Shown here piece by piece: positions 1-64,000 of a stretch of DNA of 64,000 nt. The position numbers were made by a program, and so were the translations under genes. The notes beneath the pieces are model-generated. The model saw nothing but the letters and a program-made list of their open reading frames with translations. It was not told the DNA's origin and ran no database searches. Position 1 is the stretch's first letter. Each line of letters starts with the position of its first letter. Source of the DNA: Vallitalea guaymasensis (lineage in GTDB: Bacteria; Bacillota; Clostridia; Lachnospirales; Vallitaleaceae); assembly GCF_018141425.1 (NCBI RefSeq), contig NZ_CP058561.1, forward strand, positions 4,712,001 to 4,776,000. The letters run 5' to 3'.

Positions 1-1
1 A

Positions 2-2107
2 ATGAATAAAAAGAAGAAGCTATTTATTAGTATCTTCATATTAATAGTAGGAACATTATTTAATTTGGTATTTACAACTAATCTTCATTACTTATTAAAA
101 GGAAAGATTAGAAATTTACAGTTGTTTAGTATATATATAATCTTTGCAAGCATGAAAAATAATAAAGAACACTTGCTATTATTTCTAGCTTTTAATGGGA
201 TTGCCCTGTTAGGAGCTATTTTTTATTATATTCTAAACCATAAACCTTATCAGAGTGAATTAGTAGAAATAACACCAATGATAAAAACACCTGTTTCAGC
301 TGGACAAAAGCAATTTGGGTCTGCTAGATGGCTTACAGATAATGAAAAAGATAAGAACTTTAAATCGGTAGTTTTGGATGCCAATGATAAGAAAATAAAG
401 GGACTTAACAAACTGGCTGAGGATGAAGTGGATAGAATAAATCAAGGAGATGAAAAAACTAATGAAGAAAAGGAAGAAGTATCAGGATTCAAAGAATATG
501 AAAATAAACTATATGAAGAAAGCCAAAGTATTTATGCAAAGCAGGCAGATATTACGCAATCCAAAGAAAATGAAACGTTAGAAAGCGGTGGTATTATATT
601 AGGTATGAAAAAAGAAGGAGGGAAAGAACGTGTTTATTATATTGATGATGATACCCATACTCTTTGTATTGGTGCTACTCGTAGTGGAAAGTCAAGGTGT
701 ATAGTGCTTGAAACAATAGGCTTATTAGGTCTATCAGGAGAAAGCATAATAGTATCTGATCCAAAAGCTGAGCTTTATAACTATACAGCTCCCTACCTTA
801 GAAATTTAGGATACGAAGTTATAGCATTAGATTTCAAAATCCCTTTAAAATCAAATAGGTATAACTACTTACAACCCATTATTGATGCAATTGATGAAGA
901 TGATCTTCCAAGAGCAATTGAAGCTACATGGGACTTAACGGCTGCACTTGTTCCAGAGGATTCTCACAATGAAAAGATATGGAGTAATGGTGAAGCTAGT
1001 ATAATTGCAGCTGCAATCATGGCAGTAGTATATGACAATAGAGATAATCATAATGCCGGTAATAGGAAGTACCAAAATATGAGCAACGTATATTATTTTA
1101 TTTCAGAAATGTGTAAAACAATCAATGGTAAACTACCACTTGAGAATTATTTAAAAACTATACCAAGTAGCCACCCAGCACGAGGTCTTCTTGCCATATC
1201 AGAGGTTGCACCCAGCAAGACACGTGGGAGCTTTTTTACATCGGCTTTAACAAATCTAAGATTATTTACTAACCCTCTAATATGGTCAATGACTAGTACA
1301 AGTGATTTTAATCCAAAAGACCTTAGTAGCAAAAAAACAGCTTTGTTTATTATATTACCTGATGAAAAAAGAACGTATTATAGCTTAGCAAGTCTATTTG
1401 TAAATCAATGCTATATGTCACTTGTAAAGGTAGCTGACAATAGAGGCGGACGATTACAAAATAGAGTAAACTTGGTACTTGATGAATATGGGAATTTTAC
1501 CAAAATACCTGACTTTGCCAATAAGTTAACGGTAGGTGGCGGTCGTGGAATTAGATTCTCATTGTTTGTTCAAGCCTTAGCTCAGTTGGATGAAACCTAT
1601 AATAAAGAAGTAGCACAGACAATAAAGAGTAACTGTGAAACATGGATATACTTACAAGCAGATGACTTAGGAACACTAGAAGAAATCTCAAAAAAGTTAG
1701 GTAATTATACTGTTTCAACTTATTCTCTAAGTAGTTCTCATGGAAAATATACAACACCTTCCTCATCTCATTCGACAAATTTAACCCACAGAGCATTATT
1801 AACTACAGATGAAGTTAAATTGATAAACAGACCTTATGCATTAGTTCTGTCACGTAATCATCCAGCTATGATGAAAATTCCTGATCTATCAAAATGGAGT
1901 TTTAATAGTTTATTTGGTTTAGGTAATAGGGAGCATAATCGTAAGGTGAGAGAGTTTAGAGAAAAGCAAAGATTTGAAAAGGAGAGTGTAAGCTATATTG
2001 ATCTTTGGAATGTATGGGAATTTCATAAAGAGCAGATGCAAAGTAACTCATTGTCTGGTAAAAGAAAAGAAGAAATAAAATACACACAGATGGGAGGAAA
2101 CTCATAA
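2..2107 (+). CDS. virD4: VirD4/TraG-family conjugal coupling ATPase
   Basis: Type IV coupling protein that links the DNA-relaxase complex to the conjugative channel at the inner membrane. The 701-residue product starts with two hydrophobic segments (about residues 7-27 and 58-77). It then has the family's FGSARW-type motif, a Walker A P-loop GATRSGKS near residues 224-231 and a Walker B LVLDEYGNF near 490. The C-terminal half carries the usual RALLTTDEV and ALVLSRNHPAM stretches. The length is normal for Gram-positive VirD4 proteins. The ATG lies at the very edge of the window, so its ribosome binding site cannot be seen, but the N-terminus looks complete. The next gene starts directly after the stop codon. 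Family assignment is firm; substrate specificity is not visible. Confidence 0.93.
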   Translation: MNKKKKLFISIFILIVGTLFNLVFTTNLHYLLKGKIRNLQLFSIYIIFASMKNNKEHLLLFLAFNGIALLGAIFYYILNHKPYQSELVEITPMIKTPVSAGQKQFGSARWLTDNEKDKNFKSVVLDANDKKIKGLNKLAEDEVDRINQGDEKTNEEKEEVSGFKEYENKLYEESQSIYAKQADITQSKENETLESGGIILGMKKEGGKERVYYIDDDTHTLCIGATRSGKSRCIVLETIGLLGLSGESIIVSDPKAELYNYTAPYLRNLGYEVIALDFKIPLKSNRYNYLQPIIDAIDEDDLPRAIEATWDLTAALVPEDSHNEKIWSNGEASIIAAAIMAVVYDNRDNHNAGNRKYQNMSNVYYFISEMCKTINGKLPLENYLKTIPSSHPARGLLAISEVAPSKTRGSFFTSALTNLRLFTNPLIWSMTSTSDFNPKDLSSKKTALFIILPDEKRTYYSLASLFVNQCYMSLVKVADNRGGRLQNRVNLVLDEYGNFTKIPDFANKLTVGGGRGIRFSLFVQALAQLDETYNKEVAQTIKSNCETWIYLQADDLGTLEEISKKLGNYTVSTYSLSSSHGKYTTPSSSHSTNLTHRALLTTDEVKLINRPYALVLSRNHPAMMKIPDLSKWSFNSLFGLGNREHNRKVREFREKQRFEKESVSYIDLWNVWEFHKEQMQSNSLSGKRKEEIKYTQMGGNS

Positions 2108-2446
2108 ATGAGTAAAATTAAATCCAAAGTATTAACAGTATTTGTGATAATACAAGTACTGTTTTTTAATGTAACAAGCGTATTTGCTGGTTCTAGCAAT
2201 AACGTAGGAAAGAGCAAAATAGCAACAGGAACAGAGGCACTACTTAATGATGTTACAACATGGCTTATGATACTTGCACCTATTGTAGGTGGACTGTTAA
2301 TTATCTATTTTTTCATTAGAAGAAGTGGAGCAGATGAGCAGGATCAGAAAAGATGGAATAATCGTATTACAACTGCGATTATTTCAGTAGTTGGAGCAGT
2401 TTTAGGAAGTGCCATTATTAACCTTGTAATAGGTTACTACAAGTAA
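2108..2446 (+). CDS. VirB2/TrbC-like small exported membrane protein
   Basis: A 112-residue protein with a clear signal peptide ending near SVFA-G (residue about 27) and two hydrophobic helices (about 50-70 and 88-108) separated by a basic loop rich in Arg, Lys and Asp. This layout is that of VirB2/TrbC conjugative pilin-like proteins, and the position directly after virD4 and before DUF6133 and TrbL fits a subunit of the conjugation channel. The start overlaps the end of virD4's ribosome binding region (GGAGGAAACTC upstream). The call rests on topology and neighbours rather than on a catalytic motif. Confidence 0.65.
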   Translation: MSKIKSKVLTVFVIIQVLFFNVTSVFAGSSNNVGKSKIATGTEALLNDVTTWLMILAPIVGGLLIIYFFIRRSGADEQDQKRWNNRITTAIISVVGAVLGSAIINLVIGYYK

Positions 2447-2504
2447 ATTTAAGAGCAATACTGCTTTTAAAGATAAATAAAACAAATCGAAGGAGAGATG
2501 TAAA

Positions 2505-2723
2505 ATGAGAAAATTACAAGTAAAAGCAATGGGAATGGTTTTGAGAGTAAAGAATGTATTAGCTGATAAAAAAGGTGAAGGAGCTTTAAATACAGCTATT
2601 ACTGTACTTATCAGTGTTGTATTAGGAGCATTATTACTTGCAGGATTATATGCATTAATTGGTGATACTGTACTTCCAGAATTAAAAAATAGAATAACAG
2701 ATATGTTTAACTTCAAAGGTTAG
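2505..2723 (+). CDS. DUF6133-type small membrane protein, possible pilin
   Basis: A 72-residue protein with a basic N-terminus, the motif KKGEGALNTA at residues 22-31, one long hydrophobic helix (about 31-52) and a short polar tail. It matches my recollection of the DUF6133 family found in ICEs of Clostridia. A Gly-Glu-Gly directly ahead of a hydrophobic helix resembles a type IV prepilin processing site, and a prepilin peptidase is encoded nearby at 4464. A related motif occurs in the protein starting at 17339. I infer that it could be the pilin of this element; this is not shown. The ribosome binding site is GGAGAG, seven bases before the ATG. Confidence 0.7.
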   Translation: MRKLQVKAMGMVLRVKNVLADKKGEGALNTAITVLISVVLGALLLAGLYALIGDTVLPELKNRITDMFNFKG

Positions 2724-2753
2724 TCATTGCAATAATCAAGAGGAGGTGAAAGC

Positions 2754-3593
2754 TTGGAAATAGTAATTATGCTCCTTATATCTGCTATTTTATCAGGGTG
2801 TCTAGCTTATGTGGACACCCTATTAGAAGGGTTAGTTCCAATGGTGTTATATTCTGAAAGGTATATGGATACCTTGTTAGGGACAAATGCTATAGAGCCA
2901 ATCTTTGATATATTCTTTGCCTTTGGTATATCTCTAATTATCCTTAAGTTTCTAAAGAATGGATTTAATAAATATATTCTATGGCATGATGGTGATTCAA
3001 CAGATGAACCGTCTACTTTATTTATAGGATTTTTAAAAGCTTTGGCAATAGCTATATGTTTCCCAACCATGTATGGGTGGCTAGCCACTATTATAGAAGA
3101 TATGTCTAATAAACTTATTTTACTTATTTCTGATGGGATGCCAATATCTTTTGAGACTGTCATAGCAGGTGTAGCTTCAGCAGGTCTTTTTACAGGTATA
3201 GTATCTTTAATCTTTTTCATATGTTTTTTCATATTATATATACAGTTTTTAACTAGAGGACTTGAGATAATGATACTTAGGATAGGGTTACCCCTTGCTT
3301 GTGTTGGATTGATGGATAGAACAGATAGTAATCTCTTTAAAAGTTATATACAAAAGTTTTTTCAAAGTACACTCGCTGTATTAGTTCAGATTACATTAGC
3401 TAAATTAGGTGTAGGACTTATGCTTAATGCTCATGTATTTTGGGGCGTGGCAAGTATGATGTTAGCTATAAGAACACCTAAGTTCTTACAGGAATTCTTG
3501 ATTATTTCAGGAGGACAAGGTGGTGGAATAAGCAATAAAATATATTCTACAGCAAGAATATATCAGATGGGTAAAACATTCTTTAAGAAGTAG
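2754..3593 (+). CDS. TrbL/VirB6-like conjugal transfer membrane protein
   Basis: A 279-residue polytopic membrane protein with about six hydrophobic segments (near 2-20, 48-66, 88-106, 140-165, 168-190 and 205-235) and a Gly-rich C-terminal stretch (SGGQGGG). VirB6/TrbL proteins form the inner-membrane part of the conjugation channel. The start is a TTG preceded by a strong AGGAGGTG site, and there is no better ATG. It lies in the virD4 operon, just downstream of the DUF6133 gene. The family call rests on size, topology and position. Confidence 0.75.
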   Translation: MEIVIMLLISAILSGCLAYVDTLLEGLVPMVLYSERYMDTLLGTNAIEPIFDIFFAFGISLIILKFLKNGFNKYILWHDGDSTDEPSTLFIGFLKALAIAICFPTMYGWLATIIEDMSNKLILLISDGMPISFETVIAGVASAGLFTGIVSLIFFICFFILYIQFLTRGLEIMILRIGLPLACVGLMDRTDSNLFKSYIQKFFQSTLAVLVQITLAKLGVGLMLNAHVFWGVASMMLAIRTPKFLQEFLIISGGQGGGISNKIYSTARIYQMGKTFFKK

Positions 3594-3602
3594 GAGGTTG
3601 AG

Positions 3603-3656
3603 ATGATTAAAATTAATAGGGATATATTTAATATCAGAGAAGAAGGATTAGAATAA
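3603..3656 (+). CDS. tiny ORF, possible coupled leader
   Basis: A 17-codon open frame starting with ATG directly after the strong site AGGAGGTTGAG. It ends two bases before the ATG of the next small membrane protein gene, whose own ribosome binding site (AAGGA) lies inside this frame. It may be a real micro-protein or simply couple translation of the next gene. No family recognised. Confidence 0.3.
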   Translation: MIKINRDIFNIREEGLE

Positions 3657-3658
3657 AA

Positions 3659-3868
3659 ATGGATATGATTAAGGAGTTATCAGATGCTTTTTTAATACTT
3701 ATAAGGAGTGGTACAGTCTTTAGAGTTATTTATTGCTTTGTAATGATGGGAACAGATGAAGAAAATGAAAAGGCGTATAAAAAGAAAATAAGGAATGTAA
3801 TTGTATTTTATATATTAGCAGAGAGTTGTTATGTGATTAAAGATTTAGTAACCAAGTATTATACATAG
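3659..3868 (+). CDS. small membrane protein of the conjugation operon
   Basis: A 69-residue protein with two hydrophobic stretches (about 10-30 and 48-64) separated by a charged loop (GTDEENEKAYKKKIRN). It sits between the TrbL/VirB6-like gene and prgI, where Firmicute ICEs often have one or two very small membrane proteins of the transfer channel. I do not recognise a named family. It starts with ATG, with an AAGGA site about nine bases upstream inside the preceding tiny frame. Confidence 0.55.
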   Translation: MDMIKELSDAFLILIRSGTVFRVIYCFVMMGTDEENEKAYKKKIRNVIVFYILAESCYVIKDLVTKYYT

Positions 3869-3878
3869 AGGTGATGAA

Positions 3879-4217
3879 ATGGCAAGAGAAAAACCATTGT
3901 ATATACCGCAAGGACTTAAGCTGAGAACAGAAATTTTTAATGGGTTTTCTAAGGAAGAGTTGATTAAAACAATCATAGTTACTTTAATAGCAGGTGTAAT
4001 AGATGCACTGCTATTTTTCTTTGTTAAAAATACAGTAGTAGCGATAGTATTTATGCTAGTAGCTGTATCTGGAACTGTTATTATGCTCACAAAAGACAAT
4101 TCGAATATTTCAGTAGTGGATCAGATTGGATTTTTAATAAAGTATAGATTTCGGCAAAAGAAATATAGGTATGTTTATAAATTGGAAAGGAGAAGATATG
4201 GCAGACAAGATAAGTGA
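3879..4217 (+). CDS. PrgI-family conjugal transfer protein
   Basis: A 112-residue protein of the PrgI type. It has a conserved N-terminal stretch (YIPQGLKLRTEIFNGFS), then two hydrophobic helices (about 32-50 and 52-70), then the basic C-terminal part with DQIGFLIKYRFRQKKYRY. PrgI/TcpE-like proteins are small inner-membrane components of Gram-positive type IV secretion systems. The ribosome binding site GAGGTGATGAA directly precedes the ATG. The 3' end overlaps the next gene by 20 bases. The call rests on sequence pattern and position. Confidence 0.85.
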   Translation: MAREKPLYIPQGLKLRTEIFNGFSKEELIKTIIVTLIAGVIDALLFFFVKNTVVAIVFMLVAVSGTVIMLTKDNSNISVVDQIGFLIKYRFRQKKYRYVYKLERRRYGRQDK

Positions 4218-4464
4218 ATTTAAAGTAGTAGGTAAGATAAACACAACTATATCGGGTAAAATGCTGTATATGCTATTGAATGAGTTGGCAGATAAAAATG
4301 GAGTAGTTAATATATCACATAGAAAATTAAGTGAAATATTAGGTATTAGTAAATCAGCTGTAAGTAGAAATCTTAGAAGACTTGAGGAAAATGGTCAGAT
4401 ATATATAAGGAGTAGATATACAAGTGATGGTGGCAGATTGGCAAATGAGTATATAGTGAGGTGA
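4198..4464 (+). CDS. winged-helix/HTH DNA-binding protein
   Basis: An 88-residue protein that is almost entirely a winged-helix fold. Residues about 36-62 (ISHRKLSEILGISKSAVSRNLRRLEENG) form the helix-turn-helix and the tail forms a wing. The start at 4198 is preferred because AAAGGAG lies six bases upstream; an in-frame ATG at 4171 inside prgI has no site. The gene overlaps prgI by 20 bases and its TGA overlaps the ATG of the prepilin peptidase, so the three are probably co-translated. It may regulate the transfer or pilus operon. The target is unknown. Confidence 0.7.
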   Translation: MADKISEFKVVGKINTTISGKMLYMLLNELADKNGVVNISHRKLSEILGISKSAVSRNLRRLEENGQIYIRSRYTSDGGRLANEYIVR

Positions 4465-4880
4465 TGGTAGTGTTAGTAGTTAAATATGTGTTGTTTGTCT
4501 TGGTGCTTGTATATGCTAGCTATTGTGATATTAAGACTAGAATAATACCTGATAGAGTTCATATTATAATTATTTTGTTAGGGTTAATTAATTTAAATTG
4601 GATACCTTCAATTTTGGGATTAGTGTTAGTGCCATTGCCTTTTTTGGTGGTGGCACTTGTTAGAAATGGGTCTATGGGTGGTGGGGATGTTAAGTTGGTT
4701 GGGGCTTGTTCATTTTATTTAGGATTTACAGGAGGACTGATAGGAAGTAGTGTAGGACTGGCTTTCGGAATATTGACAAGTATATTATACTCTAGATATA
4801 AATTGAAGAAATATAATGGTAAAATTGCTTTAGTTCCTTATTTGGGGGTGGGGTATTTATTAATTATGGTAAATTATTAA
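4464..4880 (+). CDS. A24-family prepilin peptidase (CpaA/TadV-like)
   Basis: Membrane aspartyl protease that cleaves type IV prepilin leaders. The 138-residue polytopic protein has both catalytic aspartates in their usual contexts: YCDIKTRIIPD (near residue 21) and GGGDVKL (near residue 73), the latter being the GxGD motif. It lacks the N-methyltransferase domain, as is typical for the short CpaA/TadV class. It starts with ATG overlapping the TGA of the upstream HTH gene. It complements the CpaB, CpaF, TadB, TadC and TadE-like genes further along, so this ICE appears to process its own pilins. The run of transfer genes is interrupted just downstream by cargo. Confidence 0.9.
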   Translation: MVVLVVKYVLFVLVLVYASYCDIKTRIIPDRVHIIIILLGLINLNWIPSILGLVLVPLPFLVVALVRNGSMGGGDVKLVGACSFYLGFTGGLIGSSVGLAFGILTSILYSRYKLKKYNGKIALVPYLGVGYLLIMVNY

Positions 4881-5450
4881 TGTATATATTATGTTTATAG
4901 AAAAATATATAAGTTGAAAATAAAAAAGGAGATACTATAAAGGGGGATTATTGGCAATGCAATAGGTATAAAATGATATTATATTTTATAATGAAATTCT
5001 GTTGGAGACATAGTTTTTTAATATATAAACTCTAAAGCAAATTAGATTACAAATTTTTACAGTTGATAATTAAACTAACCACTAAGTGATTTTTAACACT
5101 TTTAGAATTTTATCTAAAGGAATATTGTTTTTAGCGCATTGATAAATCCATGAAATACTATCGGGCTTAGTTTGCTTACGTAATTTATTCAGCCATTCCC
5201 AAAAATTCATTGCTTTATTTAGCCCTATAGTATTATCAATATCATTTAAGACACATTCATAACGATGTTAATGGTCAATAGGTCAACTCATTCTATTCAA
5301 TATACTGTGAGAAATTCAATATGTTAATACGTATACATTACTGATATATAATGCGATTATATGCTGAAATATATAAAACAAGTAGTTTGAAAAGTTGTCT
5401 TAAATTAGATAAAAAACAATATTTATTAAATATTATATAAAATAGATTTA
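4881..5450 (+). other. AT-rich non-coding stretch with one gene remnant
   Basis: About 570 bases with no intact gene, between the prepilin peptidase and the cargo peptidase promoter. The only coding-like trace is a minus-strand remnant at 5082-5267, listed separately. No RNA gene or strong terminator was seen. It marks the left edge of the first cargo insertion. Confidence 0.5.
5082..5267 (-). pseudogene. C-terminal gene remnant, minus strand
   Basis: Sixty-one codons are open on the minus strand and end in TAG. They encode a plausible Trp-rich, charged peptide including NFWEWLNKLRKQ and ISWIYQCAKNNIPLDKILKVLKIT. A stop codon lies directly upstream and there is no ribosome binding site. The composition is protein-like, unlike the surrounding AT-rich DNA, so this looks like the tail of a lost gene. 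Family not recognised. Confidence 0.35.
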
Positions 5451-5479
5451 TTGACAACATTATATTTATAATATAAAAT
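5451..5479 (+). promoter_or_regulatory. sigma-A type promoter for the cargo peptidase
   Basis: TTGACA at 5451-5456 and TAAAAT at 5474-5479 are separated by exactly 17 bases, a near-consensus housekeeping promoter. It lies about 70 bases before the peptidase start at 5549. Confidence 0.6.
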
Positions 5480-5548
5480 ATTAAAGTAATGCATTGCAAA
5501 TTTTAAGAATACATATTTATATGAATATAAATACAAAGGAGAATGTTT

Positions 5549-6775
5549 ATGAAAAGAAATGTATTGACTTTAATTTTATTAATGACTTTTATATTAAATT
5601 TTTCTAATGTTAATGCAAAAGAGGAAGAAAAATATCTTGATAAAAATAGCATAAAAATATTAGCTGAATATCATATTAATGAATATCTTGAGAGAGAATT
5701 AAATGAAGAAATTATAATTTCTGATAATGAAATATTATTAGATGATGTAACAGGTAAAGAAATAGCCTATTTAGTTCCATTTGCAAATGAGAAAGGTGAG
5801 CAAAAAGGATTTATGATTATTGATTCAAGAATCAATGGATATGGCGTTTGTGAGGTTAATTATAATGTTGAAGAGCTTGATAATATTTTAGAAAAAAGTA
5901 AAAATGAAAAATTGGTGTATATATTTCCAAATAGAATTAAGACTGAAACAGAAATTAAGTTGAAGATGAAAGAATCAAGCGAAAATAAAAATATTGAGAA
6001 ATATATATTACCAGAATCAAGTGCACTAAATATTGTTGATAATATTAAAATCCAATCTCGAAAGTTAAATTTAATAAACAATAATATTAATAAAAATATC
6101 GTTACTACAGATTCTACACATGAAATAGTTATGTTATCTGGTAATCCTGATCTTACATTTGTACCAATTAAAGATGGTTCAAAAACTTATTATGGTTGTA
6201 ATCAAGCATGGTTTAGCTCAGAATTAGGAAATGAACAAGGTTGTGGTACTGCTGCGGCTGCTAATATTGCATATCATATGGCTGCATATGTTCAAGGTTG
6301 TAGCAATTTATACAAGTATTCAACAAGTATATTGGATAGACCTTATTTTATAAATCATATGGAAGATGTTTATGATTATGTAACTCCTCATACTGGCATA
6401 CTTCCAGGCATACCTGGTGTTAACGATATAAAAAATAAGTTTTTAGAGTATGCTAGAAGCAAGAATGTATACTTATATGCAAGAATATACGACAACCCAT
6501 CATATCTAGATAATATTGATAAAACTTCAAATTTTATTAAAGAAGGATTAAGTATAGACTCTCCAGTAGCAATGATGCAACATGATGACGATGACTTTAC
6601 TGGTGACTTAAATCATTTTAATTGGCATTGGACAACAATAACTAAATATTTTAGAAATAATGCTACTGATGATCGTTTTATTGCCATTTCATCATGGGGA
6701 GAAAGGTATTCATTTAATTTAAAATTGCTTGTAGATGCATATCCTAATACATATATTTATTTTAAAAAAGTATAG
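5549..6775 (+). CDS. secreted papain-like (C39/C10-like) cysteine peptidase
   Basis: A 408-residue exported protein with a signal peptide (about residues 1-24, ending near VNA-KE), a long N-terminal propeptide-like region and a C-terminal papain-fold domain. The likely catalytic Cys is in EQGCGTAAAANI near residue 232. The likely catalytic His is in NHFNWHWTTITKY near residues 356-360, and SSWGERY near the end is a typical glycine-rich strand of this fold. The start at 5549 is preferred over ATG 5543 because of spacing from AAAGGA. It has its own promoter and is followed two bases later by a membrane-anchored protein. It does not belong to the transfer machinery; it is cargo, possibly a secreted effector or adhesin-processing enzyme. 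Substrate unknown. Confidence 0.7.
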   Translation: MKRNVLTLILLMTFILNFSNVNAKEEEKYLDKNSIKILAEYHINEYLERELNEEIIISDNEILLDDVTGKEIAYLVPFANEKGEQKGFMIIDSRINGYGVCEVNYNVEELDNILEKSKNEKLVYIFPNRIKTETEIKLKMKESSENKNIEKYILPESSALNIVDNIKIQSRKLNLINNNINKNIVTTDSTHEIVMLSGNPDLTFVPIKDGSKTYYGCNQAWFSSELGNEQGCGTAAAANIAYHMAAYVQGCSNLYKYSTSILDRPYFINHMEDVYDYVTPHTGILPGIPGVNDIKNKFLEYARSKNVYLYARIYDNPSYLDNIDKTSNFIKEGLSIDSPVAMMQHDDDDFTGDLNHFNWHWTTITKYFRNNATDDRFIAISSWGERYSFNLKLLVDAYPNTYIYFKKV

Positions 6776-6777
6776 AG

Positions 6778-7281
6778 GTGATTTATATAAAAAAACTTTT
6801 ATTTATAACATTATTAATAATAATATCACTCATTATAATTAGCAACTTGGCTTATAAGAAGAATAGTGCTCAAAAAATTAAAACAAGTGAATCAGAAAAA
6901 TTCACTGAATCATTAGAAGAGTTAATTTATATTGATGAAGTTGAGTTAATCTATCAAATAAATTCTATAACATGTTATCTGGGGGTAAATGATAGCTTTG
7001 ATAAAAGCCACCTTAATAATATATTACAAATAGCAAGAGAATTTACCACAATAGAAAATATGGTGGAAATAAGAAAAAAGTATTCAGAATCAAGTCAACC
7101 ACCTAGTGAGTTTACAATAGAAATATATTATGGCAGTATTAAAAAAGATAATATTCCTAATTATCGCTTAAGAACAAGCTATAGCAATCCAATTCATACT
7201 GAAATATATGATTATAAAATATGGGATATATTTAAAGACGATAAATTAATTGACTTAGATAATCAAGAGAATGAGAAGTAG
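6778..7281 (+). CDS. membrane-anchored protein next to the peptidase
   Basis: A 167-residue protein with an N-terminal hydrophobic anchor (residues about 5-25) and a charged extracytoplasmic domain rich in Glu, Ile and Tyr. It follows the cysteine peptidase by two bases and is probably co-transcribed. A partner, chaperone or inhibitor role is conceivable but not shown. The start is unusual: the frame opens with GTG at 6778 inside the sequence TAGAGGTGATT, so either GTG is used with a weak site or a rare ATT/ATA codon downstream of AGAGGTG is used. No family recognised. Confidence 0.55.
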   Translation: MIYIKKLLFITLLIIISLIIISNLAYKKNSAQKIKTSESEKFTESLEELIYIDEVELIYQINSITCYLGVNDSFDKSHLNNILQIAREFTTIENMVEIRKKYSESSQPPSEFTIEIYYGSIKKDNIPNYRLRTSYSNPIHTEIYDYKIWDIFKDDKLIDLDNQENEK

Positions 7282-7422
7282 GTATTAATGAAGTTCAATA
7301 AAACAATATAAAACTGGGAAATTATATCTTTAAAAAAGAAATCATTGTCACCTTCAAGAGTATATATTGTTATATAAAGAGAATGCTTAATTAGAGTAAA
7401 TAGATAGTGCAATTATATATCA

Positions 7423-8257
7423 TTGTACTATCTATTAATTGTTTATAATAAAACTAATTATGATCAATTCTTAGAAATGATTTTTCCAGAGTATACTCCT
7501 GTTATAGGTCAAAAGATATTAACGTCTGAATTTATTACAGTTGGAGAAATATTTAAAATACATGGTTGTATAAGTTTGCCAGAAAGTCTAGTATTTACTA
7601 GTGATGACTATGAATTATTTAATTCTAAGAAAAAATACTTAAGTGCAATTATTCACTTTTTTTTTGGAACATCCACTTGTTTTTATTGGATATAGTGCCA
7701 GTGATCTAAATATACAGTCAATATTATCTGATATTGATGAGATTGTACCTAATCTTTTTATAGTTGATTATAAGGAAAATATTATAGAAGACAATACATA
7801 TCCTACAGAAAAGCTCATTAATTTATATGATAAAAAAACTATTTGGATTAATTCAGTAGCTGCGAAAGATTATGATTGGATTTATGAAGCTTTTACAAAT
7901 GAAAGTGCTATAGAAAGAGTAAATCCTAAATTATTATGAGCATTAATATCTCATACATATGAATTAATTAGAACAGATATACCTAAACATCGAATAGAAA
8001 TAGATTACGATATGCTTAAGTCAGCGTTAAAAGATGATAAAGACATTAATAAGATATTTGGAATAACTAATATTAGTGAACCTTCGGCATTTAATATTGC
8101 ATTTCCTTACACACTACTAGAAGTTGCAAAGCAACTAGGTTATGATTATTGGTCTTATGCGAATGATTTAATAAATAGGATTACAAAAGAAACGGGTATC
8201 AATATTAAAAGTTCAGATAATAAATATCATATTTCTATTTGTAAATATATTAAATAG
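7423..8257 (+). pseudogene. decayed SIR2-like domain protein
   Basis: The three pieces read as one SIR2-like (NAD-binding) protein. The first (7423-7660) has TNYDQFLE, EIFKIHGCISLPESLVFTSDDY; the second (from about 7655, other frame) has FLEHPLVFIGYSASDLNIQSIL; the third continues in the same frame after a TGA at 7937-7939 through 8257. NYD, KIHG and GYSxxD are the hallmarks of SIR2-like defence effectors. The frame changes at a run of nine T residues (7657-7665). There is no proper 5' end: the first half of the domain (the GxGxS nucleotide loop) is missing. Such domains act as NAD+ hydrolases in several anti-phage systems. Here the gene is dead unless the sequence is wrong. Confidence 0.7.
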
Positions 8258-8310
8258 AGTTATTTTATATGAATTTATATGTCAAAAAAAATTATGAGGA
8301 GGAAAAAATA

Positions 8311-9117
8311 ATGAGAATCTTAAAAAACAGAACGACCCTAGGGATAGCTAGTTTAGTACTATCTCTTTTTATTTGCTTTGGTTTAACACCATTGTTCAAC
8401 AAAGCAGTAGCTAACAAAGTTAAAATAGTAAGGGTAACAAAAGACATTACCATAGGTGATGAGATTACAGCAAGTATGGTACAGAGTATAGAAGTAGGTG
8501 GATATAATTTACCAAATGAAGTTATCAAAAACAAAGAAAATATTATAGGAAAGTATGTAACTACTGACATGAAAAGAGGTGATTATATATTGCCATCAAA
8601 GCTATCTAATACACCACTTGCTGAATATGGTTATCTTGAAAACTTTACTGGAGATAAAAGAGCCATATCAGTAACATTAAGAAGCTTAGCTAGTGGTCTA
8701 TCAGGTAAGTTGCAAAATGGAGATATAGTATCTGTATATGTAGCAGAATACGGAGATAGAAAACAAACCTTATCACCCATAGAACTAAAATATGTTGAAG
8801 TTTTAGCGGTAACATTAAGTACTGGATATGATACAAGTCAAAAAGAAACAGATGATGGAGAAGATAAAGAATTACCATCTACAGTAACATTAAAAGTATC
8901 AGAGCAGCAGGCAATAAAGTTAGCAGATCTTGAAGCCAATGGAAAGATACATTTAGCCTTTGTATATCGTGGAAATGACGATAATACAAAGGCTTTTTTA
9001 GTTAAGCAAGAAAAGATTTTAGAGGAGTTAGAAAAACAAGATAATGATGATGAATCAATTAATAAATTGAATGATGAAATACAGAAAAACACATGGGAGG
9101 TAAATAAAGTTGAGTAA
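8311..9117 (+). CDS. CpaB/RcpC-type SAF-domain pilus assembly protein
   Basis: A 268-residue protein with an N-terminal membrane anchor (about residues 10-30), followed by a SAF domain (VRVTKDITIGDEITASMV, near 40-100) and a second CpaB beta-domain (RAISVTLRSLASGLSGKLQNGDIVSVYV). CpaB/RcpC proteins belong to the Tad/Flp pilus secretion machinery. The start at 8311 is chosen because of the strong GAGGAGG eight bases upstream. The C-terminus is a charged coiled coil. It heads the operon cpaB-cpaE-cpaF-tadB-tadC, each overlapping or nearly touching the next, which resumes here after the cargo insertion. Confidence 0.85.
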   Translation: MRILKNRTTLGIASLVLSLFICFGLTPLFNKAVANKVKIVRVTKDITIGDEITASMVQSIEVGGYNLPNEVIKNKENIIGKYVTTDMKRGDYILPSKLSNTPLAEYGYLENFTGDKRAISVTLRSLASGLSGKLQNGDIVSVYVAEYGDRKQTLSPIELKYVEVLAVTLSTGYDTSQKETDDGEDKELPSTVTLKVSEQQAIKLADLEANGKIHLAFVYRGNDDNTKAFLVKQEKILEELEKQDNDDESINKLNDEIQKNTWEVNKVE

Positions 9118-9931
9118 AATAATTACTATATGGGGTAATCCTAATAGTGGAAAGACAACCTTGGCAATTAAATTGGCTAAAGAATTATCTAAGAATAATA
9201 ATGTCATAATGTTATCTACAGATATAATTGCTCCAACAATTGGAGTGTTATTACCTTATTCTAAAGAAAAGGATAAATCAGTGGGAAAGTTATTAGAGAT
9301 GGTTACATTGACTCAAGAAGATATTTTAAAAAATCTAATAACATTAAAGGATAATAAAAACATAGCTTTTCTCGGTTATGCCCAAACAGAAAACTATAAA
9401 TCATATGCTCAGTATACAGTGGATAGAGCCAACGAATTAATTATTAACTTATCACATTTAGCTGATTATCTAATCATTGATACATCATCAATTATACAAT
9501 TTGATTTACTTTCAAGATCATCCTTAAAATTAGCAGATGAGGTTATCAGACTATGTGGAACTAATTTAAAAGCTATTAGTTATTATAAATCTATATTTCC
9601 ATTACTTATAGATAAATCATTTAACATAAATAAACATATCAAGATATTAGCTAAATTAAAAGATGGTGAACCAAAGGCAATAATAACTAATCATTATGGA
9701 ACTATTTTTAGCAATTTACCGTACACTGAAGAGTTGCAAATCCAATATAAGGAAGGATGCTTATTAAACGCATTGAGTAATAAGAAAAGTGTATATTATA
9801 ATGACAATCTTGAAAAACTGCTTTTTAGAATAACAGGGAAAACAAAAGATAAAAAGAACGTCAATAAAGTCAATAATGTATTTAAACTACTAAAAGTAAA
9901 AAAGATGAAGGAGCAGGATGAAGATGAGTAA
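9110..9931 (+). CDS. CpaE/TadZ-like P-loop ATPase
   Basis: A 273-residue MinD/ParA-superfamily ATPase with a P-loop GNPNSGKTTL at residues 9-18, an LIIDTSS Walker B-like strand near 122-128, and a basic C-terminal tail. In Tad systems, CpaE/TadZ places the pilus machine at its site. Here the gene lies between cpaB (8-base overlap) and cpaF (8-base overlap), the usual order. The start is TTG with GGGAGG upstream. A second, larger protein of this type is encoded at 25647. Confidence 0.75.
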   Translation: MSKIITIWGNPNSGKTTLAIKLAKELSKNNNVIMLSTDIIAPTIGVLLPYSKEKDKSVGKLLEMVTLTQEDILKNLITLKDNKNIAFLGYAQTENYKSYAQYTVDRANELIINLSHLADYLIIDTSSIIQFDLLSRSSLKLADEVIRLCGTNLKAISYYKSIFPLLIDKSFNINKHIKILAKLKDGEPKAIITNHYGTIFSNLPYTEELQIQYKEGCLLNALSNKKSVYYNDNLEKLLFRITGKTKDKKNVNKVNNVFKLLKVKKMKEQDEDE

Positions 9932-11246
9932 GTATGTGGATTTTACTGAGGTGTTAAGACGTGTACAAGAGCATATTTCAAGTAATTATGCTATCCTTAT
10001 ATCTAGTGATGACATAGAAAATAGCAAAGTTAAACTCAAGGCTTATATTAAGAAATATATAGAAGATTATAAGCTAAAGGTTGACGGATTTACTACCACA
10101 GCTTTAATAGATAGACTATATACTGAAATGGCTGAATTTAGTTTCCTTACACAGTACCTTAATAGAAACGATATAGAAGAAATTAATATCAATAGTTACA
10201 ATGATATAAAAATCACCTATTCTAATGGAGAAATTAAGCCTTCTGATGAACATTTCAATTCACCTTCTCATGCTATGGATGTTATAAGAAGGCTACTTCA
10301 TCAAAGTGGTATGATACTTGATAGTTCTCAACCTATTGTAGTTGGACATCTAAGTGATAAGATAAGAATTACAGCTATAGCTAAAGGTATAGTGGATAAA
10401 AATGTTGGTGTATCAGTATCCATTCGTATAGTAAACCCTAAAAAATTAACAAAAGAAGATTTTATAAAAAGTGGTACAGCTAGTGAAGAGATGCTGGATT
10501 TTTTGACATTGGCACATAGATACGGTGAGAGTATTTGTTTTACTGGAGCAACATCAAGTGGGAAGACCACACTAATGAGTTATGTACTGTCTACACTTCC
10601 TAATAATAAAAGACTTTTTACTATCGAAAATGGTACAAGAGAATTCAATCTTGTTAAAAAGGATGAGAGTGGTCAGATAGTTAACAACGTTATTCATGCT
10701 GTTACAAAACATAGTGATGATCCTAAGCAAACTATTACCATGGCAAAATTACTTGAAACAGCACTTACAGTTAATCCTGATTATATATGTGTAGCAGAGA
10801 TGAAGAGTGATGAAGCTTTTTATGCACAAGAAAGTGCAAGGTGTGGTCATGGAGTAAGTACCACTATCCATGCTAATTCTTGTATAGCCACTTACTATCG
10901 TATGGTTACATTATGTAAACAACGATATGATATGGATGAGAAAACATTGTATAATCTTGTAACAGAAGCGTTTCCAATAGTAATGTTCTGTAAGAAATTA
11001 GAGGACAACACTAGACATATCATGGAGATTACAGAATGCCTAATAAAAGAAGATGGTAGCAGAGAAATACATACATTATATAAATACAATATAACAGATA
11101 ACAATGAAGTTGATGGTACGCTTAAAATTGAAGGTTATTATAAGAAGGTTAATAATATCTCTAAAGCTATGCAAAAAAGATTACTGGAAAATGGTATGCC
11201 TAAGACAGAACTAAGAAAATTTGTTGGAGGTGAAGATATTGAATAG
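9924..11246 (+). CDS. CpaF/TadA (VirB11-family) secretion ATPase
   Basis: A 440-residue hexameric-type secretion ATPase that powers pilus assembly or substrate export. The Walker A GATSSGKTT is near residues 208-216, an Asp-box region follows, CVAEMKSDEA is the Walker B region (about 292), and GHGVSTTIHANS is the His box (about 307). The N-terminal domain ends with the conserved SVSIRIVNP segment. ATG 9924 is preferred over ATG 9918 by spacing from AAGGAG. The gene overlaps its neighbours on both sides. Assignment to the CpaF/TadA branch rather than conjugative VirB11 rests mainly on the adjacent tad genes. Confidence 0.9.
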   Translation: MSKYVDFTEVLRRVQEHISSNYAILISSDDIENSKVKLKAYIKKYIEDYKLKVDGFTTTALIDRLYTEMAEFSFLTQYLNRNDIEEININSYNDIKITYSNGEIKPSDEHFNSPSHAMDVIRRLLHQSGMILDSSQPIVVGHLSDKIRITAIAKGIVDKNVGVSVSIRIVNPKKLTKEDFIKSGTASEEMLDFLTLAHRYGESICFTGATSSGKTTLMSYVLSTLPNNKRLFTIENGTREFNLVKKDESGQIVNNVIHAVTKHSDDPKQTITMAKLLETALTVNPDYICVAEMKSDEAFYAQESARCGHGVSTTIHANSCIATYYRMVTLCKQRYDMDEKTLYNLVTEAFPIVMFCKKLEDNTRHIMEITECLIKEDGSREIHTLYKYNITDNNEVDGTLKIEGYYKKVNNISKAMQKRLLENGMPKTELRKFVGGEDIE

Positions 11247-12171
11247 TATGATTGCTATAGCTTTTATATTAATGGTTACAGGTATATTTATACTTATAAG
11301 GTTATCCCCTTTAAAATTATTTGATAAGATTAAATTACTAAAGCATAATAGGAAAAAAGAAAGTATAAGGAAAAGAGTTCTAGAAGTAACCCATAAAAAG
11401 AAAGCTAAAAATATTCAATTGGTCATTACTGAAACGAAGGATATTCTTAAAATGACTGGTCGAGAAGAACATTTTTACTTAATTACCATGCTATCTATTA
11501 TTTTATCGGTAGGGGGAATGTTATTGGCTATTATGATAAACAATATGTTATTAATACCAGTCTTTGGGTTGGGTTTTGCTTTTGCTCCGTTTTGGTATGT
11601 TAAACTAATTGCTACTAAGTGGAAAAATGAGCTTAATGCAGAATTGGAAACAGCATTATCTGTAGTTACTACCTCATATATGAGATGTGATAGCATCATA
11701 ACAGCCATTGAAGAAAATGCTGAGTACATAAACCCACCAGTCTATAATGTTTTTAAATCATTTCTAGCAGATAGTACACTTATAAATTCTAATATTACTA
11801 TGGCACTGGAAAAACTCAGAAGTAAGATAGACAGTGATGTGTTTAGACAGTGGGTAGATGCTGTTATTGAATGTCAAGAAGATAAGAATCTTAAATCAAC
11901 ATTAACGCCAATAGTAACAAAATTGTCAGATATGAGAATAGTATCAGCTGAACTAAATAATATGCTCTATGAACCATTAAAAGAATTTATGATAATGGCA
12001 GCACTTCTTATAGCAAACATACCTCTAATTTATTTTCTTAATTGTAACTGGTACAAATCACTTATATTCACACCAGTAGGTAAAGGGACACTTGCCATAT
12101 GTACAAGTGTATTATTCTTTTCCATAGCAGGTGTTGTAAAATTATCAAAACCAGTAGAATATAGGAGGTGA
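11239..12171 (+). CDS. TadB-like type II secretion F-domain protein
   Basis: About 310 residues with hydrophobic segments near residues 5-25, 85-125, 250-270 and 283-305 and a central cytosolic domain (ELETALSVVTTSYMRCDSII). This is the arrangement of the T2SSF/TadB inner-membrane platform protein that works with CpaF. The likely start is TTG 11239, seven bases after GGAGGTG, giving an 8-base overlap with cpaF. ATG 11248 is the alternative. The tadC-like gene follows after four bases. Confidence 0.8.
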   Translation: MNSMIAIAFILMVTGIFILIRLSPLKLFDKIKLLKHNRKKESIRKRVLEVTHKKKAKNIQLVITETKDILKMTGREEHFYLITMLSIILSVGGMLLAIMINNMLLIPVFGLGFAFAPFWYVKLIATKWKNELNAELETALSVVTTSYMRCDSIITAIEENAEYINPPVYNVFKSFLADSTLINSNITMALEKLRSKIDSDVFRQWVDAVIECQEDKNLKSTLTPIVTKLSDMRIVSAELNNMLYEPLKEFMIMAALLIANIPLIYFLNCNWYKSLIFTPVGKGTLAICTSVLFFSIAGVVKLSKPVEYRR

Positions 12172-12175
12172 CCAA

Positions 12176-13048
12176 GTGATAAAAATATTATTTTTATTTA
12201 TTATATGTTTTAGTGTAGGGCTGTTTTTTATCTTACTTGATTTTTTGAAAGTACCAACTAAAAGAGCTGATAAAGTCTATTTAGCTGTTAGTAAAAAAGG
12301 AATAAACAAGCCTAAGCTATCAGAAGTAATCGTATTAGAACTATCAGAGAAATTAGGTAAATATATTAAATTGGGTAATTACAAAAAAAGAAAGTTAATA
12401 ATGACTTTAAGGTCAGCAAATATAAAATTAATGCCTGAAACCTATATTGCTAAAGCTTATGTAAAAGCAGGAATGACATTATTATGTATCGTTCCTGCTA
12501 TTCTAATATTACCATTATTAGCTCCAGTGATTTTAATAGTAGCTATTCTTATTTATTTTAAAGAGATAAGTAGTGCAGAAGAGATATTAAAGAAAAGTAA
12601 AAGGAACATAGAATATGAACTACCACGCTTTGTCAATACATTAGCTCAAGAACTTCAAGGAAGTAGAGATGTATTATCTATACTTGAAACTTATAAGAAA
12701 AATTCAAGTGGAGTATTTAAAAGAGAGCTAGAAATAACTATAGCTGATATGAAGTCAGGTAATCTTGAAAGTGCTTTGACTAGATTTGAAACAAGGATAG
12801 GTAGTAGTATGTTATCAGATGTAATTAGAGGACTCATAGGGACAATTAGAGGTGACAATAATATCGTGTACTTTCATATGTTAGCTCATGATTTTAAGCA
12901 ATTGGAACTGCAAAGATTAAAATCAGAAGTTATGAGAAGACCAGCGAAGATAAAGAAATATTCTATGATGATGCTTGGGTGTTTTGTGATGATGTATCTT
13001 GTGGTGATGGTGTTGCAGATTATTGAGAGTATGGGAGAGTTATTTTAA
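12176..13048 (+). CDS. TadC-like type II secretion F-domain protein
   Basis: A 290-residue membrane protein with an N-terminal anchor, two adjacent hydrophobic helices near 98-125, a cytosolic T2SSF domain (ELPRFVNTLAQELQGSRDVLSILETY) and a C-terminal helix. It is the second platform protein expected after TadB. The start is GTG with AGGAGGTGACC directly upstream. The pilus operon breaks off here, and a cargo insertion separates it from the TadE-like genes at 17339. Confidence 0.8.
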   Translation: MIKILFLFIICFSVGLFFILLDFLKVPTKRADKVYLAVSKKGINKPKLSEVIVLELSEKLGKYIKLGNYKKRKLIMTLRSANIKLMPETYIAKAYVKAGMTLLCIVPAILILPLLAPVILIVAILIYFKEISSAEEILKKSKRNIEYELPRFVNTLAQELQGSRDVLSILETYKKNSSGVFKRELEITIADMKSGNLESALTRFETRIGSSMLSDVIRGLIGTIRGDNNIVYFHMLAHDFKQLELQRLKSEVMRRPAKIKKYSMMMLGCFVMMYLVVMVLQIIESMGELF

Positions 13049-13204
13049 TATATTTGGTGGACAGGAATAAATTAGCAGGTGTATAATTGGCATATGTGGA
13101 TTTTATAATAATAGTGTAAATAAAAGGATTTATATATTATAAAATACTAGATTTTTAGCAATATTAAAAAATAGTACCAATGTTTAATTAATGTGAGGTG
13201 TTAA

Positions 13205-13355
13205 ATGAAACCAGCACGAAATGCATTTATAGGTTATAGCTATCAAAAATCTGTAGCTTTCTTAATGATAGCAAAAATGGATGTTGAACGAAAAATTAAA
13301 GAAATTGAAATTGAAGCAGATGTAAATCATCAATTTGATGATTTAATTCTTGTTG
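13205..13355 (+). pseudogene. N-terminal fragment of a nuclease/STAND defence-type gene
   Basis: The first 50 codons of a gene whose remainder lies at 14081-17174. It starts with ATG after GTGAGGTG. The encoded start (MKPARNAFIGYSYQKSVAFLMIAKMD, split here as a description of residues 1-26) and EIEADVNHQFDD are typical of the N-terminal nuclease-like domain of large NTPase defence proteins. Reading on past about 13355 runs into an IS200-type element and a stop at 13421-13423. Rejoined, the two parts give DDLILV followed by ILENEEISCQLKDF. The Asp of the fragment and the QLK of the other half would then form a D...QxK pair as in PD-(D/E)XK (Cap4/Mrr-like) nucleases. That reconstruction is inference. 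Confidence 0.6.
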
Positions 13356-13356
13356 T

Positions 13357-14080
13357 ATTAATGAATACCACAGGCTATGCCTGTGGTTCTAAAAAGCTTA
13401 TAGCTATGAGTAGAAAAAAATAACCTCCAATGCTAAGATAGAAGCAGGTTTGCCGACCGCATCTATAATAGACAAAGGAGGAAGTCCAAATGGACAACAA
13501 AAGTTTAGCACATACCAAATGGAATTGCAAATATCATATAGTATTTGCACCAAAATACAGACGTCAAATAATTTATGGAAAGATAAAAAAAGATATTGGG
13601 CAGATAATTCGTAAATTATGTGAGTATAAAGGCGTAGAAATAATAGAAGCAAATGCATGTAAAGATCACATACATATGTTAGTAAGTGTACCACCTAAAT
13701 TAAGTGTATCACAGTTTGTAGGATATCTAAAAGGAAAAAGTTCGCTGATGATATTTGACAGACATGCTAATTTAAAATATAAATATGGGAATAGAAAATT
13801 TTGGTGTAAAGGATATTTTGTAGATACAGTAGGAAGGAACAAGAAGGCAATAGAACAGTATATAAGAAATCAATTACAAGAAGATATAGCCTCAGATCAA
13901 TTAAGTCTGAAGGAATATATTGACCCGTTTACGGGTAAGCCGATAATAAAAGGCTAATGAAAACACCTTTAGGTGTAACTTGAGAATAGATGCAGTTGGC
14001 AGACTATTCAATGAGTCTTGAGACTCAGCTAGTAATATACCCTTATAGGGTAAGTGCAAACCACCCGTTTTACGGGTGGT
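13357..14080 (+). mobile_element. IS200/IS605-family insertion (tnpA only)
   Basis: An IS200-type element of about 720 bases bounded by two perfect hairpins. The left one is at 13367-13387 (ACCACAGGC, loop TAT, GCCTGTGGT) and the right one at 14060-14080 (ACCACCCGT, loop TTT, ACGGGTGGT). It carries only tnpA, with no tnpB. Subterminal hairpins and absence of target duplication are the rule in this family. The exact left tip cannot be fixed to the base. It splits a defence-type gene within the nuclease domain. Confidence 0.85.
13490..13957 (+). CDS. tnpA: IS200-type Y1 transposase TnpA
   Basis: A 155-residue HUH single-strand transposase of normal length. It has WNCKYHIVFAPKYRR at the N-terminus, the metal-binding HIHM motif near residues 61-64, and AIEQYIRNQ carrying the probable nucleophilic Tyr near residue 125. 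It starts with ATG after AAAGGAGG. Its coding frame is intact, so the element may still be mobile. It transposes single-stranded DNA through recognition of the flanking hairpins. Confidence 0.95.
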   Translation: MDNKSLAHTKWNCKYHIVFAPKYRRQIIYGKIKKDIGQIIRKLCEYKGVEIIEANACKDHIHMLVSVPPKLSVSQFVGYLKGKSSLMIFDRHANLKYKYGNRKFWCKGYFVDTVGRNKKAIEQYIRNQLQEDIASDQLSLKEYIDPFTGKPIIKG

Positions 14081-17000
14081 GGTGATTTTGGAAAATGAAG
14101 AAATAAGTTGTCAGTTAAAGGACTTTAGTGAAATCTCAATAAAAGATATTAAAATAGTAGAAGATCAAGTTATTATTAAAGGAAAATCGCATGATATCTC
14201 ATCTAATAAAAATATTATCTTTGTTAAACATTTAGATTTACAATACAATTCAAAAATATTAGGATTTAAAGCATATCAGATGAAAAATGTATATATTATA
14301 GGGCTTTCTAGAGTAGAAATTTACGAAATAATTGAGGAAATGTATCAACATTGTATTAGTAGAATACCTAGGTTAGAAAAAATATTTGAAAGAAAATTGG
14401 ATATAAGACACTTGAAGTTAACTCGTAAAGATCTTCCTTATATAGAAGTGTACTCAACAGAATTACTGGACCAAACTGTGAATCTAGGTAATATAAAACT
14501 AGGACATAATAAAATTATACAAATTGAAGGCAAGCCTGGTGTAGGTAAGAGTCATTTAGTTAACCATATTGAAATAGATGATTATGATATTATATATAGA
14601 TTTTGGATATCAAATCAAGATACTGATTATCGAAATAGGTTAGAGTTTAATAATTTTCTTTTTGACTTATCTAAGAGCTTGTTTAATGACTTAGTATTTA
14701 GAAGTATGGATAAAATAATTAGTAAACTTGATGAAACATCAAGACTATTGATTATCGATGGTTTAGATCATGTAGAAAACTATAACTATGAACAACTAAA
14801 TTTGTTCATCAATTTTTTGAATCATAATTGGGAAAATGCGAAAATTATTATTTTTACTAGACCTTTACGAATTGAGACTGGCTGGAAAAAAATTTGTTTG
14901 AGTAACTGGAATTTTAATCAAGTAGAAATTTATTTGGATAAAATGTTGATGATTTCAGATTATACAGTTGTAATGCAAATATATAAAATATCCAAAGGTT
15001 ATCCTATTATTGTTAACTATTTGGGCAAACACTACAGCAAATTTAAATCAATTCCTAAATTAGAAACTATTAATGACTTAAATGAATATTATGATCAATT
15101 GACTCGTAGAGTAAGAGTAAAATCTGCGCTGACAATTTTTTTGTGTACTAAATCATATTTGATGATTTCTGAAATTAAATTATTACTTAGTGATCCTTTG
15201 CTTTGCGAAACAATCAATGAGTTTTTAAATGACTATCCATACTTATTTGAAGTAAGGTTAAATAGAGTATCACTTATTCATGATAGTTTTAATACATTTA
15301 TAAGAGAAAGCATTCCGCAATACAGTAGTTTACTTGAACCAATATACAATAAAGTATACGAATCACTGATTAAGGAAGAAAGTCGATTTCAAAGTAGATT
15401 TGGTCTATTCGAATTATTACCAGAACAGAAATTATACATAATTAAAAAGTATGCAAATATTGATTGTTTCAACAATGCTTTGAAGAAATGCATTGATTTT
15501 GAAGCCTTAAGAAATTTTTATTTAGAAATCAGAAATGAAATATATAGAATACCTCCTAATGCTTTAACTCTGGAAGAATATTATGATATTGGTTTAATCC
15601 TTAACATAGTTAGCCGTGACCATTTTAGTACACTAAATGGATTTTTATACACCTATGTACAAGCTTTAATCTTTAATGGATATACAATTGAAGATATAAC
15701 AAGTTCTGAATTTCTTTTTGGAATGTTTTATTACATCGAAGAGAATAATATTGATGTCTTATTAAGGATGACTTCTGATAATAACTATTCAATTGATGAT
15801 TATTACACCAATTTTCTTAATGATATAAAGGTGGAAAAGTTGTTTTTTAAACATCTAGAATGTCAAATGACCATGAATAATAGTATGCGAGCATTTCTTT
15901 CAAAAGAGGGAAACTATCATGAATATTTAATTGAATTACTTGTGAATATTTATATTAATGGGACAGATATTAGTGAAATTAAAGAGCTTGAAGGTGCTAT
16001 TAGATCTTTTATAGATGACAAAGATGTTTGTAGTGCAGAAAAAAGAATTGAAACTTTCATGACAAAACATAAAATGAATACTACTTTTATTAGGCATACA
16101 TTAATTCAAGTTTCTAACAAACTTAATGCACTGGGTATTATTAATGTTAAAAATAAGTATATAGACAAGTCTTTAGCAGCTCTTATTGAGATATATAAGA
16201 ATGAAGGGTCATTTGATTTACGAGAACATATACTAAACTATCTTAGATTATCTATTTTTCAATCTAGAAAAATAGATATTGAAAGCATAAGTAGTTATTT
16301 TGCAATGTATTATATGAGGAAAGATTACACAGTAGTAAATGTTGATACTGCACTAATTGTATTTGAGAAATGTGGTTTTATTTCACCAGAAGTATCTTTA
16401 GAAATTATTATTGATGTTCAAAATTTATCTGAAAAAGGTATTAGACATATTTTACATAACTATGTTAATAGTTGTGATACATCAATAATAAAGAGGATGA
16501 GGAGAAAATATGACTTAAAGGATTTAAATGTTCGTTGGCTTGAACTTCCTGTTACACATATAGAAATGCTAGGAAGACAAGAGTTTGTTAACCTGTTGTA
16601 TCATGAAATGGAGCGAAGATATATCTACTCTTATATTGAATATGATGATATTGAAAATGTCTTAAACTCAAAATATAAGAATTTAGCTTTAGACTATATC
16701 AAATGGAGTGGAAAGTCCTTAAGATTTAATTCAAAAAACGCAAAGACTAAAATTATATCAGAGTATGGTATTAATGTTGAATATCATAATGAAGAAGAAA
16801 GTTATACCAGCAAATCACATAAGAAAAAATTATTAGAAGGAATATTGACAGATGATGCAGCCTATTTAATAAAAGATAATAATTTGAGCCTTGATGAAGT
16901 TGCGTCATGTAATGATGGAAATTATTGTACACTTGCTGAGCTTAATTTATTCAAAGAATTTGAATCTAAAGTGGTCACTCAAGATATGCAATCTATACTC

Positions 17001-17174
17001 CACAAAGCATTAAATGGTAAGATTAAAAGTATAGATATGTATTGTAATTTGTATTATTTCGTAGGAAATATGCTAAAATTACTTGATAAATATGACTGTA
17101 ATGTAGATTGGAATAAGCTATATAATAGTTTTATGACATATATTGAAATCTCTCTATTAAGAAAATACGAATAA
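14076..17174 (+). pseudogene. STAND-type NTPase defence protein, 5' end cut off by IS200
   Basis: A 1032-codon frame whose first codons (three GTGs) come from the right tip of the IS, so the native protein began at 13205. The body has a P-loop EGKPGVGKSH near residues 150-159 and a Walker B RLLIIDGLDHVE near 222-233. A long helical region without recognisable enzymatic motifs follows, probably a sensor of repeats as in Avs/NACHT-type proteins. QLKDF near residue 13 would be the second half of the nuclease motif. Function is probably abolished, because the domain that cuts nucleic acid is split. Translation from the IS GTGs might still give a truncated NTPase. A factor-independent terminator follows at 17272. 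Base composition matches the rest of the ICE. Confidence 0.65.
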
Positions 17175-17271
17175 ATAGTTACAAACATTAAGTATAACTA
17201 TAATATGTTAAATAAGAAATACTAAATAATAAATTTATGGAACAGAAAATACAATAATTAAAAAGATATTT

Positions 17272-17317
17272 ATACTTCTTAACACGAACTAAAAGATGTG
17301 ATTAAGAAGTATTTTTT
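17272..17317 (+). terminator. terminator after the STAND gene
   Basis: An 11-bp inverted repeat (ATACTTCTTAA at 17272-17282, TTAAGAAGTAT at 17302-17312) with a 19-base loop, followed by a run of T. It separates the defence cargo from the resuming pilus genes. Confidence 0.65.
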
Positions 17318-17338
17318 GTTATATGGAAGGGTGATTAA

Positions 17339-17731
17339 TTGATTATATTAAAGAATAAAAATGGAGAAGGGTATATAGATGCAGTAATTGTAGTTTTTGT
17401 AGTTATACTCATAATTGCACTAGCTACAAGCGTATTACCAATCTTTATTAAAAAAGCAAAGCTAGATACTTTTGCAGATGAAGTAGTAAGATATGCTGAA
17501 ATAGAAGGGAGAATAGGAAATCAAACCAAAAGCAAAATTAACAATATGAAATCAGAGACAGGACTTAATCCAAAAGTAGAATGGTCAACAAAAGGTAAAA
17601 TACAACTTAATAATGAATTTAGTTTAGTGCTTACATTAGAAACCAACATAGGTTTCTTTTCTTTTGGCTCATTTCCAATTCCATTAACATCTAAAGCTAC
17701 AGGTAGGAGTGAAGTCTATTGGAAAAATTGA
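17339..17731 (+). CDS. TadE-like/DUF4320 pseudopilin
   Basis: A 130-residue protein with a very short N-terminus (KNKNGEGYIDA, Gly at residues 9 and 11), one hydrophobic helix (about 13-35) and a polar periplasmic-type domain. DUF4320 proteins are common in Firmicute ICEs, and the layout equals that of TadE/TadF minor pilins. The NGEGYID motif mirrors KGEGALN in the protein at 2505 and fits a prepilin peptidase site. The start is TTG with GGAAGG upstream. It overlaps the next gene by 13 bases. Confidence 0.75.
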   Translation: MIILKNKNGEGYIDAVIVVFVVILIIALATSVLPIFIKKAKLDTFADEVVRYAEIEGRIGNQTKSKINNMKSETGLNPKVEWSTKGKIQLNNEFSLVLTLETNIGFFSFGSFPIPLTSKATGRSEVYWKN

Positions 17732-18246
17732 TAAAGAATAAAGATGGAAATGCAGCAATATTAGCATGCGTTGCTGTTTTAATAATGATGCTGTTATTTA
17801 CAGTCATTGCAGAGTATATAAGACTTCAAACTATAGCAAAGGGAGTTAATGATGCTGTACAATCCTCTGTTATATCGGTTGTAACTAACAATTGGGACAA
17901 CAACTATAATGGTCTTAGGCAAGGTTATGCAGGAGGATATACTCTTAAAAATTCTGAGTGGGAAACCGATATAGATAATGGAGAAGTATATGCTGATCTT
18001 TCTGATCTTCTCGGATTACAAAGAAAAAGTGGAAAATATGTTAAGTACACAAAAAAAGAAACAGAATACTCTTTATATAATCTTGATGTAAAGATAATAA
18101 ATACACCAATTAGAGGAAATGAAAATGATGAGTTTAGTGCAGATGTATATATAACTTTACAAGTACCTCTAAGTTTTGGATGGGGACACTTACCAGATAT
18201 GATTATACCTCTAAAATTAAAAGCTAAATTCACTCCAAAATTCTAA
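17719..18246 (+). CDS. TadE/TadF-like pseudopilin
   Basis: A 175-residue protein with the short leader MEKLIKNKDGNAA, a hydrophobic helix (about 13-33) and an extracytoplasmic domain. NKDGNAAILA before the helix is a prepilin-like processing motif similar to those at 2505 and 17339. It overlaps the preceding DUF4320 gene, so the two are probably made together as minor pilins of the Tad-like machine. The start is TTG with GGTAGGAG upstream. The gene ends just before the PadR promoter. Confidence 0.65.
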   Translation: MEKLIKNKDGNAAILACVAVLIMMLLFTVIAEYIRLQTIAKGVNDAVQSSVISVVTNNWDNNYNGLRQGYAGGYTLKNSEWETDIDNGEVYADLSDLLGLQRKSGKYVKYTKKETEYSLYNLDVKIINTPIRGNENDEFSADVYITLQVPLSFGWGHLPDMIIPLKLKAKFTPKF

Positions 18247-18250
18247 GCTA

Positions 18251-18300
18251 TTGACAAAAGATTTGAGCAATGATAATATGATTATAACAACTATAGTTGT
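18251..18300 (+). promoter_or_regulatory. promoter and palindromic operator of the PadR-like gene
   Basis: TTGACA (18251-18256) and TAATAT (18274-18279) are 17 bases apart. Eight bases after the -10 box lies the perfect 14-bp palindrome ACAACTATAGTTGT (18287-18300), with partly symmetric flanks. Its position over the expected transcription start suits a repressor site, probably autoregulation by the gene at 18330. Confidence 0.7.
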
Positions 18301-18329
18301 AATAAGTATAGTTTTGAGGAGGAATTTAA

Positions 18330-18656
18330 GTGTCAAAGAGAAATACTGACTTAACAATATATATATTATTAGTACTATTACAAAAACCTATGAAAGGTTA
18401 TGATATATCAAAAGAGGTAACGAGAATATCAGAAGGAGAGGTTAAAGTTTTAAACGCTTCTCCATACGCAAAACTTAAGAAAATGCTAGAACGTGGACTT
18501 ATTGAGATTACAGCTGAAACAAATGAGAATAGAAAAGTAATATATTATGGAATCACAGATAAAGGAAGAGAAACTATAAATAAAGAACTTAAAAATCTAG
18601 AGATACTAACATTTCGAATTAAGAAGACATTGGAGGTATGTAAGTATGAAGAATAA
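18330..18656 (+). CDS. PadR-family transcriptional regulator
   Basis: A 108-residue winged-helix protein. It begins with LTIYILLVLLQKPMKGYDISKEV, continues with SPYAKLKKMLERGLIEI, and ends with the wing and dimerisation helix (VIYYGITDKGRETINKELKNL). These match PadR repressors, which bind palindromic operators near their own promoter. The start is GTG after GAGGAGG. The 3' end overlaps the next membrane-protein gene by 11 bases. It probably controls the downstream surface-protein, hydrolase and VirB4 genes. The inducer is unknown. Confidence 0.8.
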   Translation: MSKRNTDLTIYILLVLLQKPMKGYDISKEVTRISEGEVKVLNASPYAKLKKMLERGLIEITAETNENRKVIYYGITDKGRETINKELKNLEILTFRIKKTLEVCKYEE

Positions 18657-19311
18657 TAGAAATAAGCAAATTACTATTGTGTGTGCATTAATTGTAGTAG
18701 CAATAGTACTCATATATGGTATATTTAAATTATCACAACCAACGACACAATCTGATTTAGATGTTAATGATAAAGAGTCAGAAAAAGTAAAAGTTGAGGA
18801 TATTGATAAAGAAACAACTATTACTGTACCAGATATTAAAACTAACGAACAGAAGGAAGTTAATGATAAAGAAACTGAGAAAGAATTACAGCAAAGGGAC
18901 AATGATAAGGAAAAGGATATACAAGAAGTAAATGTAGAAGTAGAAAAACCAATTGTTCCACCAAAACCCAATTTATCTAAGGAAGAACCGATTAATGAGC
19001 CTACTGAATCAGAAATGAAGCCTATATCTAGTGACGAAGATGGTTTAAAAAGTGGTGATGAGGAAGAAAATACTAAGTCACCTACATATGATATAAAACC
19101 AACAGTAGAAGAAAAGCCGATTGAAAATCCAGTTGTTATTACACCTGATGTACCAAAAGATACTTCAGAAGATAAGGATGAAAATGTAGTGCCAGATAGT
19201 GAAAACCCATTTCTAAAATCACCTTCTAGTATACCCTCTAATGGTGATAGAGGGGAACGTGATAGTTCCAATTATGGTGACGGTGAATGGGGAACAGGCG
19301 ATAAATTTTAG
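18646..19311 (+). CDS. membrane-anchored low-complexity protein
   Basis: A 221-residue protein with one N-terminal transmembrane helix (about residues 8-26) and a long external part rich in Glu, Lys, Asp, Ser and Pro that is probably unstructured. It ends in a Gly/Asp-rich tail. It overlaps the padR-like gene and is followed by a terminator. Such stalk-like proteins often span the cell wall. It could be a wall-spanning component of the transfer apparatus, but no family is recognised. Confidence 0.55.
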   Translation: MKNNRNKQITIVCALIVVAIVLIYGIFKLSQPTTQSDLDVNDKESEKVKVEDIDKETTITVPDIKTNEQKEVNDKETEKELQQRDNDKEKDIQEVNVEVEKPIVPPKPNLSKEEPINEPTESEMKPISSDEDGLKSGDEEENTKSPTYDIKPTVEEKPIENPVVITPDVPKDTSEDKDENVVPDSENPFLKSPSSIPSNGDRGERDSSNYGDGEWGTGDKF

Positions 19312-19340
19312 TTAACATAAAATCATATATATTTAAAAAA

Positions 19341-19367
19341 GTCAATCCATAAATGGATTGGCTTTTT
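19341..19367 (+). terminator. terminator or attenuator inside the transfer operon
   Basis: A 10-bp stem (GTCAATCCAT at 19341-19350, ATGGATTGGC at 19353-19362) is followed by six T residues. It lies 25 bases before the next gene start, so it may lower expression of downstream genes rather than end the operon. Confidence 0.65.
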
Positions 19368-19386
19368 TACGTTAGGAGATGAAAAA

Positions 19387-21393
19387 TTGAAAAAGCTTAT
19401 AACCCTAATAATAATGTTGATTTTATTTTCCACAGTAAATATTTTTGCAAAAGATAATGCTGATAGTGGAAATGGTGATACAAATAATGCATTAAAAGGA
19501 AAAGCATTTTATAGAAGCTCTGAATATATGTATAAAGTTTCTATTTATGTTGGATTAAGTGATGATACAGATATGAATGATAGTATTAATAAGTTTAAAA
19601 GAATAGGAAATCAACCAACATATATTAAACCTAGCAATTTTACTATCCCTAGAAATACCTATGGAACACCAAATAATAAAATTGATTATATTCAAGGTGC
19701 AAGCTTATCACCGGTAACAATTAATGAAGTGATAACAGGTAATGTTCCTCCCATACCAATTACCAATGGTGGAAATATTAACTCTGTAAAATCCTACTTT
19801 GGAGATACTAGAACATTAATTGGAATTATTGATGATATAGCTGAAAAGCAAGGAACAACAAGGGAAGGTCTAGTTCAAAACATCTCATTTACCATTAATG
19901 GTAAGAAAGGTCTTGTTCCTCCAGAAGAAATATTACCAGTTAAATCAAATGGTAAGTATCAAAACAAAGTAGCATGGCTTATTATCTATGAACCAGTCAC
20001 AATTACATATACAAAACCTAATAGTAAAGGGTATAGGCAGCCTATTGCATTTACTGCTACTGAATATGCACTATCTCAAAAGCTAGGATATTTTAATTGG
20101 TTTTGGGGTAAAACTGGTCAATATGTAGCAGGTATGACACATTGTGATTTACCTAATTCTATAGTATTAGAAGAAAGTTGGATAGGTATACCTGTAACAA
20201 AACCTTTAGCTGATGGTGTTTATTGGAGTGATGATAGAATTATTAGTGGTGGTGGTATAGGTATGAGAATGCTTGAACCAAATGGTAGTGATACCAAAGA
20301 GAATGATACAACATATGATTATACCTATAGAGTTAACACAGAAGTAATTACTTCTGTAATAGTAGAAGCTACAAATGGTGATATTACACCTGATAAACGT
20401 CATAATGAAATAGATACGAGAAAAAACTCATATACATATCCTTCTGATAATAAAGCATATGTAACTATAACTGCAAATGGACAATCTACGACTGTACCAA
20501 TAGTCATACCAAGTGGTAATAGTCAATATGCTTGGTTAAAGTGGAGAACTCCTTCAAAGCTATGTGAAGTAACTGTAGATGTAAGTATATCTGGAAATTC
20601 TTCTGCAAGACTTAAAGATGGAAGGAGAAATGAAAGTTTTAAAGTAAAAATTGAAAGCTTATCAGAGAATGAACCACCTGATCCACGTCCAACTGATACT
20701 ATGCCCAACTTTGAAATTCCAGAATTACCAAATCAAGCTGATAAAACCTCAGCTCAATGGGGAATCTATAGTGCAGTATGGGGTGCTGACTATAGATGGC
20801 ATGAAGATTGGAAAAAATATCACAGTGGATGTTATACAAGAACTAATAAGGATGGCAGTACCACAAGAGTTCATAGGTACAAATGGGTAGATGAAGGATA
20901 TTGGGAAGATTATGGTGAATGGGTATATACTTTTACTCAATATACAGCTAGCATTAACGTTACTATGGAATTAGTTCCTGATAGCCATAATCCAAGTTCT
21001 AAGGAACGATATGGAGAATATATAATTGCAAGCGGATATGGTGTAGATATTAAAATAGATGCTGGTATAGCTACTAATGCACCATCAAGTCATTATACAA
21101 AAGCACAAAATGTTGTGACTTACTTTCCTGAATATAGTTATAATATGTATTGGAGATTACTTGAAAAGATAGGTATCAATAAATTTGAATTTAAAAAGAA
21201 TATCTTTTCAACCTTCAATAGTAGAACACACTTTACACCATTACCCTATCCAAATGGTAAATATGAGATATATGCAAACGTAATAGATTGTTGGACACCT
21301 GATGGAATGTTGAGAGTTAATCTAAGTGATAAAGTTATGATAGAAGGAAATGTATATGATGATTGGCATATAGCTCCTAGTTCCATTAATTAG
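19387..21393 (+). CDS. large exported surface protein of the ICE
   Basis: A 668-residue protein with a signal peptide (about residues 1-21, ending near IFA-KD). The rest is beta-rich with many Tyr, Thr and Asn and contains WVDEGYWEDYGEWVYTFTQY near residues 500-520. There is no LPXTG motif or C-terminal anchor. Its place between a wall-spanning protein and an NlpC/P60 hydrolase suggests a surface component of the conjugation or pilus machine, such as an adhesin or tip protein. I do not recognise the family. The start is TTG after AGGAGATG. Confidence 0.6.
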   Translation: MKKLITLIIMLILFSTVNIFAKDNADSGNGDTNNALKGKAFYRSSEYMYKVSIYVGLSDDTDMNDSINKFKRIGNQPTYIKPSNFTIPRNTYGTPNNKIDYIQGASLSPVTINEVITGNVPPIPITNGGNINSVKSYFGDTRTLIGIIDDIAEKQGTTREGLVQNISFTINGKKGLVPPEEILPVKSNGKYQNKVAWLIIYEPVTITYTKPNSKGYRQPIAFTATEYALSQKLGYFNWFWGKTGQYVAGMTHCDLPNSIVLEESWIGIPVTKPLADGVYWSDDRIISGGGIGMRMLEPNGSDTKENDTTYDYTYRVNTEVITSVIVEATNGDITPDKRHNEIDTRKNSYTYPSDNKAYVTITANGQSTTVPIVIPSGNSQYAWLKWRTPSKLCEVTVDVSISGNSSARLKDGRRNESFKVKIESLSENEPPDPRPTDTMPNFEIPELPNQADKTSAQWGIYSAVWGADYRWHEDWKKYHSGCYTRTNKDGSTTRVHRYKWVDEGYWEDYGEWVYTFTQYTASINVTMELVPDSHNPSSKERYGEYIIASGYGVDIKIDAGIATNAPSSHYTKAQNVVTYFPEYSYNMYWRLLEKIGINKFEFKKNIFSTFNSRTHFTPLPYPNGKYEIYANVIDCWTPDGMLRVNLSDKVMIEGNVYDDWHIAPSSIN

Positions 21394-21488
21394 CCATAAC
21401 ATATTTAATTAATATAGATATAAAGATATGTAATATCCACAATAGTAATTTACAATACAATATTAAATTAATTTGAAAGGGGAATTGA

Positions 21489-22688
21489 ATGGCAGTAGAC
21501 CCAGTTACAATAACAAAATTAGCAACAACAATAGAAAAACTTGGCACAGATAAAAATGGGCGGTGGATAATACTGATTGCAGTATTGACACCGCTTATTT
21601 TAGTTTTACTTATACTATCATCACCCTTTGCTATATTTTTTAGTCTCTTTAATGATGGGAGTAGTAATAGTGAGGCGTCTGTACAATTAATCATGCAAGA
21701 GTTACAAAATGATTTAATACAAAAGATAGAGTTTGAACAAAACGATAACAGGATGGATTCTATCCAAACAATAGTAGTAGGTAGTGAAGATAATACATTA
21801 ATTGATAGTTCAATAGATGTGTTATCTTTTTTTAGCGTTATGAATACTACAAAAGATGGGAAACAGGTAGTTTATCTTGATAATAAAGATAAGAAGAAGC
21901 TAGAAGATACCTTTTGGGAAATGAATATAGTACAGGTAGATATTGATAATAAAACAATTATAGATAGTAAAGAAACCACATCTAAAAATACTACAAACAC
22001 ATGCCATAAGATAATTACTATTGATAACCGTTCAGCTAGTGAAATGGCAGTTGAATATGGATTTTCAGATGAACAAAAGAAAATTCTAAAAGAGGTTATG
22101 TTAAGTAGCGATTTAATTATGCCTATAGATACAAAAATGTATCTCTCAACTAAAGAGATAGAGAATATAAAATCTAATTTACCAAAAGACCTAAACATAA
22201 AAAGGAAGACTATAGTTGAAAATGCTCTCAGCTTAGTTGGTAAGGTTAATTACTTTTGGGGTGGTAAAAGTTTAGCCAGTGGTTGGGATGATAGATGGGG
22301 TACACCAACAAAAGTTTATTCGGAAGGAAGTAGTACAACTGGTACTGTTAGACCCTTTGGTCTTGACTGTAGTGGTTATGTTACATGGATATTTGCTAAT
22401 CTAGGATTAGATAAGTCAAATATAGACAAAACCATAGGGCATGGAGCTACAGCCCAGTGGAACTTATCAACAACTATTGATAAATCACTGGTAATAGAAG
22501 GAGATCTTGTATTTCTTGCAGTTCCCAATACAAGAAAAATCAATCACGTAGGTATAATAGTAGGGTTTGATGAAGAAGGTAATATTCTAGTAGCTCATTG
22601 TAATGCCAAGGATAACAATATTTCTGTTGATACAGCAGATGAAGTGGGTTTTAGATACTTTAAAAGACCTGCTATTTTAATAGAATAG
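21489..22688 (+). CDS. NlpC/P60 cell-wall hydrolase of the transfer system
   Basis: A 399-residue bitopic protein: a short cytosolic start, one transmembrane helix (about residues 35-57), a spacer of about 190 residues, and a C-terminal NlpC/P60 domain. The catalytic Cys is in LDCSGYVTW near residue 294, the His in INHVGIIVG near 353, and a third polar residue in VAHCN near 370. Such enzymes cut stem peptides locally so that the conjugation channel can cross the wall. Unlike CwlT of Tn916-like elements there is no visible lysozyme domain. The ribosome binding site is AAAGGGG. Confidence 0.85.
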   Translation: MAVDPVTITKLATTIEKLGTDKNGRWIILIAVLTPLILVLLILSSPFAIFFSLFNDGSSNSEASVQLIMQELQNDLIQKIEFEQNDNRMDSIQTIVVGSEDNTLIDSSIDVLSFFSVMNTTKDGKQVVYLDNKDKKKLEDTFWEMNIVQVDIDNKTIIDSKETTSKNTTNTCHKIITIDNRSASEMAVEYGFSDEQKKILKEVMLSSDLIMPIDTKMYLSTKEIENIKSNLPKDLNIKRKTIVENALSLVGKVNYFWGGKSLASGWDDRWGTPTKVYSEGSSTTGTVRPFGLDCSGYVTWIFANLGLDKSNIDKTIGHGATAQWNLSTTIDKSLVIEGDLVFLAVPNTRKINHVGIIVGFDEEGNILVAHCNAKDNNISVDTADEVGFRYFKRPAILIE

Positions 22689-22701
22689 GAGATGATATTT
22701 T

Positions 22702-22974
22702 ATGAATAAGATAAGAGGTATACATGTTAGAGTAGGTGAGAAACCAGAGGTTATAGAGTTCAAAAATACGTATGAAGAGTATAGAAAATTAGTAGGTGGA
22801 GATATAGAACTTGCCATATTAGATAAGAATGCTGTTATATTTTGTAATGCAGTTGGAAAATTAATAGGGCTTGAAGGAAATAGAAGTCTTGATAATGGTG
22901 ATATCATCGCAGGCAATTTTGTTATCGTGGGGGATGATGGTAGCGGTGAAAGTTTATCACTAACTGATAAATAG
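22702..22974 (+). CDS. DUF3846-like protein, probably shortened by an amber codon
   Basis: A 90-residue product resembling DUF3846 proteins (residues AVIFCNAVGKLIGLEGNRSL, then GDIIAGNFVIVGDDGSGESLSLTD). The frame stays open for 30 more codons after the TAG at 22972-22974, to a TAA at 23065-23067, and encodes IEKYIKRFEEIERYI, which looks like the native tail (a usual continuation of this family is LTDxQIxxYxxRF). A single change from CAG to TAG explains this. The shortened protein keeps the whole core, so it may still work. It lies between the NlpC/P60 gene and the virB4 genes. Function unknown. Confidence 0.7.
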   Translation: MNKIRGIHVRVGEKPEVIEFKNTYEEYRKLVGGDIELAILDKNAVIFCNAVGKLIGLEGNRSLDNGDIIAGNFVIVGDDGSGESLSLTDK

Positions 22975-23069
22975 ATTGAAAAATATATAAAACGATTTGA
23001 GGAAATAGAGAGATACATAATCGTAGCTAATAAAGATATTGACAATAACTATGATATGGAGGAATAACA

Positions 23070-23702
23070 ATGATACTTCCAGTTATTATGCTTACCCTAT
23101 GCTTTTTAGGAAGTATGGGGTATTTTTTTTATACTAAATTAAATCATGAAAATAAGAATGAGGAAAATACAGCTCAGGATTTTACTAATATTGTAGATAT
23201 AAAAGATAACTTTCTTTATACAAAAGATGGATATATTATTAGCTATTTTAGAATTCAACCAATATCTATAGAACTATTATCTCAAAGAGAAAAAGAAAAT
23301 ATGTGTAATATGCTTACAGCAGAGTTATCAAGTATTAGTGAGCCTTTTAAATTTTTAGCCATATCAAGACCAGTAAATATATCAGGATTACTTGAAGAAT
23401 ACTCGGAGATACTTCATAGCAGCAAAGACCATATACAAAAGGAACTATTACGAAAAGAGATTTATGAAATGAATGACTATGCCTTATCAGGAGAAGTGGT
23501 TGAACGTCAATTTTACATAATGTTATGGCAGAAAAATCATGAAGGTGTAGAAAGTGATTTGATTAAAAGGACAAAGGATTTTATGAGACGTTTTGATAGT
23601 TGTGGAATTAATTGTACATTGCTTCAAGATGGAGATATTGTAGGTTTATGTAGTTTAGTCAACAATTCAATATATGAAAGTAATGGGGAGGAATGTAATT
23701 GA
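23070..23702 (+). CDS. VirB4 N-terminal domain encoded as a separate protein
   Basis: A 210-residue protein with one N-terminal transmembrane helix (about residues 2-21). The following domain (FTNIVDIKDNFLYTKDGYIISYFRIQPISIELL, residues 42-74, and ERQFYIMLWQK) matches the N-terminal, membrane-associated domain of VirB4/TraE ATPases. The ATPase core is the next gene, with a 4-base overlap, so the two are translationally coupled and probably form one complex. Splitting of VirB4 occurs in some Firmicute ICEs. It starts with ATG after GGAGG. Confidence 0.7.
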   Translation: MILPVIMLTLCFLGSMGYFFYTKLNHENKNEENTAQDFTNIVDIKDNFLYTKDGYIISYFRIQPISIELLSQREKENMCNMLTAELSSISEPFKFLAISRPVNISGLLEEYSEILHSSKDHIQKELLRKEIYEMNDYALSGEVVERQFYIMLWQKNHEGVESDLIKRTKDFMRRFDSCGINCTLLQDGDIVGLCSLVNNSIYESNGEECN

Positions 23703-25480
23703 AGAAAGAACAAAATCTAAAAATAAATAAAGCACTATTAAGTATAGTAACACCAATAGGATTGGAGATAGAGAGAAATAAGCTTGTTATAGGTGAGAAC
23801 TTAGCTAAGATATACGGTATCGTTAAATATCCTCAAAAAGTAGATTATGGGTGGTTATCAAAGCTAACTAATATAAAAGGAACAATAGCAGGAATAACTT
23901 TTAATCCAGTAGATGGTAGTGATTTCATAGACAGTGTTTCAAGCAGTATTATACGTAACAGAAGTGATGCAGTAAATAATAAAGACCCGCTTCTACAAAA
24001 ACGAGCAGAAATTGCAGCTGTTGATGGGGATAAAATGATTGAAAGTATAGATGGTGATAATCAATCAGTTGGTGCAATGAGTCTTAGTATCATGGGATTA
24101 TCTAAAGGCAATAAGGAATTTGAAAGAGTATGTAGAAAAACACAAAGTAGTATAGCTTCATCTAAATGTAAAGGAAGGGTTTTATCCAATTTACAAGAGC
24201 AAGCATTTAAGAACCTATCTCCATATTATAGAAAAACAAAAAGTATAAATGATATATTACAAAGGGTAATGCCGATGAGTACATTTGTCGGTGGTTACCC
24301 TTTTTCTACAAGTGGATATAGTGATGGTAAAGGTTATTATTTTGCAAAAGATTCAAGTGGAGGGTTAGTTGTACTTGATACTTGGAAACGTGGCGGAGAT
24401 AGGACAAATAGTAACTTCACTATACTTGGAGTTGCAGGAGTTGGTAAATCAACAGTGGTCAAACACCTAGCAATATCTGAATACATGAAAGGAACAAGGA
24501 TACTTTTTATTGATCCAGAAAGTGAGTATCGTGACCTTTGTTTAGCATTAGGTGGAGATTTGATTAATGCTGGTGGAGGAAGTAATGGAAGAATTAATCC
24601 ACTACAAATAAGAGATATTCCTGCAATAGATGAACAAGATGAAATTGAAGGACTAGGAGCAATGGCACTACATTTAAAAAATGTTGAGGTGTTTTTTAAT
24701 TTATATATGAACTTAACAGAGATACAGAAAGCTTTGCTAAAGTCATGTTTAATAGACCTTTATAACCAATTTAATATATTTTGGGATACAGATGTTAAAC
24801 TACTAAAGAATAATGAGTTTCCTATAATGAAGGATTTATATGAACTAATCTTAGAGAAATCAAAGAAAGAAGTAGAGTATAAAGAATTAGCAACACTATT
24901 AAAAGATATTGCAATAGGTGGAGATTCTTTTCTATTTGGTGGTCATAGTAGTATAAAAGCTGAGTCAAGGTGTGTTTGCCTTGATACATTTTCACTTCAA
25001 AATGCAAGTGATAACGTTAAGAAAACACAATATTTTAACTTACTAACATTTTGTTGGAATGAGATGAGTAAGGATAGAACAGAACCTGTATTATTAATAG
25101 CAGATGAAAGTTATCTTATGATTGATCCAAGAGTACCACAGTCATTGGTATTTCTAAGAGATGTAGCAAAGAGAGCAAGAAAATATGAAGCAGGACTAGC
25201 AATAGTATCTCATTCAGTAGTTGACTTTCTGGCTCCATCAATAAAAATGTATGGACAAGCACTTCTTGATATTCCTTGTTTTAAAGTGTTACTTGGAACA
25301 GATGGAAAAAATCTAACGGAGTTAAAGGAATTATATAACTTAACAGATGCTGAAGAAGCCTTGCTTGCTCAGAAAAAAAGAGGAGATGGGTTATTAATGG
25401 TGGGATCTAAACGATTACATGTTGATTTTGATATTCCATCCTATAAGTTTGCCTATATGGGAAATAAGGGTGGAAGGTAA
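23699..25480 (+). CDS. virB4: VirB4-type conjugation ATPase
   Basis: A 593-residue ATPase that energises assembly of the conjugation channel. Walker A GVAGVGKST is near residues 244-252. FIDPESEYRDL follows, Walker B PVLLIADESYLMID is near 461-474, and the arginine-finger-like region VAKRARKYEAGLAIVSHSVVDF comes next. The N-terminal domain usual in VirB4 is encoded by the preceding overlapping gene, so this protein is mostly motor domain. The start is TTG after GGGGAGG. Confidence 0.92.
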   Translation: MKKEQNLKINKALLSIVTPIGLEIERNKLVIGENLAKIYGIVKYPQKVDYGWLSKLTNIKGTIAGITFNPVDGSDFIDSVSSSIIRNRSDAVNNKDPLLQKRAEIAAVDGDKMIESIDGDNQSVGAMSLSIMGLSKGNKEFERVCRKTQSSIASSKCKGRVLSNLQEQAFKNLSPYYRKTKSINDILQRVMPMSTFVGGYPFSTSGYSDGKGYYFAKDSSGGLVVLDTWKRGGDRTNSNFTILGVAGVGKSTVVKHLAISEYMKGTRILFIDPESEYRDLCLALGGDLINAGGGSNGRINPLQIRDIPAIDEQDEIEGLGAMALHLKNVEVFFNLYMNLTEIQKALLKSCLIDLYNQFNIFWDTDVKLLKNNEFPIMKDLYELILEKSKKEVEYKELATLLKDIAIGGDSFLFGGHSSIKAESRCVCLDTFSLQNASDNVKKTQYFNLLTFCWNEMSKDRTEPVLLIADESYLMIDPRVPQSLVFLRDVAKRARKYEAGLAIVSHSVVDFLAPSIKMYGQALLDIPCFKVLLGTDGKNLTELKELYNLTDAEEALLAQKKRGDGLLMVGSKRLHVDFDIPSYKFAYMGNKGGR

Positions 25481-25498
25481 ATAAGGAGAAGACTGATT

Positions 25499-25669
25499 AT
25501 GAAAAAATCTAATATGATAGAAATTATGATATATGTAGTGTTTATTGTCTTGGGTATAATAGCACTTTTTTTCTTTCAGCCAAAGGAAATAGAATTTAAA
25601 ATACCAAGGCAATTTGAAATAAATCAGCAACAGGGAGGAATACAAAGTGATACTTTACTTGACCAGTAA
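25499..25669 (+). CDS. small single-pass membrane protein
   Basis: A 56-codon frame starting with ATG ten bases after AAGGAG. It has one hydrophobic helix (about residues 8-26) and a polar tail rich in Gln, Ile and Lys. It overlaps the start of the next gene by 23 bases. Its position right after virB4 suggests a small channel component. No family recognised. Confidence 0.5.
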   Translation: MKKSNMIEIMIYVVFIVLGIIALFFFQPKEIEFKIPRQFEINQQQGGIQSDTLLDQ

Positions 25670-26630
25670 AATATATATGAATATATTGGATTTCTTGAAA
25701 GATGAAGAAGAAGTTCTTATTAAAAAATATGTAGGTGAATTCAGCCTGAAAGAGTTTTTAGGAAAGTCTATACAGCGATTAGGTCATATAGAAACCATAG
25801 TTATTGATAGAACATGTATAACAGATACTGAGGAACAGATTGTTAATGCAGTTAAAACATTTAAGTTATATAGTAAAATTAAGATAGTATTTTATATGGC
25901 TGAACAAAATGAAAGCCTAGTTCATAATCTAATTGAATTAGGTATATTTAATATTATTACTCAAACAGAAGTTAAAGCTTTAAAAGAGGAAATAAAGATG
26001 TGTTTGTTTGATAGTATGTCAGAAGATTATATTAAAAGAAAAATAGGACTATTGTGTGAAGATGTGCAACAAAGAGAACTGGATTTTAAAGAAAAGCAAA
26101 TTACTATTGGGGTTGTAGGTACACAAAATAGAGTAGGTACAACTACAATAGCTATGCAGTTTGCAAGTTATTTAAAAAGTATTGGTGGAATTGTAAGTTA
26201 TATTGAAACTAATGATAGTGGACATTTAAAGTTAATAGCTGAGTATTATAAAATGCAACAGAATGGTGATGGTTATTTTTACAACGGTATTGCTTATGAG
26301 AGTATAAATTCAATAAATGAAACAGTCTTTGACTTTATGATATATGATTTAGGGGTATTGAATAGTAAAACAGCAAAAGGGCTTATAAACTGTGATATTA
26401 GGATTGTGTGTGGAGGAAAGAAACCACATGAGTTACCATACTTTGAGAAGAGTGTGCTGATGCTAAAGGAGGTTAAGAAGAATATTGTTATTAATGGATC
26501 TAATAATTGTGCTGAAGATACTGTATATGTGGCTATGCCTTGCAATAATATGTTAAATGAAAAATCTAACATGAGGATATTTGGAGATATTACAGAAAAT
26601 TATTTTAGAGGAGATGTAAAAGATGAATAA
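25647..26630 (+). CDS. second CpaE/TadZ-like ATPase with receiver-like N-terminus
   Basis: A 327-residue protein with an N-terminal receiver-like alpha/beta domain (about 1-130) and a MinD-like ATPase domain. The P-loop is deviant, GTQNRVGTTT near residues 158-167, and IYDLG near 230 is the Walker B strand. This two-domain layout is that of CpaE/TadZ pilus-localisation factors, so the element has two of them (the other at 9110). The start is GTG after GGGAGGA. It overlaps the next gene by 8 bases. Confidence 0.65.
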   Translation: MILYLTSKIYMNILDFLKDEEEVLIKKYVGEFSLKEFLGKSIQRLGHIETIVIDRTCITDTEEQIVNAVKTFKLYSKIKIVFYMAEQNESLVHNLIELGIFNIITQTEVKALKEEIKMCLFDSMSEDYIKRKIGLLCEDVQQRELDFKEKQITIGVVGTQNRVGTTTIAMQFASYLKSIGGIVSYIETNDSGHLKLIAEYYKMQQNGDGYFYNGIAYESINSINETVFDFMIYDLGVLNSKTAKGLINCDIRIVCGGKKPHELPYFEKSVLMLKEVKKNIVINGSNNCAEDTVYVAMPCNNMLNEKSNMRIFGDITENYFRGDVKDE

Positions 26631-27024
26631 AGGTGAAGTAATCAATTTAGTATATAAATCAGATTTGAGTAAAAGAGCTATGCTTGTTATTCTATATTTA
26701 ATAAATAGAGCAGATCCCAATATGACATGTTTTCCAAGTGTAAAACGAATAGCACAAGATTGTAGTATCAGCCCAAGAACAGTCCAAAGAGCATTAAATG
26801 ATATCATAGAAACAGGCTTTCTTAAAAGAGAAAGCCGTTTCCATGAAAAAGGTGGACAAAGGTCTAATTATTATACAATTTTAAAAGGTGAAGTAAAGAT
26901 TAGGGAAGAGAATTTGTTCCAAGATGAAATTATTAGGGATGACAATGAGATTAAAGTAGAACAACTTCCTAAAATATCAGTATTTCAACGATTAAAGCAA
27001 TCACTGGGTGTCATCTTGTCATAG
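26623..27024 (+). CDS. helix-turn-helix protein, HTH_36-like
   Basis: A 133-residue protein whose residues 14-82 form a winged helix (RAMLVILYLINRADPNMTCFPSVKRIAQ, then SISPRTVQRALNDIIETGFLKRES). This matches HTH_36 domains found in replication initiators and plasmid regulators. The C-terminal part is short and charged. It is the last gene of the transfer block, with an 8-base overlap with the preceding ATPase gene. A role in replication or control of the element is possible. No replication origin could be identified nearby. Confidence 0.65.
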   Translation: MNKGEVINLVYKSDLSKRAMLVILYLINRADPNMTCFPSVKRIAQDCSISPRTVQRALNDIIETGFLKRESRFHEKGGQRSNYYTILKGEVKIREENLFQDEIIRDDNEIKVEQLPKISVFQRLKQSLGVILS

Positions 27025-27319
27025 GGGCTGAGTAATGTTGACGTACCTTTAATTATACATCTCTATTGGTAGGGGATATTGAAAAAGAAATATTATTAGA
27101 AATTGAGTATAGTGGATTAATGATATATATTAGCTAGAACAATTGATAAGTAGAGTAGTTAATTAGGGAAAAATGATATGTTGTGTGGGGTTAAATGAAT
27201 TGTAAATAACAGATAAAATTGTTTTTAAATATAAAAAGTAGTATAATATGATTGGTTAATATTACATATATTTTAGTCCGATTAATTATAATGATAGTAT
27301 TAAAAAATAATAAAAAAAC
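27025..27319 (+). other. non-coding stretch at the left edge of the defence island
   Basis: About 295 AT-rich bases between the last transfer-block gene and the first decayed defence gene. No open frame of note, no strong hairpin and no clear promoter were seen. Confidence 0.4.
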
Positions 27320-28178
27320 ATGGGAAGAGTGCGTATAAAAAAACTGTTACTTATTTATATCCTAACGAGTATGAAGTATCAAATTTAAAGATATTTCAAG
27401 ATACTAACAAGTCAAATAAGAGGTTATTACTTCACAGAAGACAATTTAAAAGTTATTAAAGATTTCCCTTCATCAAAAAATTATGCAGTATACTTTCTTT
27501 TTGACGATAGCTTAGAATATGAATCTTTAGTATATATAGGGCAATCAGTCAATGGTATTGAAAGAATAAATGATCATATTACAACTAAAAGTTTTTGGTC
27601 ATATTGTATTATGTTTGTTACAGATAATAATTCATTTGATAAGTTAACGATTGATTATTTGGAGTATAAATTCATTGAAAAATTTAAACAGAGTAGTTTT
27701 TCTCTTACAAATAAAGATATGAAAGAAAAGAAACCTATTATTAGTGTGTTTGATGAGGCGAGACTTAATTAATTTATAAATCAAATTGAATTTTTATTAA
27801 AAGCAGAAGGGGTTAATATCGATGTTAATAAAGACAATAGTATTGATATAAAATATTACTATCCTTCAAAATCCTATAAAGCTAAACTTTTTGTACAAGA
27901 TGGACGTTTTATCCTTGAAAAAGGAAGCCTAAATAAGAAGACCTAATGAATCTAGTAAAGAGTGTAAAGATAATTTTTATGAAAGATATAATGATATCAT
28001 AGATAAATATCTTTCAGAGGGGAAAAGCTGTTAATCAAATGGTACTATTGCAACTTGTGTTAATTTAGAATTTAAAAAACCATCAAAACCTGCTGAACTT
28101 GTATCAGGAACATCTCAAAATGGATGGTTGTTCTTTAAAGAGCTAAATGAATTTAGACAAAATGATAATAACATATAA
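27320..28178 (+). pseudogene. decayed GIY-YIG nuclease with DUF4357-like tail
   Basis: Pieces in several frames read as one protein. First comes TVTYLYPNEYEVSNLKIFQD (27347 on), then after a frame change YAVYFLFDD...SLVYIGQSVNGIERINDHITTKSFW and IDYLEYKFIEKFK, which is a GIY-YIG-like nuclease domain (here YFLF and VYIG). An in-frame TAA lies at 27770-27772. The frame then continues with FINQIEFLLKAEG and FVQDGRFILEKGS, and after another shift RPNESSKE and LVSGTSQNGWLFFKELN, a DUF4357-like tail. At least two frameshifts and two stops make it non-functional. Proteins of this kind are frequent in restriction and defence islands. Confidence 0.65.
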
Positions 28179-28714
28179 AAAAAATAAATATATCTTTACT
28201 ACCAATATAGATTCTATGTTTGTTATTGAAGATACTAACTCATTTATAGATAATCTTAAGAAAAGCTTTAGTAAAAAGTTGGTATGTAAAAATATATTGT
28301 ACGAAGACATAAATAGAAGATTAGTACATTTATTAAAAGATGAAGATATCAGAAAACTAGGATTAGAGAAAAATAGCGTAAGGCTTGAGATTCAAAGTAT
28401 AGCTATTACAGATTATGAAACAGGTCAGCAGAAGATTATACAGTTAAATAGTTCTGCAAAAGAGGCTATTAAATCAAGATATGATTCTTTAAGCCAGACA
28501 GGTATTGAAAAGAGTATTAGAAAATCCAATATTGAGGGATTACATTTTTCAAAAGAATTTTTTTATACCACAAAGAGAATACAGAATTGTAGATTTTGGT
28601 ATGACAATTAATAATCCTCAAAATATAACTCTTAATACTGGTGTAAATGGATATTTAATCGATTTTAACATGAATTGTAGTGAATATAAAATTAAATTTA
28701 CTGAGGAGGTCTGA
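28147..28714 (+). pseudogene. unknown gene with a frameshift at a poly-T run
   Basis: The first frame (28147-28611) gives 154 residues. The natural continuation lies in another frame from about 28558 to 28714: SKEFF is followed either by YTTKRIQNCRFWYDN and a stop or by IPQREYRIVDFGMTINNPQN and a well-formed C-terminus. The switch is at a run of seven T residues (28558-28564). Corrected, the protein would be about 188 residues long, soluble and rich in Lys, Ile and Asn. No family recognised. It may be the first gene of the cluster that continues to 32560. Confidence 0.55.
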
Positions 28715-28715
28715 A

Positions 28716-28925
28716 ATGGCAACTTATAAAGAAATACAAAGCTACGTAAAAGACAAATACAACACATCAATAAAAACCTGCTGGATTGCAGACATGAAAG
28801 AATATCATGGGTTAAAAATGAGAGTAGCACCCAATAGAATCTCTATGGATTCGAAAACTTATCCTTGTCCTGAAGATAAAAAAGAAATGATAACAGATGC
28901 TTTCAAGCAATATGGGATGTTATAA
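28716..28925 (+). CDS. small conserved cytosolic protein next to TPR-PIN cluster
   Basis: A 69-residue protein (start ATG after GAGGAGG) with TYKEIQSYVKDKYNTSIKTCW and KTYPCPEDKKEMITDAFKQYGML. From memory this is a recurring small protein of bacterial defence and restriction loci, but I cannot name its function. Lone Cys residues at about 22 and 50 are not arranged as a zinc site. It ends 16 bases before the next gene and is probably co-transcribed with the membrane protein and the TPR-PIN protein. Function not assigned. Confidence 0.65.
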   Translation: MATYKEIQSYVKDKYNTSIKTCWIADMKEYHGLKMRVAPNRISMDSKTYPCPEDKKEMITDAFKQYGML

Positions 28926-28941
28926 AAGAGGAGGTGGCAAT

Positions 28942-29172
28942 ATGGATGGTATAGATGTTAGCTTCATTTTAACTGTTGCTGGTACTGTTCTAGCAGTAGT
29001 TGGTATTGGATTGACTATTTATTTTGGTGTAAGTCATGTTACCAAAAAGAATAACAAAAACAATACAGAAATAGATAAATCGTTTAATCCAAAAGCTTCT
29101 AAAAATTCAAACATAAAAATGGAGATAAAGGATTCCTTCAATACTAAGCAAGATAATGGGAGTAAAGACTAG
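28942..29172 (+). CDS. small membrane protein sharing a tag with the next gene
   Basis: A 76-residue protein with one transmembrane helix (about residues 8-28), a basic stretch, and a C-terminal segment in which SFNP (47-50) and SFNT (65-68) are separated by 14 residues. The large protein encoded next has the same pattern, SFNP and SFNT with 14 residues between, at its residues 32-53. A shared tag in adjacent genes suggests that the two products assemble together, perhaps anchoring the large one at the membrane. It starts with ATG after GAGGAGG and ends two bases before the next ATG. Confidence 0.6.
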   Translation: MDGIDVSFILTVAGTVLAVVGIGLTIYFGVSHVTKKNNKNNTEIDKSFNPKASKNSNIKMEIKDSFNTKQDNGSKD

Positions 29173-29173
29173 T

Positions 29174-32100
29174 ATGGGAATATTTGATAAAATTATAAGG
29201 TGTTTCAGAGATGACGACACTAACGAAGACTCATTAACAGCGATTACAGAGACTAAATTTGAAAAATCTTTCAATCCAGTTGCTAAGAATGGTGGAAGAG
29301 TAAAACAGAAGATTGATGGTTCTTTTAATACTACAATATATAACGCACCAGTAACATATGTTGACGGTTCGATTCTTCCAGTTCATCATGGATTAATAAA
29401 AGCACGTAAAGGTGAAATTAAAGCCCTAATGGATGATGGGCTAACTGCTGAAGCTTTAGATGCTTATTTAAGACTGCAAACTAACTTGATTGGAGAAGCG
29501 TTATCAGTCGATGATAAGTTTTATTTATTGAATGGTATATACAACTGTAAAGTTAATCTACATGTAGAAGAGGTTGAACTAGAGACTTTAAAGGTAAAAT
29601 TAGAACTTTTGAGTGATGCTACTGATTATCATAAGTTTATCTACTTAACTGCGATTAGAAAGTTTAATAGTCAAGATATAGAAGCTACAATACGTCTTTG
29701 TAATGAAGCCAACACAATTAAAGAAGATTATGTAAAGTCAAAAGTTTTGAGAATAATTGCACAAGGTATTAACGAGGAAATTAAATATGAGGATGGCTTA
29801 ACCCAACTAGAAGCATTTAGAGAAGTATATACTGATGACACTAGAGAATTATCAAATGTTGTTTGTGCAAAAGGTGATTTATCATATTCACTGGGGCACT
29901 ATGATGATGCAATAGTATTTTATACTGAAGCAAATGCTATACATCCAATGACTCATTTTCAACTTGGGATTGCAATGTCGTATTTCTATAAGGCTACTAG
30001 TAAATCGACTGATAAAGGGTATATTACTTTTGATAAACTCGACTTTGATGCCTTATATGAGGCAGTTAAAGTATTCGAGGAAATTCTTGAGATTATGAAA
30101 ACTAAGAAGGATGTATCAACTCTTACTAGAATGATGCCATATTATTTGAATGCACTGGAAATGATTGATGAACCTCAAAAGGTAATTGAATTATCAATGA
30201 ATACCGAGTATATCGATGGTTTAGAATCGCAAGAATTAGCTAAGTTAAAGGCAAATGCTGAAGTGAAACTAGGTAAGAAACCAACTGATATTTCAAGTGA
30301 ATTAAATCCAACCGAACAATTAAAAGTAGAAGTTACATGGTTAATGCATCATGGTAAGTATGGTAAGGTTGTAGAAAAACTGCATGGAGTAATAGATTCT
30401 ATCTTCAAAGGTGATGAACAAATGCTTGCATTCTATTTGATTGCATTAGGTAAAAGCGATAATGCTTTGTTTAGCAGTGAATTTGAGAAATACAGTGAAG
30501 GTAGAGAAGATGAAGTCAAGTTTAGATTAATTTGGATTCAACACTTAGAACATATTGGAGGGATTGAAGAAGCAGAAAGAAAATTATCAGCTTTACTAGA
30601 AGAAAATCCAAACAATATTGTTATTGGAGATGCTTATAGATTTTTTAAGAGACATGGGTTTGTTGATAAAGCTTTTGAGATTACAACAGCAGTAATGGAG
30701 AATAAGTTTTCTGTGTTAAGAACTGATTTATCTGAGTTCATAAAAACACATTTCTTTACGATATTGGAAAGTAAAGATTATAGAGAATTGGATAGATTTT
30801 TTAATCAAATCGACTTTAGCATATTGAGTGATAAAGACAGATTGCAAATTGAAATTGAATATCTTGTCACTAAAGGAGAAGTTTTTTTAATAGCTGATAA
30901 ATGTATTGAATACTCTGAAATAACAGGTGATTATAAGACTGCTATGAAAGGTGCCTCTTTTTACTTGAAAGGTGGGAATCTAGACAAAGGAATTGAAATA
31001 TTACTTGATTTAATTAGTGAAAAGAAGGTTTGTACTGCCGATGTTCACATCCAGCTAGCACAAGCTTATGTGTTAAAGGGAAAATATGATGATGCCTTTG
31101 AAATGGCATTAAAAGCTAAAGAAATTGACCAAGACCACTATAAATCTGAGAGTCATAGATTCTTTGTTTCATTAAGTTTGAGAGTAAATCGAGTTGATGA
31201 ATCTGCTAAATACATGGGCGAATATCATCAAGAGTTTCCTAAGAATAACTGGATAAAATCAGTCCGAATCATTAAAACTGATGATGAAGGAAATGAAGTG
31301 CTTGATAGAAGTGAGTTAGATGCACTACTTGGCAATGGAGAAGCTTACAATGCTTTTAGAGAAAGATTCTTTTCATATGAGATTGGATTATCAACTTATA
31401 TGAAAATACTAAAAGATAATAAGCTAAATTTTATTTTTAATGAACTAAGACACAGAGGGAAAAAAATTAAAATTGCAACAGGTCAAGTGGCACAGGTAAA
31501 CGAAAGTGCGACAATAATTGATAATACTATCATTGTAGATTCCATATCTCTTTTTGTGATGATTGAATCTGGTATTATAGGTTTATTAGAGAAATTTGAG
31601 AATGTATATGTACTATTCTCTACTATTGAGGCTATTCAAGATTCATTACTTATGAATGAATGTAAAATTCTTAGAAAGGCTTTAGATTTTATTCATAATG
31701 CTTCAAATGTTAAAGTTGTTCCAATACATTCATCAATACTAGAGGATGAAGAAGCTTTTTTAACAGAAACTTCTCATTGCCTATGTTATTCATATGAGAA
31801 CTCTATTCCTTACCTAGCAATGGATTTTAATCTTAAAAACTTTAAAAGCGAAAAGTCTGAATTTGTTGTTGATATTATAGCAGTATCAAGAGGTTTGTGT
31901 TTAAAAGATTTGGAGAATAGGGCTGAATATTCAAAGTACAACAATTGCTTGTTAAAAGGAAACTATATGTTTATAAGTTTTAACGCTTTTGAGATGTATG
32001 ATTCAATTATTAACTTAGAAAGTTTTGATGATTTAGAAGAAGAATTAAGCTACTACTTTTGCATGAGTAGGTTCTGTGATTATAGCAGTTATATAAAAGT

Positions 32101-32560
32101 GTACAACATGTTTTTAATGATTATTGAACAGAAGGTAGACAGAGAGATTTATCTGAGGTGTGTTGTAGCAATGTTTCAGTATCTAAATAGATACCTTGGG
32201 AAAACACAATATTACTATAACAATTTACTTAAGATAATTGACGATGTTAATATAAAAGAACCATTCTTTAAATCAAATAATATTGTAAATGAGTTTATGA
32301 ACTACTCTAATTATGTTGACGAAAGAGAAGGACAAAGATTTTATGATGCCTTAAAAAAAGATTATAATTTTGTTAAACTTGATGCGATAATCACTTCCAT
32401 TATAAACGGATTGTTTTCATTCTTTGGTCGGTATAAAAACAAACCAGAAGAGTTTAAAATCCTGTGGGATTTAATGAATACTCATATGAGTAACATAGAT
32501 AGACAATTTGCCGAAATTTTATTAAGTGAAATGAAAAAGATAAATGAAGAGACAGCCTAG
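29174..32560 (+). CDS. large TPR-repeat protein with PIN-like nuclease domain
   Basis: About 1128 residues. It has a short N-terminus with the SFNP...SFNT tag (32-53), then a long array of TPR-like helical hairpins (about 75-740; examples DLSYSLGHYDDAIVFYTEANAI and AQAYVLKGKYDDAFEMALKAKEID). Next is a PIN-like domain (about 785-900) with IIVDSISLF, STIEAIQD and LAMDFNL supplying acidic residues, and finally a helical C-terminal domain. PIN domains are metal-dependent ribonucleases, and TPR arrays usually sense or scaffold. This looks like a sensor-effector defence protein working with the two small upstream proteins. ATG 29174 is preferred to 29156 because GGGAG lies upstream; the first 19 bases of the longer frame overlap the previous gene. 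A weak terminator follows. Confidence 0.65.
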   Translation: MGIFDKIIRCFRDDDTNEDSLTAITETKFEKSFNPVAKNGGRVKQKIDGSFNTTIYNAPVTYVDGSILPVHHGLIKARKGEIKALMDDGLTAEALDAYLRLQTNLIGEALSVDDKFYLLNGIYNCKVNLHVEEVELETLKVKLELLSDATDYHKFIYLTAIRKFNSQDIEATIRLCNEANTIKEDYVKSKVLRIIAQGINEEIKYEDGLTQLEAFREVYTDDTRELSNVVCAKGDLSYSLGHYDDAIVFYTEANAIHPMTHFQLGIAMSYFYKATSKSTDKGYITFDKLDFDALYEAVKVFEEILEIMKTKKDVSTLTRMMPYYLNALEMIDEPQKVIELSMNTEYIDGLESQELAKLKANAEVKLGKKPTDISSELNPTEQLKVEVTWLMHHGKYGKVVEKLHGVIDSIFKGDEQMLAFYLIALGKSDNALFSSEFEKYSEGREDEVKFRLIWIQHLEHIGGIEEAERKLSALLEENPNNIVIGDAYRFFKRHGFVDKAFEITTAVMENKFSVLRTDLSEFIKTHFFTILESKDYRELDRFFNQIDFSILSDKDRLQIEIEYLVTKGEVFLIADKCIEYSEITGDYKTAMKGASFYLKGGNLDKGIEILLDLISEKKVCTADVHIQLAQAYVLKGKYDDAFEMALKAKEIDQDHYKSESHRFFVSLSLRVNRVDESAKYMGEYHQEFPKNNWIKSVRIIKTDDEGNEVLDRSELDALLGNGEAYNAFRERFFSYEIGLSTYMKILKDNKLNFIFNELRHRGKKIKIATGQVAQVNESATIIDNTIIVDSISLFVMIESGIIGLLEKFENVYVLFSTIEAIQDSLLMNECKILRKALDFIHNASNVKVVPIHSSILEDEEAFLTETSHCLCYSYENSIPYLAMDFNLKNFKSEKSEFVVDIIAVSRGLCLKDLENRAEYSKYNNCLLKGNYMFISFNAFEMYDSIINLESFDDLEEELSYYFCMSRFCDYSSYIKVYNMFLMIIEQKVDREIYLRCVVAMFQYLNRYLGKTQYYYNNLLKIIDDVNIKEPFFKSNNIVNEFMNYSNYVDEREGQRFYDALKKDYNFVKLDAIITSIINGLFSFFGRYKNKPEEFKILWDLMNTHMSNIDRQFAEILLSEMKKINEETA

Positions 32561-32574
32561 TTTAGGCTGCCTTT
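32553..32574 (+). terminator. terminator after the TPR-PIN gene
   Basis: A 7-bp stem (CAGCCTA / TAGGCTG, 32553-32569) with a 3-base loop, followed by CCTTTTG. It overlaps the stop codon of the TPR-PIN gene. Confidence 0.5.
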
Positions 32575-32991
32575 TGCTAAAATAGCTACACAATTGGTAA
32601 TGAAGAAAAGTTTTGAAAGAGTAAACTTTTACTTCATACTATCAAAATCATCTTTGGTAAATGTTAGAATAATATCTAGCTTTCCGCCAAACACACGGTT
32701 ATGATATGCAAAGATGTATTGTTTAAGCGTGCTTCAGCACGTTCATAATCTAAAGTGTATGTTTCTATGTACGGTGAACTGTTTCATAAGTGACTGCGGT
32801 TTTTAGTACATTATTATTGAATTGTAGTTAAAATTGAAAACTCAAAAGGTTGTAGACCACTGATGATTACTAGACAAGTAAGCTATATTAATTAAAGCTT
32901 AAAGGTTTTGAATTAATTAAGGTCTTTATTCATAGAATAAATATATATTGTTTTTGTTTTGGTATTAAAAAAAAAGGAGATGAATAATGTT
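32575..32991 (+). other. non-coding stretch with a minus-strand gene remnant
   Basis: About 415 bases without an intact gene. On the minus strand, 32629-32733 encodes a 34-codon C-terminal fragment (contains FAYHNRVFGGKLDIILTF and TKDDFDSMK, then a stop). A short hairpin CGTGCTTCAGCACG occurs near 32728. The rest is AT-rich. The family of the fragment is not recognised. It shows that an older gene in the opposite orientation was lost here. Confidence 0.4.
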
Positions 32992-33384
32992 ATGAATAAG
33001 ACTATGATTCAATATTTAACTCTAAGTGAATTAATAAAAGTCTATAGACTTACTAACGTAAAACTTGAAGAAATTTTAGATGAAGATTTAATAATAGTAT
33101 CATATTTTATTGATAGTATAGTGAGAGATATACCACAAAAAGATTTTATAATATTGATACCAACTAATGAAATTATTTGTGGTCATAAAATATTGTCATT
33201 GGTTAACTTGTTTTTTGACAATGTGCTAAAGTTGAACAATTCTGCATTACTAGATGTTAGAATAAATGGAAAGAAATATAAACAAATAAATTCAAATATT
33301 AGAGATAAAATCGAACTATCAATATTTAGAGTTATTTTTGTAAATGATGTATATAAAATGTATTATCAGTTTGAAATTTGTTAA
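32992..33384 (+). CDS. degenerate DUF262-like protein
   Basis: A 130-residue protein that follows the core of the next gene's DUF262 domain but lacks its active motif. FIDSIVRDIP matches FIESLLLGLP, IICGHKIL stands where LIIDGYQR is expected, and NGKKYKQINSNIRDKIE matches GKSFKQLEPEEQRRIK. The normal DGxQR motif is therefore replaced by CGHKI. A catalytically dead partner or regulator of the canonical protein is the natural reading. The start at 32992 (or 32980) follows AAGGAG. The gene ends 51 bases before the canonical DUF262 gene. Confidence 0.55.
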   Translation: MNKTMIQYLTLSELIKVYRLTNVKLEEILDEDLIIVSYFIDSIVRDIPQKDFIILIPTNEIICGHKILSLVNLFFDNVLKLNNSALLDVRINGKKYKQINSNIRDKIELSIFRVIFVNDVYKMYYQFEIC

Positions 33385-34288
33385 AATATGTTATACAATA
33401 ATATTAATATTATTAATATTTGAAAGGAGATAAATATGGTAATTGATGAAATAAATAATGATGATGATTATTATGATAATGATGACCTTTATAATATAAC
33501 TTCTTGGGGGGCTGATTTATCTTTTAGAGAGTTAATATCAATGTATAAGGAAGGGGAAATGATTAAACCTGAGCTACAAAGAAAATATGTGTGGGACAAG
33601 TCTGAAGCAAGTAGATTTATAGAGTCTTTGCTTTTGGGGTTACCGGTTCCTAGTATATTTTTAGCTAAAGTTGAAAAAGATAATAAGTTAATAATTGATG
33701 GTTATCAGAGGATTATGACAGTTTATGACTTTGTTGAAAGGGGAATCTATTCAAAAGATAGTTCTGTATTTAAATTGTCTAACTCTAATAAAATAAATAA
33801 AAGATGGAGGGGTAAAAGCTTCAAGCAGTTAGAACCTGAAGAGCAAAGAAGGATAAAAAGTACTACAATTCATGCCATAATCTTTGAACAAAAAACACCT
33901 AAAAATGATTCGAGTTTGTATCAAATATTTGAGAGAATAAACACAAGTGGCAGAACCTTAACAGCTCAAGAAATAAGAAATTGTATCTATCAAGGGAGTT
34001 TTAATGATCTTCTTTTCAGGATTAATGAAAATTCTAAATGGAGAGAACTTTATGGTGGTAACGTAGATAGTAGAATGAAGGATATAGAGTTTATTCTTAG
34101 GTATATTGCATTATCAAAAAATTTCTTACCTACAGACAAAAAGCAAATTTCACTTAAAAAACATTTAAATCATGTAATGAAGATATTAAGGAATAGTTCA
34201 GAAGAAGATATTAAAAGGTTTGAAGAAAGTTTTAATAATACAGTTAAATACATTTATGATAACTTTGGTTGCAGTGCCTTCCATAATC

Positions 34289-35944
34289 CAATGTCATTAA
34301 GTTAAGAAAATAGAGTTTCTGTATATTAATAATGCAGAGCTCTTTTTTTATACGATTTTATATTAATCTTTTAAAAAATGCTTGACATTTACCCGAAAAT
34401 TTGTGGCGAAGCCTCTTAAATGAATTATTTAAAGGAGGTTTAGCTATGAATAATACTTATGCTAATACAATTAAAAATCATCTATATGACAGTATCTCTG
34501 AACTTGATACTATTTCATCTTTATTTCTTCAAAATCCTGAGAAAGATTTTACTCGTATTAGAAAACTTGATTTTAGGACAATGGTAGAAATTCTTCTAAC
34601 TATGGGTGGTCAAAATTTGAAGCTTGAAATTATGAATTATTTTTCCTTTGGTATTAATACACCTACTGCTTCTGCATTTGTACAACAACGCCATAAGATT
34701 TTACCTGATGCTTTCAATTATCTTTTCCATGATTTTACTAAAAAGGCTATGAACTTTTCTAGAACTTTTAATGGATATAGACTTCTTGCCGTTGATGGTT
34801 CTAACTTAAGTATTTTCTATAATCCTGATGACACTGAAACTCATTTTCCAAATCGGGCTAATGCGAAAGGTTTTAATCACTTACAGATTAATGCTCTTTA
34901 TGATATTTGTAATAAAATTTTTGTTGACGTTGAGATTTATCCTGGACGAAGACAAAATGAAAGAAAGGCATTGCTACAGATGATTGATCGTATGGAAGAC
35001 ATATCTGACAATACTATTATCATCGCTGACAGAGGATATGAGGGTTATCATGTTTTTGAGTATATAAAACAGAAGAACTTGAACTGTCTATTTAGAGTAA
35101 AAGATATAACTGGCAATGGAATAACATCCAGCCTGAAGCTTCCACATGAAGATTGCTTTGATGTTGATTATCGTATATTAGTCACAAGAAGACATACTAA
35201 AGAAATCAGGACCAATCCAGACAAATATAAGTGTATTAGAAAAGGAAATCGATTCGATTTTCTACCAGTAAATTCAAAAGATACATATCCTATAGAGTTT
35301 AGAATTGTAAGATTTCCTATTTCAGAAGATACCTATGAGATATTAATTACTAATCTAAATAGGAATGACTTTCCAATTGAAAAATTAAAAGAGATATATC
35401 ATATGAGATGGGGAATAGAGACTGCTTTTAGAGAGTTGAAATACACTATCGGTCTTATTAATCTTCACTCCAAAAAAGTGGAATTTATAGTACAAGAAAT
35501 ATATGCTAGACTTATAATGTATAATTTTTGTGAACTAATTACATTAAACACTGTTATAAAGAAGACCAAAGGTACTACTAAACATATGTATCAAGTGAAT
35601 TATACTATTGCGATAGCAATTTGTAGACATTTCATTAAATATAAGGGGCATGAGCCCCCCGATATTGAAGCACTAATTGCAAAAAATATTTTGCCAGTTA
35701 GACCTGGTAGAAAAGACCCTCGAAAAGTCAAAAAGCAGGCTACTGTAGTTAGCTTCTTATATAGAATAGCATAAGGAAACAAAATACTCAAATGTATTTT
35801 CTAAAGCAGAGATATCTCTGTTTATTAATAATGCCAAAAATAAAATCTTAACAAGAGGTAAAAGTAAAACTCATCTATTGGCAACCATGAAAGCATCAAT
35901 AGATGAATTTTTATATCTGTCAAAGGCTTAACTTAATGACATTG
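34289..35944 (+). mobile_element. IS4-family insertion sequence, complete
   Basis: A 1656-base element with perfect 18-base terminal inverted repeats: CAATGTCATTAAGTTAAG at 34289-34306 and its complement at 35927-35944. It is flanked by a perfect 10-base target duplication, TTCCATAATC (34279-34288 and 35945-35954). One intact transposase gene is inside. Perfect repeats, a perfect duplication and an intact host frame on both sides indicate recent insertion. Confidence 0.95.
34446..35774 (+). CDS. IS4-family DDE transposase
   Basis: A 442-residue transposase with the DDE residues in their usual surroundings: LAVDGSNL near residue 117, IIADRGYEGYHVF near 195, and YHMRWGIETAFRELKY near 320, the last being the Y-(2)-R-(3)-E-(6)-K signature of the IS4 group. 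It starts with ATG after AAAGGAGG. The reading frame is complete, so the element is probably active. It was placed inside the DUF262 gene in the same orientation. Confidence 0.95.
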   Translation: MNNTYANTIKNHLYDSISELDTISSLFLQNPEKDFTRIRKLDFRTMVEILLTMGGQNLKLEIMNYFSFGINTPTASAFVQQRHKILPDAFNYLFHDFTKKAMNFSRTFNGYRLLAVDGSNLSIFYNPDDTETHFPNRANAKGFNHLQINALYDICNKIFVDVEIYPGRRQNERKALLQMIDRMEDISDNTIIIADRGYEGYHVFEYIKQKNLNCLFRVKDITGNGITSSLKLPHEDCFDVDYRILVTRRHTKEIRTNPDKYKCIRKGNRFDFLPVNSKDTYPIEFRIVRFPISEDTYEILITNLNRNDFPIEKLKEIYHMRWGIETAFRELKYTIGLINLHSKKVEFIVQEIYARLIMYNFCELITLNTVIKKTKGTTKHMYQVNYTIAIAICRHFIKYKGHEPPDIEALIAKNILPVRPGRKDPRKVKKQATVVSFLYRIA

Positions 35945-36200
35945 TTCCATAATCTCTCATCAACTAATAATGAGCTTGTAAAGAAGCTTAATCCAACAGT
36001 GTTTGATACGATAATGGTATCAACACATTATATGTTAATAAGCGGTAATCATATTTCAGGGTGCGGTAATCTTGAAGAAAAAAGATTAGAACTGCTTAGG
36101 GATGAAAAGTTTAAAGAATATACTAGTGAAAGGACCACAAATATAGTTAACATCTTAGGCAGATTTTCTAGGGGTGCCAAGATATTATATGGTATTGAAT

Positions 36201-36689
36201 ATGAATAATAACAATGTAGATAGAGAGATACAAGACTGTATAACAGAATTAGGTAAAATAAAACTAATTATTGATCAAGATAAATTAAGATCAACAAATC
36301 AATATCTTACAAAATACAGTATTATTAGGGCATGTGGCTCAATAGAACGAGCTTATAAGGGTTTAATATGTGATTATGGTAATAGCTATGATATTCAAAC
36401 AATTGGTACATATATTTATAATACAGTAAAGAAAAGTTCTATGAATCCTAGTTATAGTAATATGATTAATTTGTTAAAAAAATTTAATGAATCTTGGGGG
36501 ACAGAATTGAAGGAAAAAGTGGATAATAGGGAAAATTCATCAAAATTAAGAACTTCACTAGAGTCGTTGAATATGGTTCGTAATCAATTCGCGCATGGTG
36601 GAAATCCAACTATAACAATTGATGATATCATAGAATACTATAGTGATGCTATTGTTATCCTAGAAGATTATGAGGCGGTACTGCAATAG
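36201..36689 (+). CDS. HEPN-domain protein (MAE_28990/RiboL-PSP-like)
   Basis: A 162-residue helical protein with the HEPN RNase signature R-x4-H in VRNQFAHGG (Arg 126, His 131), followed by TIDDIIEYYSDAIVILEDYE. HEPN proteins are RNases in many toxin-antitoxin and defence systems. The ATG lies eight bases inside the end of the DUF262 gene, so the two are translationally coupled and probably form one system. After the IS insertion its translation may be altered, because the normal upstream translation now stops early. An in-frame ATG at 36174 has no ribosome binding site. Confidence 0.75.
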   Translation: MNNNNVDREIQDCITELGKIKLIIDQDKLRSTNQYLTKYSIIRACGSIERAYKGLICDYGNSYDIQTIGTYIYNTVKKSSMNPSYSNMINLLKKFNESWGTELKEKVDNRENSSKLRTSLESLNMVRNQFAHGGNPTITIDDIIEYYSDAIVILEDYEAVLQ

Positions 36690-37063
36690 GAATATTAATA
36701 CATATCATCGTAAAAGTTTATAATTTAGTCCTACCGGTTTATAACTCCATTATATGGGGATATAAACCGTTTATATTCTATATAAAAACTTGCCGATACA
36801 TACAGTGGGGTAAACTGTATCGTAAGTAATATGATTTGCTTATCAACTACCCATTATCCATATTAGTTGAAGTTGGAATGGAAAGATTATGGTGAGGATT
36901 CTTTTAAAAATGCTTTAGATGCAGTTCAAAAACATATTGAGTATTACTCTACGCTAGGAAAAGGAGATTTAACAGGGCTACAAGCTATTTTAAATTAGAT
37001 GAAATAGTTTTGTTTTTAAGTATATTGCTAATTAACCAACTACCCAAATAAAAAGGAGAAAAT
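36690..37063 (+). other. non-coding stretch with hairpins and a gene remnant
   Basis: Contains a stem-loop CGGTTTATA...TATAAACCG (36738-36770), a second one formed by CGATACA and TGTATCG (36794-36824), and a 43-codon C-terminal remnant at 36867-36998 (contains WKDYGEDSFKNALDAVQKHIE and GLQAILN, then stop). The remnant has no start codon and is preceded by an in-frame stop. No family is recognised. Confidence 0.4.
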
Positions 37064-37711
37064 ATGAGTTTTACATTTACAGATTGGAAACATAGAATAC
37101 GAAATAGAGCTGATATTACTGGAATGGTTACCCATCTGACTAAACCAAGTGAATTAACTTTTAATATGTCAGATGAAGAGATTAATTTAAAAGCAGTAGG
37201 GAATTTAATTAAGATACTAGAAGATAAAAGATTAAATGGAAGTGATACTAGTAGCGGATTTATAGTCGGTAAGAGACCCGTAGTTTGTTTTCAAGATGCT
37301 CCATTACATGGAATAATTCAAAATGTTGAATATGAGTTAGAAAAACGAAATAGTACACAAATAAAAAAAATCAGATATTGTGGAATTGGATTATCTTTTT
37401 CTAAATTCTATGTCTATACTTATGGTGGAAGACCTGTAATATATGATAATACAATAGAAGCAAAAAAATATCTACCTGAAGAACATTATTGGAGAATTGT
37501 AAATTTTATTTTAGAAACACCTAATCCTAAAATAATTGATTGGACTCATGAAAGGGAATGGAGAGTGCCTGATGAATTTATATTTAAATATAATTATACA
37601 CATGTAGTACTTTATGATAAAGCTACATATGATTATTTTTTAGAAAACTGTAGTAAAGAAATAATTAATAAATTACATGGTATAACTATTCTCAAGAGTT
37701 TATTAATGTAA
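37064..37711 (+). CDS. uncharacterised defence-island protein with HEREWRVP motif
   Basis: A 215-residue soluble protein. Noted motifs: GMVTHLTK (residues 20-27), KRPVVCFQDAPL (69-80), CGIGLSFSKFYVYTYGGRPVIYD (106-128), LPEEHYWRI (137-145) and IDWTHEREWRVPDEF (158-172). The last resembles the E-x-E-W-R region of DUF2971-like proteins, which occur next to defence genes. No catalytic role can be assigned from sequence alone. It starts with ATG after AAAGGAG and appears to be a single-gene unit. What it does is unknown. Confidence 0.6.
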   Translation: MSFTFTDWKHRIRNRADITGMVTHLTKPSELTFNMSDEEINLKAVGNLIKILEDKRLNGSDTSSGFIVGKRPVVCFQDAPLHGIIQNVEYELEKRNSTQIKKIRYCGIGLSFSKFYVYTYGGRPVIYDNTIEAKKYLPEEHYWRIVNFILETPNPKIIDWTHEREWRVPDEFIFKYNYTHVVLYDKATYDYFLENCSKEIINKLHGITILKSLLM

Positions 37712-38069
37712 ACTGTATGAACTATAGATACGATATATTTTATGTACATAATTCTCAGGGTATATAAACAGATTTTTTTAGAACTATATACAGTGAAGTG
37801 TAAAGGAAGATAATGTTGCAGGAAAAAAGATTGAAAAATATTAGGATAGGCTTCGATGAGTGAGGTAACATTTTATAATAAAATACTCCCTCTTGCTACG
37901 CACATCTCTTAAACGGGTGCGAGTATCGCCAACGAAGGAAACGAAGGAAGGTTCTGCGAGTCAGGTTCAGAGACGTCGGGAGTACGGTATGTTATGTATA
38001 ATTATATTATATTCTCTTTTGGGAAATTATTATAAATAATTAATGAATAAATGCTTTGGAGGAAATCTC
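37712..38069 (+). other. intergenic stretch holding a GC-rich structured element
   Basis: About 358 bases without a gene. Mostly AT-rich, except 37884-37984, which is listed separately. No promoter could be chosen with confidence. Confidence 0.4.
37884..37984. repeat. GC-rich structured intergenic element, about 101 bases
   Basis: An isolated GC-rich block in AT-rich DNA whose ends pair (TACTCCC at 37884-37890 and GGGAGTA at 37978-37984). Inside, GCTACGCAC can pair imperfectly with GGGTGCGAGT, and there is a purine-rich AACGAAGGAAACGAAGGAAGG stretch (two related units of nine bases). There is no open frame. It could be a small RNA or a dispersed palindromic repeat. Only a genome search can decide. 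Confidence 0.45.
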
Positions 38070-39080
38070 ATGGGTGAAAGAATAGAAAAATGGACTATTG
38101 AAATGATAAAACAAGGTGTCAGTGAACAGCATATTGACAATATGAAAAGAAAGAGATTAAGAAGTATATGTCCTTATGTGTGTTACTATGATAAAGAAAA
38201 AGAAGGCAAATTTCTTACTCTAGTGGATATTAAAAAAATAATTGGGATAAATACTGGTTGGATTACGGCTGGAAGAACGGTATATAACTTATTTTTTTCA
38301 GTAACAGGTGAAATTTCAGATTCAGAAATAGAGTCACTTCATTACAATAGAATTAAAGAAAATATTGATAGTTTAATTAGTAATGGGATTTCATATCAGC
38401 ACCACTTTTATGTAGATAAAAGCAGAGAAAATATATTAAGAGATGGGTTACCCAAACTTCAATATTTCCAAGATGATGATATATATTTTTCAGGAGCTAC
38501 ACATAGGACAATAAGTGCAATGATGTTTAATGCTCCTAAAATAATTGGTTATGTAACTACGTATAAAAAAAATGAAACTAAATTTGCCAATTTTCAGATT
38601 TATAAGCAAGTACAACACAAATGGAACCATCTTATTGATATAGAATTAAAATATGTTGAATTAATTAGCGACTCCTATAATGAATATATAACCCTTAAAA
38701 TTAAAGATTTTCCACAACTAAAATTAATAAAATTTCAGGATCCTATTATAGAAGCAGAGGATCTAGATTTTGACAATACAAATAAAATCGAATTATTTAA
38801 AGAAAAAACTAACGAATTAATCTATAAAATTAAGGAAATAGATGAAGTCTATTCTAAAAAATTGAAGTTAATTTTAAAGATTCCATTAGTCTTTTCATTG
38901 CTAAAAACATTTAAATGCTATTTTTTTTATAGTATATTATATGAATTTAGATATCAAAAAGATCCATATTTAAATATTGACCAACCTATAGATGAAATAA
39001 TAAATGGGATTAAAAAAAAGTTATTTTTAGATATAATAAATGAGAACAAACCTATTAAGAGAAATTATGAAAGGTATTAG
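38070..39080 (+). CDS. ParB/Srx-like domain protein of the defence island
   Basis: A 336-residue protein. Residues about 115-165 (ENILRDGLPKLQYFQDDDIYFSGATHRTISAMMFNAPKIIGYVTTY) resemble the ParB/sulfiredoxin-like fold, in which a GxHR motif is central; here it is GATHRT. The first 100 residues and the C-terminal third, which is helical and includes a hydrophobic stretch near 280-300, are unrecognised. The start at 38070 is taken from GGAGGAAATCTC upstream. The gene stands alone between the structured element and the restriction-modification operon. A defence or DNA-handling role is inference. Confidence 0.5.
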   Translation: MGERIEKWTIEMIKQGVSEQHIDNMKRKRLRSICPYVCYYDKEKEGKFLTLVDIKKIIGINTGWITAGRTVYNLFFSVTGEISDSEIESLHYNRIKENIDSLISNGISYQHHFYVDKSRENILRDGLPKLQYFQDDDIYFSGATHRTISAMMFNAPKIIGYVTTYKKNETKFANFQIYKQVQHKWNHLIDIELKYVELISDSYNEYITLKIKDFPQLKLIKFQDPIIEAEDLDFDNTNKIELFKEKTNELIYKIKEIDEVYSKKLKLILKIPLVFSLLKTFKCYFFYSILYEFRYQKDPYLNIDQPIDEIINGIKKKLFLDIINENKPIKRNYERY

Positions 39081-39180
39081 ATACAAGGTTATTATTTTTA
39101 TACTAGGATCAAGTTGGGTTTTACTTTACCATAGAAAATTTATAGAAAAACTATCAGGCTTAATACTAGAAGAAGATTAA
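39067..39180 (+). CDS. small membrane protein overlapping the ParB-like gene
   Basis: A 37-codon frame (ATG 39067) overlapping the end of the ParB-like gene by 14 bases. It has a short hydrophobic helix (IIFILGSSWVLLY) followed by a charged tail. No strong ribosome binding site is visible, so expression would rely on coupling. It may be fortuitous. Confidence 0.25.
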   Translation: MKGIRYKVIIFILGSSWVLLYHRKFIEKLSGLILEED

Positions 39181-39541
39181 TAATGATATGAAATTTAATA
39201 ATTCTAAAAAATAAATCATTATAATTTTTGTATCAAAAAACAAATTAATTAAAAAAGAGGTTAATTAAATACAAAATTAAAATGGAAGAAAGAATTATTA
39301 TATAAGGTAGTTATACAATATTTCAAGATATCATGATATAATAGAGATTAGCATTTTTATTCTTGGTAAAATCCAATTTATGATACTAATGACATATACC
39401 AAATTGTAAAAATCACTTATAGATAAAAATATGAACAAAACCTAGATTAAAAAAGGTATATAATCTATGTAGCAGCATAATCTAGGTGTTAATATAGGTG
39501 ATATTATAGAATGAAAAAATGAAATATTTGGAGGCAAAATT
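39181..39541 (+). other. AT-rich leader of the restriction-modification operon
   Basis: About 360 bases without a gene. A TATAAT-like box occurs near 39335 in GATATAATAG, but its -35 region is weak. It presumably holds the promoter of hsdM. No hairpin or repeat stood out. Confidence 0.35.
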
Positions 39542-42118
39542 ATGATTACATCAGAAGAAATTAAAAGAAGATTATGGGATGGAGCAAATGAATTAAGAGG
39601 CTCCATGGATGCAAGCCGTTACAAAGATTATATGCTTGGATTAATGTTCTACAAGTTTCTTAGTGATAAAACATTAGAAACTTTTAAAATAACTGCAGGA
39701 GTAGGTCAACTATCAGAAAAAGAATTAGTTGATGAGTACGCTAAGGCAAAGACTGAATATGGAGATAATCTCAATAAAATGATACAAGGTGTGTTGGGGT
39801 ATTATGTATCGCCAGAATATCTTTATCAAACATGGATTAAAGATATTAATTCTGGGAGTTTTGAAGTTCAAAAGGTAACAGATAGCCTTAATAGTTTTGA
39901 AAGAACAATAGCTGTCTCTGGTGATTCAAGTGACTTTATAGGACTATTCTCTAGTTCGACTCTTGACTTAACAGATACAGCTTTAGGTAGCAATCTACAT
40001 GAAAGAAGCAAAAATATTAAAGCACTAATATTACTATTTGCAGACCTTAACATGGTAGCATTACAAAAAGGGGATATTCTTGGTGATGCATATGAATATT
40101 TGATTGGTCAGTTCGCAATGGAATCAGGAAAGAAAGCAGGAGAATTCTATACCCCACATCAAGTAAGTGAAGTTATGGCTCAGATAGTTGCCAAATCATC
40201 AGAAATAAAATCAATATATGATCCAACAGTTGGGTCTGGTTCATTACTATTAACAGTGAAAAAGCACTTGGGTAAGAATGTTCAAAGAGATTTATCTTAC
40301 TATGGTCAGGAAAAAAATACAGCTACCTATAACTTGACCCGAATGAATCTTCTTCTTCATGGAGTGCGTCCAGAAAAAATGACAATCAAAAATGGGGATA
40401 CTCTTTCCAATGATTGGCCAGAAGATCCTCAAAACCCCAATGAAGGAGTGCAATTTGATGGAGTTGTTATGAATCCACCCTACTCAGCAAAAAATTGGAA
40501 TAAAGCAGGATTAAAAGTAAGCGATCCTCGTTTTGAAGTAGCAGGCACTCTACCACCAGATTCAAAAGGCGATTTTGCATTTTTACTACATGGATTATAT
40601 CACCTAGGGACCAATGGAACCATGGCAATTGTATTACCACATGGAGTTTTATTTCGTGGTTCTTCAGAAGGAGAAATTAGAAAAAGATTACTAGATAAGA
40701 ATTATATTGATACAATTATAGGTTTACCTAATAATCTATTTACTAATACAGGGATTCCAGTTGTAATTATAATACTAAAAAAGAATCGTAAAATAGATGC
40801 TCCAGTACTTATTATAGATGCATCAAATAGCTTTATAAAAATAGGAAAACAGAACGTACTTCAAGAAAAAGACATTGCCAAAATAGTAGATGTGTACATA
40901 GAAAAGGCGGAGATAACAGGATATAGTCATCTTGCTACACGTGAAGAAATCAAGAAAAATGAATATAATATGAATATTCCTCGTTACGTTGAATCAATCG
41001 ATACAGAAATTAGCCAAGATGTAGATGCTCATTTGTTGGGTGGAATTCCACAAAAAAATATTGACGATCTATCAATATTACAAGCACTAGTCCCAGATGT
41101 CTTAAATAGCTACTTGCAAACAATTCGTCCTGGATATGTCAATCTTACAAAGTCAGTGGATGAATTAACAAGCGAGATTCTAAATGATGTTCGGATTAAT
41201 AATATGTCCGATGAAATCAGGACAAAAACAAAGGATTATATAGAAAAGTATTGGAATATCTTACGAAATGTTGATAATTCCACTGATATTACAAATCTTA
41301 TGGGAGAAATGCTTGAAAGCATCAAAAACATCTTATCAGACTATAAGTATATTGATGTATATAATGGATATCAAGTTATTGCGGAAATATGGAAAGATGC
41401 ATTAACACATGATACAGAGCTTATTGCTAATGAGGGATTCTATAAGATGGGTCGTACCAGAGAACCTAATATGATAACAAAGGGTTCAGGAAAAAACAAA
41501 CGAGAAGAACAAGATGGATGGGTAGGAAGTATCATTCCTAATGATTTGATTGCACAAGAACTTTATCATGCAGAATTAGAAGCAATTGAAAATAAAAAAG
41601 ATTCAATTAGAGAGATAGAAACAGAATTAACTGAATTAGTAGAAGCTGCAAAAGATGAAGATAGTAAAGAATATAATGCTTTATATGATGTTTTGAAAAA
41701 GAACAAAGACGATGAAATAGGTAATGCTTTTGACAATAAATTACTAAAAACAGAGTTAAAGAAAGCTCAAAAGGATACAGAAGAATATCATTTACTTAAG
41801 AAAGTTGAAACATTAATAAGTAATAAATCTTCCCTAATTAAAGCTGTTAGAATTGAGGAAAAAGAGCTAAAAGATGCTGTTGGGGAACGTATTCTAGTAT
41901 TAACAGATGCTGAAGTAGATATGCTTATGTATAAAAAATGGTTTGGAAGTACTGTTGAAAAAATGGTCGGGTTAGTACATATTCCATTGAAAGCTGAATT
42001 AAACTCATTACAAATGATACAGGAGCGTTATGCAGATACACTATCAGAGATAGATATGGAAATAGATAGATTGATGAGTGAATTTGAAGCACTCAAGGAT
42101 GAATTGGTGGTGAAATAA
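39542..42118 (+). CDS. hsdM: type I restriction-modification methyltransferase subunit
   Basis: An 858-residue N6-adenine methyltransferase. HsdM_N comes first (residues about 5-150, EEIKRRLWDGANELRGSM). The catalytic domain follows, with the AdoMet motif DPTVGSGSLLL near 226-236 and the catalytic NPPY near 310-313. A long coiled-coil-rich C-terminal extension runs from about 520 to 850. The core is normal; the extension makes it much longer than the classical enzyme of about 500 residues, as in several Firmicute systems. It starts with ATG after GGAGG. The stop overlaps the ATG of hsdS by one base (TAATG). No damage was seen. Confidence 0.95.
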   Translation: MITSEEIKRRLWDGANELRGSMDASRYKDYMLGLMFYKFLSDKTLETFKITAGVGQLSEKELVDEYAKAKTEYGDNLNKMIQGVLGYYVSPEYLYQTWIKDINSGSFEVQKVTDSLNSFERTIAVSGDSSDFIGLFSSSTLDLTDTALGSNLHERSKNIKALILLFADLNMVALQKGDILGDAYEYLIGQFAMESGKKAGEFYTPHQVSEVMAQIVAKSSEIKSIYDPTVGSGSLLLTVKKHLGKNVQRDLSYYGQEKNTATYNLTRMNLLLHGVRPEKMTIKNGDTLSNDWPEDPQNPNEGVQFDGVVMNPPYSAKNWNKAGLKVSDPRFEVAGTLPPDSKGDFAFLLHGLYHLGTNGTMAIVLPHGVLFRGSSEGEIRKRLLDKNYIDTIIGLPNNLFTNTGIPVVIIILKKNRKIDAPVLIIDASNSFIKIGKQNVLQEKDIAKIVDVYIEKAEITGYSHLATREEIKKNEYNMNIPRYVESIDTEISQDVDAHLLGGIPQKNIDDLSILQALVPDVLNSYLQTIRPGYVNLTKSVDELTSEILNDVRINNMSDEIRTKTKDYIEKYWNILRNVDNSTDITNLMGEMLESIKNILSDYKYIDVYNGYQVIAEIWKDALTHDTELIANEGFYKMGRTREPNMITKGSGKNKREEQDGWVGSIIPNDLIAQELYHAELEAIENKKDSIREIETELTELVEAAKDEDSKEYNALYDVLKKNKDDEIGNAFDNKLLKTELKKAQKDTEEYHLLKKVETLISNKSSLIKAVRIEEKELKDAVGERILVLTDAEVDMLMYKKWFGSTVEKMVGLVHIPLKAELNSLQMIQERYADTLSEIDMEIDRLMSEFEALKDELVVK

Positions 42119-43398
42119 TGAGTGAAAATGAGAAAAATGTACCGAAAAGACGATTTAAAGAATTTGATAAAAATGACGATTGGGAACAGAGTATAATTGG
42201 AAAAACTGGATATTTTTACTATGGTAAAAGTGCACCAAAGTGGTCGGTGACAAAAGATTCAAAGACACCTTGTGTTCGATATGGAGAATTATATACGAAA
42301 CATACAGAAAAAATTGATAGAATCTATTCATATACAAATATTCCTAGAAAAAATTTGAAATTTAGTACTGGCAAAGAAGTTCTAGTTCCACGAGTTGGAG
42401 AAGACCCTCTAGATTTCGCAAATTGCAGTTGGCTTAGTATTTCGGACGTTGCTATTGGTGAAATGATTTCTGTATATAATACAGAACAGAATCCTCTATT
42501 TACGGCATATATGTTCAATGCTCTACTTAAATATGAGTTTGCTAAACGTGTTGAGGGTGGAAATGTTTCTAATTTATACTATGTGTATTTAGAAGATATT
42601 CCTGTTTCTTTCCCGAGTATTGATGAACAAGAAAAAATAACAACGTTCTTGACTAATATTTCCAACCTTATTACCCTTCATCAGCGTAAGTTAGAAAAGA
42701 TGAAAGCATTAAAAAAAGCATATCTTACGGAGATGTTTCCTGCTGAAGGAGAATGCAAGCCAAAACTAAGATTTGCTGGTTTTACTGACGATTGGGAACA
42801 GTGTAAGTTTGAAAATGCATTCACTCATTTACAAAACAACTCTTTTTCAAGAGCCCAGTTAAGCTATGAAAAAGGTGAGGTATTAAATGTCCATTATGGT
42901 GATATTCTGGTTGAATACGGTGAATGTTTAGATGTAAATGATGATGTAATCCCCCTTATTGAGAATAAAGATCTTAGTGATAAATATCTTAATTCATTTA
43001 TAGAAAATGGTGATATTATTATTGCTGATGCTGCTGAAGATGAAATAGTAGGAAAATGCTGTGAAATCAAAGGTTTACAGGGAGAAAAGATGATATCAGG
43101 ATTGCATACAATCCCATGTAGACCAAGCATGAAATTTGCTACAGGGTATTTAGGATATTATATGAATTCATACGCATATCATGATCAACTTTTACCTTTG
43201 ATGCAAGGAACAAAAGTAAGTTCAATTTCAAAATCAGCACTTACAAATACATTCATTTGTTACCCTAGAAGTATTGAGGAGCAAGAAAAAATTGGGGCTT
43301 ATTTTATAGAATTAGATAACCTTATCACCCTTCATCAGCGTAAGCTTGATAAACTACAAAATATAAAAAAAGCATACCTAAATGAAATGTTTATTTAA
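42118..43398 (+). CDS. hsdS: type I restriction-modification specificity subunit
   Basis: A 426-residue protein with two target-recognition domains. Each begins with a (D)DWEQ motif (residues about 21 and 223) and each is followed by a conserved helix ending LITLHQRKLEKMKALKKAYLTEMF or LITLHQRKLDKLQNIKKAYLNEMF (near 181-205 and 401-426). The two repeats permit domain swapping. The recognition site cannot be read from the sequence. It is translationally coupled to hsdM. Both domains look intact. Confidence 0.95.
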   Translation: MSENEKNVPKRRFKEFDKNDDWEQSIIGKTGYFYYGKSAPKWSVTKDSKTPCVRYGELYTKHTEKIDRIYSYTNIPRKNLKFSTGKEVLVPRVGEDPLDFANCSWLSISDVAIGEMISVYNTEQNPLFTAYMFNALLKYEFAKRVEGGNVSNLYYVYLEDIPVSFPSIDEQEKITTFLTNISNLITLHQRKLEKMKALKKAYLTEMFPAEGECKPKLRFAGFTDDWEQCKFENAFTHLQNNSFSRAQLSYEKGEVLNVHYGDILVEYGECLDVNDDVIPLIENKDLSDKYLNSFIENGDIIIADAAEDEIVGKCCEIKGLQGEKMISGLHTIPCRPSMKFATGYLGYYMNSYAYHDQLLPLMQGTKVSSISKSALTNTFICYPRSIEEQEKIGAYFIELDNLITLHQRKLDKLQNIKKAYLNEMFI

Positions 43399-43413
43399 AA
43401 AGGAGCGTAAATT

Positions 43414-46400
43414 ATGAGCAATGTACCTAAAAATGCTTCTGAAAGGACTTTTCAGGAGCATTTTGTAAAAGAACTAGTAAAATATAAATGGAAGTCTCCT
43501 GATTTCTTAAACGGAAATAAGAAGAAAGTTACAGTATCCGATCTAATTAATTATTGGCGAAGTGAGTTGAATCGTATAAATGCCGACCAACTTGAAGGCG
43601 TAGAATTAACAGATAATGAATTTGCACAGGTGATGACTAAGGTAGGTCAGATCAGCAATAGTTATGAAGCTGCTAAAATATTATCTATTGAAGAATCAAC
43701 AGGTAAAATTGATGGAATTTATCGTGATGATAATCCAAGGATAACTAGGAAACAGATTACTCTAACTATCTTAAAAAAAGCTGCGGTAAGTGGCGGTGAC
43801 TCAAGTTATCGTGTGGCAAGGGAGGTAGTAACTCCTAATAATAATAGATTTGATATAGTGTTATTAATTAATGGATTACCCTTAATTAATATAGAACAAA
43901 AACGTACGGATAAATCATTAGATGAAGCGTACGGTCAGTTTATCAGATATTATAGAGATGGTGAATACTGTAATAACTTCATGGCATTTTCACAGATGAT
44001 GGTAATAACTACGGAGATAGAAACTCGTTATTTTGCAACACCAAAATCCATTAATGATTTTAATCCTGTGTTTGTTTTCCATTGGGCAGATAAAGAGAAT
44101 AAAACGGTAAATAATTGGCAGAAAGTTATTGAGCATTTTTTGATGATACCTATGGCACATCAAATGGTTGGAGATTATTTAGTGATTGATGAAGCAAAAG
44201 AAGAAGAAAACAGGAAGCATATGCTCATGCGTCCGTATCAAGTCTACGCATTGCAAGCAATAGAAGGTGCTGCCTTCGGGTGGGATAATGAAGGAATAGC
44301 ACATGGAGGATTTGTTTGGCATACAACTGGTTCTGGAAAAACAATTACTAGTTTTAAGACAGCATTATTTTTATCTACGCGTGCTAGATTTGATAAGGTA
44401 GTATTTTTGGTTGATAGAAGAGCGTTAGATAGAACTACTAGCGATAATTTTAAGGCGTATGCAGCTTATGAACCAGTAACAGTTGATGATACAAAACATA
44501 CATATCAGTTGAAAAAACAGCTTAAATTACAGAAATCAGGAATTATAGTAACAACGACATTCAAACTTAATGTACTTGTAAAGGAATTAGAAGAAGCTAA
44601 GGACAACACTTTGGCAGATAAAGAAATTGTATTTATTGTAGATGAAGCCCATAGAACAACAATGGGACAGATGATGGGAGTTATTAAAGAATATTTTAAA
44701 AAAAATGGTCTTTTCTATGGATTTACGGGAACACCTCTATTTGATGAAAATAATATTAAAGGGAAAATAAATAAAAAAAGTGAAGTAATTAATACCACTG
44801 AGAAGTTATTTGGCCCCATACTTCATCAATATACCATTGATGAGGCAATTTCAGATGGAAATGTTTTAGGGTTTTATGTGGATTATATCAATACTGGTGA
44901 ATTCAAAAGTCATGACGATTTAAGAGAACAGTTAGTAGAAATAATTAAAGAAGAGCAACCTGAACTTGCGGATAGGGAGATTGAACGTAAGGTACAAGAA
45001 TGGTCTGAAGCAGATGTGGAACTACAGGCTAGTAAAAGAAGTATTTTAACATATCAAGATGAGACACATATGCCAAGAGTTGTCGAAGAAATATTAAATA
45101 ACTGGGAGACTCAGTCTCAGGGAAGAGAATTTAATGCTATCTTAACAGTTGCGTACAAAAAGCGAGTGATTGCATTTTACAATGAATTTAAGAAACAATT
45201 AAATGAGCGTGGAGAAAAACTAAATATTACCATGACATTTAGTTTTGGTAACGAAAATGATACTGATAATATTTCTCCAGCAATTATTAAAGAGATGTTC
45301 AAGGATTACTCTGAGTATACAGGTATTGAATTTATTGCGGGTGATAAAAAACATGGAGAGGACGCATATTTTGAAGACGTAGTGGAACGTGCAACTCGTG
45401 GTGGAAGCAGACGCAATAAGAAAAATATAGACCTCGTGATTGTAGCAGATCAATTACTAACAGGATATGATTCTCAACGATTAAATACATTATATGTTGA
45501 TCGATCTTTGGAACTGCAGGGATTAATTCAAGCATATTCTAGGACAAACCGTGTATTTGGTAAGAATAAAGAGTTTGGAACAATTGTTAATTTTCAGTAT
45601 CCAAGGTTGACTAAACAAACTGTAGAAACTGCATTAAAATTATATGGTAGTGGTGGAAGTAGTAGTAGAGCAATAGTTGATACATACATTGTAGCGGTCG
45701 AAAAATTTAATATAAGTGTTCTAGAAATGGTTGAATCTCTTCCAGATCCTTCAAAATGGGAAGAATTAAAAGATGAAACAGAAGGGAAAGATAAGTTTAT
45801 TATTTCTTTTAAAGATGCAGCAGAACAGTTGAATTTGGTGGAACAGTATTATGAATACCAATGGAATGATGATACATTTGGTATTGACGAACACACTTGG
45901 TTAAAATATGTAGGTGCATATAAAAATTTAACAAGAAAAGAAGGACCAGATGATCCTGTGATAAATATTATTAAACCACTTGTTGGGAAAACAAAGTTAG
46001 CAGGAACACAAGTAATTGATGCAGCTCATTTAATTGGATTGATCGGTTCGAAAGTGAGTAATGTCGATGGTATACAAACAGTAGATGAAGAAATCCTACG
46101 TATAATTCATGAGCAGATTCAAGAACTAAGTGATATGGGTGAGGATAATAAAGCACATTTGCTAAAGGAGTTTGTAGATACTGAATTAGTACCTGGAAAT
46201 TTATCTTATAACTTGAATTTTGATGATGCTTATGATATTTGGAAAAAGGATAAATTAAAAGCTGATATTGATGATTTAGCAGACAGATGGGGCATTGATA
46301 AAGATTGGCTTTTAAAATCTGTGAATGCATTCTCAGTAGCACAAGCTAAAGTGATACCTTATATAGATGAATTAACAAAAAGTGTGGATTATGATAAGGC

Positions 46401-46497
46401 AACAGATAAATCAGCAGGTAACAAATTAAAACATATGATGTTATTAACGGGTAAATTACCAGAGTTGATGGTTGAGATGAAGCAAAAATATGCTTAA
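43414..46497 (+). CDS. hsdR: type I restriction endonuclease/translocase subunit
   Basis: A 1027-residue motor nuclease. The N-terminal PD-(D/E)XK domain has RFDIVLLINGLPLINIEQKR (about 146-166). Two RecA-like helicase domains follow, with Walker A TTGSGKT near 302-308, the DEAH box VDEAHRT near 408-414, and the motif VI region GLIQAYSRTNRV near 705. The C-terminal helical domain that binds the methylase core is last. It starts with ATG after AAAGGAG. The length is normal and no disruptions are visible, so the operon should be active. Confidence 0.95.
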   Translation: MSNVPKNASERTFQEHFVKELVKYKWKSPDFLNGNKKKVTVSDLINYWRSELNRINADQLEGVELTDNEFAQVMTKVGQISNSYEAAKILSIEESTGKIDGIYRDDNPRITRKQITLTILKKAAVSGGDSSYRVAREVVTPNNNRFDIVLLINGLPLINIEQKRTDKSLDEAYGQFIRYYRDGEYCNNFMAFSQMMVITTEIETRYFATPKSINDFNPVFVFHWADKENKTVNNWQKVIEHFLMIPMAHQMVGDYLVIDEAKEEENRKHMLMRPYQVYALQAIEGAAFGWDNEGIAHGGFVWHTTGSGKTITSFKTALFLSTRARFDKVVFLVDRRALDRTTSDNFKAYAAYEPVTVDDTKHTYQLKKQLKLQKSGIIVTTTFKLNVLVKELEEAKDNTLADKEIVFIVDEAHRTTMGQMMGVIKEYFKKNGLFYGFTGTPLFDENNIKGKINKKSEVINTTEKLFGPILHQYTIDEAISDGNVLGFYVDYINTGEFKSHDDLREQLVEIIKEEQPELADREIERKVQEWSEADVELQASKRSILTYQDETHMPRVVEEILNNWETQSQGREFNAILTVAYKKRVIAFYNEFKKQLNERGEKLNITMTFSFGNENDTDNISPAIIKEMFKDYSEYTGIEFIAGDKKHGEDAYFEDVVERATRGGSRRNKKNIDLVIVADQLLTGYDSQRLNTLYVDRSLELQGLIQAYSRTNRVFGKNKEFGTIVNFQYPRLTKQTVETALKLYGSGGSSSRAIVDTYIVAVEKFNISVLEMVESLPDPSKWEELKDETEGKDKFIISFKDAAEQLNLVEQYYEYQWNDDTFGIDEHTWLKYVGAYKNLTRKEGPDDPVINIIKPLVGKTKLAGTQVIDAAHLIGLIGSKVSNVDGIQTVDEEILRIIHEQIQELSDMGEDNKAHLLKEFVDTELVPGNLSYNLNFDDAYDIWKKDKLKADIDDLADRWGIDKDWLLKSVNAFSVAQAKVIPYIDELTKSVDYDKATDKSAGNKLKHMMLLTGKLPELMVEMKQKYA

Positions 46498-46521
46498 AAC
46501 GTTATCAAAAAAATATCTTTT

Positions 46522-46553
46522 AATGACCGAGAATATAAAATTTCTTGGTCATT
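46522..46553 (+). terminator. hairpin after hsdR
   Basis: A stem of about 12 bp (AATGACCGAGAA paired with TTTCTTGGTCATT) about 25 bases after the hsdR stop. The following T tract is weak. Confidence 0.5.
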
Positions 46554-46793
46554 ATCCCTTTACTTTAAAACCGGTTTTAATAGATAAAATACTTTAATGA
46601 TAAATAGAATGGAATTAATTTTTTTATTTAGATATATTGCTATTATAATAAATTATAAGTAAGCTTTTGAAATTTCACACTCGCAATATATATATTTAGT
46701 TGATTAAAGCTTCATCAATAATATCTCAAAAAATCAGCACTAGTTTCCACAAAAGGCTTTATATCAAAGCCTTTTTTCCACATCATCTGCCCC
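46554..46793 (+). other. intergenic stretch between hsdR and immA-like gene
   Basis: About 240 AT-rich bases between two convergent genes. It contains a bidirectional terminator at 46752-46774 (AAAGGCTTT, loop, AAAGCCTTT, then TTT). No gene is visible. Confidence 0.45.
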
Positions 46794-47225
46794 TTAAAAT
46801 CCACAACTTGCTTTAGGAACCCCAATTTTATTAGCAATAAATTCATAACAATATCCCAGTTTAATAAGTTCCATCATACTATCATCTGTAACAAGAAGTT
46901 CAGCCATAAATAAATTGGCTTCTTTTTCTGGTTTAGATGACATATCAAAAAAAGAAAACTCTTGTAAAGCTTTTGACTTAGCAAAATTCTGATGCAGTCT
47001 ATTATGCCCTAATTCATGAGCACAAATAATAGGTTTTAACCTATCCTCAATATTTTCATTTATCACAATATATCTAAATCTAGACTGATAAAAATAAAAC
47101 CATTTAAGATTTCCTAAATCATGATACTCTACAGTAATATTCAAATCATCAGCTATTTCAAAAGGATCTCTTGTTTTGTATTTCATTATCAATTTATTAA
47201 CATCTCTCACAATATAATTAGTCAT
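46794..47225 (-). CDS. ImmA/IrrE-family metallopeptidase
   Basis: A 143-residue protein with the zinc-protease motif HELGH at residues 70-74 (ICAHELGHNRLHQ) and FEKEANLFMAELL-like KPEKEANLFMAELL downstream supplying the third ligand. ImmA-type anti-repressors cut the repressor encoded beside them and so switch on excision and transfer of the element, as in ICEBs1. It lies 30 bases downstream of the repressor gene on the same strand. The signal that activates it is unknown. Confidence 0.88.
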   Translation of the reverse strand: MTNYIVRDVNKLIMKYKTRDPFEIADDLNITVEYHDLGNLKWFYFYQSRFRYIVINENIEDRLKPIICAHELGHNRLHQNFAKSKALQEFSFFDMSSKPEKEANLFMAELLVTDDSMMELIKLGYCYEFIANKIGVPKASCGF

Positions 47226-47255
47226 AAATTCACCTGCTCATAGTACATAACAAAA

Positions 47256-47687
47256 TCATCTACTACTTTGTCTAACGTACTTTACCCTTGTTTTTCTTTT
47301 AGCATCAAAATATAATATGGTTATAGACTCAAAAAACTTATCCTGATCTTCTTCAGATAATGTACCACCTGCAAAAATAGCAGCAGTTTTTTCAATAAGC
47401 TGTTCAGCTTCTTTTTTTCTTTTGTATCCAGAATTGTCTTTAGTAGAATTAATGAAAGTACTTTCTTCTTCAGACATAACATTTACATCAATTTCATCCA
47501 TTATATAATCAGTGGTTACATTAAATATTTCGGCTAATCCCTTAATAACTTTAATATCTTTAGGAAACAGATTACCTTTTTCATAATTATATATCGTTCT
47601 TGTAGAGACTCCAAGTTTCGAAGCCAAATCTGATTGTGTTAATTTATTCTTTGTTCTTAGGTTTCTGACTTTATTGCCAAAACTCAT
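47256..47687 (-). CDS. ImmR-like Cro/CI-type repressor
   Basis: A 143-residue protein with an N-terminal HTH_3 domain (LTQSDLASKLGVSTRTIYNYEKGN, residues about 17-40) and a C-terminal region that probably dimerises and is the likely target of the adjacent protease. The start at the second ATG (47687) follows GGAGGA. It is divergent from the gene at 47853, and the shared 165-base region holds several inverted repeats suitable as operators. It probably keeps the element silent. Confidence 0.88.
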   Translation of the reverse strand: MSFGNKVRNLRTKNKLTQSDLASKLGVSTRTIYNYEKGNLFPKDIKVIKGLAEIFNVTTDYIMDEIDVNVMSEEESTFINSTKDNSGYKRKKEAEQLIEKTAAIFAGGTLSEEDQDKFFESITILYFDAKRKTRVKYVRQSSR

Positions 47688-47710
47688 ATATATTCCTCCA
47701 TTCAATTAAT

Positions 47711-47790
47711 TTCTTGTTTATAGAAACAAATTTATTGTTTATCCTTGACAAGCAAGAATCATTGTTCTAAAATCAGAAGTGAACTTCTTG
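47711..47790. promoter_or_regulatory. divergent regulatory region with promoter and operators
   Basis: The plus-strand promoter is TTGACA at 47745-47750 and TAAAAT at 47768-47773, with a 17-base spacer. Candidate operators are TTGTTT...AAACAA (47714-47729), AAACAA...TTGTTT (47725-47740) and AGAAGTGAACTTCT (47775-47788). They overlap or flank the promoter, as expected for control by the ImmR-like repressor. Confidence 0.6.
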
Positions 47791-47852
47791 TTTAATAATA
47801 TACTAGAAAGTAGTTTCTGTCAAGATAAAGCACTAGAAATGGAGGTATTCAT

Positions 47853-48395
47853 ATGAAGCATATATATCATCAAAATCATACTAATATACTAGAGTTAGGT
47901 AATAAAGATAAGACAAATCCAAATGTATATCATAATACTAAACTTCTTCTCTCTCTTTATGAAAATGTATTATGGAGAATTAATAATGATATCCAGTTGA
48001 TAAAAGAGGAATGTGAATATGAAGTTCATAAAGATTTAGATAATTTTATAGATAGTTTAGTTGATGTAGAATTATATGTTTCAAGGTCAAGGTTAGATAA
48101 TAGATTAAGAAGTATAGAAGACAGTAAGAGTCTTGTGAATTTAATTAACAAAGCTATGAAAATGGTAAAATCTTACCCTAATATTGGTGAGAGATATTAT
48201 AGTATTTTATATAAAACCTATATTACACAATATAAAAGTACTACAGATGAAATGATAGATTATTTAGCAATATCTAGGTCTACATATTTTCGTGAAAAAA
48301 AGAAAGCAGTAAATTTACTTGGAACAATATTATGGGGTTATTTAATACCTCAAATAGCTGAAGAATTAAAAAAAGTGGGATTTATTACATATTAA
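47853..48395 (+). CDS. ArpU/sigma-like HTH regulator
   Basis: A 180-residue helical protein with a C-terminal helix-turn-helix, AISRSTYFREKKKAVNLLGTILWGY (about 140-165), similar in layout to ArpU/DUF1492-type phage and ICE regulators. The N-terminal two-thirds is helical with no clear motif. It is transcribed divergently from the repressor and so would be switched on when the repressor is cut. The ribosome binding site is GGAGG. It probably activates downstream element genes; targets are unknown. Confidence 0.55.
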   Translation: MKHIYHQNHTNILELGNKDKTNPNVYHNTKLLLSLYENVLWRINNDIQLIKEECEYEVHKDLDNFIDSLVDVELYVSRSRLDNRLRSIEDSKSLVNLINKAMKMVKSYPNIGERYYSILYKTYITQYKSTTDEMIDYLAISRSTYFREKKKAVNLLGTILWGYLIPQIAEELKKVGFITY

Positions 48396-48605
48396 AATGA
48401 GACTATAATGGAACTAGAATGAGACTAGATTTAGACTTGCTTGGTACTGACATAATATTTTAATACTGATATACTTGTTACAACAAAATTTATTTAAATA
48501 AAAATTGAATATAGGGGTATAAATAGAGTTTTATAGCTTATAGTTTGAGGAGCTTTTTTTTATACCCATTTTTAAAATCATAAGACCTATAGGAATTATG
48601 AAATT

Positions 48606-48637
48606 GAGTCACACAGTTACGTGTGGCTCTTTTTTTA
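48606..48637 (+). terminator. strong terminator/attenuator ahead of sigma-like gene
   Basis: A 9-bp stem (GAGTCACAC at 48606-48614, GTGTGGCTC at 48621-48629, one G-T pair) with a 6-base loop, followed by eight T residues. It stands about 100 bases before the sigma-like gene, between it and the likely upstream promoter. Confidence 0.75.
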
Positions 48638-48663
48638 TGCCCTTTTTTAAGAAAGGAGAAGAA

Positions 48664-48690
48664 ATGAAAATTAGATGCCGTAGCCCATAA
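48664..48690 (+). CDS. 8-codon leader peptide (MKIRCRSP)
   Basis: A strong AAAGGAG five bases upstream of ATG, then eight codons and TAA. The stop codon lies inside the left arm of a helix that covers the ribosome binding site of the next gene, so translation of the leader could open or close that helix. The peptide has an Arg-Cys-Arg stretch. Confidence 0.45.
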   Translation: MKIRCRSP

Positions 48691-48736
48691 CCTTTGTTTT
48701 TTTACCTAATTAAATCATAAAAATTGGAGGTTATGG
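48685..48736 (+). promoter_or_regulatory. helix sequestering the ribosome binding site
   Basis: CCATAACCT (48685-48693) is perfectly complementary to AGGTTATGG (48728-48736). The right arm includes part of the GGAGG used by the gene at 48740, so this pairing would block its translation. Confidence 0.55.
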
Positions 48737-48739
48737 AAG

Positions 48740-49141
48740 ATGAAAGTAAAAATTAATTATGAAGGTACTGAAATTTTAGTAGAAGAAGAAATTAAAATAT
48801 GTTTAGACGAACTTAAAAGAGAAGAAGAGTCTAGAAAAAGGAAAAACAGAAGAAAAGAAATATTATGGGATGCTATATTAATTGAGGGAATGGAAGTACT
48901 TGAGTTATTGAATATGAGTTCTATAGAAGATGAAGTTATTGAGGATATTTATTTACAAGGACTTTATTCATTACTAATAGGTTTAGAAGACTTTGATAAA
49001 AAACTAATAAAAGATCGTTTTGTAAATGAACTAAAATACAAGGAGCTTTCAACCAAATATAATATGCCTGTTAGTTCTATCCAATATAAGCTTGAAAGAA
49101 TCTATAAATACATAAATTGTGAATTAACAAAAAATAATTAA
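48740..49141 (+). CDS. sigma-70 region 4-like regulator
   Basis: A 133-residue protein. The C-terminal part (about 85-125, DKKLIKDRFVNELKYKELSTKYNMPVSSIQYKLERIYKYI) is a sigma-70 region 4-type helix-turn-helix. The N-terminal half is charged and helical. Similar small sigma-like proteins regulate Tn916-like elements. Expression seems to be limited by a terminator and by a helix over the ribosome binding site just upstream. It is followed by another structured RNA segment. Role inferred from position. Confidence 0.65.
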   Translation: MKVKINYEGTEILVEEEIKICLDELKREEESRKRKNRRKEILWDAILIEGMEVLELLNMSSIEDEVIEDIYLQGLYSLLIGLEDFDKKLIKDRFVNELKYKELSTKYNMPVSSIQYKLERIYKYINCELTKNN

Positions 49142-49166
49142 ATAAATAATAAAAAGTTTCCGTAAA

Positions 49167-49245
49167 AATATGCTCTCAATGTCCTAAAGGGTGAAGGGGT
49201 ATTCTCCTTCACCTGAACATTGAAAAAAGATAGAGCATATTTTGT
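49167..49245 (+). promoter_or_regulatory. three nested helices followed by T-rich tract
   Basis: Three coaxial-looking helices: ATATGCTCT with AGAGCATAT (outer), CAATGT (49177-49182) with ACATTG (49217-49222), and GGTGAAGG (49190-49197) with CCTTCACC (49206-49213). A TTTTGTTTT tract follows. It may be a terminator of the sigma-like gene or a regulatory RNA for the helicase operon. Confidence 0.55.
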
Positions 49246-49628
49246 TTTATCTATAAGTTATATTTAAGTACGTTACCTTATGACCGAAAGGAAAGCGACA
49301 TGAGGAAAACCGCAATAATGAGTATACACTCTAGCGATAAGTTTTGCCTTGAAATTATTTTTAGGAAGAATAATTTGCAATGACTCATAAGGGAAAATAA
49401 TGATACTTCTACCTAGTCCTAAGACATCCTATGGAGGGTAGCTAGTTTAGATACTGGAAAATAAATATCTATGTTTGAGAGAGAATATAGAGATTTTTTA
49501 TGAGCAGATTAGCTAACTGCTGCTTAAATATTATGATATGTTAATAAAACTTAGCCATTGACTAATGTATCAAATTATTTTGATGTAATAGTCAGTTACT
49601 AAATATAAAGAGGTGGAATGAACTAAAA
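49246..49628 (+). other. long leader before the helicase gene
   Basis: About 380 bases with no gene. The stretch 49275-49450 is richer in GC and purines than its surroundings and contains several short complementary segments, so it may be structured RNA. No known riboswitch was recognised. Confidence 0.35.
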
Positions 49629-51953
49629 ATGGATATTGAAAAAGATAACTACGGATTTATAGAAATAAGAGATGATTTAATTAATAAGAAAATAATTAAA
49701 AAAGGTTCAAAGATAAGATTTAAGATTGATAACATTATACTATCTGAATTTTATACAGGTAAATCCTATAGTTATAATGTAATTAATGTAGAAACTAATG
49801 AATCTAAGCATTTATATCATAGTAAAAAACAACTTAGTGAAGAAAAATATGAAGATGTAAAAGAAAAATTACTATCACTATCTATAATAAAAGAGCAAGA
49901 CAATATTGCAATAGATAATAGTGTTAAAAATACTGAAAGAGATAAAGAGTTGATTAAATATATTTTTAATATTATTTTACCTAAGTATGGTTTTACAATA
50001 AGAGAAAGCCAGATAGATTTATCATTAACTATGTATGATGCTATAAAAAACAATAGGATTGCTTTATGTGAAGCAGAAGTTGGAACTGGCAAAACTTTTT
50101 CATATTTGATAGCAGCTATAATAAGTAGATTTTCTGGTTATGTAACCAATGTATTACCTATAGTTATATCAACATCAAGTATTACACTGCAAAAGGCAAT
50201 AAAAGAAGATTATATACCGCTTATTTCTAGAATTCTTAAAACAGAGGGAATATTATATAGAGATTTATCAGCTGTTATTAGAAAAGGGAAAAGTCATTAT
50301 ATATGTGATAAGAGGTTAAAAGATTGTGTAGATTCAATTCCTTATAAAAAGGATAAAAATGAATTTAAAATATTGAGCAAATTATTAGATGTTGGAGTTG
50401 ATGGTATTGATCTTGATAGATATGATGAAATAAATAAATACGTTAAAAGTAGGATAAATGTAACAGATAAATGCAATAACAGATGTCCTCAATATCAATA
50501 TTGTAGATATAATAGATTTTTAAAACATGCAAAATCATTCAATTATGATATCCAGATATGTAATCATAATTATTTTTTTGCGGATATAAAAAAACGGAGT
50601 GATAATAAATCTGAAATAATTCCAGATTATTCAATAGTAATTATAGATGAATGTCATAAAATAATTAATGCAGCTAGACAGATATATGGGATGAAAATAG
50701 AAAAAGCAAAAATTGATAGGTTAATTAATTCAATATTTAAGATCAGATTCAATAAGGGAAAAGATTATATAGTTAAAGAATATGCAAAAAAATTAAAGAG
50801 CAGAGTTGAATGGTTATATAGTTCTCTATTAGGAACTATCATAAATGATGAGGGAAAAGAAACAGAAAGATACAGGATTATAATTAAGACAAGTACAGAA
50901 AAATTAATAAGAAGAATCATTTATAACATTAACAGCCTTATCTACAATCTTGATAATAATGAATTCAAATATAAAGATGCATCAACTAGATATACAATTA
51001 ATTTATTGCTAGAAACAAAAGAAAAGCTACATATATTAATTAACAATAAACATATAACATATTGGATGGAGTTAGAAAACATAGATAAAAATAAAGCAAG
51101 TATATGTTGGGTGCCAAAAGAACTTAATAAAATTATATATAGTCATTTATGGATGAATAGAATACCTATTATATTGACATCTGGAACAATATCAGAAAGA
51201 GGTTCATTTACATATTTTAAGCATAAAACAGGTATTGATTTAGTTGGTATGCCAAATAGTCAAAGGAGAGCAAAGTTACAGGAAGTAAGCAAAAGCTCTC
51301 CTTTTAATTATAATGAAAACACCATAATGTATATCAATGATAGATTACCATTTCCTAATTCAAGAGATATAAAATATATTAATTCAATAACTAGTGAGAT
51401 AGCAAGGATTATAAAAGCAACTCATGGTCATGCAATGGTTTTATTCACTTCATATAGAACAATGGAATTAGTCTACAATAGAATAACAAAATTAGTGAAG
51501 AAGTACTCAATGATCAAAATGGGAAAGGGATATAATAATTGTTTGAATAGATTTAAAACAAGTAAAAATGGAGTTTTATTCGCAGCAGGTGCAGCATGGG
51601 AAGGAATTGATATAAGTGGTGATATTTTATCGTCGATTATAATAGTTAAACTTCCATTTGCTGTACCTGATCCTTTATCAAAATATGAACAAACATGTTA
51701 TAAGGATTTTAATGAATATAAAGATAAGGTTATATTACCTGAAATGATTATCAAGTTAAAACAAGGTGTTGGCAGACTTATAAGAAGTGAAACAGATACA
51801 GGTGTTATATCAATATTAGACAGTAGAATGAACGTTAAAAAGGATTATTATAGTAGAGTAATAAATGCATTACCTAAATGTAAAGTTACTAATGATATAG
51901 AAGATGTGAAAAAATTTATACAAGATAATAAAAGTATTGAGTATTTTAAATGA
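49629..51953 (+). CDS. DinG/XPD-type superfamily 2 DNA helicase
   Basis: A 774-residue helicase. Walker A is EVGTGKTFSY near residues 149-157. Four Cys of a probable iron-sulfur cluster lie near 226-295 (CDKRLKDC and CNNRCPQYQYC). The DECH box IIDECHKI is near 338-345, LTSGT near 520, and motif VI QGVGRLIRS near 710-718. DinG-type helicases unwind 5'-3' and act in replication and repair of displaced strands; in an ICE it may help replication or transfer. ATG start with weak spacing from GAGGTGG. No damage seen. Confidence 0.8.
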   Translation: MDIEKDNYGFIEIRDDLINKKIIKKGSKIRFKIDNIILSEFYTGKSYSYNVINVETNESKHLYHSKKQLSEEKYEDVKEKLLSLSIIKEQDNIAIDNSVKNTERDKELIKYIFNIILPKYGFTIRESQIDLSLTMYDAIKNNRIALCEAEVGTGKTFSYLIAAIISRFSGYVTNVLPIVISTSSITLQKAIKEDYIPLISRILKTEGILYRDLSAVIRKGKSHYICDKRLKDCVDSIPYKKDKNEFKILSKLLDVGVDGIDLDRYDEINKYVKSRINVTDKCNNRCPQYQYCRYNRFLKHAKSFNYDIQICNHNYFFADIKKRSDNKSEIIPDYSIVIIDECHKIINAARQIYGMKIEKAKIDRLINSIFKIRFNKGKDYIVKEYAKKLKSRVEWLYSSLLGTIINDEGKETERYRIIIKTSTEKLIRRIIYNINSLIYNLDNNEFKYKDASTRYTINLLLETKEKLHILINNKHITYWMELENIDKNKASICWVPKELNKIIYSHLWMNRIPIILTSGTISERGSFTYFKHKTGIDLVGMPNSQRRAKLQEVSKSSPFNYNENTIMYINDRLPFPNSRDIKYINSITSEIARIIKATHGHAMVLFTSYRTMELVYNRITKLVKKYSMIKMGKGYNNCLNRFKTSKNGVLFAAGAAWEGIDISGDILSSIIIVKLPFAVPDPLSKYEQTCYKDFNEYKDKVILPEMIIKLKQGVGRLIRSETDTGVISILDSRMNVKKDYYSRVINALPKCKVTNDIEDVKKFIQDNKSIEYFK

Positions 51954-52229
51954 AGCTAAAGTAGTATTACTTATACATATGATAAATTATACATGATTAT
52001 TTGGAGGAATTTTAGTGAATAGTAAATTCAAAAGGATGAATTGCGTAAACAAGTCAGTTCTATTATAATAATATTTATTGGATATTGCCTTGTGCTATTA
52101 TACAATTGATTAGATGTGTTATATAGTATTAATATTATCTTCAGTTAGATTAATATTTTAAGGAGTTTAGTAAATACGAATACCTTATATCCATTATAGA
52201 AGGCACTAGTGTTAATGATGGGAGAAAAA
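51954..52229 (+). other. non-coding stretch with a small broken frame
   Basis: Contains GGAGGAATTTTAGTG followed by a short frame from 52016 that stops after 17 codons. A different frame (52041-52109) continues as KDELRKQVSSIIIIFIGYCLVLLYN and a stop. It looks like a frameshifted single-pass membrane micro-protein. Nothing else was seen. Confidence 0.35.
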
Positions 52230-52662
52230 ATGGAGTATATCAATGACCAAAACCAAAAATACAAGAATAAAGTAATAGAAGAAATAAATAGAAGGCAAAT
52301 GATTTCTTATATGAATGATACTAAATGGACTGAATTACGGAAAGGTATTGGAGAATTATTATTTCCACCGCCATATGAGATGAAATATGTTCTAGAGGAA
52401 TCACAAGATATTAGATTTAATAGTGATGTATGGTATTGGGGTGACTGGAGTGAAGAGACAATGAGACCATATTACGCTATTGAATGGGTAAAAAGTCAGA
52501 CCGAGATATATTAAGAAAATTGGTAAATATGTAGAGGATCAGATAATTGATGAAACGAAAGATTTTATTGCATTATTACATAAATTAAATATATTTTATC
52601 ATGAACAAGAGGGAGCATTTCTAATATATGGCTATAGATGTGCGAGTGATAGAAAGGAGTAG
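52230..52662 (+). pseudogene. DUF6678-like protein with a frameshift
   Basis: The first frame ends at 52514 after EWVKSQTEIY. The other frame from about 52494 gives VRPRYIKKIGKYVEDQIIDETKDFIALLHKLNIFYHEQEGAFLIYGYR to a stop at 52662, which is the expected continuation of this family. One base gained or lost near 52490-52500 explains it. Joined, the protein is about 143 residues long with TKWTELRKGIGEL near its start. From memory, DUF6678 proteins occur in immunity and defence neighbourhoods. ATG 52230 is selected by GGGAG. Confidence 0.65.
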
Positions 52663-52689
52663 AAATATCTATTAGTTTATTAAAATTTC

Positions 52690-53250
52690 ATGAGGGGGAT
52701 TGTTGTGATTGAGTTAGATGAAGAATCAATGAGGATATATAATGAAAGTCAATATACACATAACTCAACAGATAATAATAGAATGTATAACAAGCATTAC
52801 TATGGTGTAAACTGCAACAAGCAAAATGTATCAACTCAAATAGGAATAAGATATACGGTTACTGATGCAAATGTTATTTTATTAGCATCAGGTGGAGTTA
52901 GTGGTCTACATGATACATGTTATATTGTAGATCAAGGTACTCTATTAATATGTGTTGGTGATTGTATATTCTCAATAAATATTATGGACTTGTCTTTAAA
53001 TTGGGTTATACAAGGTGACGATATTACTTGTTTTCAGATGTTTAAAGCTAATGATATGTATGTAATTCATGGAGAATTAGGAATATCTGCAGTAACTTCA
53101 GATGGTGAAATAAGATGGTGCTTTAGAGGCAGAAATATATTTGTTACACCTGATGGTAAAGACGATTTTAGAATAATAGATGATAAGATACATTTAACTG
53201 ATTGGGAAGGAAATAAATATATACTAGACCTAGAGGGGAATCTACTATAA
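52690..53250 (+). CDS. immunity-like protein with beta-strand repeats
   Basis: A 186-residue soluble protein built of short beta-strand repeats (LNWVIQGDDITCFQMFKANDMYVIHGELGISAVTSDGEIRWCFRGRNIFVTPDG, residues about 100-155). It resembles a family of probable immunity proteins of polymorphic toxins. No toxin gene lies beside it, so it would be an orphan. ATG with AGGGGG; the alternative GTG at 52702 would give a slightly shorter product. Function not assigned with certainty. Confidence 0.55.
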   Translation: MRGIVVIELDEESMRIYNESQYTHNSTDNNRMYNKHYYGVNCNKQNVSTQIGIRYTVTDANVILLASGGVSGLHDTCYIVDQGTLLICVGDCIFSINIMDLSLNWVIQGDDITCFQMFKANDMYVIHGELGISAVTSDGEIRWCFRGRNIFVTPDGKDDFRIIDDKIHLTDWEGNKYILDLEGNLL

Positions 53251-53309
53251 TTAGATAGACAAAATGAAAGCATATGTCCTCTTTTAGTTGAGAAAAGGAG
53301 AGCAAGACA

Positions 53310-54179
53310 ATGGAACAAACATATAGTTTAAACAACCCTATGCCACCACTATGGCTTATGTATCCACATATAAGCAGATACAGTATAGGATGGCGTATGG
53401 GATATGGTGAAGATTATGCTTATAACTTTTATCAGTGGTATACAAGTTTAAGTGATATTGAACAAAATAAGTATGAAAATATGTTTCCAGAACCAAAGGG
53501 ATGGCTTGGTTGGTACAATGATACACATGAAGATGTTTATGATAACAACATACTTTTATGGGATAAGGATTGTAAATTAAAATATAATCTTCAGCGAATA
53601 CAGAAAGATTTTAGCAAAGGTAAAAAGCTTAAATATATCTTTTTCTGGGGGCATCAGCCTTCTACAGATGGAAAAATTATAAAGAGTTGCATGAGCCAAT
53701 GGTGGAAAAGTTCATTTGCGATTGAAACAGATACATATTGTTGTATGGAGCAATATATGATGGCAGAAAAGGCTAGATTATTTAACGACCATGAAATATT
53801 AGATAAGATATTAAACAACAAAAGTCCTAAGCAAATAAAAGAACTTGGAAGACAAGTAAGGGGATTTGATAATACCAAATGGGAAAAATACAGTGCAAGT
53901 ATTATATTAAATGGTAACTTAGCAAAGTTTCTACAAGATGAAAATCTAAAACAATTCTTAATGAAAACAAAGGATAAGATTCTTGTAGAAGCAAGTCCAT
54001 ATGATAAGATATGGGGAATAGGTCTATCCGCAGACCATGATAATGCAAATAATCCTGTGTTATGGAAGGGACAAAATTTATTAGGTTTTGCCTTAATGGA
54101 AGTAAGGGATGAACTTATTAGGATATGTAAGAATGAGAATATAATAGATTATGAAAAATTGCATAAGCAATTTGACTAG
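53310..54179 (+). CDS. NADAR-family (YbiA-like) protein
   Basis: A 289-residue protein with an N-terminal extension and a NADAR domain (about 110-285): YIFFWGHQPSTDGK, CCMEQYMMAEKARLFND, QIKELGRQVRGFDNTKWEKY, ILVEASPYDKIWGIGLS and LLGFALMEVRDEL. These are the conserved blocks of the fold, including the Glu of the MEQ motif. NADAR proteins hydrolyse N-glycosidic bonds and in some systems remove ADP-ribose from DNA as antitoxins of DarT-like toxins. No DarT homologue is seen in the window. Strong ATG start with AAAGGAG. Confidence 0.88.
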   Translation: MEQTYSLNNPMPPLWLMYPHISRYSIGWRMGYGEDYAYNFYQWYTSLSDIEQNKYENMFPEPKGWLGWYNDTHEDVYDNNILLWDKDCKLKYNLQRIQKDFSKGKKLKYIFFWGHQPSTDGKIIKSCMSQWWKSSFAIETDTYCCMEQYMMAEKARLFNDHEILDKILNNKSPKQIKELGRQVRGFDNTKWEKYSASIILNGNLAKFLQDENLKQFLMKTKDKILVEASPYDKIWGIGLSADHDNANNPVLWKGQNLLGFALMEVRDELIRICKNENIIDYEKLHKQFD

Positions 54180-54257
54180 TTGAAGTAGAAAAAAATCACG
54201 ATAAACCATTAATTCTATGATAATACAACAAAAATTTATATTTAACGGAGACCAACC

Positions 54258-54809
54258 ATGAAATTAGAACTAAATGAACTTCAGCAATGGATATACGATC
54301 TTATTTATAATAATAACAGTATTTATAAATTTGAAGATTGGATTTACTATAACGATAATATAATGACATATATATCTTATGATGACTATATAGATTTGAT
54401 ATCTATAGACTATAAAGATAAGTATGCTAGAGGCAATCTACTTAGGATTATTGACCAATATGTAGATTATGGAGTTTTTGAATCAATTAACTTAATAAGA
54501 TTGCTAGAAAAATGCTTAGATAAAAATTTGAACTTTGATCAGTTAGCTCTTATATACCAAGAATTTTATTATATGTATTGCAACGGATATACTTTCTTAG
54601 ATGAGCTAGGGATAACTTATGGTCTAGCATGTATTGTACCACCAAGCAAATTTTCTTCAAATGATTGGGATAAATTAAGGGATACCGAAAAAGAAGAAAT
54701 CATTAATAGTTTTTATCCGGAGGTAAAAGTGTATATTGAGAATGCAATAGAGTTAATTGTTGAAGAAAAAATAGTACTGACAGGATGTAAGAATGAGTTG
54801 GAGAGATAG
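54258..54809 (+). CDS. immunity-like protein, unrecognised
   Basis: A 183-residue acidic, helical protein rich in Tyr, Asp and Ile. It has no signal peptide or membrane helix. It lies in the row of small soluble genes after the NADAR gene. Acidic composition, small size and neighbours fit immunity proteins, but no family is recognised. ATG start after ACGGAG. Confidence 0.45.
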   Translation: MKLELNELQQWIYDLIYNNNSIYKFEDWIYYNDNIMTYISYDDYIDLISIDYKDKYARGNLLRIIDQYVDYGVFESINLIRLLEKCLDKNLNFDQLALIYQEFYYMYCNGYTFLDELGITYGLACIVPPSKFSSNDWDKLRDTEKEEIINSFYPEVKVYIENAIELIVEEKIVLTGCKNELER

Positions 54810-54868
54810 ATATTTGTTGATAATAGGTAATTGATAAAATTTAATAGCTACAAAGGAGAGTGGTTATA

Positions 54869-55444
54869 ATGGGACATACTTTAGAAAATTTTAAGGAAAT
54901 TAAAACAAGTCATGAGATAGAAGAATTCTTGAATTCAGTAGGTTGTTTTCACGATGCAATATTAAAAGAAGTGCATATCTTAAATTCTGGATATGTTGAT
55001 AATGACTTGGGTATGAGTTTTGGAGGATTTGACTTAAGAGTCTTAATTCAACGGCAATATAGGGAAATGTCAGCTATAGAGTTATTACTAAGTAATGTAA
55101 GTGACATGAATATAGCAAACTCAGATGATATATATTCCTCATGCGGTGAAGTTAATACTGATATAATTACAGGACAAAAGCATATAAAAATAGATTTATA
55201 CGGTAATCAATTTACGTGTAAAAGACTATTTTGGCGTGATGCTTCCGAATGGATGGGAATCCATAGTAAGTTTGGTGAAGATTTTAGTATTGAAACTTTA
55301 AATGAGTATGAACAATTGGAAGATGGATGGGTTATTTGTAAAGAATGTTATGAAGCATGGAAAACTAGTAGCAAGATTATACAATGCCCCAAGTGCTTCA
55401 GAGATCGTATATCTAATAATACTAACTTTAGAAGGAATATATGA
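54869..55444 (+). CDS. immunity-like protein with C-terminal zinc ribbon
   Basis: A 191-residue protein. The N-terminal part (HEIEEFLNSVGCFHDAILKEVHILNSGYV) resembles a family of small immunity-type proteins. The C-terminus has two CxxC-type pairs, CKECYEAW and CPKCF, forming a zinc ribbon. ATG 54869 is chosen because AAAGGAGAG lies nine bases upstream. It is one of four adjacent soluble orphans (52230-55444). Function unknown. Confidence 0.5.
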   Translation: MGHTLENFKEIKTSHEIEEFLNSVGCFHDAILKEVHILNSGYVDNDLGMSFGGFDLRVLIQRQYREMSAIELLLSNVSDMNIANSDDIYSSCGEVNTDIITGQKHIKIDLYGNQFTCKRLFWRDASEWMGIHSKFGEDFSIETLNEYEQLEDGWVICKECYEAWKTSSKIIQCPKCFRDRISNNTNFRRNI

Positions 55445-55557
55445 TATAAAAGTAGGCAATAAGTGATGGATGATATATGCATAGAAAAATGATATTTTCT
55501 TCTAAAATTAAGCTCATATAATTATAAGAGATAATTTTCAACAGATTGGAGTAAATC

Positions 55558-56100
55558 ATGAAAAAATACCAAATAAAAAGACGTATAAAAATAGCACTAG
55601 ATACTCTTAGGGTAAATGATAATTACCTTCTTAAAAATGATGTTAGTGAAAGAAGTATCGCTCATAGATTAGCACTATATTTAGAGAATACGTTTGGAAA
55701 AGAGTTTAATGTAGATTGTGAATATAATAAAGATATTGAACAAGTAAGTGGTGGCAAAAAAATAATGATACTTGAAGATATATGGAGAGAATGTCACAGA
55801 AGCATTAACAGTAATGAAGATATAATAGAGGATGCTGATATTCTTATAGAAAAAAGTGTCATACCAGATATTATTGTACATAAAAGAGGAAGAAACGATA
55901 AGAATCTCATTGCAATTGAGATAAAAAAGTCTTCCAGCAGAGTAAATGAAAACTATGATTTTGAGAAATTAAAGGCGTATACAAGCATTGAAAATAATCT
56001 TCACTATGAATACGGCATTTTTATCAAATTTTATGTCAACCAAAATAGGTATATGGAGCCTAAAATAATATATTTCCAGAAGGGAAAACAAATAGACTAA
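55558..56100 (+). CDS. PD-(D/E)XK-like endonuclease-fold protein
   Basis: A 180-residue protein with ERSIAHRLALYLENTF near residues 30-45, then VIPDIIVHKRGRNDKNLIAIEIKKSS near 99-125. There, PD and ExK are placed as in PD-(D/E)XK nucleases (Asp near 102, Glu-Ile-Lys near 121-123). The rest is alpha/beta. Such proteins occur in restriction and defence loci. A damaged second copy of its 3' end lies at 60957-61091. It is followed by a terminator. Confidence 0.6.
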   Translation: MKKYQIKRRIKIALDTLRVNDNYLLKNDVSERSIAHRLALYLENTFGKEFNVDCEYNKDIEQVSGGKKIMILEDIWRECHRSINSNEDIIEDADILIEKSVIPDIIVHKRGRNDKNLIAIEIKKSSSRVNENYDFEKLKAYTSIENNLHYEYGIFIKFYVNQNRYMEPKIIYFQKGKQID

Positions 56101-56130
56101 ATAGCAAGATTAAATAAAGTATAATAAAAA

Positions 56131-56160
56131 ACTTCAGCCCAGACAAGCTGAGGTTTTTTT
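56131..56160 (+). terminator. terminator after PD-(D/E)XK gene
   Basis: A stem CTTCAGC (56132-56138) with GCTGAGG (56147-56153) followed by seven T residues. Confidence 0.7.
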
Positions 56161-56323
56161 ACGCCTATAATCGTCAATAATAATAGTTGAAATTCCATTT
56201 GCTTATAATTAGAACATAAATAAACATCATATAATATTTTTAATTATCATGCTATCACAGCAGGACTATTTATTGCTTTTATAATAAACCACAACTGTGA
56301 CTTAAATGAAGAGGGTGGAGAAG

Positions 56324-56521
56324 ATGAAGATAAAAGAAACTGACAAAGCATTGTTAAATTTAGAAGAATTCTGTAAATATTTAGGAATAGGTAAAACCAA
56401 GGCGAGAGAATTATTAAAAAATCCTATGTGTACCTATGTAATACGGATTGGAAATAGACTGTATGCAAATAAAAGAAAATTGGACAAATGGATTGATATA
56501 AATTCTGGTAATTTTAAATGA
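56324..56521 (+). CDS. xis: excisionase-like (Xis) HTH protein
   Basis: A 65-residue protein with LNLEEFCKYLGIGKTKARELLKNP (about 9-32) and IGNRLYANKRKLDKWID, the pattern of MerR-like excisionases of Tn916-type elements. It binds near the ends of the element and directs excision. ATG 56324 is selected by GGTGGAG. The integrase gene follows 90 bases later, the normal xis-int order. Confidence 0.85.
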   Translation: MKIKETDKALLNLEEFCKYLGIGKTKARELLKNPMCTYVIRIGNRLYANKRKLDKWIDINSGNFK

Positions 56522-56610
56522 CGAAATATTGAAATCTGAGCTGGTAGTGGGTTATAATAGAAAAGTAAATTATATAACCCATTAAAAGTTCTTTTTGAGA
56601 GGAGCTTATT

Positions 56611-57882
56611 ATGGGTAAAGATATAAATGGTAAAGAACTAGGGACTGGTATCAGCCAAAGAAAAGACGGTAGATATGTTGGACGTTTTACCAATCGTTTT
56701 GGTAGAAGACCAGAGGTGAAAAGCAGAAGTTTAAAAGAACTTAAGGTTCTTCTTAATGCTGCTATATATGAAGACTTAAATAAATTGAATCATGCTGATG
56801 ATAAGATGACTTTGGATGAATGGTTTGAGAAGTGGATGAAGAACTATAAAAATCAAACCATTTGTGCTAACACTAAAAGTCACTACATATCAATTTATGA
56901 AAAGCATATTTCATCACCCTTAGGAAAAAAGAAAATGCTTAATATTACACAACTTAAGATATTAGAGATTTTGAATAATTTAGATTCTAAAGGATACCAG
57001 TATGAGACACGTAATAAGGTAAGAATTCTATTACAGGATATGTTTGATAAAGCTATGATTAATGAAATTGTTTCAAAAAATCCAGCAAAAGGTATCAAAA
57101 TGAAAACCAAGGAAAAGGCAGAACCAAAAGTATTGACTCCTGAAGAACAGGCAAGTTTTTTTGAATGCAGTAAGGGATCATTTTATGACAATCTATTTAC
57201 GGTAGCGATATCCACTGGATTAAGACCTGGTGAAGCTTGTGGTCTGACACTTGATGACATTGACTTTGATGAGATGCTCATTGATGTTAATAAGACATTG
57301 GTTTATCAGAAATTTGAAGGAGATAAAAAGAAGATGTTTCACTTTGATCCTCCCAAAACCAAGTCTAGTAAAAGGCAAGTTCCAATGAATCAAAAGTGTG
57401 CTCTTGCTTTAAAGAAACAAATTATGCAAAGAAATGTGATTATGGCAAGACGAACAACAAAGTCGGTAAAAGGTTTTGAAAAACTATTATTTACAACAAA
57501 GTTTGGTACACCTCTTAATGCACAGGTTTATGGTCAAGCTGTTCGAAAGATTATTGACGAGATTAATTTGCTACGTGATGAACTTGAACAAATGGATTAC
57601 TTTTCACCTCACTGCTTTAGACATTCTTTTGCAACAAGGTGCTTTGAAGCAGGGATTAAACCTAAAACAGTTCAGAAATATCTTGGACATGCAACACTAC
57701 AAATGACGATGGATTTATATACTCATGTGTTAGTAGAGCATTCTCAAGAAGAGATGATAAAACTTGAAAAAGTTCTAGATGATACAATGGATGTCTCCGA
57801 ATCTATGATTGATGATCAGTACAAAAAATTCACTGAGAAAGAAGAGCAAAACAACTGTGTTTATCTGTTTAAGGCAAATTAG
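56611..57882 (+). CDS. int: tyrosine-family integrase of the ICE
   Basis: A 423-residue integrase similar in layout to Tn916 Int. It has an N-terminal arm-binding domain (GTGISQRKDGRYVGRF), an SAM-like core-binding domain (about 65-165) and a catalytic domain. The catalytic Arg is in STGLRPGE near residue 204, the HxxR box is HCFRHSFATRC near 333-343, and the nucleophilic Tyr is in MTMDLYTHV near 370. Full length and intact. The repeats just after it are probably its arm-type binding sites. The left attachment site is outside the window. Confidence 0.93.
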   Translation: MGKDINGKELGTGISQRKDGRYVGRFTNRFGRRPEVKSRSLKELKVLLNAAIYEDLNKLNHADDKMTLDEWFEKWMKNYKNQTICANTKSHYISIYEKHISSPLGKKKMLNITQLKILEILNNLDSKGYQYETRNKVRILLQDMFDKAMINEIVSKNPAKGIKMKTKEKAEPKVLTPEEQASFFECSKGSFYDNLFTVAISTGLRPGEACGLTLDDIDFDEMLIDVNKTLVYQKFEGDKKKMFHFDPPKTKSSKRQVPMNQKCALALKKQIMQRNVIMARRTTKSVKGFEKLLFTTKFGTPLNAQVYGQAVRKIIDEINLLRDELEQMDYFSPHCFRHSFATRCFEAGIKPKTVQKYLGHATLQMTMDLYTHVLVEHSQEEMIKLEKVLDDTMDVSESMIDDQYKKFTEKEEQNNCVYLFKAN

Positions 57883-57941
57883 TTGGTGTCCAAAATAGTG
57901 TTGGTGTCAAAATTGGTGTCAGGTAACCATATTTTGGTGTC
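57883..57941. repeat. four TTGGTGTC direct repeats beside the integrase
   Basis: TTGGTGTC occurs at 57883-57890, 57901-57908, 57913-57920 and 57934-57941. Short direct repeats next to int are typical arm-type binding sites of tyrosine integrases, as in Tn916-like elements. Confidence 0.7.
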
Positions 57942-57991
57942 GTGTGACTTTAAAGCCTTTAATTACAAGGGATAGAGTTTTAGAAATTTTG

Positions 57992-58017
57992 AATTTCTAC
58001 ATTTCTTATTATGTATA
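57992..58017. other. candidate attachment-site region (right end of ICE)
   Basis: AATTTCTACATTTCTTATTA and the next six bases recur with three differences at 61110-61134. The place, some 50 bases beyond the arm repeats, fits a core site. The left end of the ICE is not visible, so this is inference. Confidence 0.35.
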
Positions 58018-58080
58018 TCAGCAAACACCATACCTTATGGATGAGATTGGTGAGGAAAGCTAGGTTTTACGGAATTATAT

Positions 58081-58109
58081 TTGACAAAAATGATATGTAG
58101 TGATAAAAT
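58081..58109 (+). promoter_or_regulatory. promoter of the T-box/alaS unit
   Basis: TTGACA at 58081-58086 and TAAAAT at 58104-58109 with a 17-base spacer, just upstream of the T-box leader. Confidence 0.7.
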
Positions 58110-58124
58110 TATGAAAATAAAAAA

Positions 58125-58392
58125 TAAAGGCGAAGAAGAGAAGTAGTAAATATACTTGTATTGTTCAGAGAGAAGATGGGTGGTGCGAATCTTCACAATC
58201 AATATATTGAAGCAGTCTCGGAGCCTTGAACCGAAATAATAGTAGGCTTCAACGGAAATCCACCGTTATCATAGGATAGAGTATCGGTAATATGAGTTGC
58301 CTGTACTTGATGAGTGTAGAGATTATCTCTGAATTTAGGTGGTACCACGGATTAAGAATTCGCCCTAAGCTATTAAAAGCTTAGGGTTTTTT
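58125..58392 (+). ncRNA. T-box leader for the alaS-like gene
   Basis: The T-box sequence AGGTGGTACCACGG is at 58337-58350. The AGAGAGAAGATGGGTGGTGCG segment near 58170 is the stem I apical part. The terminator is CCCTAAGCT (58363-58371) with AGCTTAGGG (58378-58386) plus six T. The leader senses uncharged tRNA and lets transcription through into the synthetase gene. GCA in GAAGCAGTC near 58215 is a possible alanine specifier, but this needs structural modelling. Confidence 0.85.
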
Positions 58393-58422
58393 AATGCAAT
58401 CTTATAAGAAAGGATGATGGTT

Positions 58423-60198
58423 ATGACAGCAAATGAATTAAGAAAACTTTATGTATCATACTACAAAGAAAGGGGACATCAGTTAGCCGCAGCTGCATCT
58501 TTAGTACCTGAAAATGATGCAAGTGTATTATATACCACAGCTGGCATGCAACCACTTGTTCCTTATCTTTTAGGAAAAGAGCATCCATTAGGGAAACGTC
58601 TTGTGAATGTACAAAGATGTGTAAGAACAGGAGACATAGAGGAGGTAGGTGATGATTATCACTTAACTGTCTTTGAAATGCTAGGAAACTGGTCTTTAGG
58701 TGATTATTTTAAAAAAGAGGCAATTACTATGAGTTTTGAATTTCTTACAGAGAAACTTAATATACCTGTTTCTAGCCTTGCAGTAACTGTTTACAAAGGA
58801 AATGATAAAGTGCCATATGATGCTGAAGCTACTCAGACATGGTTAGAGCTAGGATTAAGTAAAGAACAGATTTTTCGTTATGGAGATGATGAAAACTGGT
58901 GGGGACCGGCTGGAGAGACAGGTCCATGTGGTCCTGATTCAGAAATGTTCTATGTAAATGATTTACCTGATTGTAGTGAGAAGTGTGGACCAGCCTGTAG
59001 TTGTGGAAAGTATGTTGAATTGGGGAATAATGTTTTTATGACATATAACAAAGATAAAGATGGTAATCTTACTGAACTAAAACAAAAGAACGTTGATGTG
59101 GGTTTAGGATTTGAAAGATTATTAATTCTTGCAAATAATCTACAAAATGTATATGAAACAGATTTATTTGTTCCATTAATCAATAAATTGGAAGAAATAA
59201 GTGAGGTATCATATGACAAAAGCAATGAAAAGACTTATAGAATCATATGTGAACATACTAGGGCTGCTGTATTTATTCTTGCTGATCCAAAGAATATTGT
59301 TCCATCAAATTCAGAACAAGGATATATACTTAGACGACTTATTCGACGTACTATTCGTATGATTCATAAGTTAGGTGTTAAAAAGAATATATTTCCTGAA
59401 TTAGCGCAAGAAGTTATTGAAATATATGGAGAAGCATATCCTGAGGTTAAGTTATTCAGAAAAACTATCATTGAAGAATTGAAAAAGGAATATGATAAAT
59501 TCAATAAAACTCTTCAAAGTGGATTGAAAATGGCAAATAAATATTTTGGGAAATTACAAGCTGGTGAATGTTTGAACGGTCAACAAGCTTTTAAATTATA
59601 CGATACCTATGGTTTTCCTATTGAATTCACATTAGAACTAGCAGGGGAAAAAGAAATCATTGTTGACGTAGAGGGGTTTAAAGCAAAGTTTGAAGAGCAC
59701 CAGGAGAAATCCAGAAGTGGAGCTGCTGGGAAATTCAAAGGAGGGTTGGCAGAGCATAATCGTAATAGTGTTAGGCTACACACCGCAACGCATTTACTCA
59801 ATAATGCGCTTCGTCAAGTTCTAGGAGATTCGGTTTTTCAAAGAGGAAGCCACATCAATTCTGAACGACTAAGATTTGATTTTTCTTTTCATAGAAAGTT
59901 ATCTGAAGAAGAGATAAGTCAGGTAGAAAGCATTGTTAATAAGGCAATCAAGGAGAGTCTTGATGTTTATTGTATGGAAATGAATGTAGAAGATGCTAAA
60001 GAAAGTGGAGCAATAGGAATCTTTGAATCAAAATATGGTGACGTTGTTAAAGTTTATGCTATTCCAGGATATTCATTAGAAATATGTGGTGGACTACATG
60101 TTTCTAATACAGCTGAACTTGGGTATTTTAAAATAATTAAAGAGCAAAGTTCTTCTTCAGGTGTAAGAAGAATAAAAGCTATTGTTGATTTGGATTAA
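58423..60198 (+). CDS. alaS: short alanyl-tRNA synthetase (lacks C-Ala domain)
   Basis: A 591-residue class II synthetase. The catalytic core has [15 protein letters not shown] near 37-52, [14 protein letters not shown] near 66-80 and [14 protein letters not shown] near 167-180, followed by the anticodon-recognition helical region. Next is the editing domain, with the zinc motifs HTATH near 452-456 and CGGLH near 555-559. It ends directly after the editing domain, so the C-terminal dimerisation domain of the usual enzyme (about 870 residues) is absent. A terminator-controlled T-box precedes it. ATG 58423 is preferred to 58414 and 58417 by spacing from AAAGG. It may be a second, tRNA-responsive copy. 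The main enzyme is not in the window. Confidence 0.85.
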
Positions 60199-60346
60199 TG
60201 TAACAACTGAAGGAGAATAAGTATGTAAAGAGGATGTAATATTTATAATTGCATTGTATGGTATAATTTAACTGTAACTACGCCATTCATACTTATATCC
60301 AATATAGAGGAGGAATCTATGTTTTAATCGTTATAAATAATTATAT

Positions 60347-60389
60347 GCATAGTACCTGTTAGTTAATATTGATTAGGTACTATGCTTTT
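60347..60389 (+). terminator. terminator after alaS
   Basis: A perfect 11-bp stem GCATAGTACCT (60347-60357) with AGGTACTATGC (60375-60385) followed by TTTT. Confidence 0.75.
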
Positions 60390-60440
60390 ACTTTAGGTAC
60401 CATAAAATTATACAATATAGTTATTGAAGAGGTGTAATAG

Positions 60441-60692
60441 ATGGATAGAGAAGAGCTATTATTAATAAAATATGGATTTAATCCAGATAAAGGAAGCAGA
60501 AAAGAAATACGAGAATTACTTTTAAACGAAATAGTTAATGAAAAAAATTAGAAAGCCATGAGTGCTTAAGGGTACTATGTTTTCTACTATATTTAATAGG
60601 GGAAAAAGAAGATAGTGAACTTATATGGCAAGCTAAAATGTTAAATATGGATGCAGGATGTATGATTGAGGCAGAATTACTTTGTGGAGGAT
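60441..60692 (+). pseudogene. remnant of a small soluble protein gene
   Basis: Starts with ATG and GAGGTG upstream and encodes MDREELLLIKYGFNPDKG and more to a TAG at 60549-60551. In another frame it continues as LESHECLRVLCFLLYLIGEKEDSELIWQAKMLN and CMIEAELLCGG to about 60692. One frameshift near 60545 and loss of the 3' end. Helical and acidic, like an immunity protein. Family not named. Confidence 0.5.
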
Positions 60693-60815
60693 TTTTCACC
60701 TGTAGGTGGGGAAATCATTTTTAAGGTTGAAGGCAGGGGAGATAGTATTCGGTTTTGCATCATTGATTATGGACAAGGGTTTTCTTATGATGCTCTTAAA
60801 AAGGGGGAAAGGTAA
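60693..60815 (+). pseudogene. histidine-kinase ATPase-domain fragment
   Basis: FSPVGGEIIFKVEGRGDSIR and FCIIDYGQGFSYDALKKGE, ending in TAA. The D-x-G-x-G box (DYGQGFS) is the nucleotide-binding G1 motif of sensor kinase HATPase domains, usually preceded by an N box that is missing. Only about 40 codons survive, fused directly to the end of the preceding remnant. Confidence 0.6.
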
Positions 60816-60845
60816 TTATTGAATTGCCTCTGATATACAAAAAAT

Positions 60846-60885
60846 AAAACCTCCTGACTTTATATATACATAATCAGGAGGTTTT
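60846..60885. terminator. bidirectional terminator
   Basis: A 12-bp perfect stem AAAACCTCCTGA (60846-60857) with TCAGGAGGTTTT (60874-60885). A-rich on one side and T-rich on the other, so it can act in both directions. Confidence 0.75.
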
Positions 60886-60956
60886 CAAAATATTTTTTTC
60901 CACCTAAGGAAGAATACTTATCAAAAGAGAAGGCATAAACTACGTGAAAAATAAGT

Positions 60957-61091
60957 GAAAATTATGACTTTGAAAAACTAAAGGCTTATACAAGTATTGA
61001 AAATAATCTTGACTATAAATATGGTATTTTCATCAAATTTTACATTGAGCCTAAAAAAATATATTTCCAAAAGGGAAAACAAATAGACTAA
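60957..61091 (+). pseudogene. second copy of the PD-(D/E)XK gene 3' end
   Basis: ENYDFEKLKAYTSIENNLDY and KYGIFIKFYIEPKKIYFQKGKQID then TAA. It corresponds to the last 50 codons of the gene at 55558-56100 (55948-56100), with a six-codon deletion and a few substitutions. There is no start. The upstream part is missing. It is followed by an AT-rich stretch with an att-like repeat. Confidence 0.85.
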
Positions 61092-61205
61092 ATATCAAAT
61101 CTTATTTTAAATTTCTACATTCTTATTATATATAATAATAAACATATGTTATCTGCAAAGTAGGAGAGTAAAAAACGAGCATCAGCTCGTTTTTTGTGAA
61201 ACAAA
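61092..61205 (+). other. att-like repeat and terminator
   Basis: 61110-61134 resembles the stretch at 57992-58017 after the integrase. A terminator (ACGAGC at 61175-61180 with GCTCGT at 61185-61190, then TTTTTT; A-rich on the other side) serves the convergent gene. Confidence 0.55.
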
Positions 61206-61994
61206 TTAAAGAACAAGATTACTCATGTATTTAATAGTATAATCTACTCCTTTATCTCCTAATTTGCCTTTCCAAGTAGCTGAATGAGGTTCAATACTTA
61301 GATTACCATCATAACCCATTTTGTACAGGATTGCCATGATGGAGTTCCAATCCAGTTGGTCCATTCCAGCTGGTGGGTCGTCGTAACGCTTGCCATCAAC
61401 TTTTAGAGCTCCTTTTATATGGAAATGATAAAAACGATTACCCCATTTTGCGATTTCACTTAAATAATTGTCATTATCATCATAATAGCTATGGGAAGGA
61501 TCATATTTGATTCCTAATTCATCTAGCTGTCCATGTATTATATTCCAAGCCTTTTCACTATAAACAAAATTATTCCAACGACAATTGTATGTAGCTATCT
61601 TAATTCCAAGCTCTTTACCATAAGCTAAAAGTTTCTCAAAGAAATTAATGGCTGCTTGACAATTCTCTAGATAACTTAAACTTTCCTGTTCATTGCATCC
61701 ACATACATATACTCCACAGCCTAATTTTTTACAAGCCTCAATAAGTTTATATTCTTTTTCTAGTTCATCTTGACATATATTACCCTTTTCATCAATGCGA
61801 TTAGAGCCCCAACGTCCAATTGAACCAATCTTAACATTATAGGCATTAATCCATTGAATGATTTGATCTACGTTACTTATAAATTCATCTACATCAACAT
61901 TAATATTAATACATAATTCAATGAAATCAAGTCCCTTGTTTTTAGCCATTATAAAACTTTCTTCTGTAGGATCTGCAATAATTCCTAAGTTCAT
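61206..61994 (-). CDS. sugar phosphate isomerase/epimerase (TIM barrel)
   Basis: A 262-residue member of the xylose isomerase-like TIM-barrel family. It starts MNLGIIADPTEESF, continues with KGLDFIELCININVD, IKYDPSHSYYDDND, FYHFHIKGALK and NLSIEPHS, the Asp, His and Glu being the usual metal and substrate ligands (near residues 170, 199 and 239). Probably acts on a keto sugar or inositol-like compound. It is transcribed away from the AraC regulator gene, with a shared 200-base intergenic region. ATG with AGGAGG. Confidence 0.8.
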   Translation of the reverse strand: MNLGIIADPTEESFIMAKNKGLDFIELCININVDVDEFISNVDQIIQWINAYNVKIGSIGRWGSNRIDEKGNICQDELEKEYKLIEACKKLGCGVYVCGCNEQESLSYLENCQAAINFFEKLLAYGKELGIKIATYNCRWNNFVYSEKAWNIIHGQLDELGIKYDPSHSYYDDNDNYLSEIAKWGNRFYHFHIKGALKVDGKRYDDPPAGMDQLDWNSIMAILYKMGYDGNLSIEPHSATWKGKLGDKGVDYTIKYMSNLVL

Positions 61995-62197
61995 TTCTAT
62001 ATCCTCCTATAAGTAATAATAAAATATTTATTTAGGTAAATATTCTTAATAAGAAATATAAATGTAACGGATTACATTCATTATCGTAATTAAATTATAA
62101 CATCTTATAAATTAAATTCAATAAAATAATAATTTTATTATCATTAATGATATAATATCCAATAAGAAATAAATAACTACGAGTAAGGAGTTAGAAT

Positions 62198-63058
62198 ATG
62201 GGAGCATTTCGTCAAGAACATATTGTGGACAAAGATTTTCCTTTCTTATTATTTTCTCATGAAGATAATATTACATTTCCTCCCCATTGGCACGATGAAA
62301 TTGAACTTATATATATGTTGGATGGTGAATGTGAAGTATGGTTGAATAATACATTATATAAATTGAATAAAGGTAATCTATTAATTATTGGAAGCAGAGA
62401 AATACATCACTTCTCAAATAATAAAAAGAGCAGGAAGATATTTATTCAATTCAATCTAAGTTTGGTAAGTAACATATATAATGATTTGAATAAGCTCAAG
62501 TTCATTAATCCTGTATTTGAAAGTGATAAGATATCAGATAAACATTATAAGATGGAATTAGAACGACAGATTCTAGATCTGAAACAAGAATTCATTCAAA
62601 AGAAATCTGCCTATAAATTGAATCTTATGGCTGGGCTTTATAGAATAATAGCAGTACTGCTAAGATTTACTCCTATAGAGTATTATTCAAAAGGTGAAAA
62701 AACCAAGCAGAATCAACGTATCAATTTATTGAGCAGAATATATAAGTATGTAGAATATCATTATAATGAGAATATATCCATTGACCAAATAGCTAAGGTG
62801 GCTAATTTTAGTACATATCATTTTACTAGATTTTTTAAAAAGAGTACAGGTATTACTTTCCTAAGTTACCTTCACTTATACAGGGTGGAGAAATCAAAGA
62901 ACCTTTTAGAATCTTCATCCAAAAAAATAATTGAAATAGCTATGTTAAGCGGTTTTGATAACATTAAGACCTATAATAGAGTTTTCAAAGATTATACAGG
63001 GATGACACCGTCGGAATATAGAAAGAATATAGAGCAAATTCAAGATAGCAATATTTGA
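62198..63058 (+). CDS. AraC-family transcriptional regulator
   Basis: A 286-residue regulator. The N-terminal cupin sugar-sensing domain (FPPHWHDEIELIYMLDGECEVWLNN, residues 27-51) precedes a C-terminal double helix-turn-helix (ISIDQIAKVANFSTYHFTRFFKKSTGITFLSYLHLYRV and IIEIAMLSGFDNIKTYNRVFKDYTGMTPSEYRK). It lies divergent to the isomerase and upstream of the ThuA and oxidoreductase genes, so it most likely controls both. ATG with AAGGAG. Confidence 0.92.
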   Translation: MGAFRQEHIVDKDFPFLLFSHEDNITFPPHWHDEIELIYMLDGECEVWLNNTLYKLNKGNLLIIGSREIHHFSNNKKSRKIFIQFNLSLVSNIYNDLNKLKFINPVFESDKISDKHYKMELERQILDLKQEFIQKKSAYKLNLMAGLYRIIAVLLRFTPIEYYSKGEKTKQNQRINLLSRIYKYVEYHYNENISIDQIAKVANFSTYHFTRFFKKSTGITFLSYLHLYRVEKSKNLLESSSKKIIEIAMLSGFDNIKTYNRVFKDYTGMTPSEYRKNIEQIQDSNI

Positions 63059-63142
63059 GAAGTATTGAGCAACTTTTGACAGGACTATCTACACATGATT
63101 ATGTAGAATGAAGCTATCATAATTGAAATGGAGGTAGTTCTT

Positions 63143-63838
63143 GTGAAAAAAGCATTAATTATTTATGGAGGCTGGGAAGGTCATGACCCAGATGGTGTTG
63201 CTAAGGTATTTGAGAATACTTTGACTGACTGTAATTTTGAAGTAGAGGTTTTTAATACATTAGATATTCTCCTAGATACTGAAAGATTGAAGACATATCA
63301 TATAATAATTCCTATATGGACAATGGGTACAATTACTGATAAACAAATGAAATCCATATCCCAAGCAGTTGCCCATGGAGTTGGACTTGCAGGTTGTCAT
63401 GGGGGAATGTGTGATGCATTTAGAGACAATGTTGATTGGCAGTTCATGACAGGTGGAAATTGGGTATCTCATCCAGGCGGTGATCTAGTTGAATATGAAG
63501 TCAATATCAAGAATAGTTCTAGTAAAATAGTCGAAGATATTCAGGATTTCCGTGTTAAGAGTGAACAATACTATCTTCATGTAGATCCTGCTATTGAAGT
63601 ATTAGCCACTACTCGTTTCCCTATTGCTGATGGTCTGCATTCCTTGAATGGATATGTTGATATGCCTGTCGTATGGACAAAAAGATGGGGAAAGGGCAGA
63701 GTGTTTTACAATTCATTAGGTCATCAATCAGATATTTTTAATATCCCAGAAGCAATTGAGTTGATGAAAAGAGGTTTCATGTGGGTAGCTGAAGGTAAGG
63801 ATAAATGTATAAATGAATATAAGGATTGTGGGGTATAG
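63143..63838 (+). CDS. ThuA-like (trehalose utilisation) protein
   Basis: A 231-residue flavodoxin-like/glutamine-amidotransferase-like fold of the ThuA family. Landmarks are ALIIYGGWEGHDPDG, IIPIWTMGTI, GVGLAGCHGGMCDAFRDN with the Cys near residue 90, GGNWVSHPGG, and PVVWTKRWGKGRVFYNSLGH. ThuA proteins accompany sugar catabolic oxidoreductases. GTG 63143 follows GGAGGT at seven bases. The next gene starts four bases after the stop. Confidence 0.85.
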   Translation: MKKALIIYGGWEGHDPDGVAKVFENTLTDCNFEVEVFNTLDILLDTERLKTYHIIIPIWTMGTITDKQMKSISQAVAHGVGLAGCHGGMCDAFRDNVDWQFMTGGNWVSHPGGDLVEYEVNIKNSSSKIVEDIQDFRVKSEQYYLHVDPAIEVLATTRFPIADGLHSLNGYVDMPVVWTKRWGKGRVFYNSLGHQSDIFNIPEAIELMKRGFMWVAEGKDKCINEYKDCGV

Positions 63839-63841
63839 ACT

Positions 63842-64000
63842 ATGAGAAAAGTTAAAATTGGTATAGTAGGTTGCGGTAACATAAGTGATATATATCTAAA
63901 AAACTGTACAGATATTTTTGATAATCTAGAAGTAGTTGGCTGTGCAGATTTAATAATAGAACGCGCAAGGGAAAAGGCAGAGAAATATAATATAAAAGCC
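63842..64000 (+). CDS. Gfo/Idh/MocA-family oxidoreductase, 5' part
   Basis: The first 53 codons of an NAD(P)-dependent sugar dehydrogenase. KIGIVGCGNISDIYLKN is the Rossmann dinucleotide motif (GxGxxS-type) and VVGCADLIIERAREKAEKY follows. The gene runs off the window. It forms an operon with the ThuA-like gene. Confidence 0.88.
   Translation, partial: MRKVKIGIVGCGNISDIYLKNCTDIFDNLEVVGCADLIIERAREKAEKYNIKA

What the first reader, a model, noticed from the sequence alone, without database searches (positions are those of the whole stretch)
32992..36689. Three-gene unit of degenerate DUF262, canonical DUF262 and HEPN, split by a recent IS
The first protein keeps the DUF262 frame (FIDS...IP, KKYKQI) but has CGHKI in place of DGxQR. 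The second has DGYQR. The HEPN RNase gene overlaps the second by eight bases. A dead/active DUF262 pair controlling a HEPN effector is an unusual composition and may be an undescribed system.
Basis: partly seen in the sequence, partly recalled or inferred. Interest (0 to 1): 0.72.

Follow-up and report, generated by a model that had tools for sequence, protein, structure and literature searches.

The report
Defence gene pair with odd helper
A widespread bacterial defence gene pair (a DUF262 NTPase and a HEPN RNA-cutting enzyme) is preceded here by a shortened, motif-less relative of the DUF262 protein; a matching arrangement turned up in one viral contig, so the helper may be a real, fast-changing third part, although in this strain a jumping gene has recently broken the system.

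Summary
Genes 2 and 3 form a known-type module: 50 of 53 close relatives (10 phyla) have a HEPN match next to DUF262. The composition is that of PD-T4-2, so the pair itself is not undescribed. Gene 1 is a truncated DUF262 without the nucleotide-site motifs. No close relative was found in the collections searched, but one viral contig (L114) has a separate ORF at the same place, 22-23% identical, also motif-less. So dead DUF262 + live DUF262 + HEPN recurs, once. Unexpectedly, 15 of 53 relatives (14 of them Bacillota) carry an upstream segment fused in frame to DUF262, with an inner ribosome-binding-like site and start; it evolves fast but as protein. Its kinship with gene 1 is only suggestive; most tests fail. 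The IS is recent: five identical copies, 10-bp target duplication. Best reading: a PD-T4-2-like module with a lineage-specific, rapidly diverging upstream regulator. Function is inferred; the AlphaFold model of gene 1 was too poor to use.

The parts
32992..33384 (+). gene 1: truncated, degenerate DUF262 (N-terminal half; CGHKI for DGxQR, QRxxxW lost, second half absent)
33371..33420 (+). promoter-like TTGAAA-17-TACAAT (33371-33399) followed by an AT-only inverted repeat (33400-33409/33411-33420) before gene 2; consensus and by-eye match only
   Evidence: and sequence; not evidence of function
33436..34288 (+). gene 2, part before the IS: canonical DUF262 (DGYQR, QRKYVW, FERIN)
34289..35944 (+). 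IS4-family insertion sequence, transposase 34446-35774, ends CAATGTCATTAAGTTAA...
34279..34288 (.). left copy of the 10-bp target duplication ttccataatc
35945..35954 (.). right copy of the 10-bp target duplication ttccataatc
35945..36208 (+). gene 2, part after the IS: DUF262 C-terminal region (searched as the ORF 35903-36208, which begins inside the IS)
   Evidence: weak, NsnA E 0.015; profile positions 286-369; no Pfam match
36201..36689 (+). gene 3: HEPN (RiboL-PSP-HEPN, PF18735), RNQFAH = R-x4-H motif, overlaps gene 2 by 8 bases

Best explanation
This is an anti-phage module of the DUF262 + HEPN kind, carried as cargo of a conjugative element. Shown: gene 2 has the DUF262 motifs, gene 3 is a HEPN with its R-x4-H motif, the two occur together in 50 of 53 close loci from 10 phyla, and gene 1 is a half-length DUF262 without nucleotide-site motifs whose frame is open far beyond chance. 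Inferred: the DUF262 protein senses infection by nucleotide and nucleic-acid binding, as GmrSD, BrxU and SspE do, and unleashes the HEPN RNase, which stops growth of the infected cell. Gene 1 would dock on the active DUF262 as a dead partner and set its threshold or specificity, which would explain why it keeps the fold half but not the catalytic motifs and diverges much faster than gene 2. In Bacillota relatives an upstream segment at the same place is mostly fused in frame, so that a long and a short DUF262 could be made from one gene. In this strain the IS cuts gene 2 after about three quarters of its length, so the module is probably off.
For: HEPN match beside DUF262 in 50 of 53 close loci; the HEPN ORF begins -106 to +7 bases from the DUF262 end in 48 of those 50 (the other two, L077 and L078, have frame-shifted genes). 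DGxQR in 53 of 53, QRxxxW in 53 of 53, FxRIN in 51 of 53. HEPN R and H invariant in 14 of 14 aligned. PADLOC PD-T4-2_A 2.4e-51 and PD-T4-2_B 7e-8. Gene 1 + L114 ORF as one profile: the first 60 hits among 3987 ORFs are all DUF262 genes, best E 1.5e-8. Gene 1 versus L114 ORF: 0 of 1000 shuffles as high. Upstream part less alike than DUF262 in 11 of 11 pairs that I chose, and less than HEPN in 10 of 10 where HEPN was known.
Against: No function was tested. Gene 1 has no close relative and only one recognised counterpart. No upstream segment was recognised in 40 of 60 tree rows, so it is not needed for the pair. Its codon usage is poorer than that of genes 2 and 3 (19 of 2000 shuffles as good, against 0 and 0). 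The structure model failed (pLDDT 43.4). The fused segments do not match DUF262.
Confidence: 0.5

Rival explanations
1. Gene 1 is only a decaying remnant of a duplicated or neighbouring DUF262 gene, with no present function; the working unit was the two-gene pair.
For: No close relative in the collections searched; catalytic motifs and second half lost; weaker codon signal than genes 2 and 3; the element is already damaged by an IS.
Against: 130 codons open in 78% AT DNA, chance about 5e-7, and 151 codons in L114, about 1.5e-8; a second, strongly diverged ORF at the same place with the same loss of motifs; 22% identity while both frames stay open.
Confidence: 0.27
2. The unit is a toxin-antitoxin module: HEPN is the toxin and DUF262 (with or without gene 1) the antitoxin that holds it in check.
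For: Overlapping genes, HEPN R-x4-H motif; a 3.9-kb E. coli plasmid has four annotated genes, two of them this pair.
Against: Here gene 2 is broken and the HEPN gene is whole, which a live host should not bear unless HEPN is not expressed behind the IS. In the passages read, PD-T4-2 is not among the systems that Vassallo et al. call toxin-antitoxin-like (PMC9519451).
Confidence: 0.2
3. The upstream ORF acts as a translated leader: its translation couples to or tunes the start of DUF262, and the peptide itself matters little.
For: 15 of 15 in-frame segments lead into an inner start with a Shine-Dalgarno-like motif, by a permissive motif list; very fast divergence.
Against: Leader dN/dS 0.32 to 0.89, below 1 in 5 of 5 pairs though one is near 1, and a recognisable family profile argue for a constrained protein; gene 1 and the L114 ORF are separate and end about 50-60 bases before the DUF262 start.
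Confidence: 0.15

Closest known systems
PD-T4-2 (Vassallo et al. 2022, PMC9519451, passages read)
   Same: DUF262 and HEPN PF18735 (composition from PMC10952713, passages read); PADLOC matches to its components A and B.
   Different: DUF262 here scores higher with NsnA (2e-67) than with PD-T4-2_A (2.4e-51); HEPN match is weak (30.7 bits); an extra upstream degenerate DUF262.
Menshen (NsnA; that NsnA belongs to Menshen is recalled, not read)
   Same: DUF262 of the NsnA type.
   Different: Menshen pairs DUF262 with a predicted OLD nuclease (PMC10952713, passage); here the partner is HEPN. Four relatives with an ATPase-like partner were seen apart from ours (L007, L008, L011, L018, partner named by eye).
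GmrSD / BrxU / SspE
   Same: DUF262 with the DGxQR nucleotide motif.
   Different: They carry a DUF1524 nuclease domain; none found here.
RiboL-PSP-HEPN in operon with ParB (Anantharaman et al. 2013, PMC3710099, table passage)
   Same: Predicted the operon type; another row of the same table writes ParB (DUF262).
   Different: No degenerate copy mentioned in the passages read.

Membership tests
DUF262 (GmrSD_N, PF03235), gene 2 | profile match above cut-off | tested here: met
   102.7 bits, cut-off 33.2
DUF262, gene 2 | DGxQR nucleotide motif | tested here: met
   DGYQR; D88, G89, Q91, R92 invariant in 14 of 14
DUF262, gene 1 | homology to the domain | tested here: met
   not found by Pfam itself
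DUF262, gene 1 | nucleotide motifs DGxQR, QRxxxW, FxRIN and full length | tested here: not met
   CGHKI, no QR, ends at mid-domain; motifs in 53, 53 and 51 of 53 relatives
HEPN (PF18735), gene 3 | profile match and R-x4-H | tested here: met
   69.3 bits, cut-off 28.4; RNQFAH
PD-T4-2 | DUF262 gene and HEPN gene side by side | tested here: met
PD-T4-2 | best profile match to PD-T4-2 components | tested here: inconclusive
   component B best but weak; component A second to NsnA
PD-T4-2 | protection against T4-like phage | not testable with these tools
   bench test
Menshen | DUF262 with OLD-type nuclease partner | tested here: not met
   partner is HEPN; composition of Menshen from PMC10952713
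GmrSD type IV restriction | DUF1524 nuclease domain | tested here: not met
   no such match to either piece of gene 2

The most novel reading that the evidence does not exclude
In Bacillota and their phages, DUF262-HEPN defence has a third component: a rapidly diverging, nucleotide-dead DUF262 half encoded directly in front of the active one, made either as a separate protein or, by an inner start in the same frame, as an N-terminal domain on part of the DUF262 molecules. It would be a variable sensor or brake, so far unnoticed because it is read as the start of the DUF262 gene.
Probability: 0.3. Interest if true: 0.72.

Novelty: new variant of a known kind. Interest (0 to 1): 0.52.

Why it matters
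DUF262 proteins are in several defence systems, and how they switch on a partner that is not a DUF1524 nuclease is open (PMC10952713, passages). A dead copy beside a live one, or one gene that makes both a long and a short form, gives a direct handle on that switch. It also suggests that annotated DUF262 starts in Bacillota may be wrong or incomplete.

Tried and rejected
Direct relatives of gene 1: none but itself in 22 genomes of its family and 295 of its order; none in genome contigs, plasmids, phages or viral contigs. Relatives of the L114 ORF: only itself in viral contigs, none in phages or plasmids; genome contigs was not searched with it (cap spent).

That gene 1 belongs to the fused upstream segments: I saw a likeness by eye, but the 17-member profile gives it -2.9 bits, worse than most shuffles (1710 of 2000 as high). 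Leave-one-out on 7 long forms fails for gene 1 and for L114 (52 and 90 of 500 shuffles as high). hhalign of the segments with gene 1 + L114 gives only 2 to 13.5% probability; column shuffles reach those scores in 1 of 200 and 1 of 100, which is the one hint. The segments do not match DUF262 (7 of 100 column shuffles as high). Kept as suggestive.

More members by genome sampling: the close DUF262 subfamily was in 2 of 391 genomes of the class and 2 of 398 of the phylum, the window's own included. One hit (L117) has the same protein as L053; the other (L126) was not looked at further.

Structure: AlphaFold on gene 1 with its two-row alignment gave pLDDT 43.4, pTM 0.31, so no fold search was run. 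The job for the fused segments was never accepted.

Rows dropped: L048, whose long in-frame stretch looks unlike the others (by eye), was left out of the 15; L050 is cut by the contig end and is not in the 15; L077 and L078 were left out of the tree because their DUF262 genes are frame-shifted. L033, L039 and L057 are weak members by leave-one-out (6.8, 5.3, 5.3 bits; best of 20 shuffles 5.9, 6.1, 4.6).

Full report
What is there. The window lies at 4712001-4776000 of a 5.63-Mb single-contig genome. At 32992-36689 are an ORF of 130 aa, a DUF262 gene cut by an insertion sequence, and a HEPN gene. The IS (34289-35944) has a DDE transposase of the IS4 family, matching end repeats and a 10-bp target duplication, and is identical to four other copies in the genome; two further transposases are 50% identical in protein. 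The insertion is therefore recent. It leaves the HEPN gene whole.

Genes 2 and 3. Gene 2 passes the Pfam cut-off for GmrSD_N (DUF262) and gene 3 that for RiboL-PSP-HEPN. PADLOC gives NsnA (2e-67) and PD-T4-2_A (2.4e-51) for gene 2, PD-T4-2_B (7e-8) for gene 3; three relatives tested as pairs (L107, L060, L038) behave alike. A scan of one genome for each of 84,980 species with an alignment of four DUF262 proteins found 210 relatives and kept the best 80. Of these I close (45-66% identity in the best segment), and 50 of the 53 have a HEPN match on the same strand next to the DUF262 gene; the misses are L035, whose DUF262 ORF is cut short, L073, where the contig ends, and L076. Of the other 27, three have a HEPN match. 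The close set spans 10 phyla by record titles. The relatives found in the order of the host are more distant; by eye eight of the 13 have a HEPN-like gene behind DUF262 and four an ATPase-like gene.

Gene 1. BLASTP aligns it with gene 2 over 121 columns at 25% identity, E 6e-5 for the single comparison; hhalign with a 14-row DUF262 alignment gives 85% or 75% probability, depending on the alignment. Controls: 0 of 2000 shuffles reach its score with the 14-row profile or with the profile of the 27 more distant loci; with the close-subfamily profile 3 of 2000 do. Among 3987 ORFs of the 80 loci its first 36 hits are all DUF262 genes. It covers the first half of the domain, with CGHKI for DGxQR and no QRxxxW, motifs present in 53 of 53 close relatives.

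Does the trio recur? A profile search for a second DUF262 in the 80 genome loci gave only two split genes and one weak hit (E 0.0089), but its threshold would have missed gene 1 itself (8.8 bits, E 0.16). The more apt searches, with gene 1 alone and with gene 1 + L114 as one profile (first 60 hits seen), gave no separate upstream DUF262 either; the one upstream ORF among the low hits of gene 1 (L077, E 0.95) belongs to the segments described below. Among seven viral contigs (a second scan found the same seven) one, L114, has a separate 151-aa ORF ending about 60 bases before the DUF262 start. It matches gene 1 (score 78, 0 of 1000 shuffles) and gene 2 (score 91, 0 of 400) and has INQYS in the motif position; against DUF262 profiles it has 11.6 and 13.0 bits (0 of 1000 shuffles each) and 5.7 bits with the close subfamily (6 of 1000). 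The two together match DUF262 by hhalign at 94.5%, E 7.6e-8, score 55.0 against a best of 20.1 in 100 column shuffles, and as a profile put DUF262 genes in the first 60 places. On the DUF262 tree the window and L114 are not shown as sisters, but that part is poorly resolved. So the trio occurs at least twice; one counterpart is thin evidence for a conserved component.

The fused segments. In the 53 close loci the open frame before a fixed anchor in DUF262 is mostly 26-50 codons; four loci have 65-79 (L037, L056, L072 and the contig-cut L050), and 16 have 94-148. Without L048 that leaves 15, 14 of them Bacillota; the viral contig L110 has a long one too (not tested by profile). In 15 of 15 an inner start with a Shine-Dalgarno-like motif (permissive list) lies 25-39 codons before the anchor. 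In L055 and L077 the segment is a separate, overlapping ORF. Counting these, L050 and L110, 17 of 19 are in the DUF262 frame; 16 or more of 19 by chance would be 7e-6. Sixteen of 17 members exceed the best of their 20 shuffles in leave-one-out tests, some barely. The trait is clustered on the DUF262 tree (6 changes, shuffled mean 15.0, 0 of 500). Pfam has nothing above a cut-off for the 8 tried. In 10 of 10 chosen pairs the segment is far less alike than DUF262, and in 9 of 9 less than HEPN; the same holds for gene 1 against L114 (22, 63, 31%). dN/dS is 0.32-0.89 for the segment in 5 pairs; for DUF262 it is 0.04-0.10 in the 3 pairs where synonymous sites were not saturated. It is thus coding and fast-evolving. 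Whether it is a more decayed form of the same DUF262 half is open: direct profile tests fail, column-shuffle tests hint.

Mechanism. DUF262 of GmrSD, BrxU and SspE binds and splits nucleotides, and BrxU shifts between dimer and monomer on NTP binding (PMC10952713, passages). By analogy gene 2 is the sensor and switch, and HEPN the effector RNase. A dead half-copy that keeps the fold but not the site is most simply a partner that modulates the live one. This step is inference.

Literature. Two papers in the listing hold both DUF262 and HEPN: PMC10952713, which lists both for PD-T4-2, and PMC3710099, which lists RiboL-PSP-HEPN in operon with ParB. PMC9519451 reports that deleting PD-T4-2 from its native strain greatly raised T4 plaquing. 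I read passages of these three. The listings of the searches (titles, starts of abstracts) showed nothing on a degenerate DUF262 partner; most papers of subscription journals are not held.

Setting. The window holds a conjugative coupling protein, other secretion ATPases and a phage-type integrase, with a type I restriction system about 3 kb downstream of the unit. I take it as a defence island on an integrative conjugative element; its ends were not mapped.

Noticed in passing
window 39542-46497: Complete type I restriction-modification set (HsdM, HsdS, HsdR) about 3 kb downstream, on what looks like a conjugative element with T4SS coupling protein (2-2107) and integrase (56611-57882).
   Followed up: partly
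window 7423-7939: Two overlapping short ORFs; the first matches a piece of defence proteins (PDC-S25 7.6e-29, ThsA 3e-8); looks like a broken gene. The second was not searched.
   Followed up: no
window 53310-54179 and 55558-56100: Proteins matching PADLOC PDC-M42C (9.6e-47) and PD-Lambda-3_A (1.4e-26) near the integrase.
   Followed up: no
window 38043-39080: Protein of unknown function with a full-length match to phrog_38025 (1.3e-71); 37064-37711 has only weak hits (AbiGi, DUF2971).
   Followed up: no
window 49399-49499 and 58124-58370: Rfam hits: dinG RNA just before a DinG-like helicase gene, and a T-box leader before a gene that looks like alanine-tRNA ligase (by eye).
   Followed up: no
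window 33400-33420: AT-only inverted repeat of 10 bases with a 1-base spacer between gene 1 and gene 2, beside a promoter-like match; could be an operator or plain AT richness.
   Followed up: no
L107 52-1755 (NZ_AP027509.1): 3.9-kb E. coli plasmid whose main cargo is a close DUF262-HEPN pair (DUF262 60% identical); a handy test object.
   Followed up: partly
L109 and L114: In two viral contigs the module sits a short way behind a gene that looks like the large terminase, i.e. as prophage cargo (read by eye, no family search).
   Followed up: no
L010 and L016: More distant DUF262-HEPN pairs preceded by a gene that looks like a DNA cytosine methyltransferase and overlaps the DUF262 gene (read by eye).
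   Followed up: no
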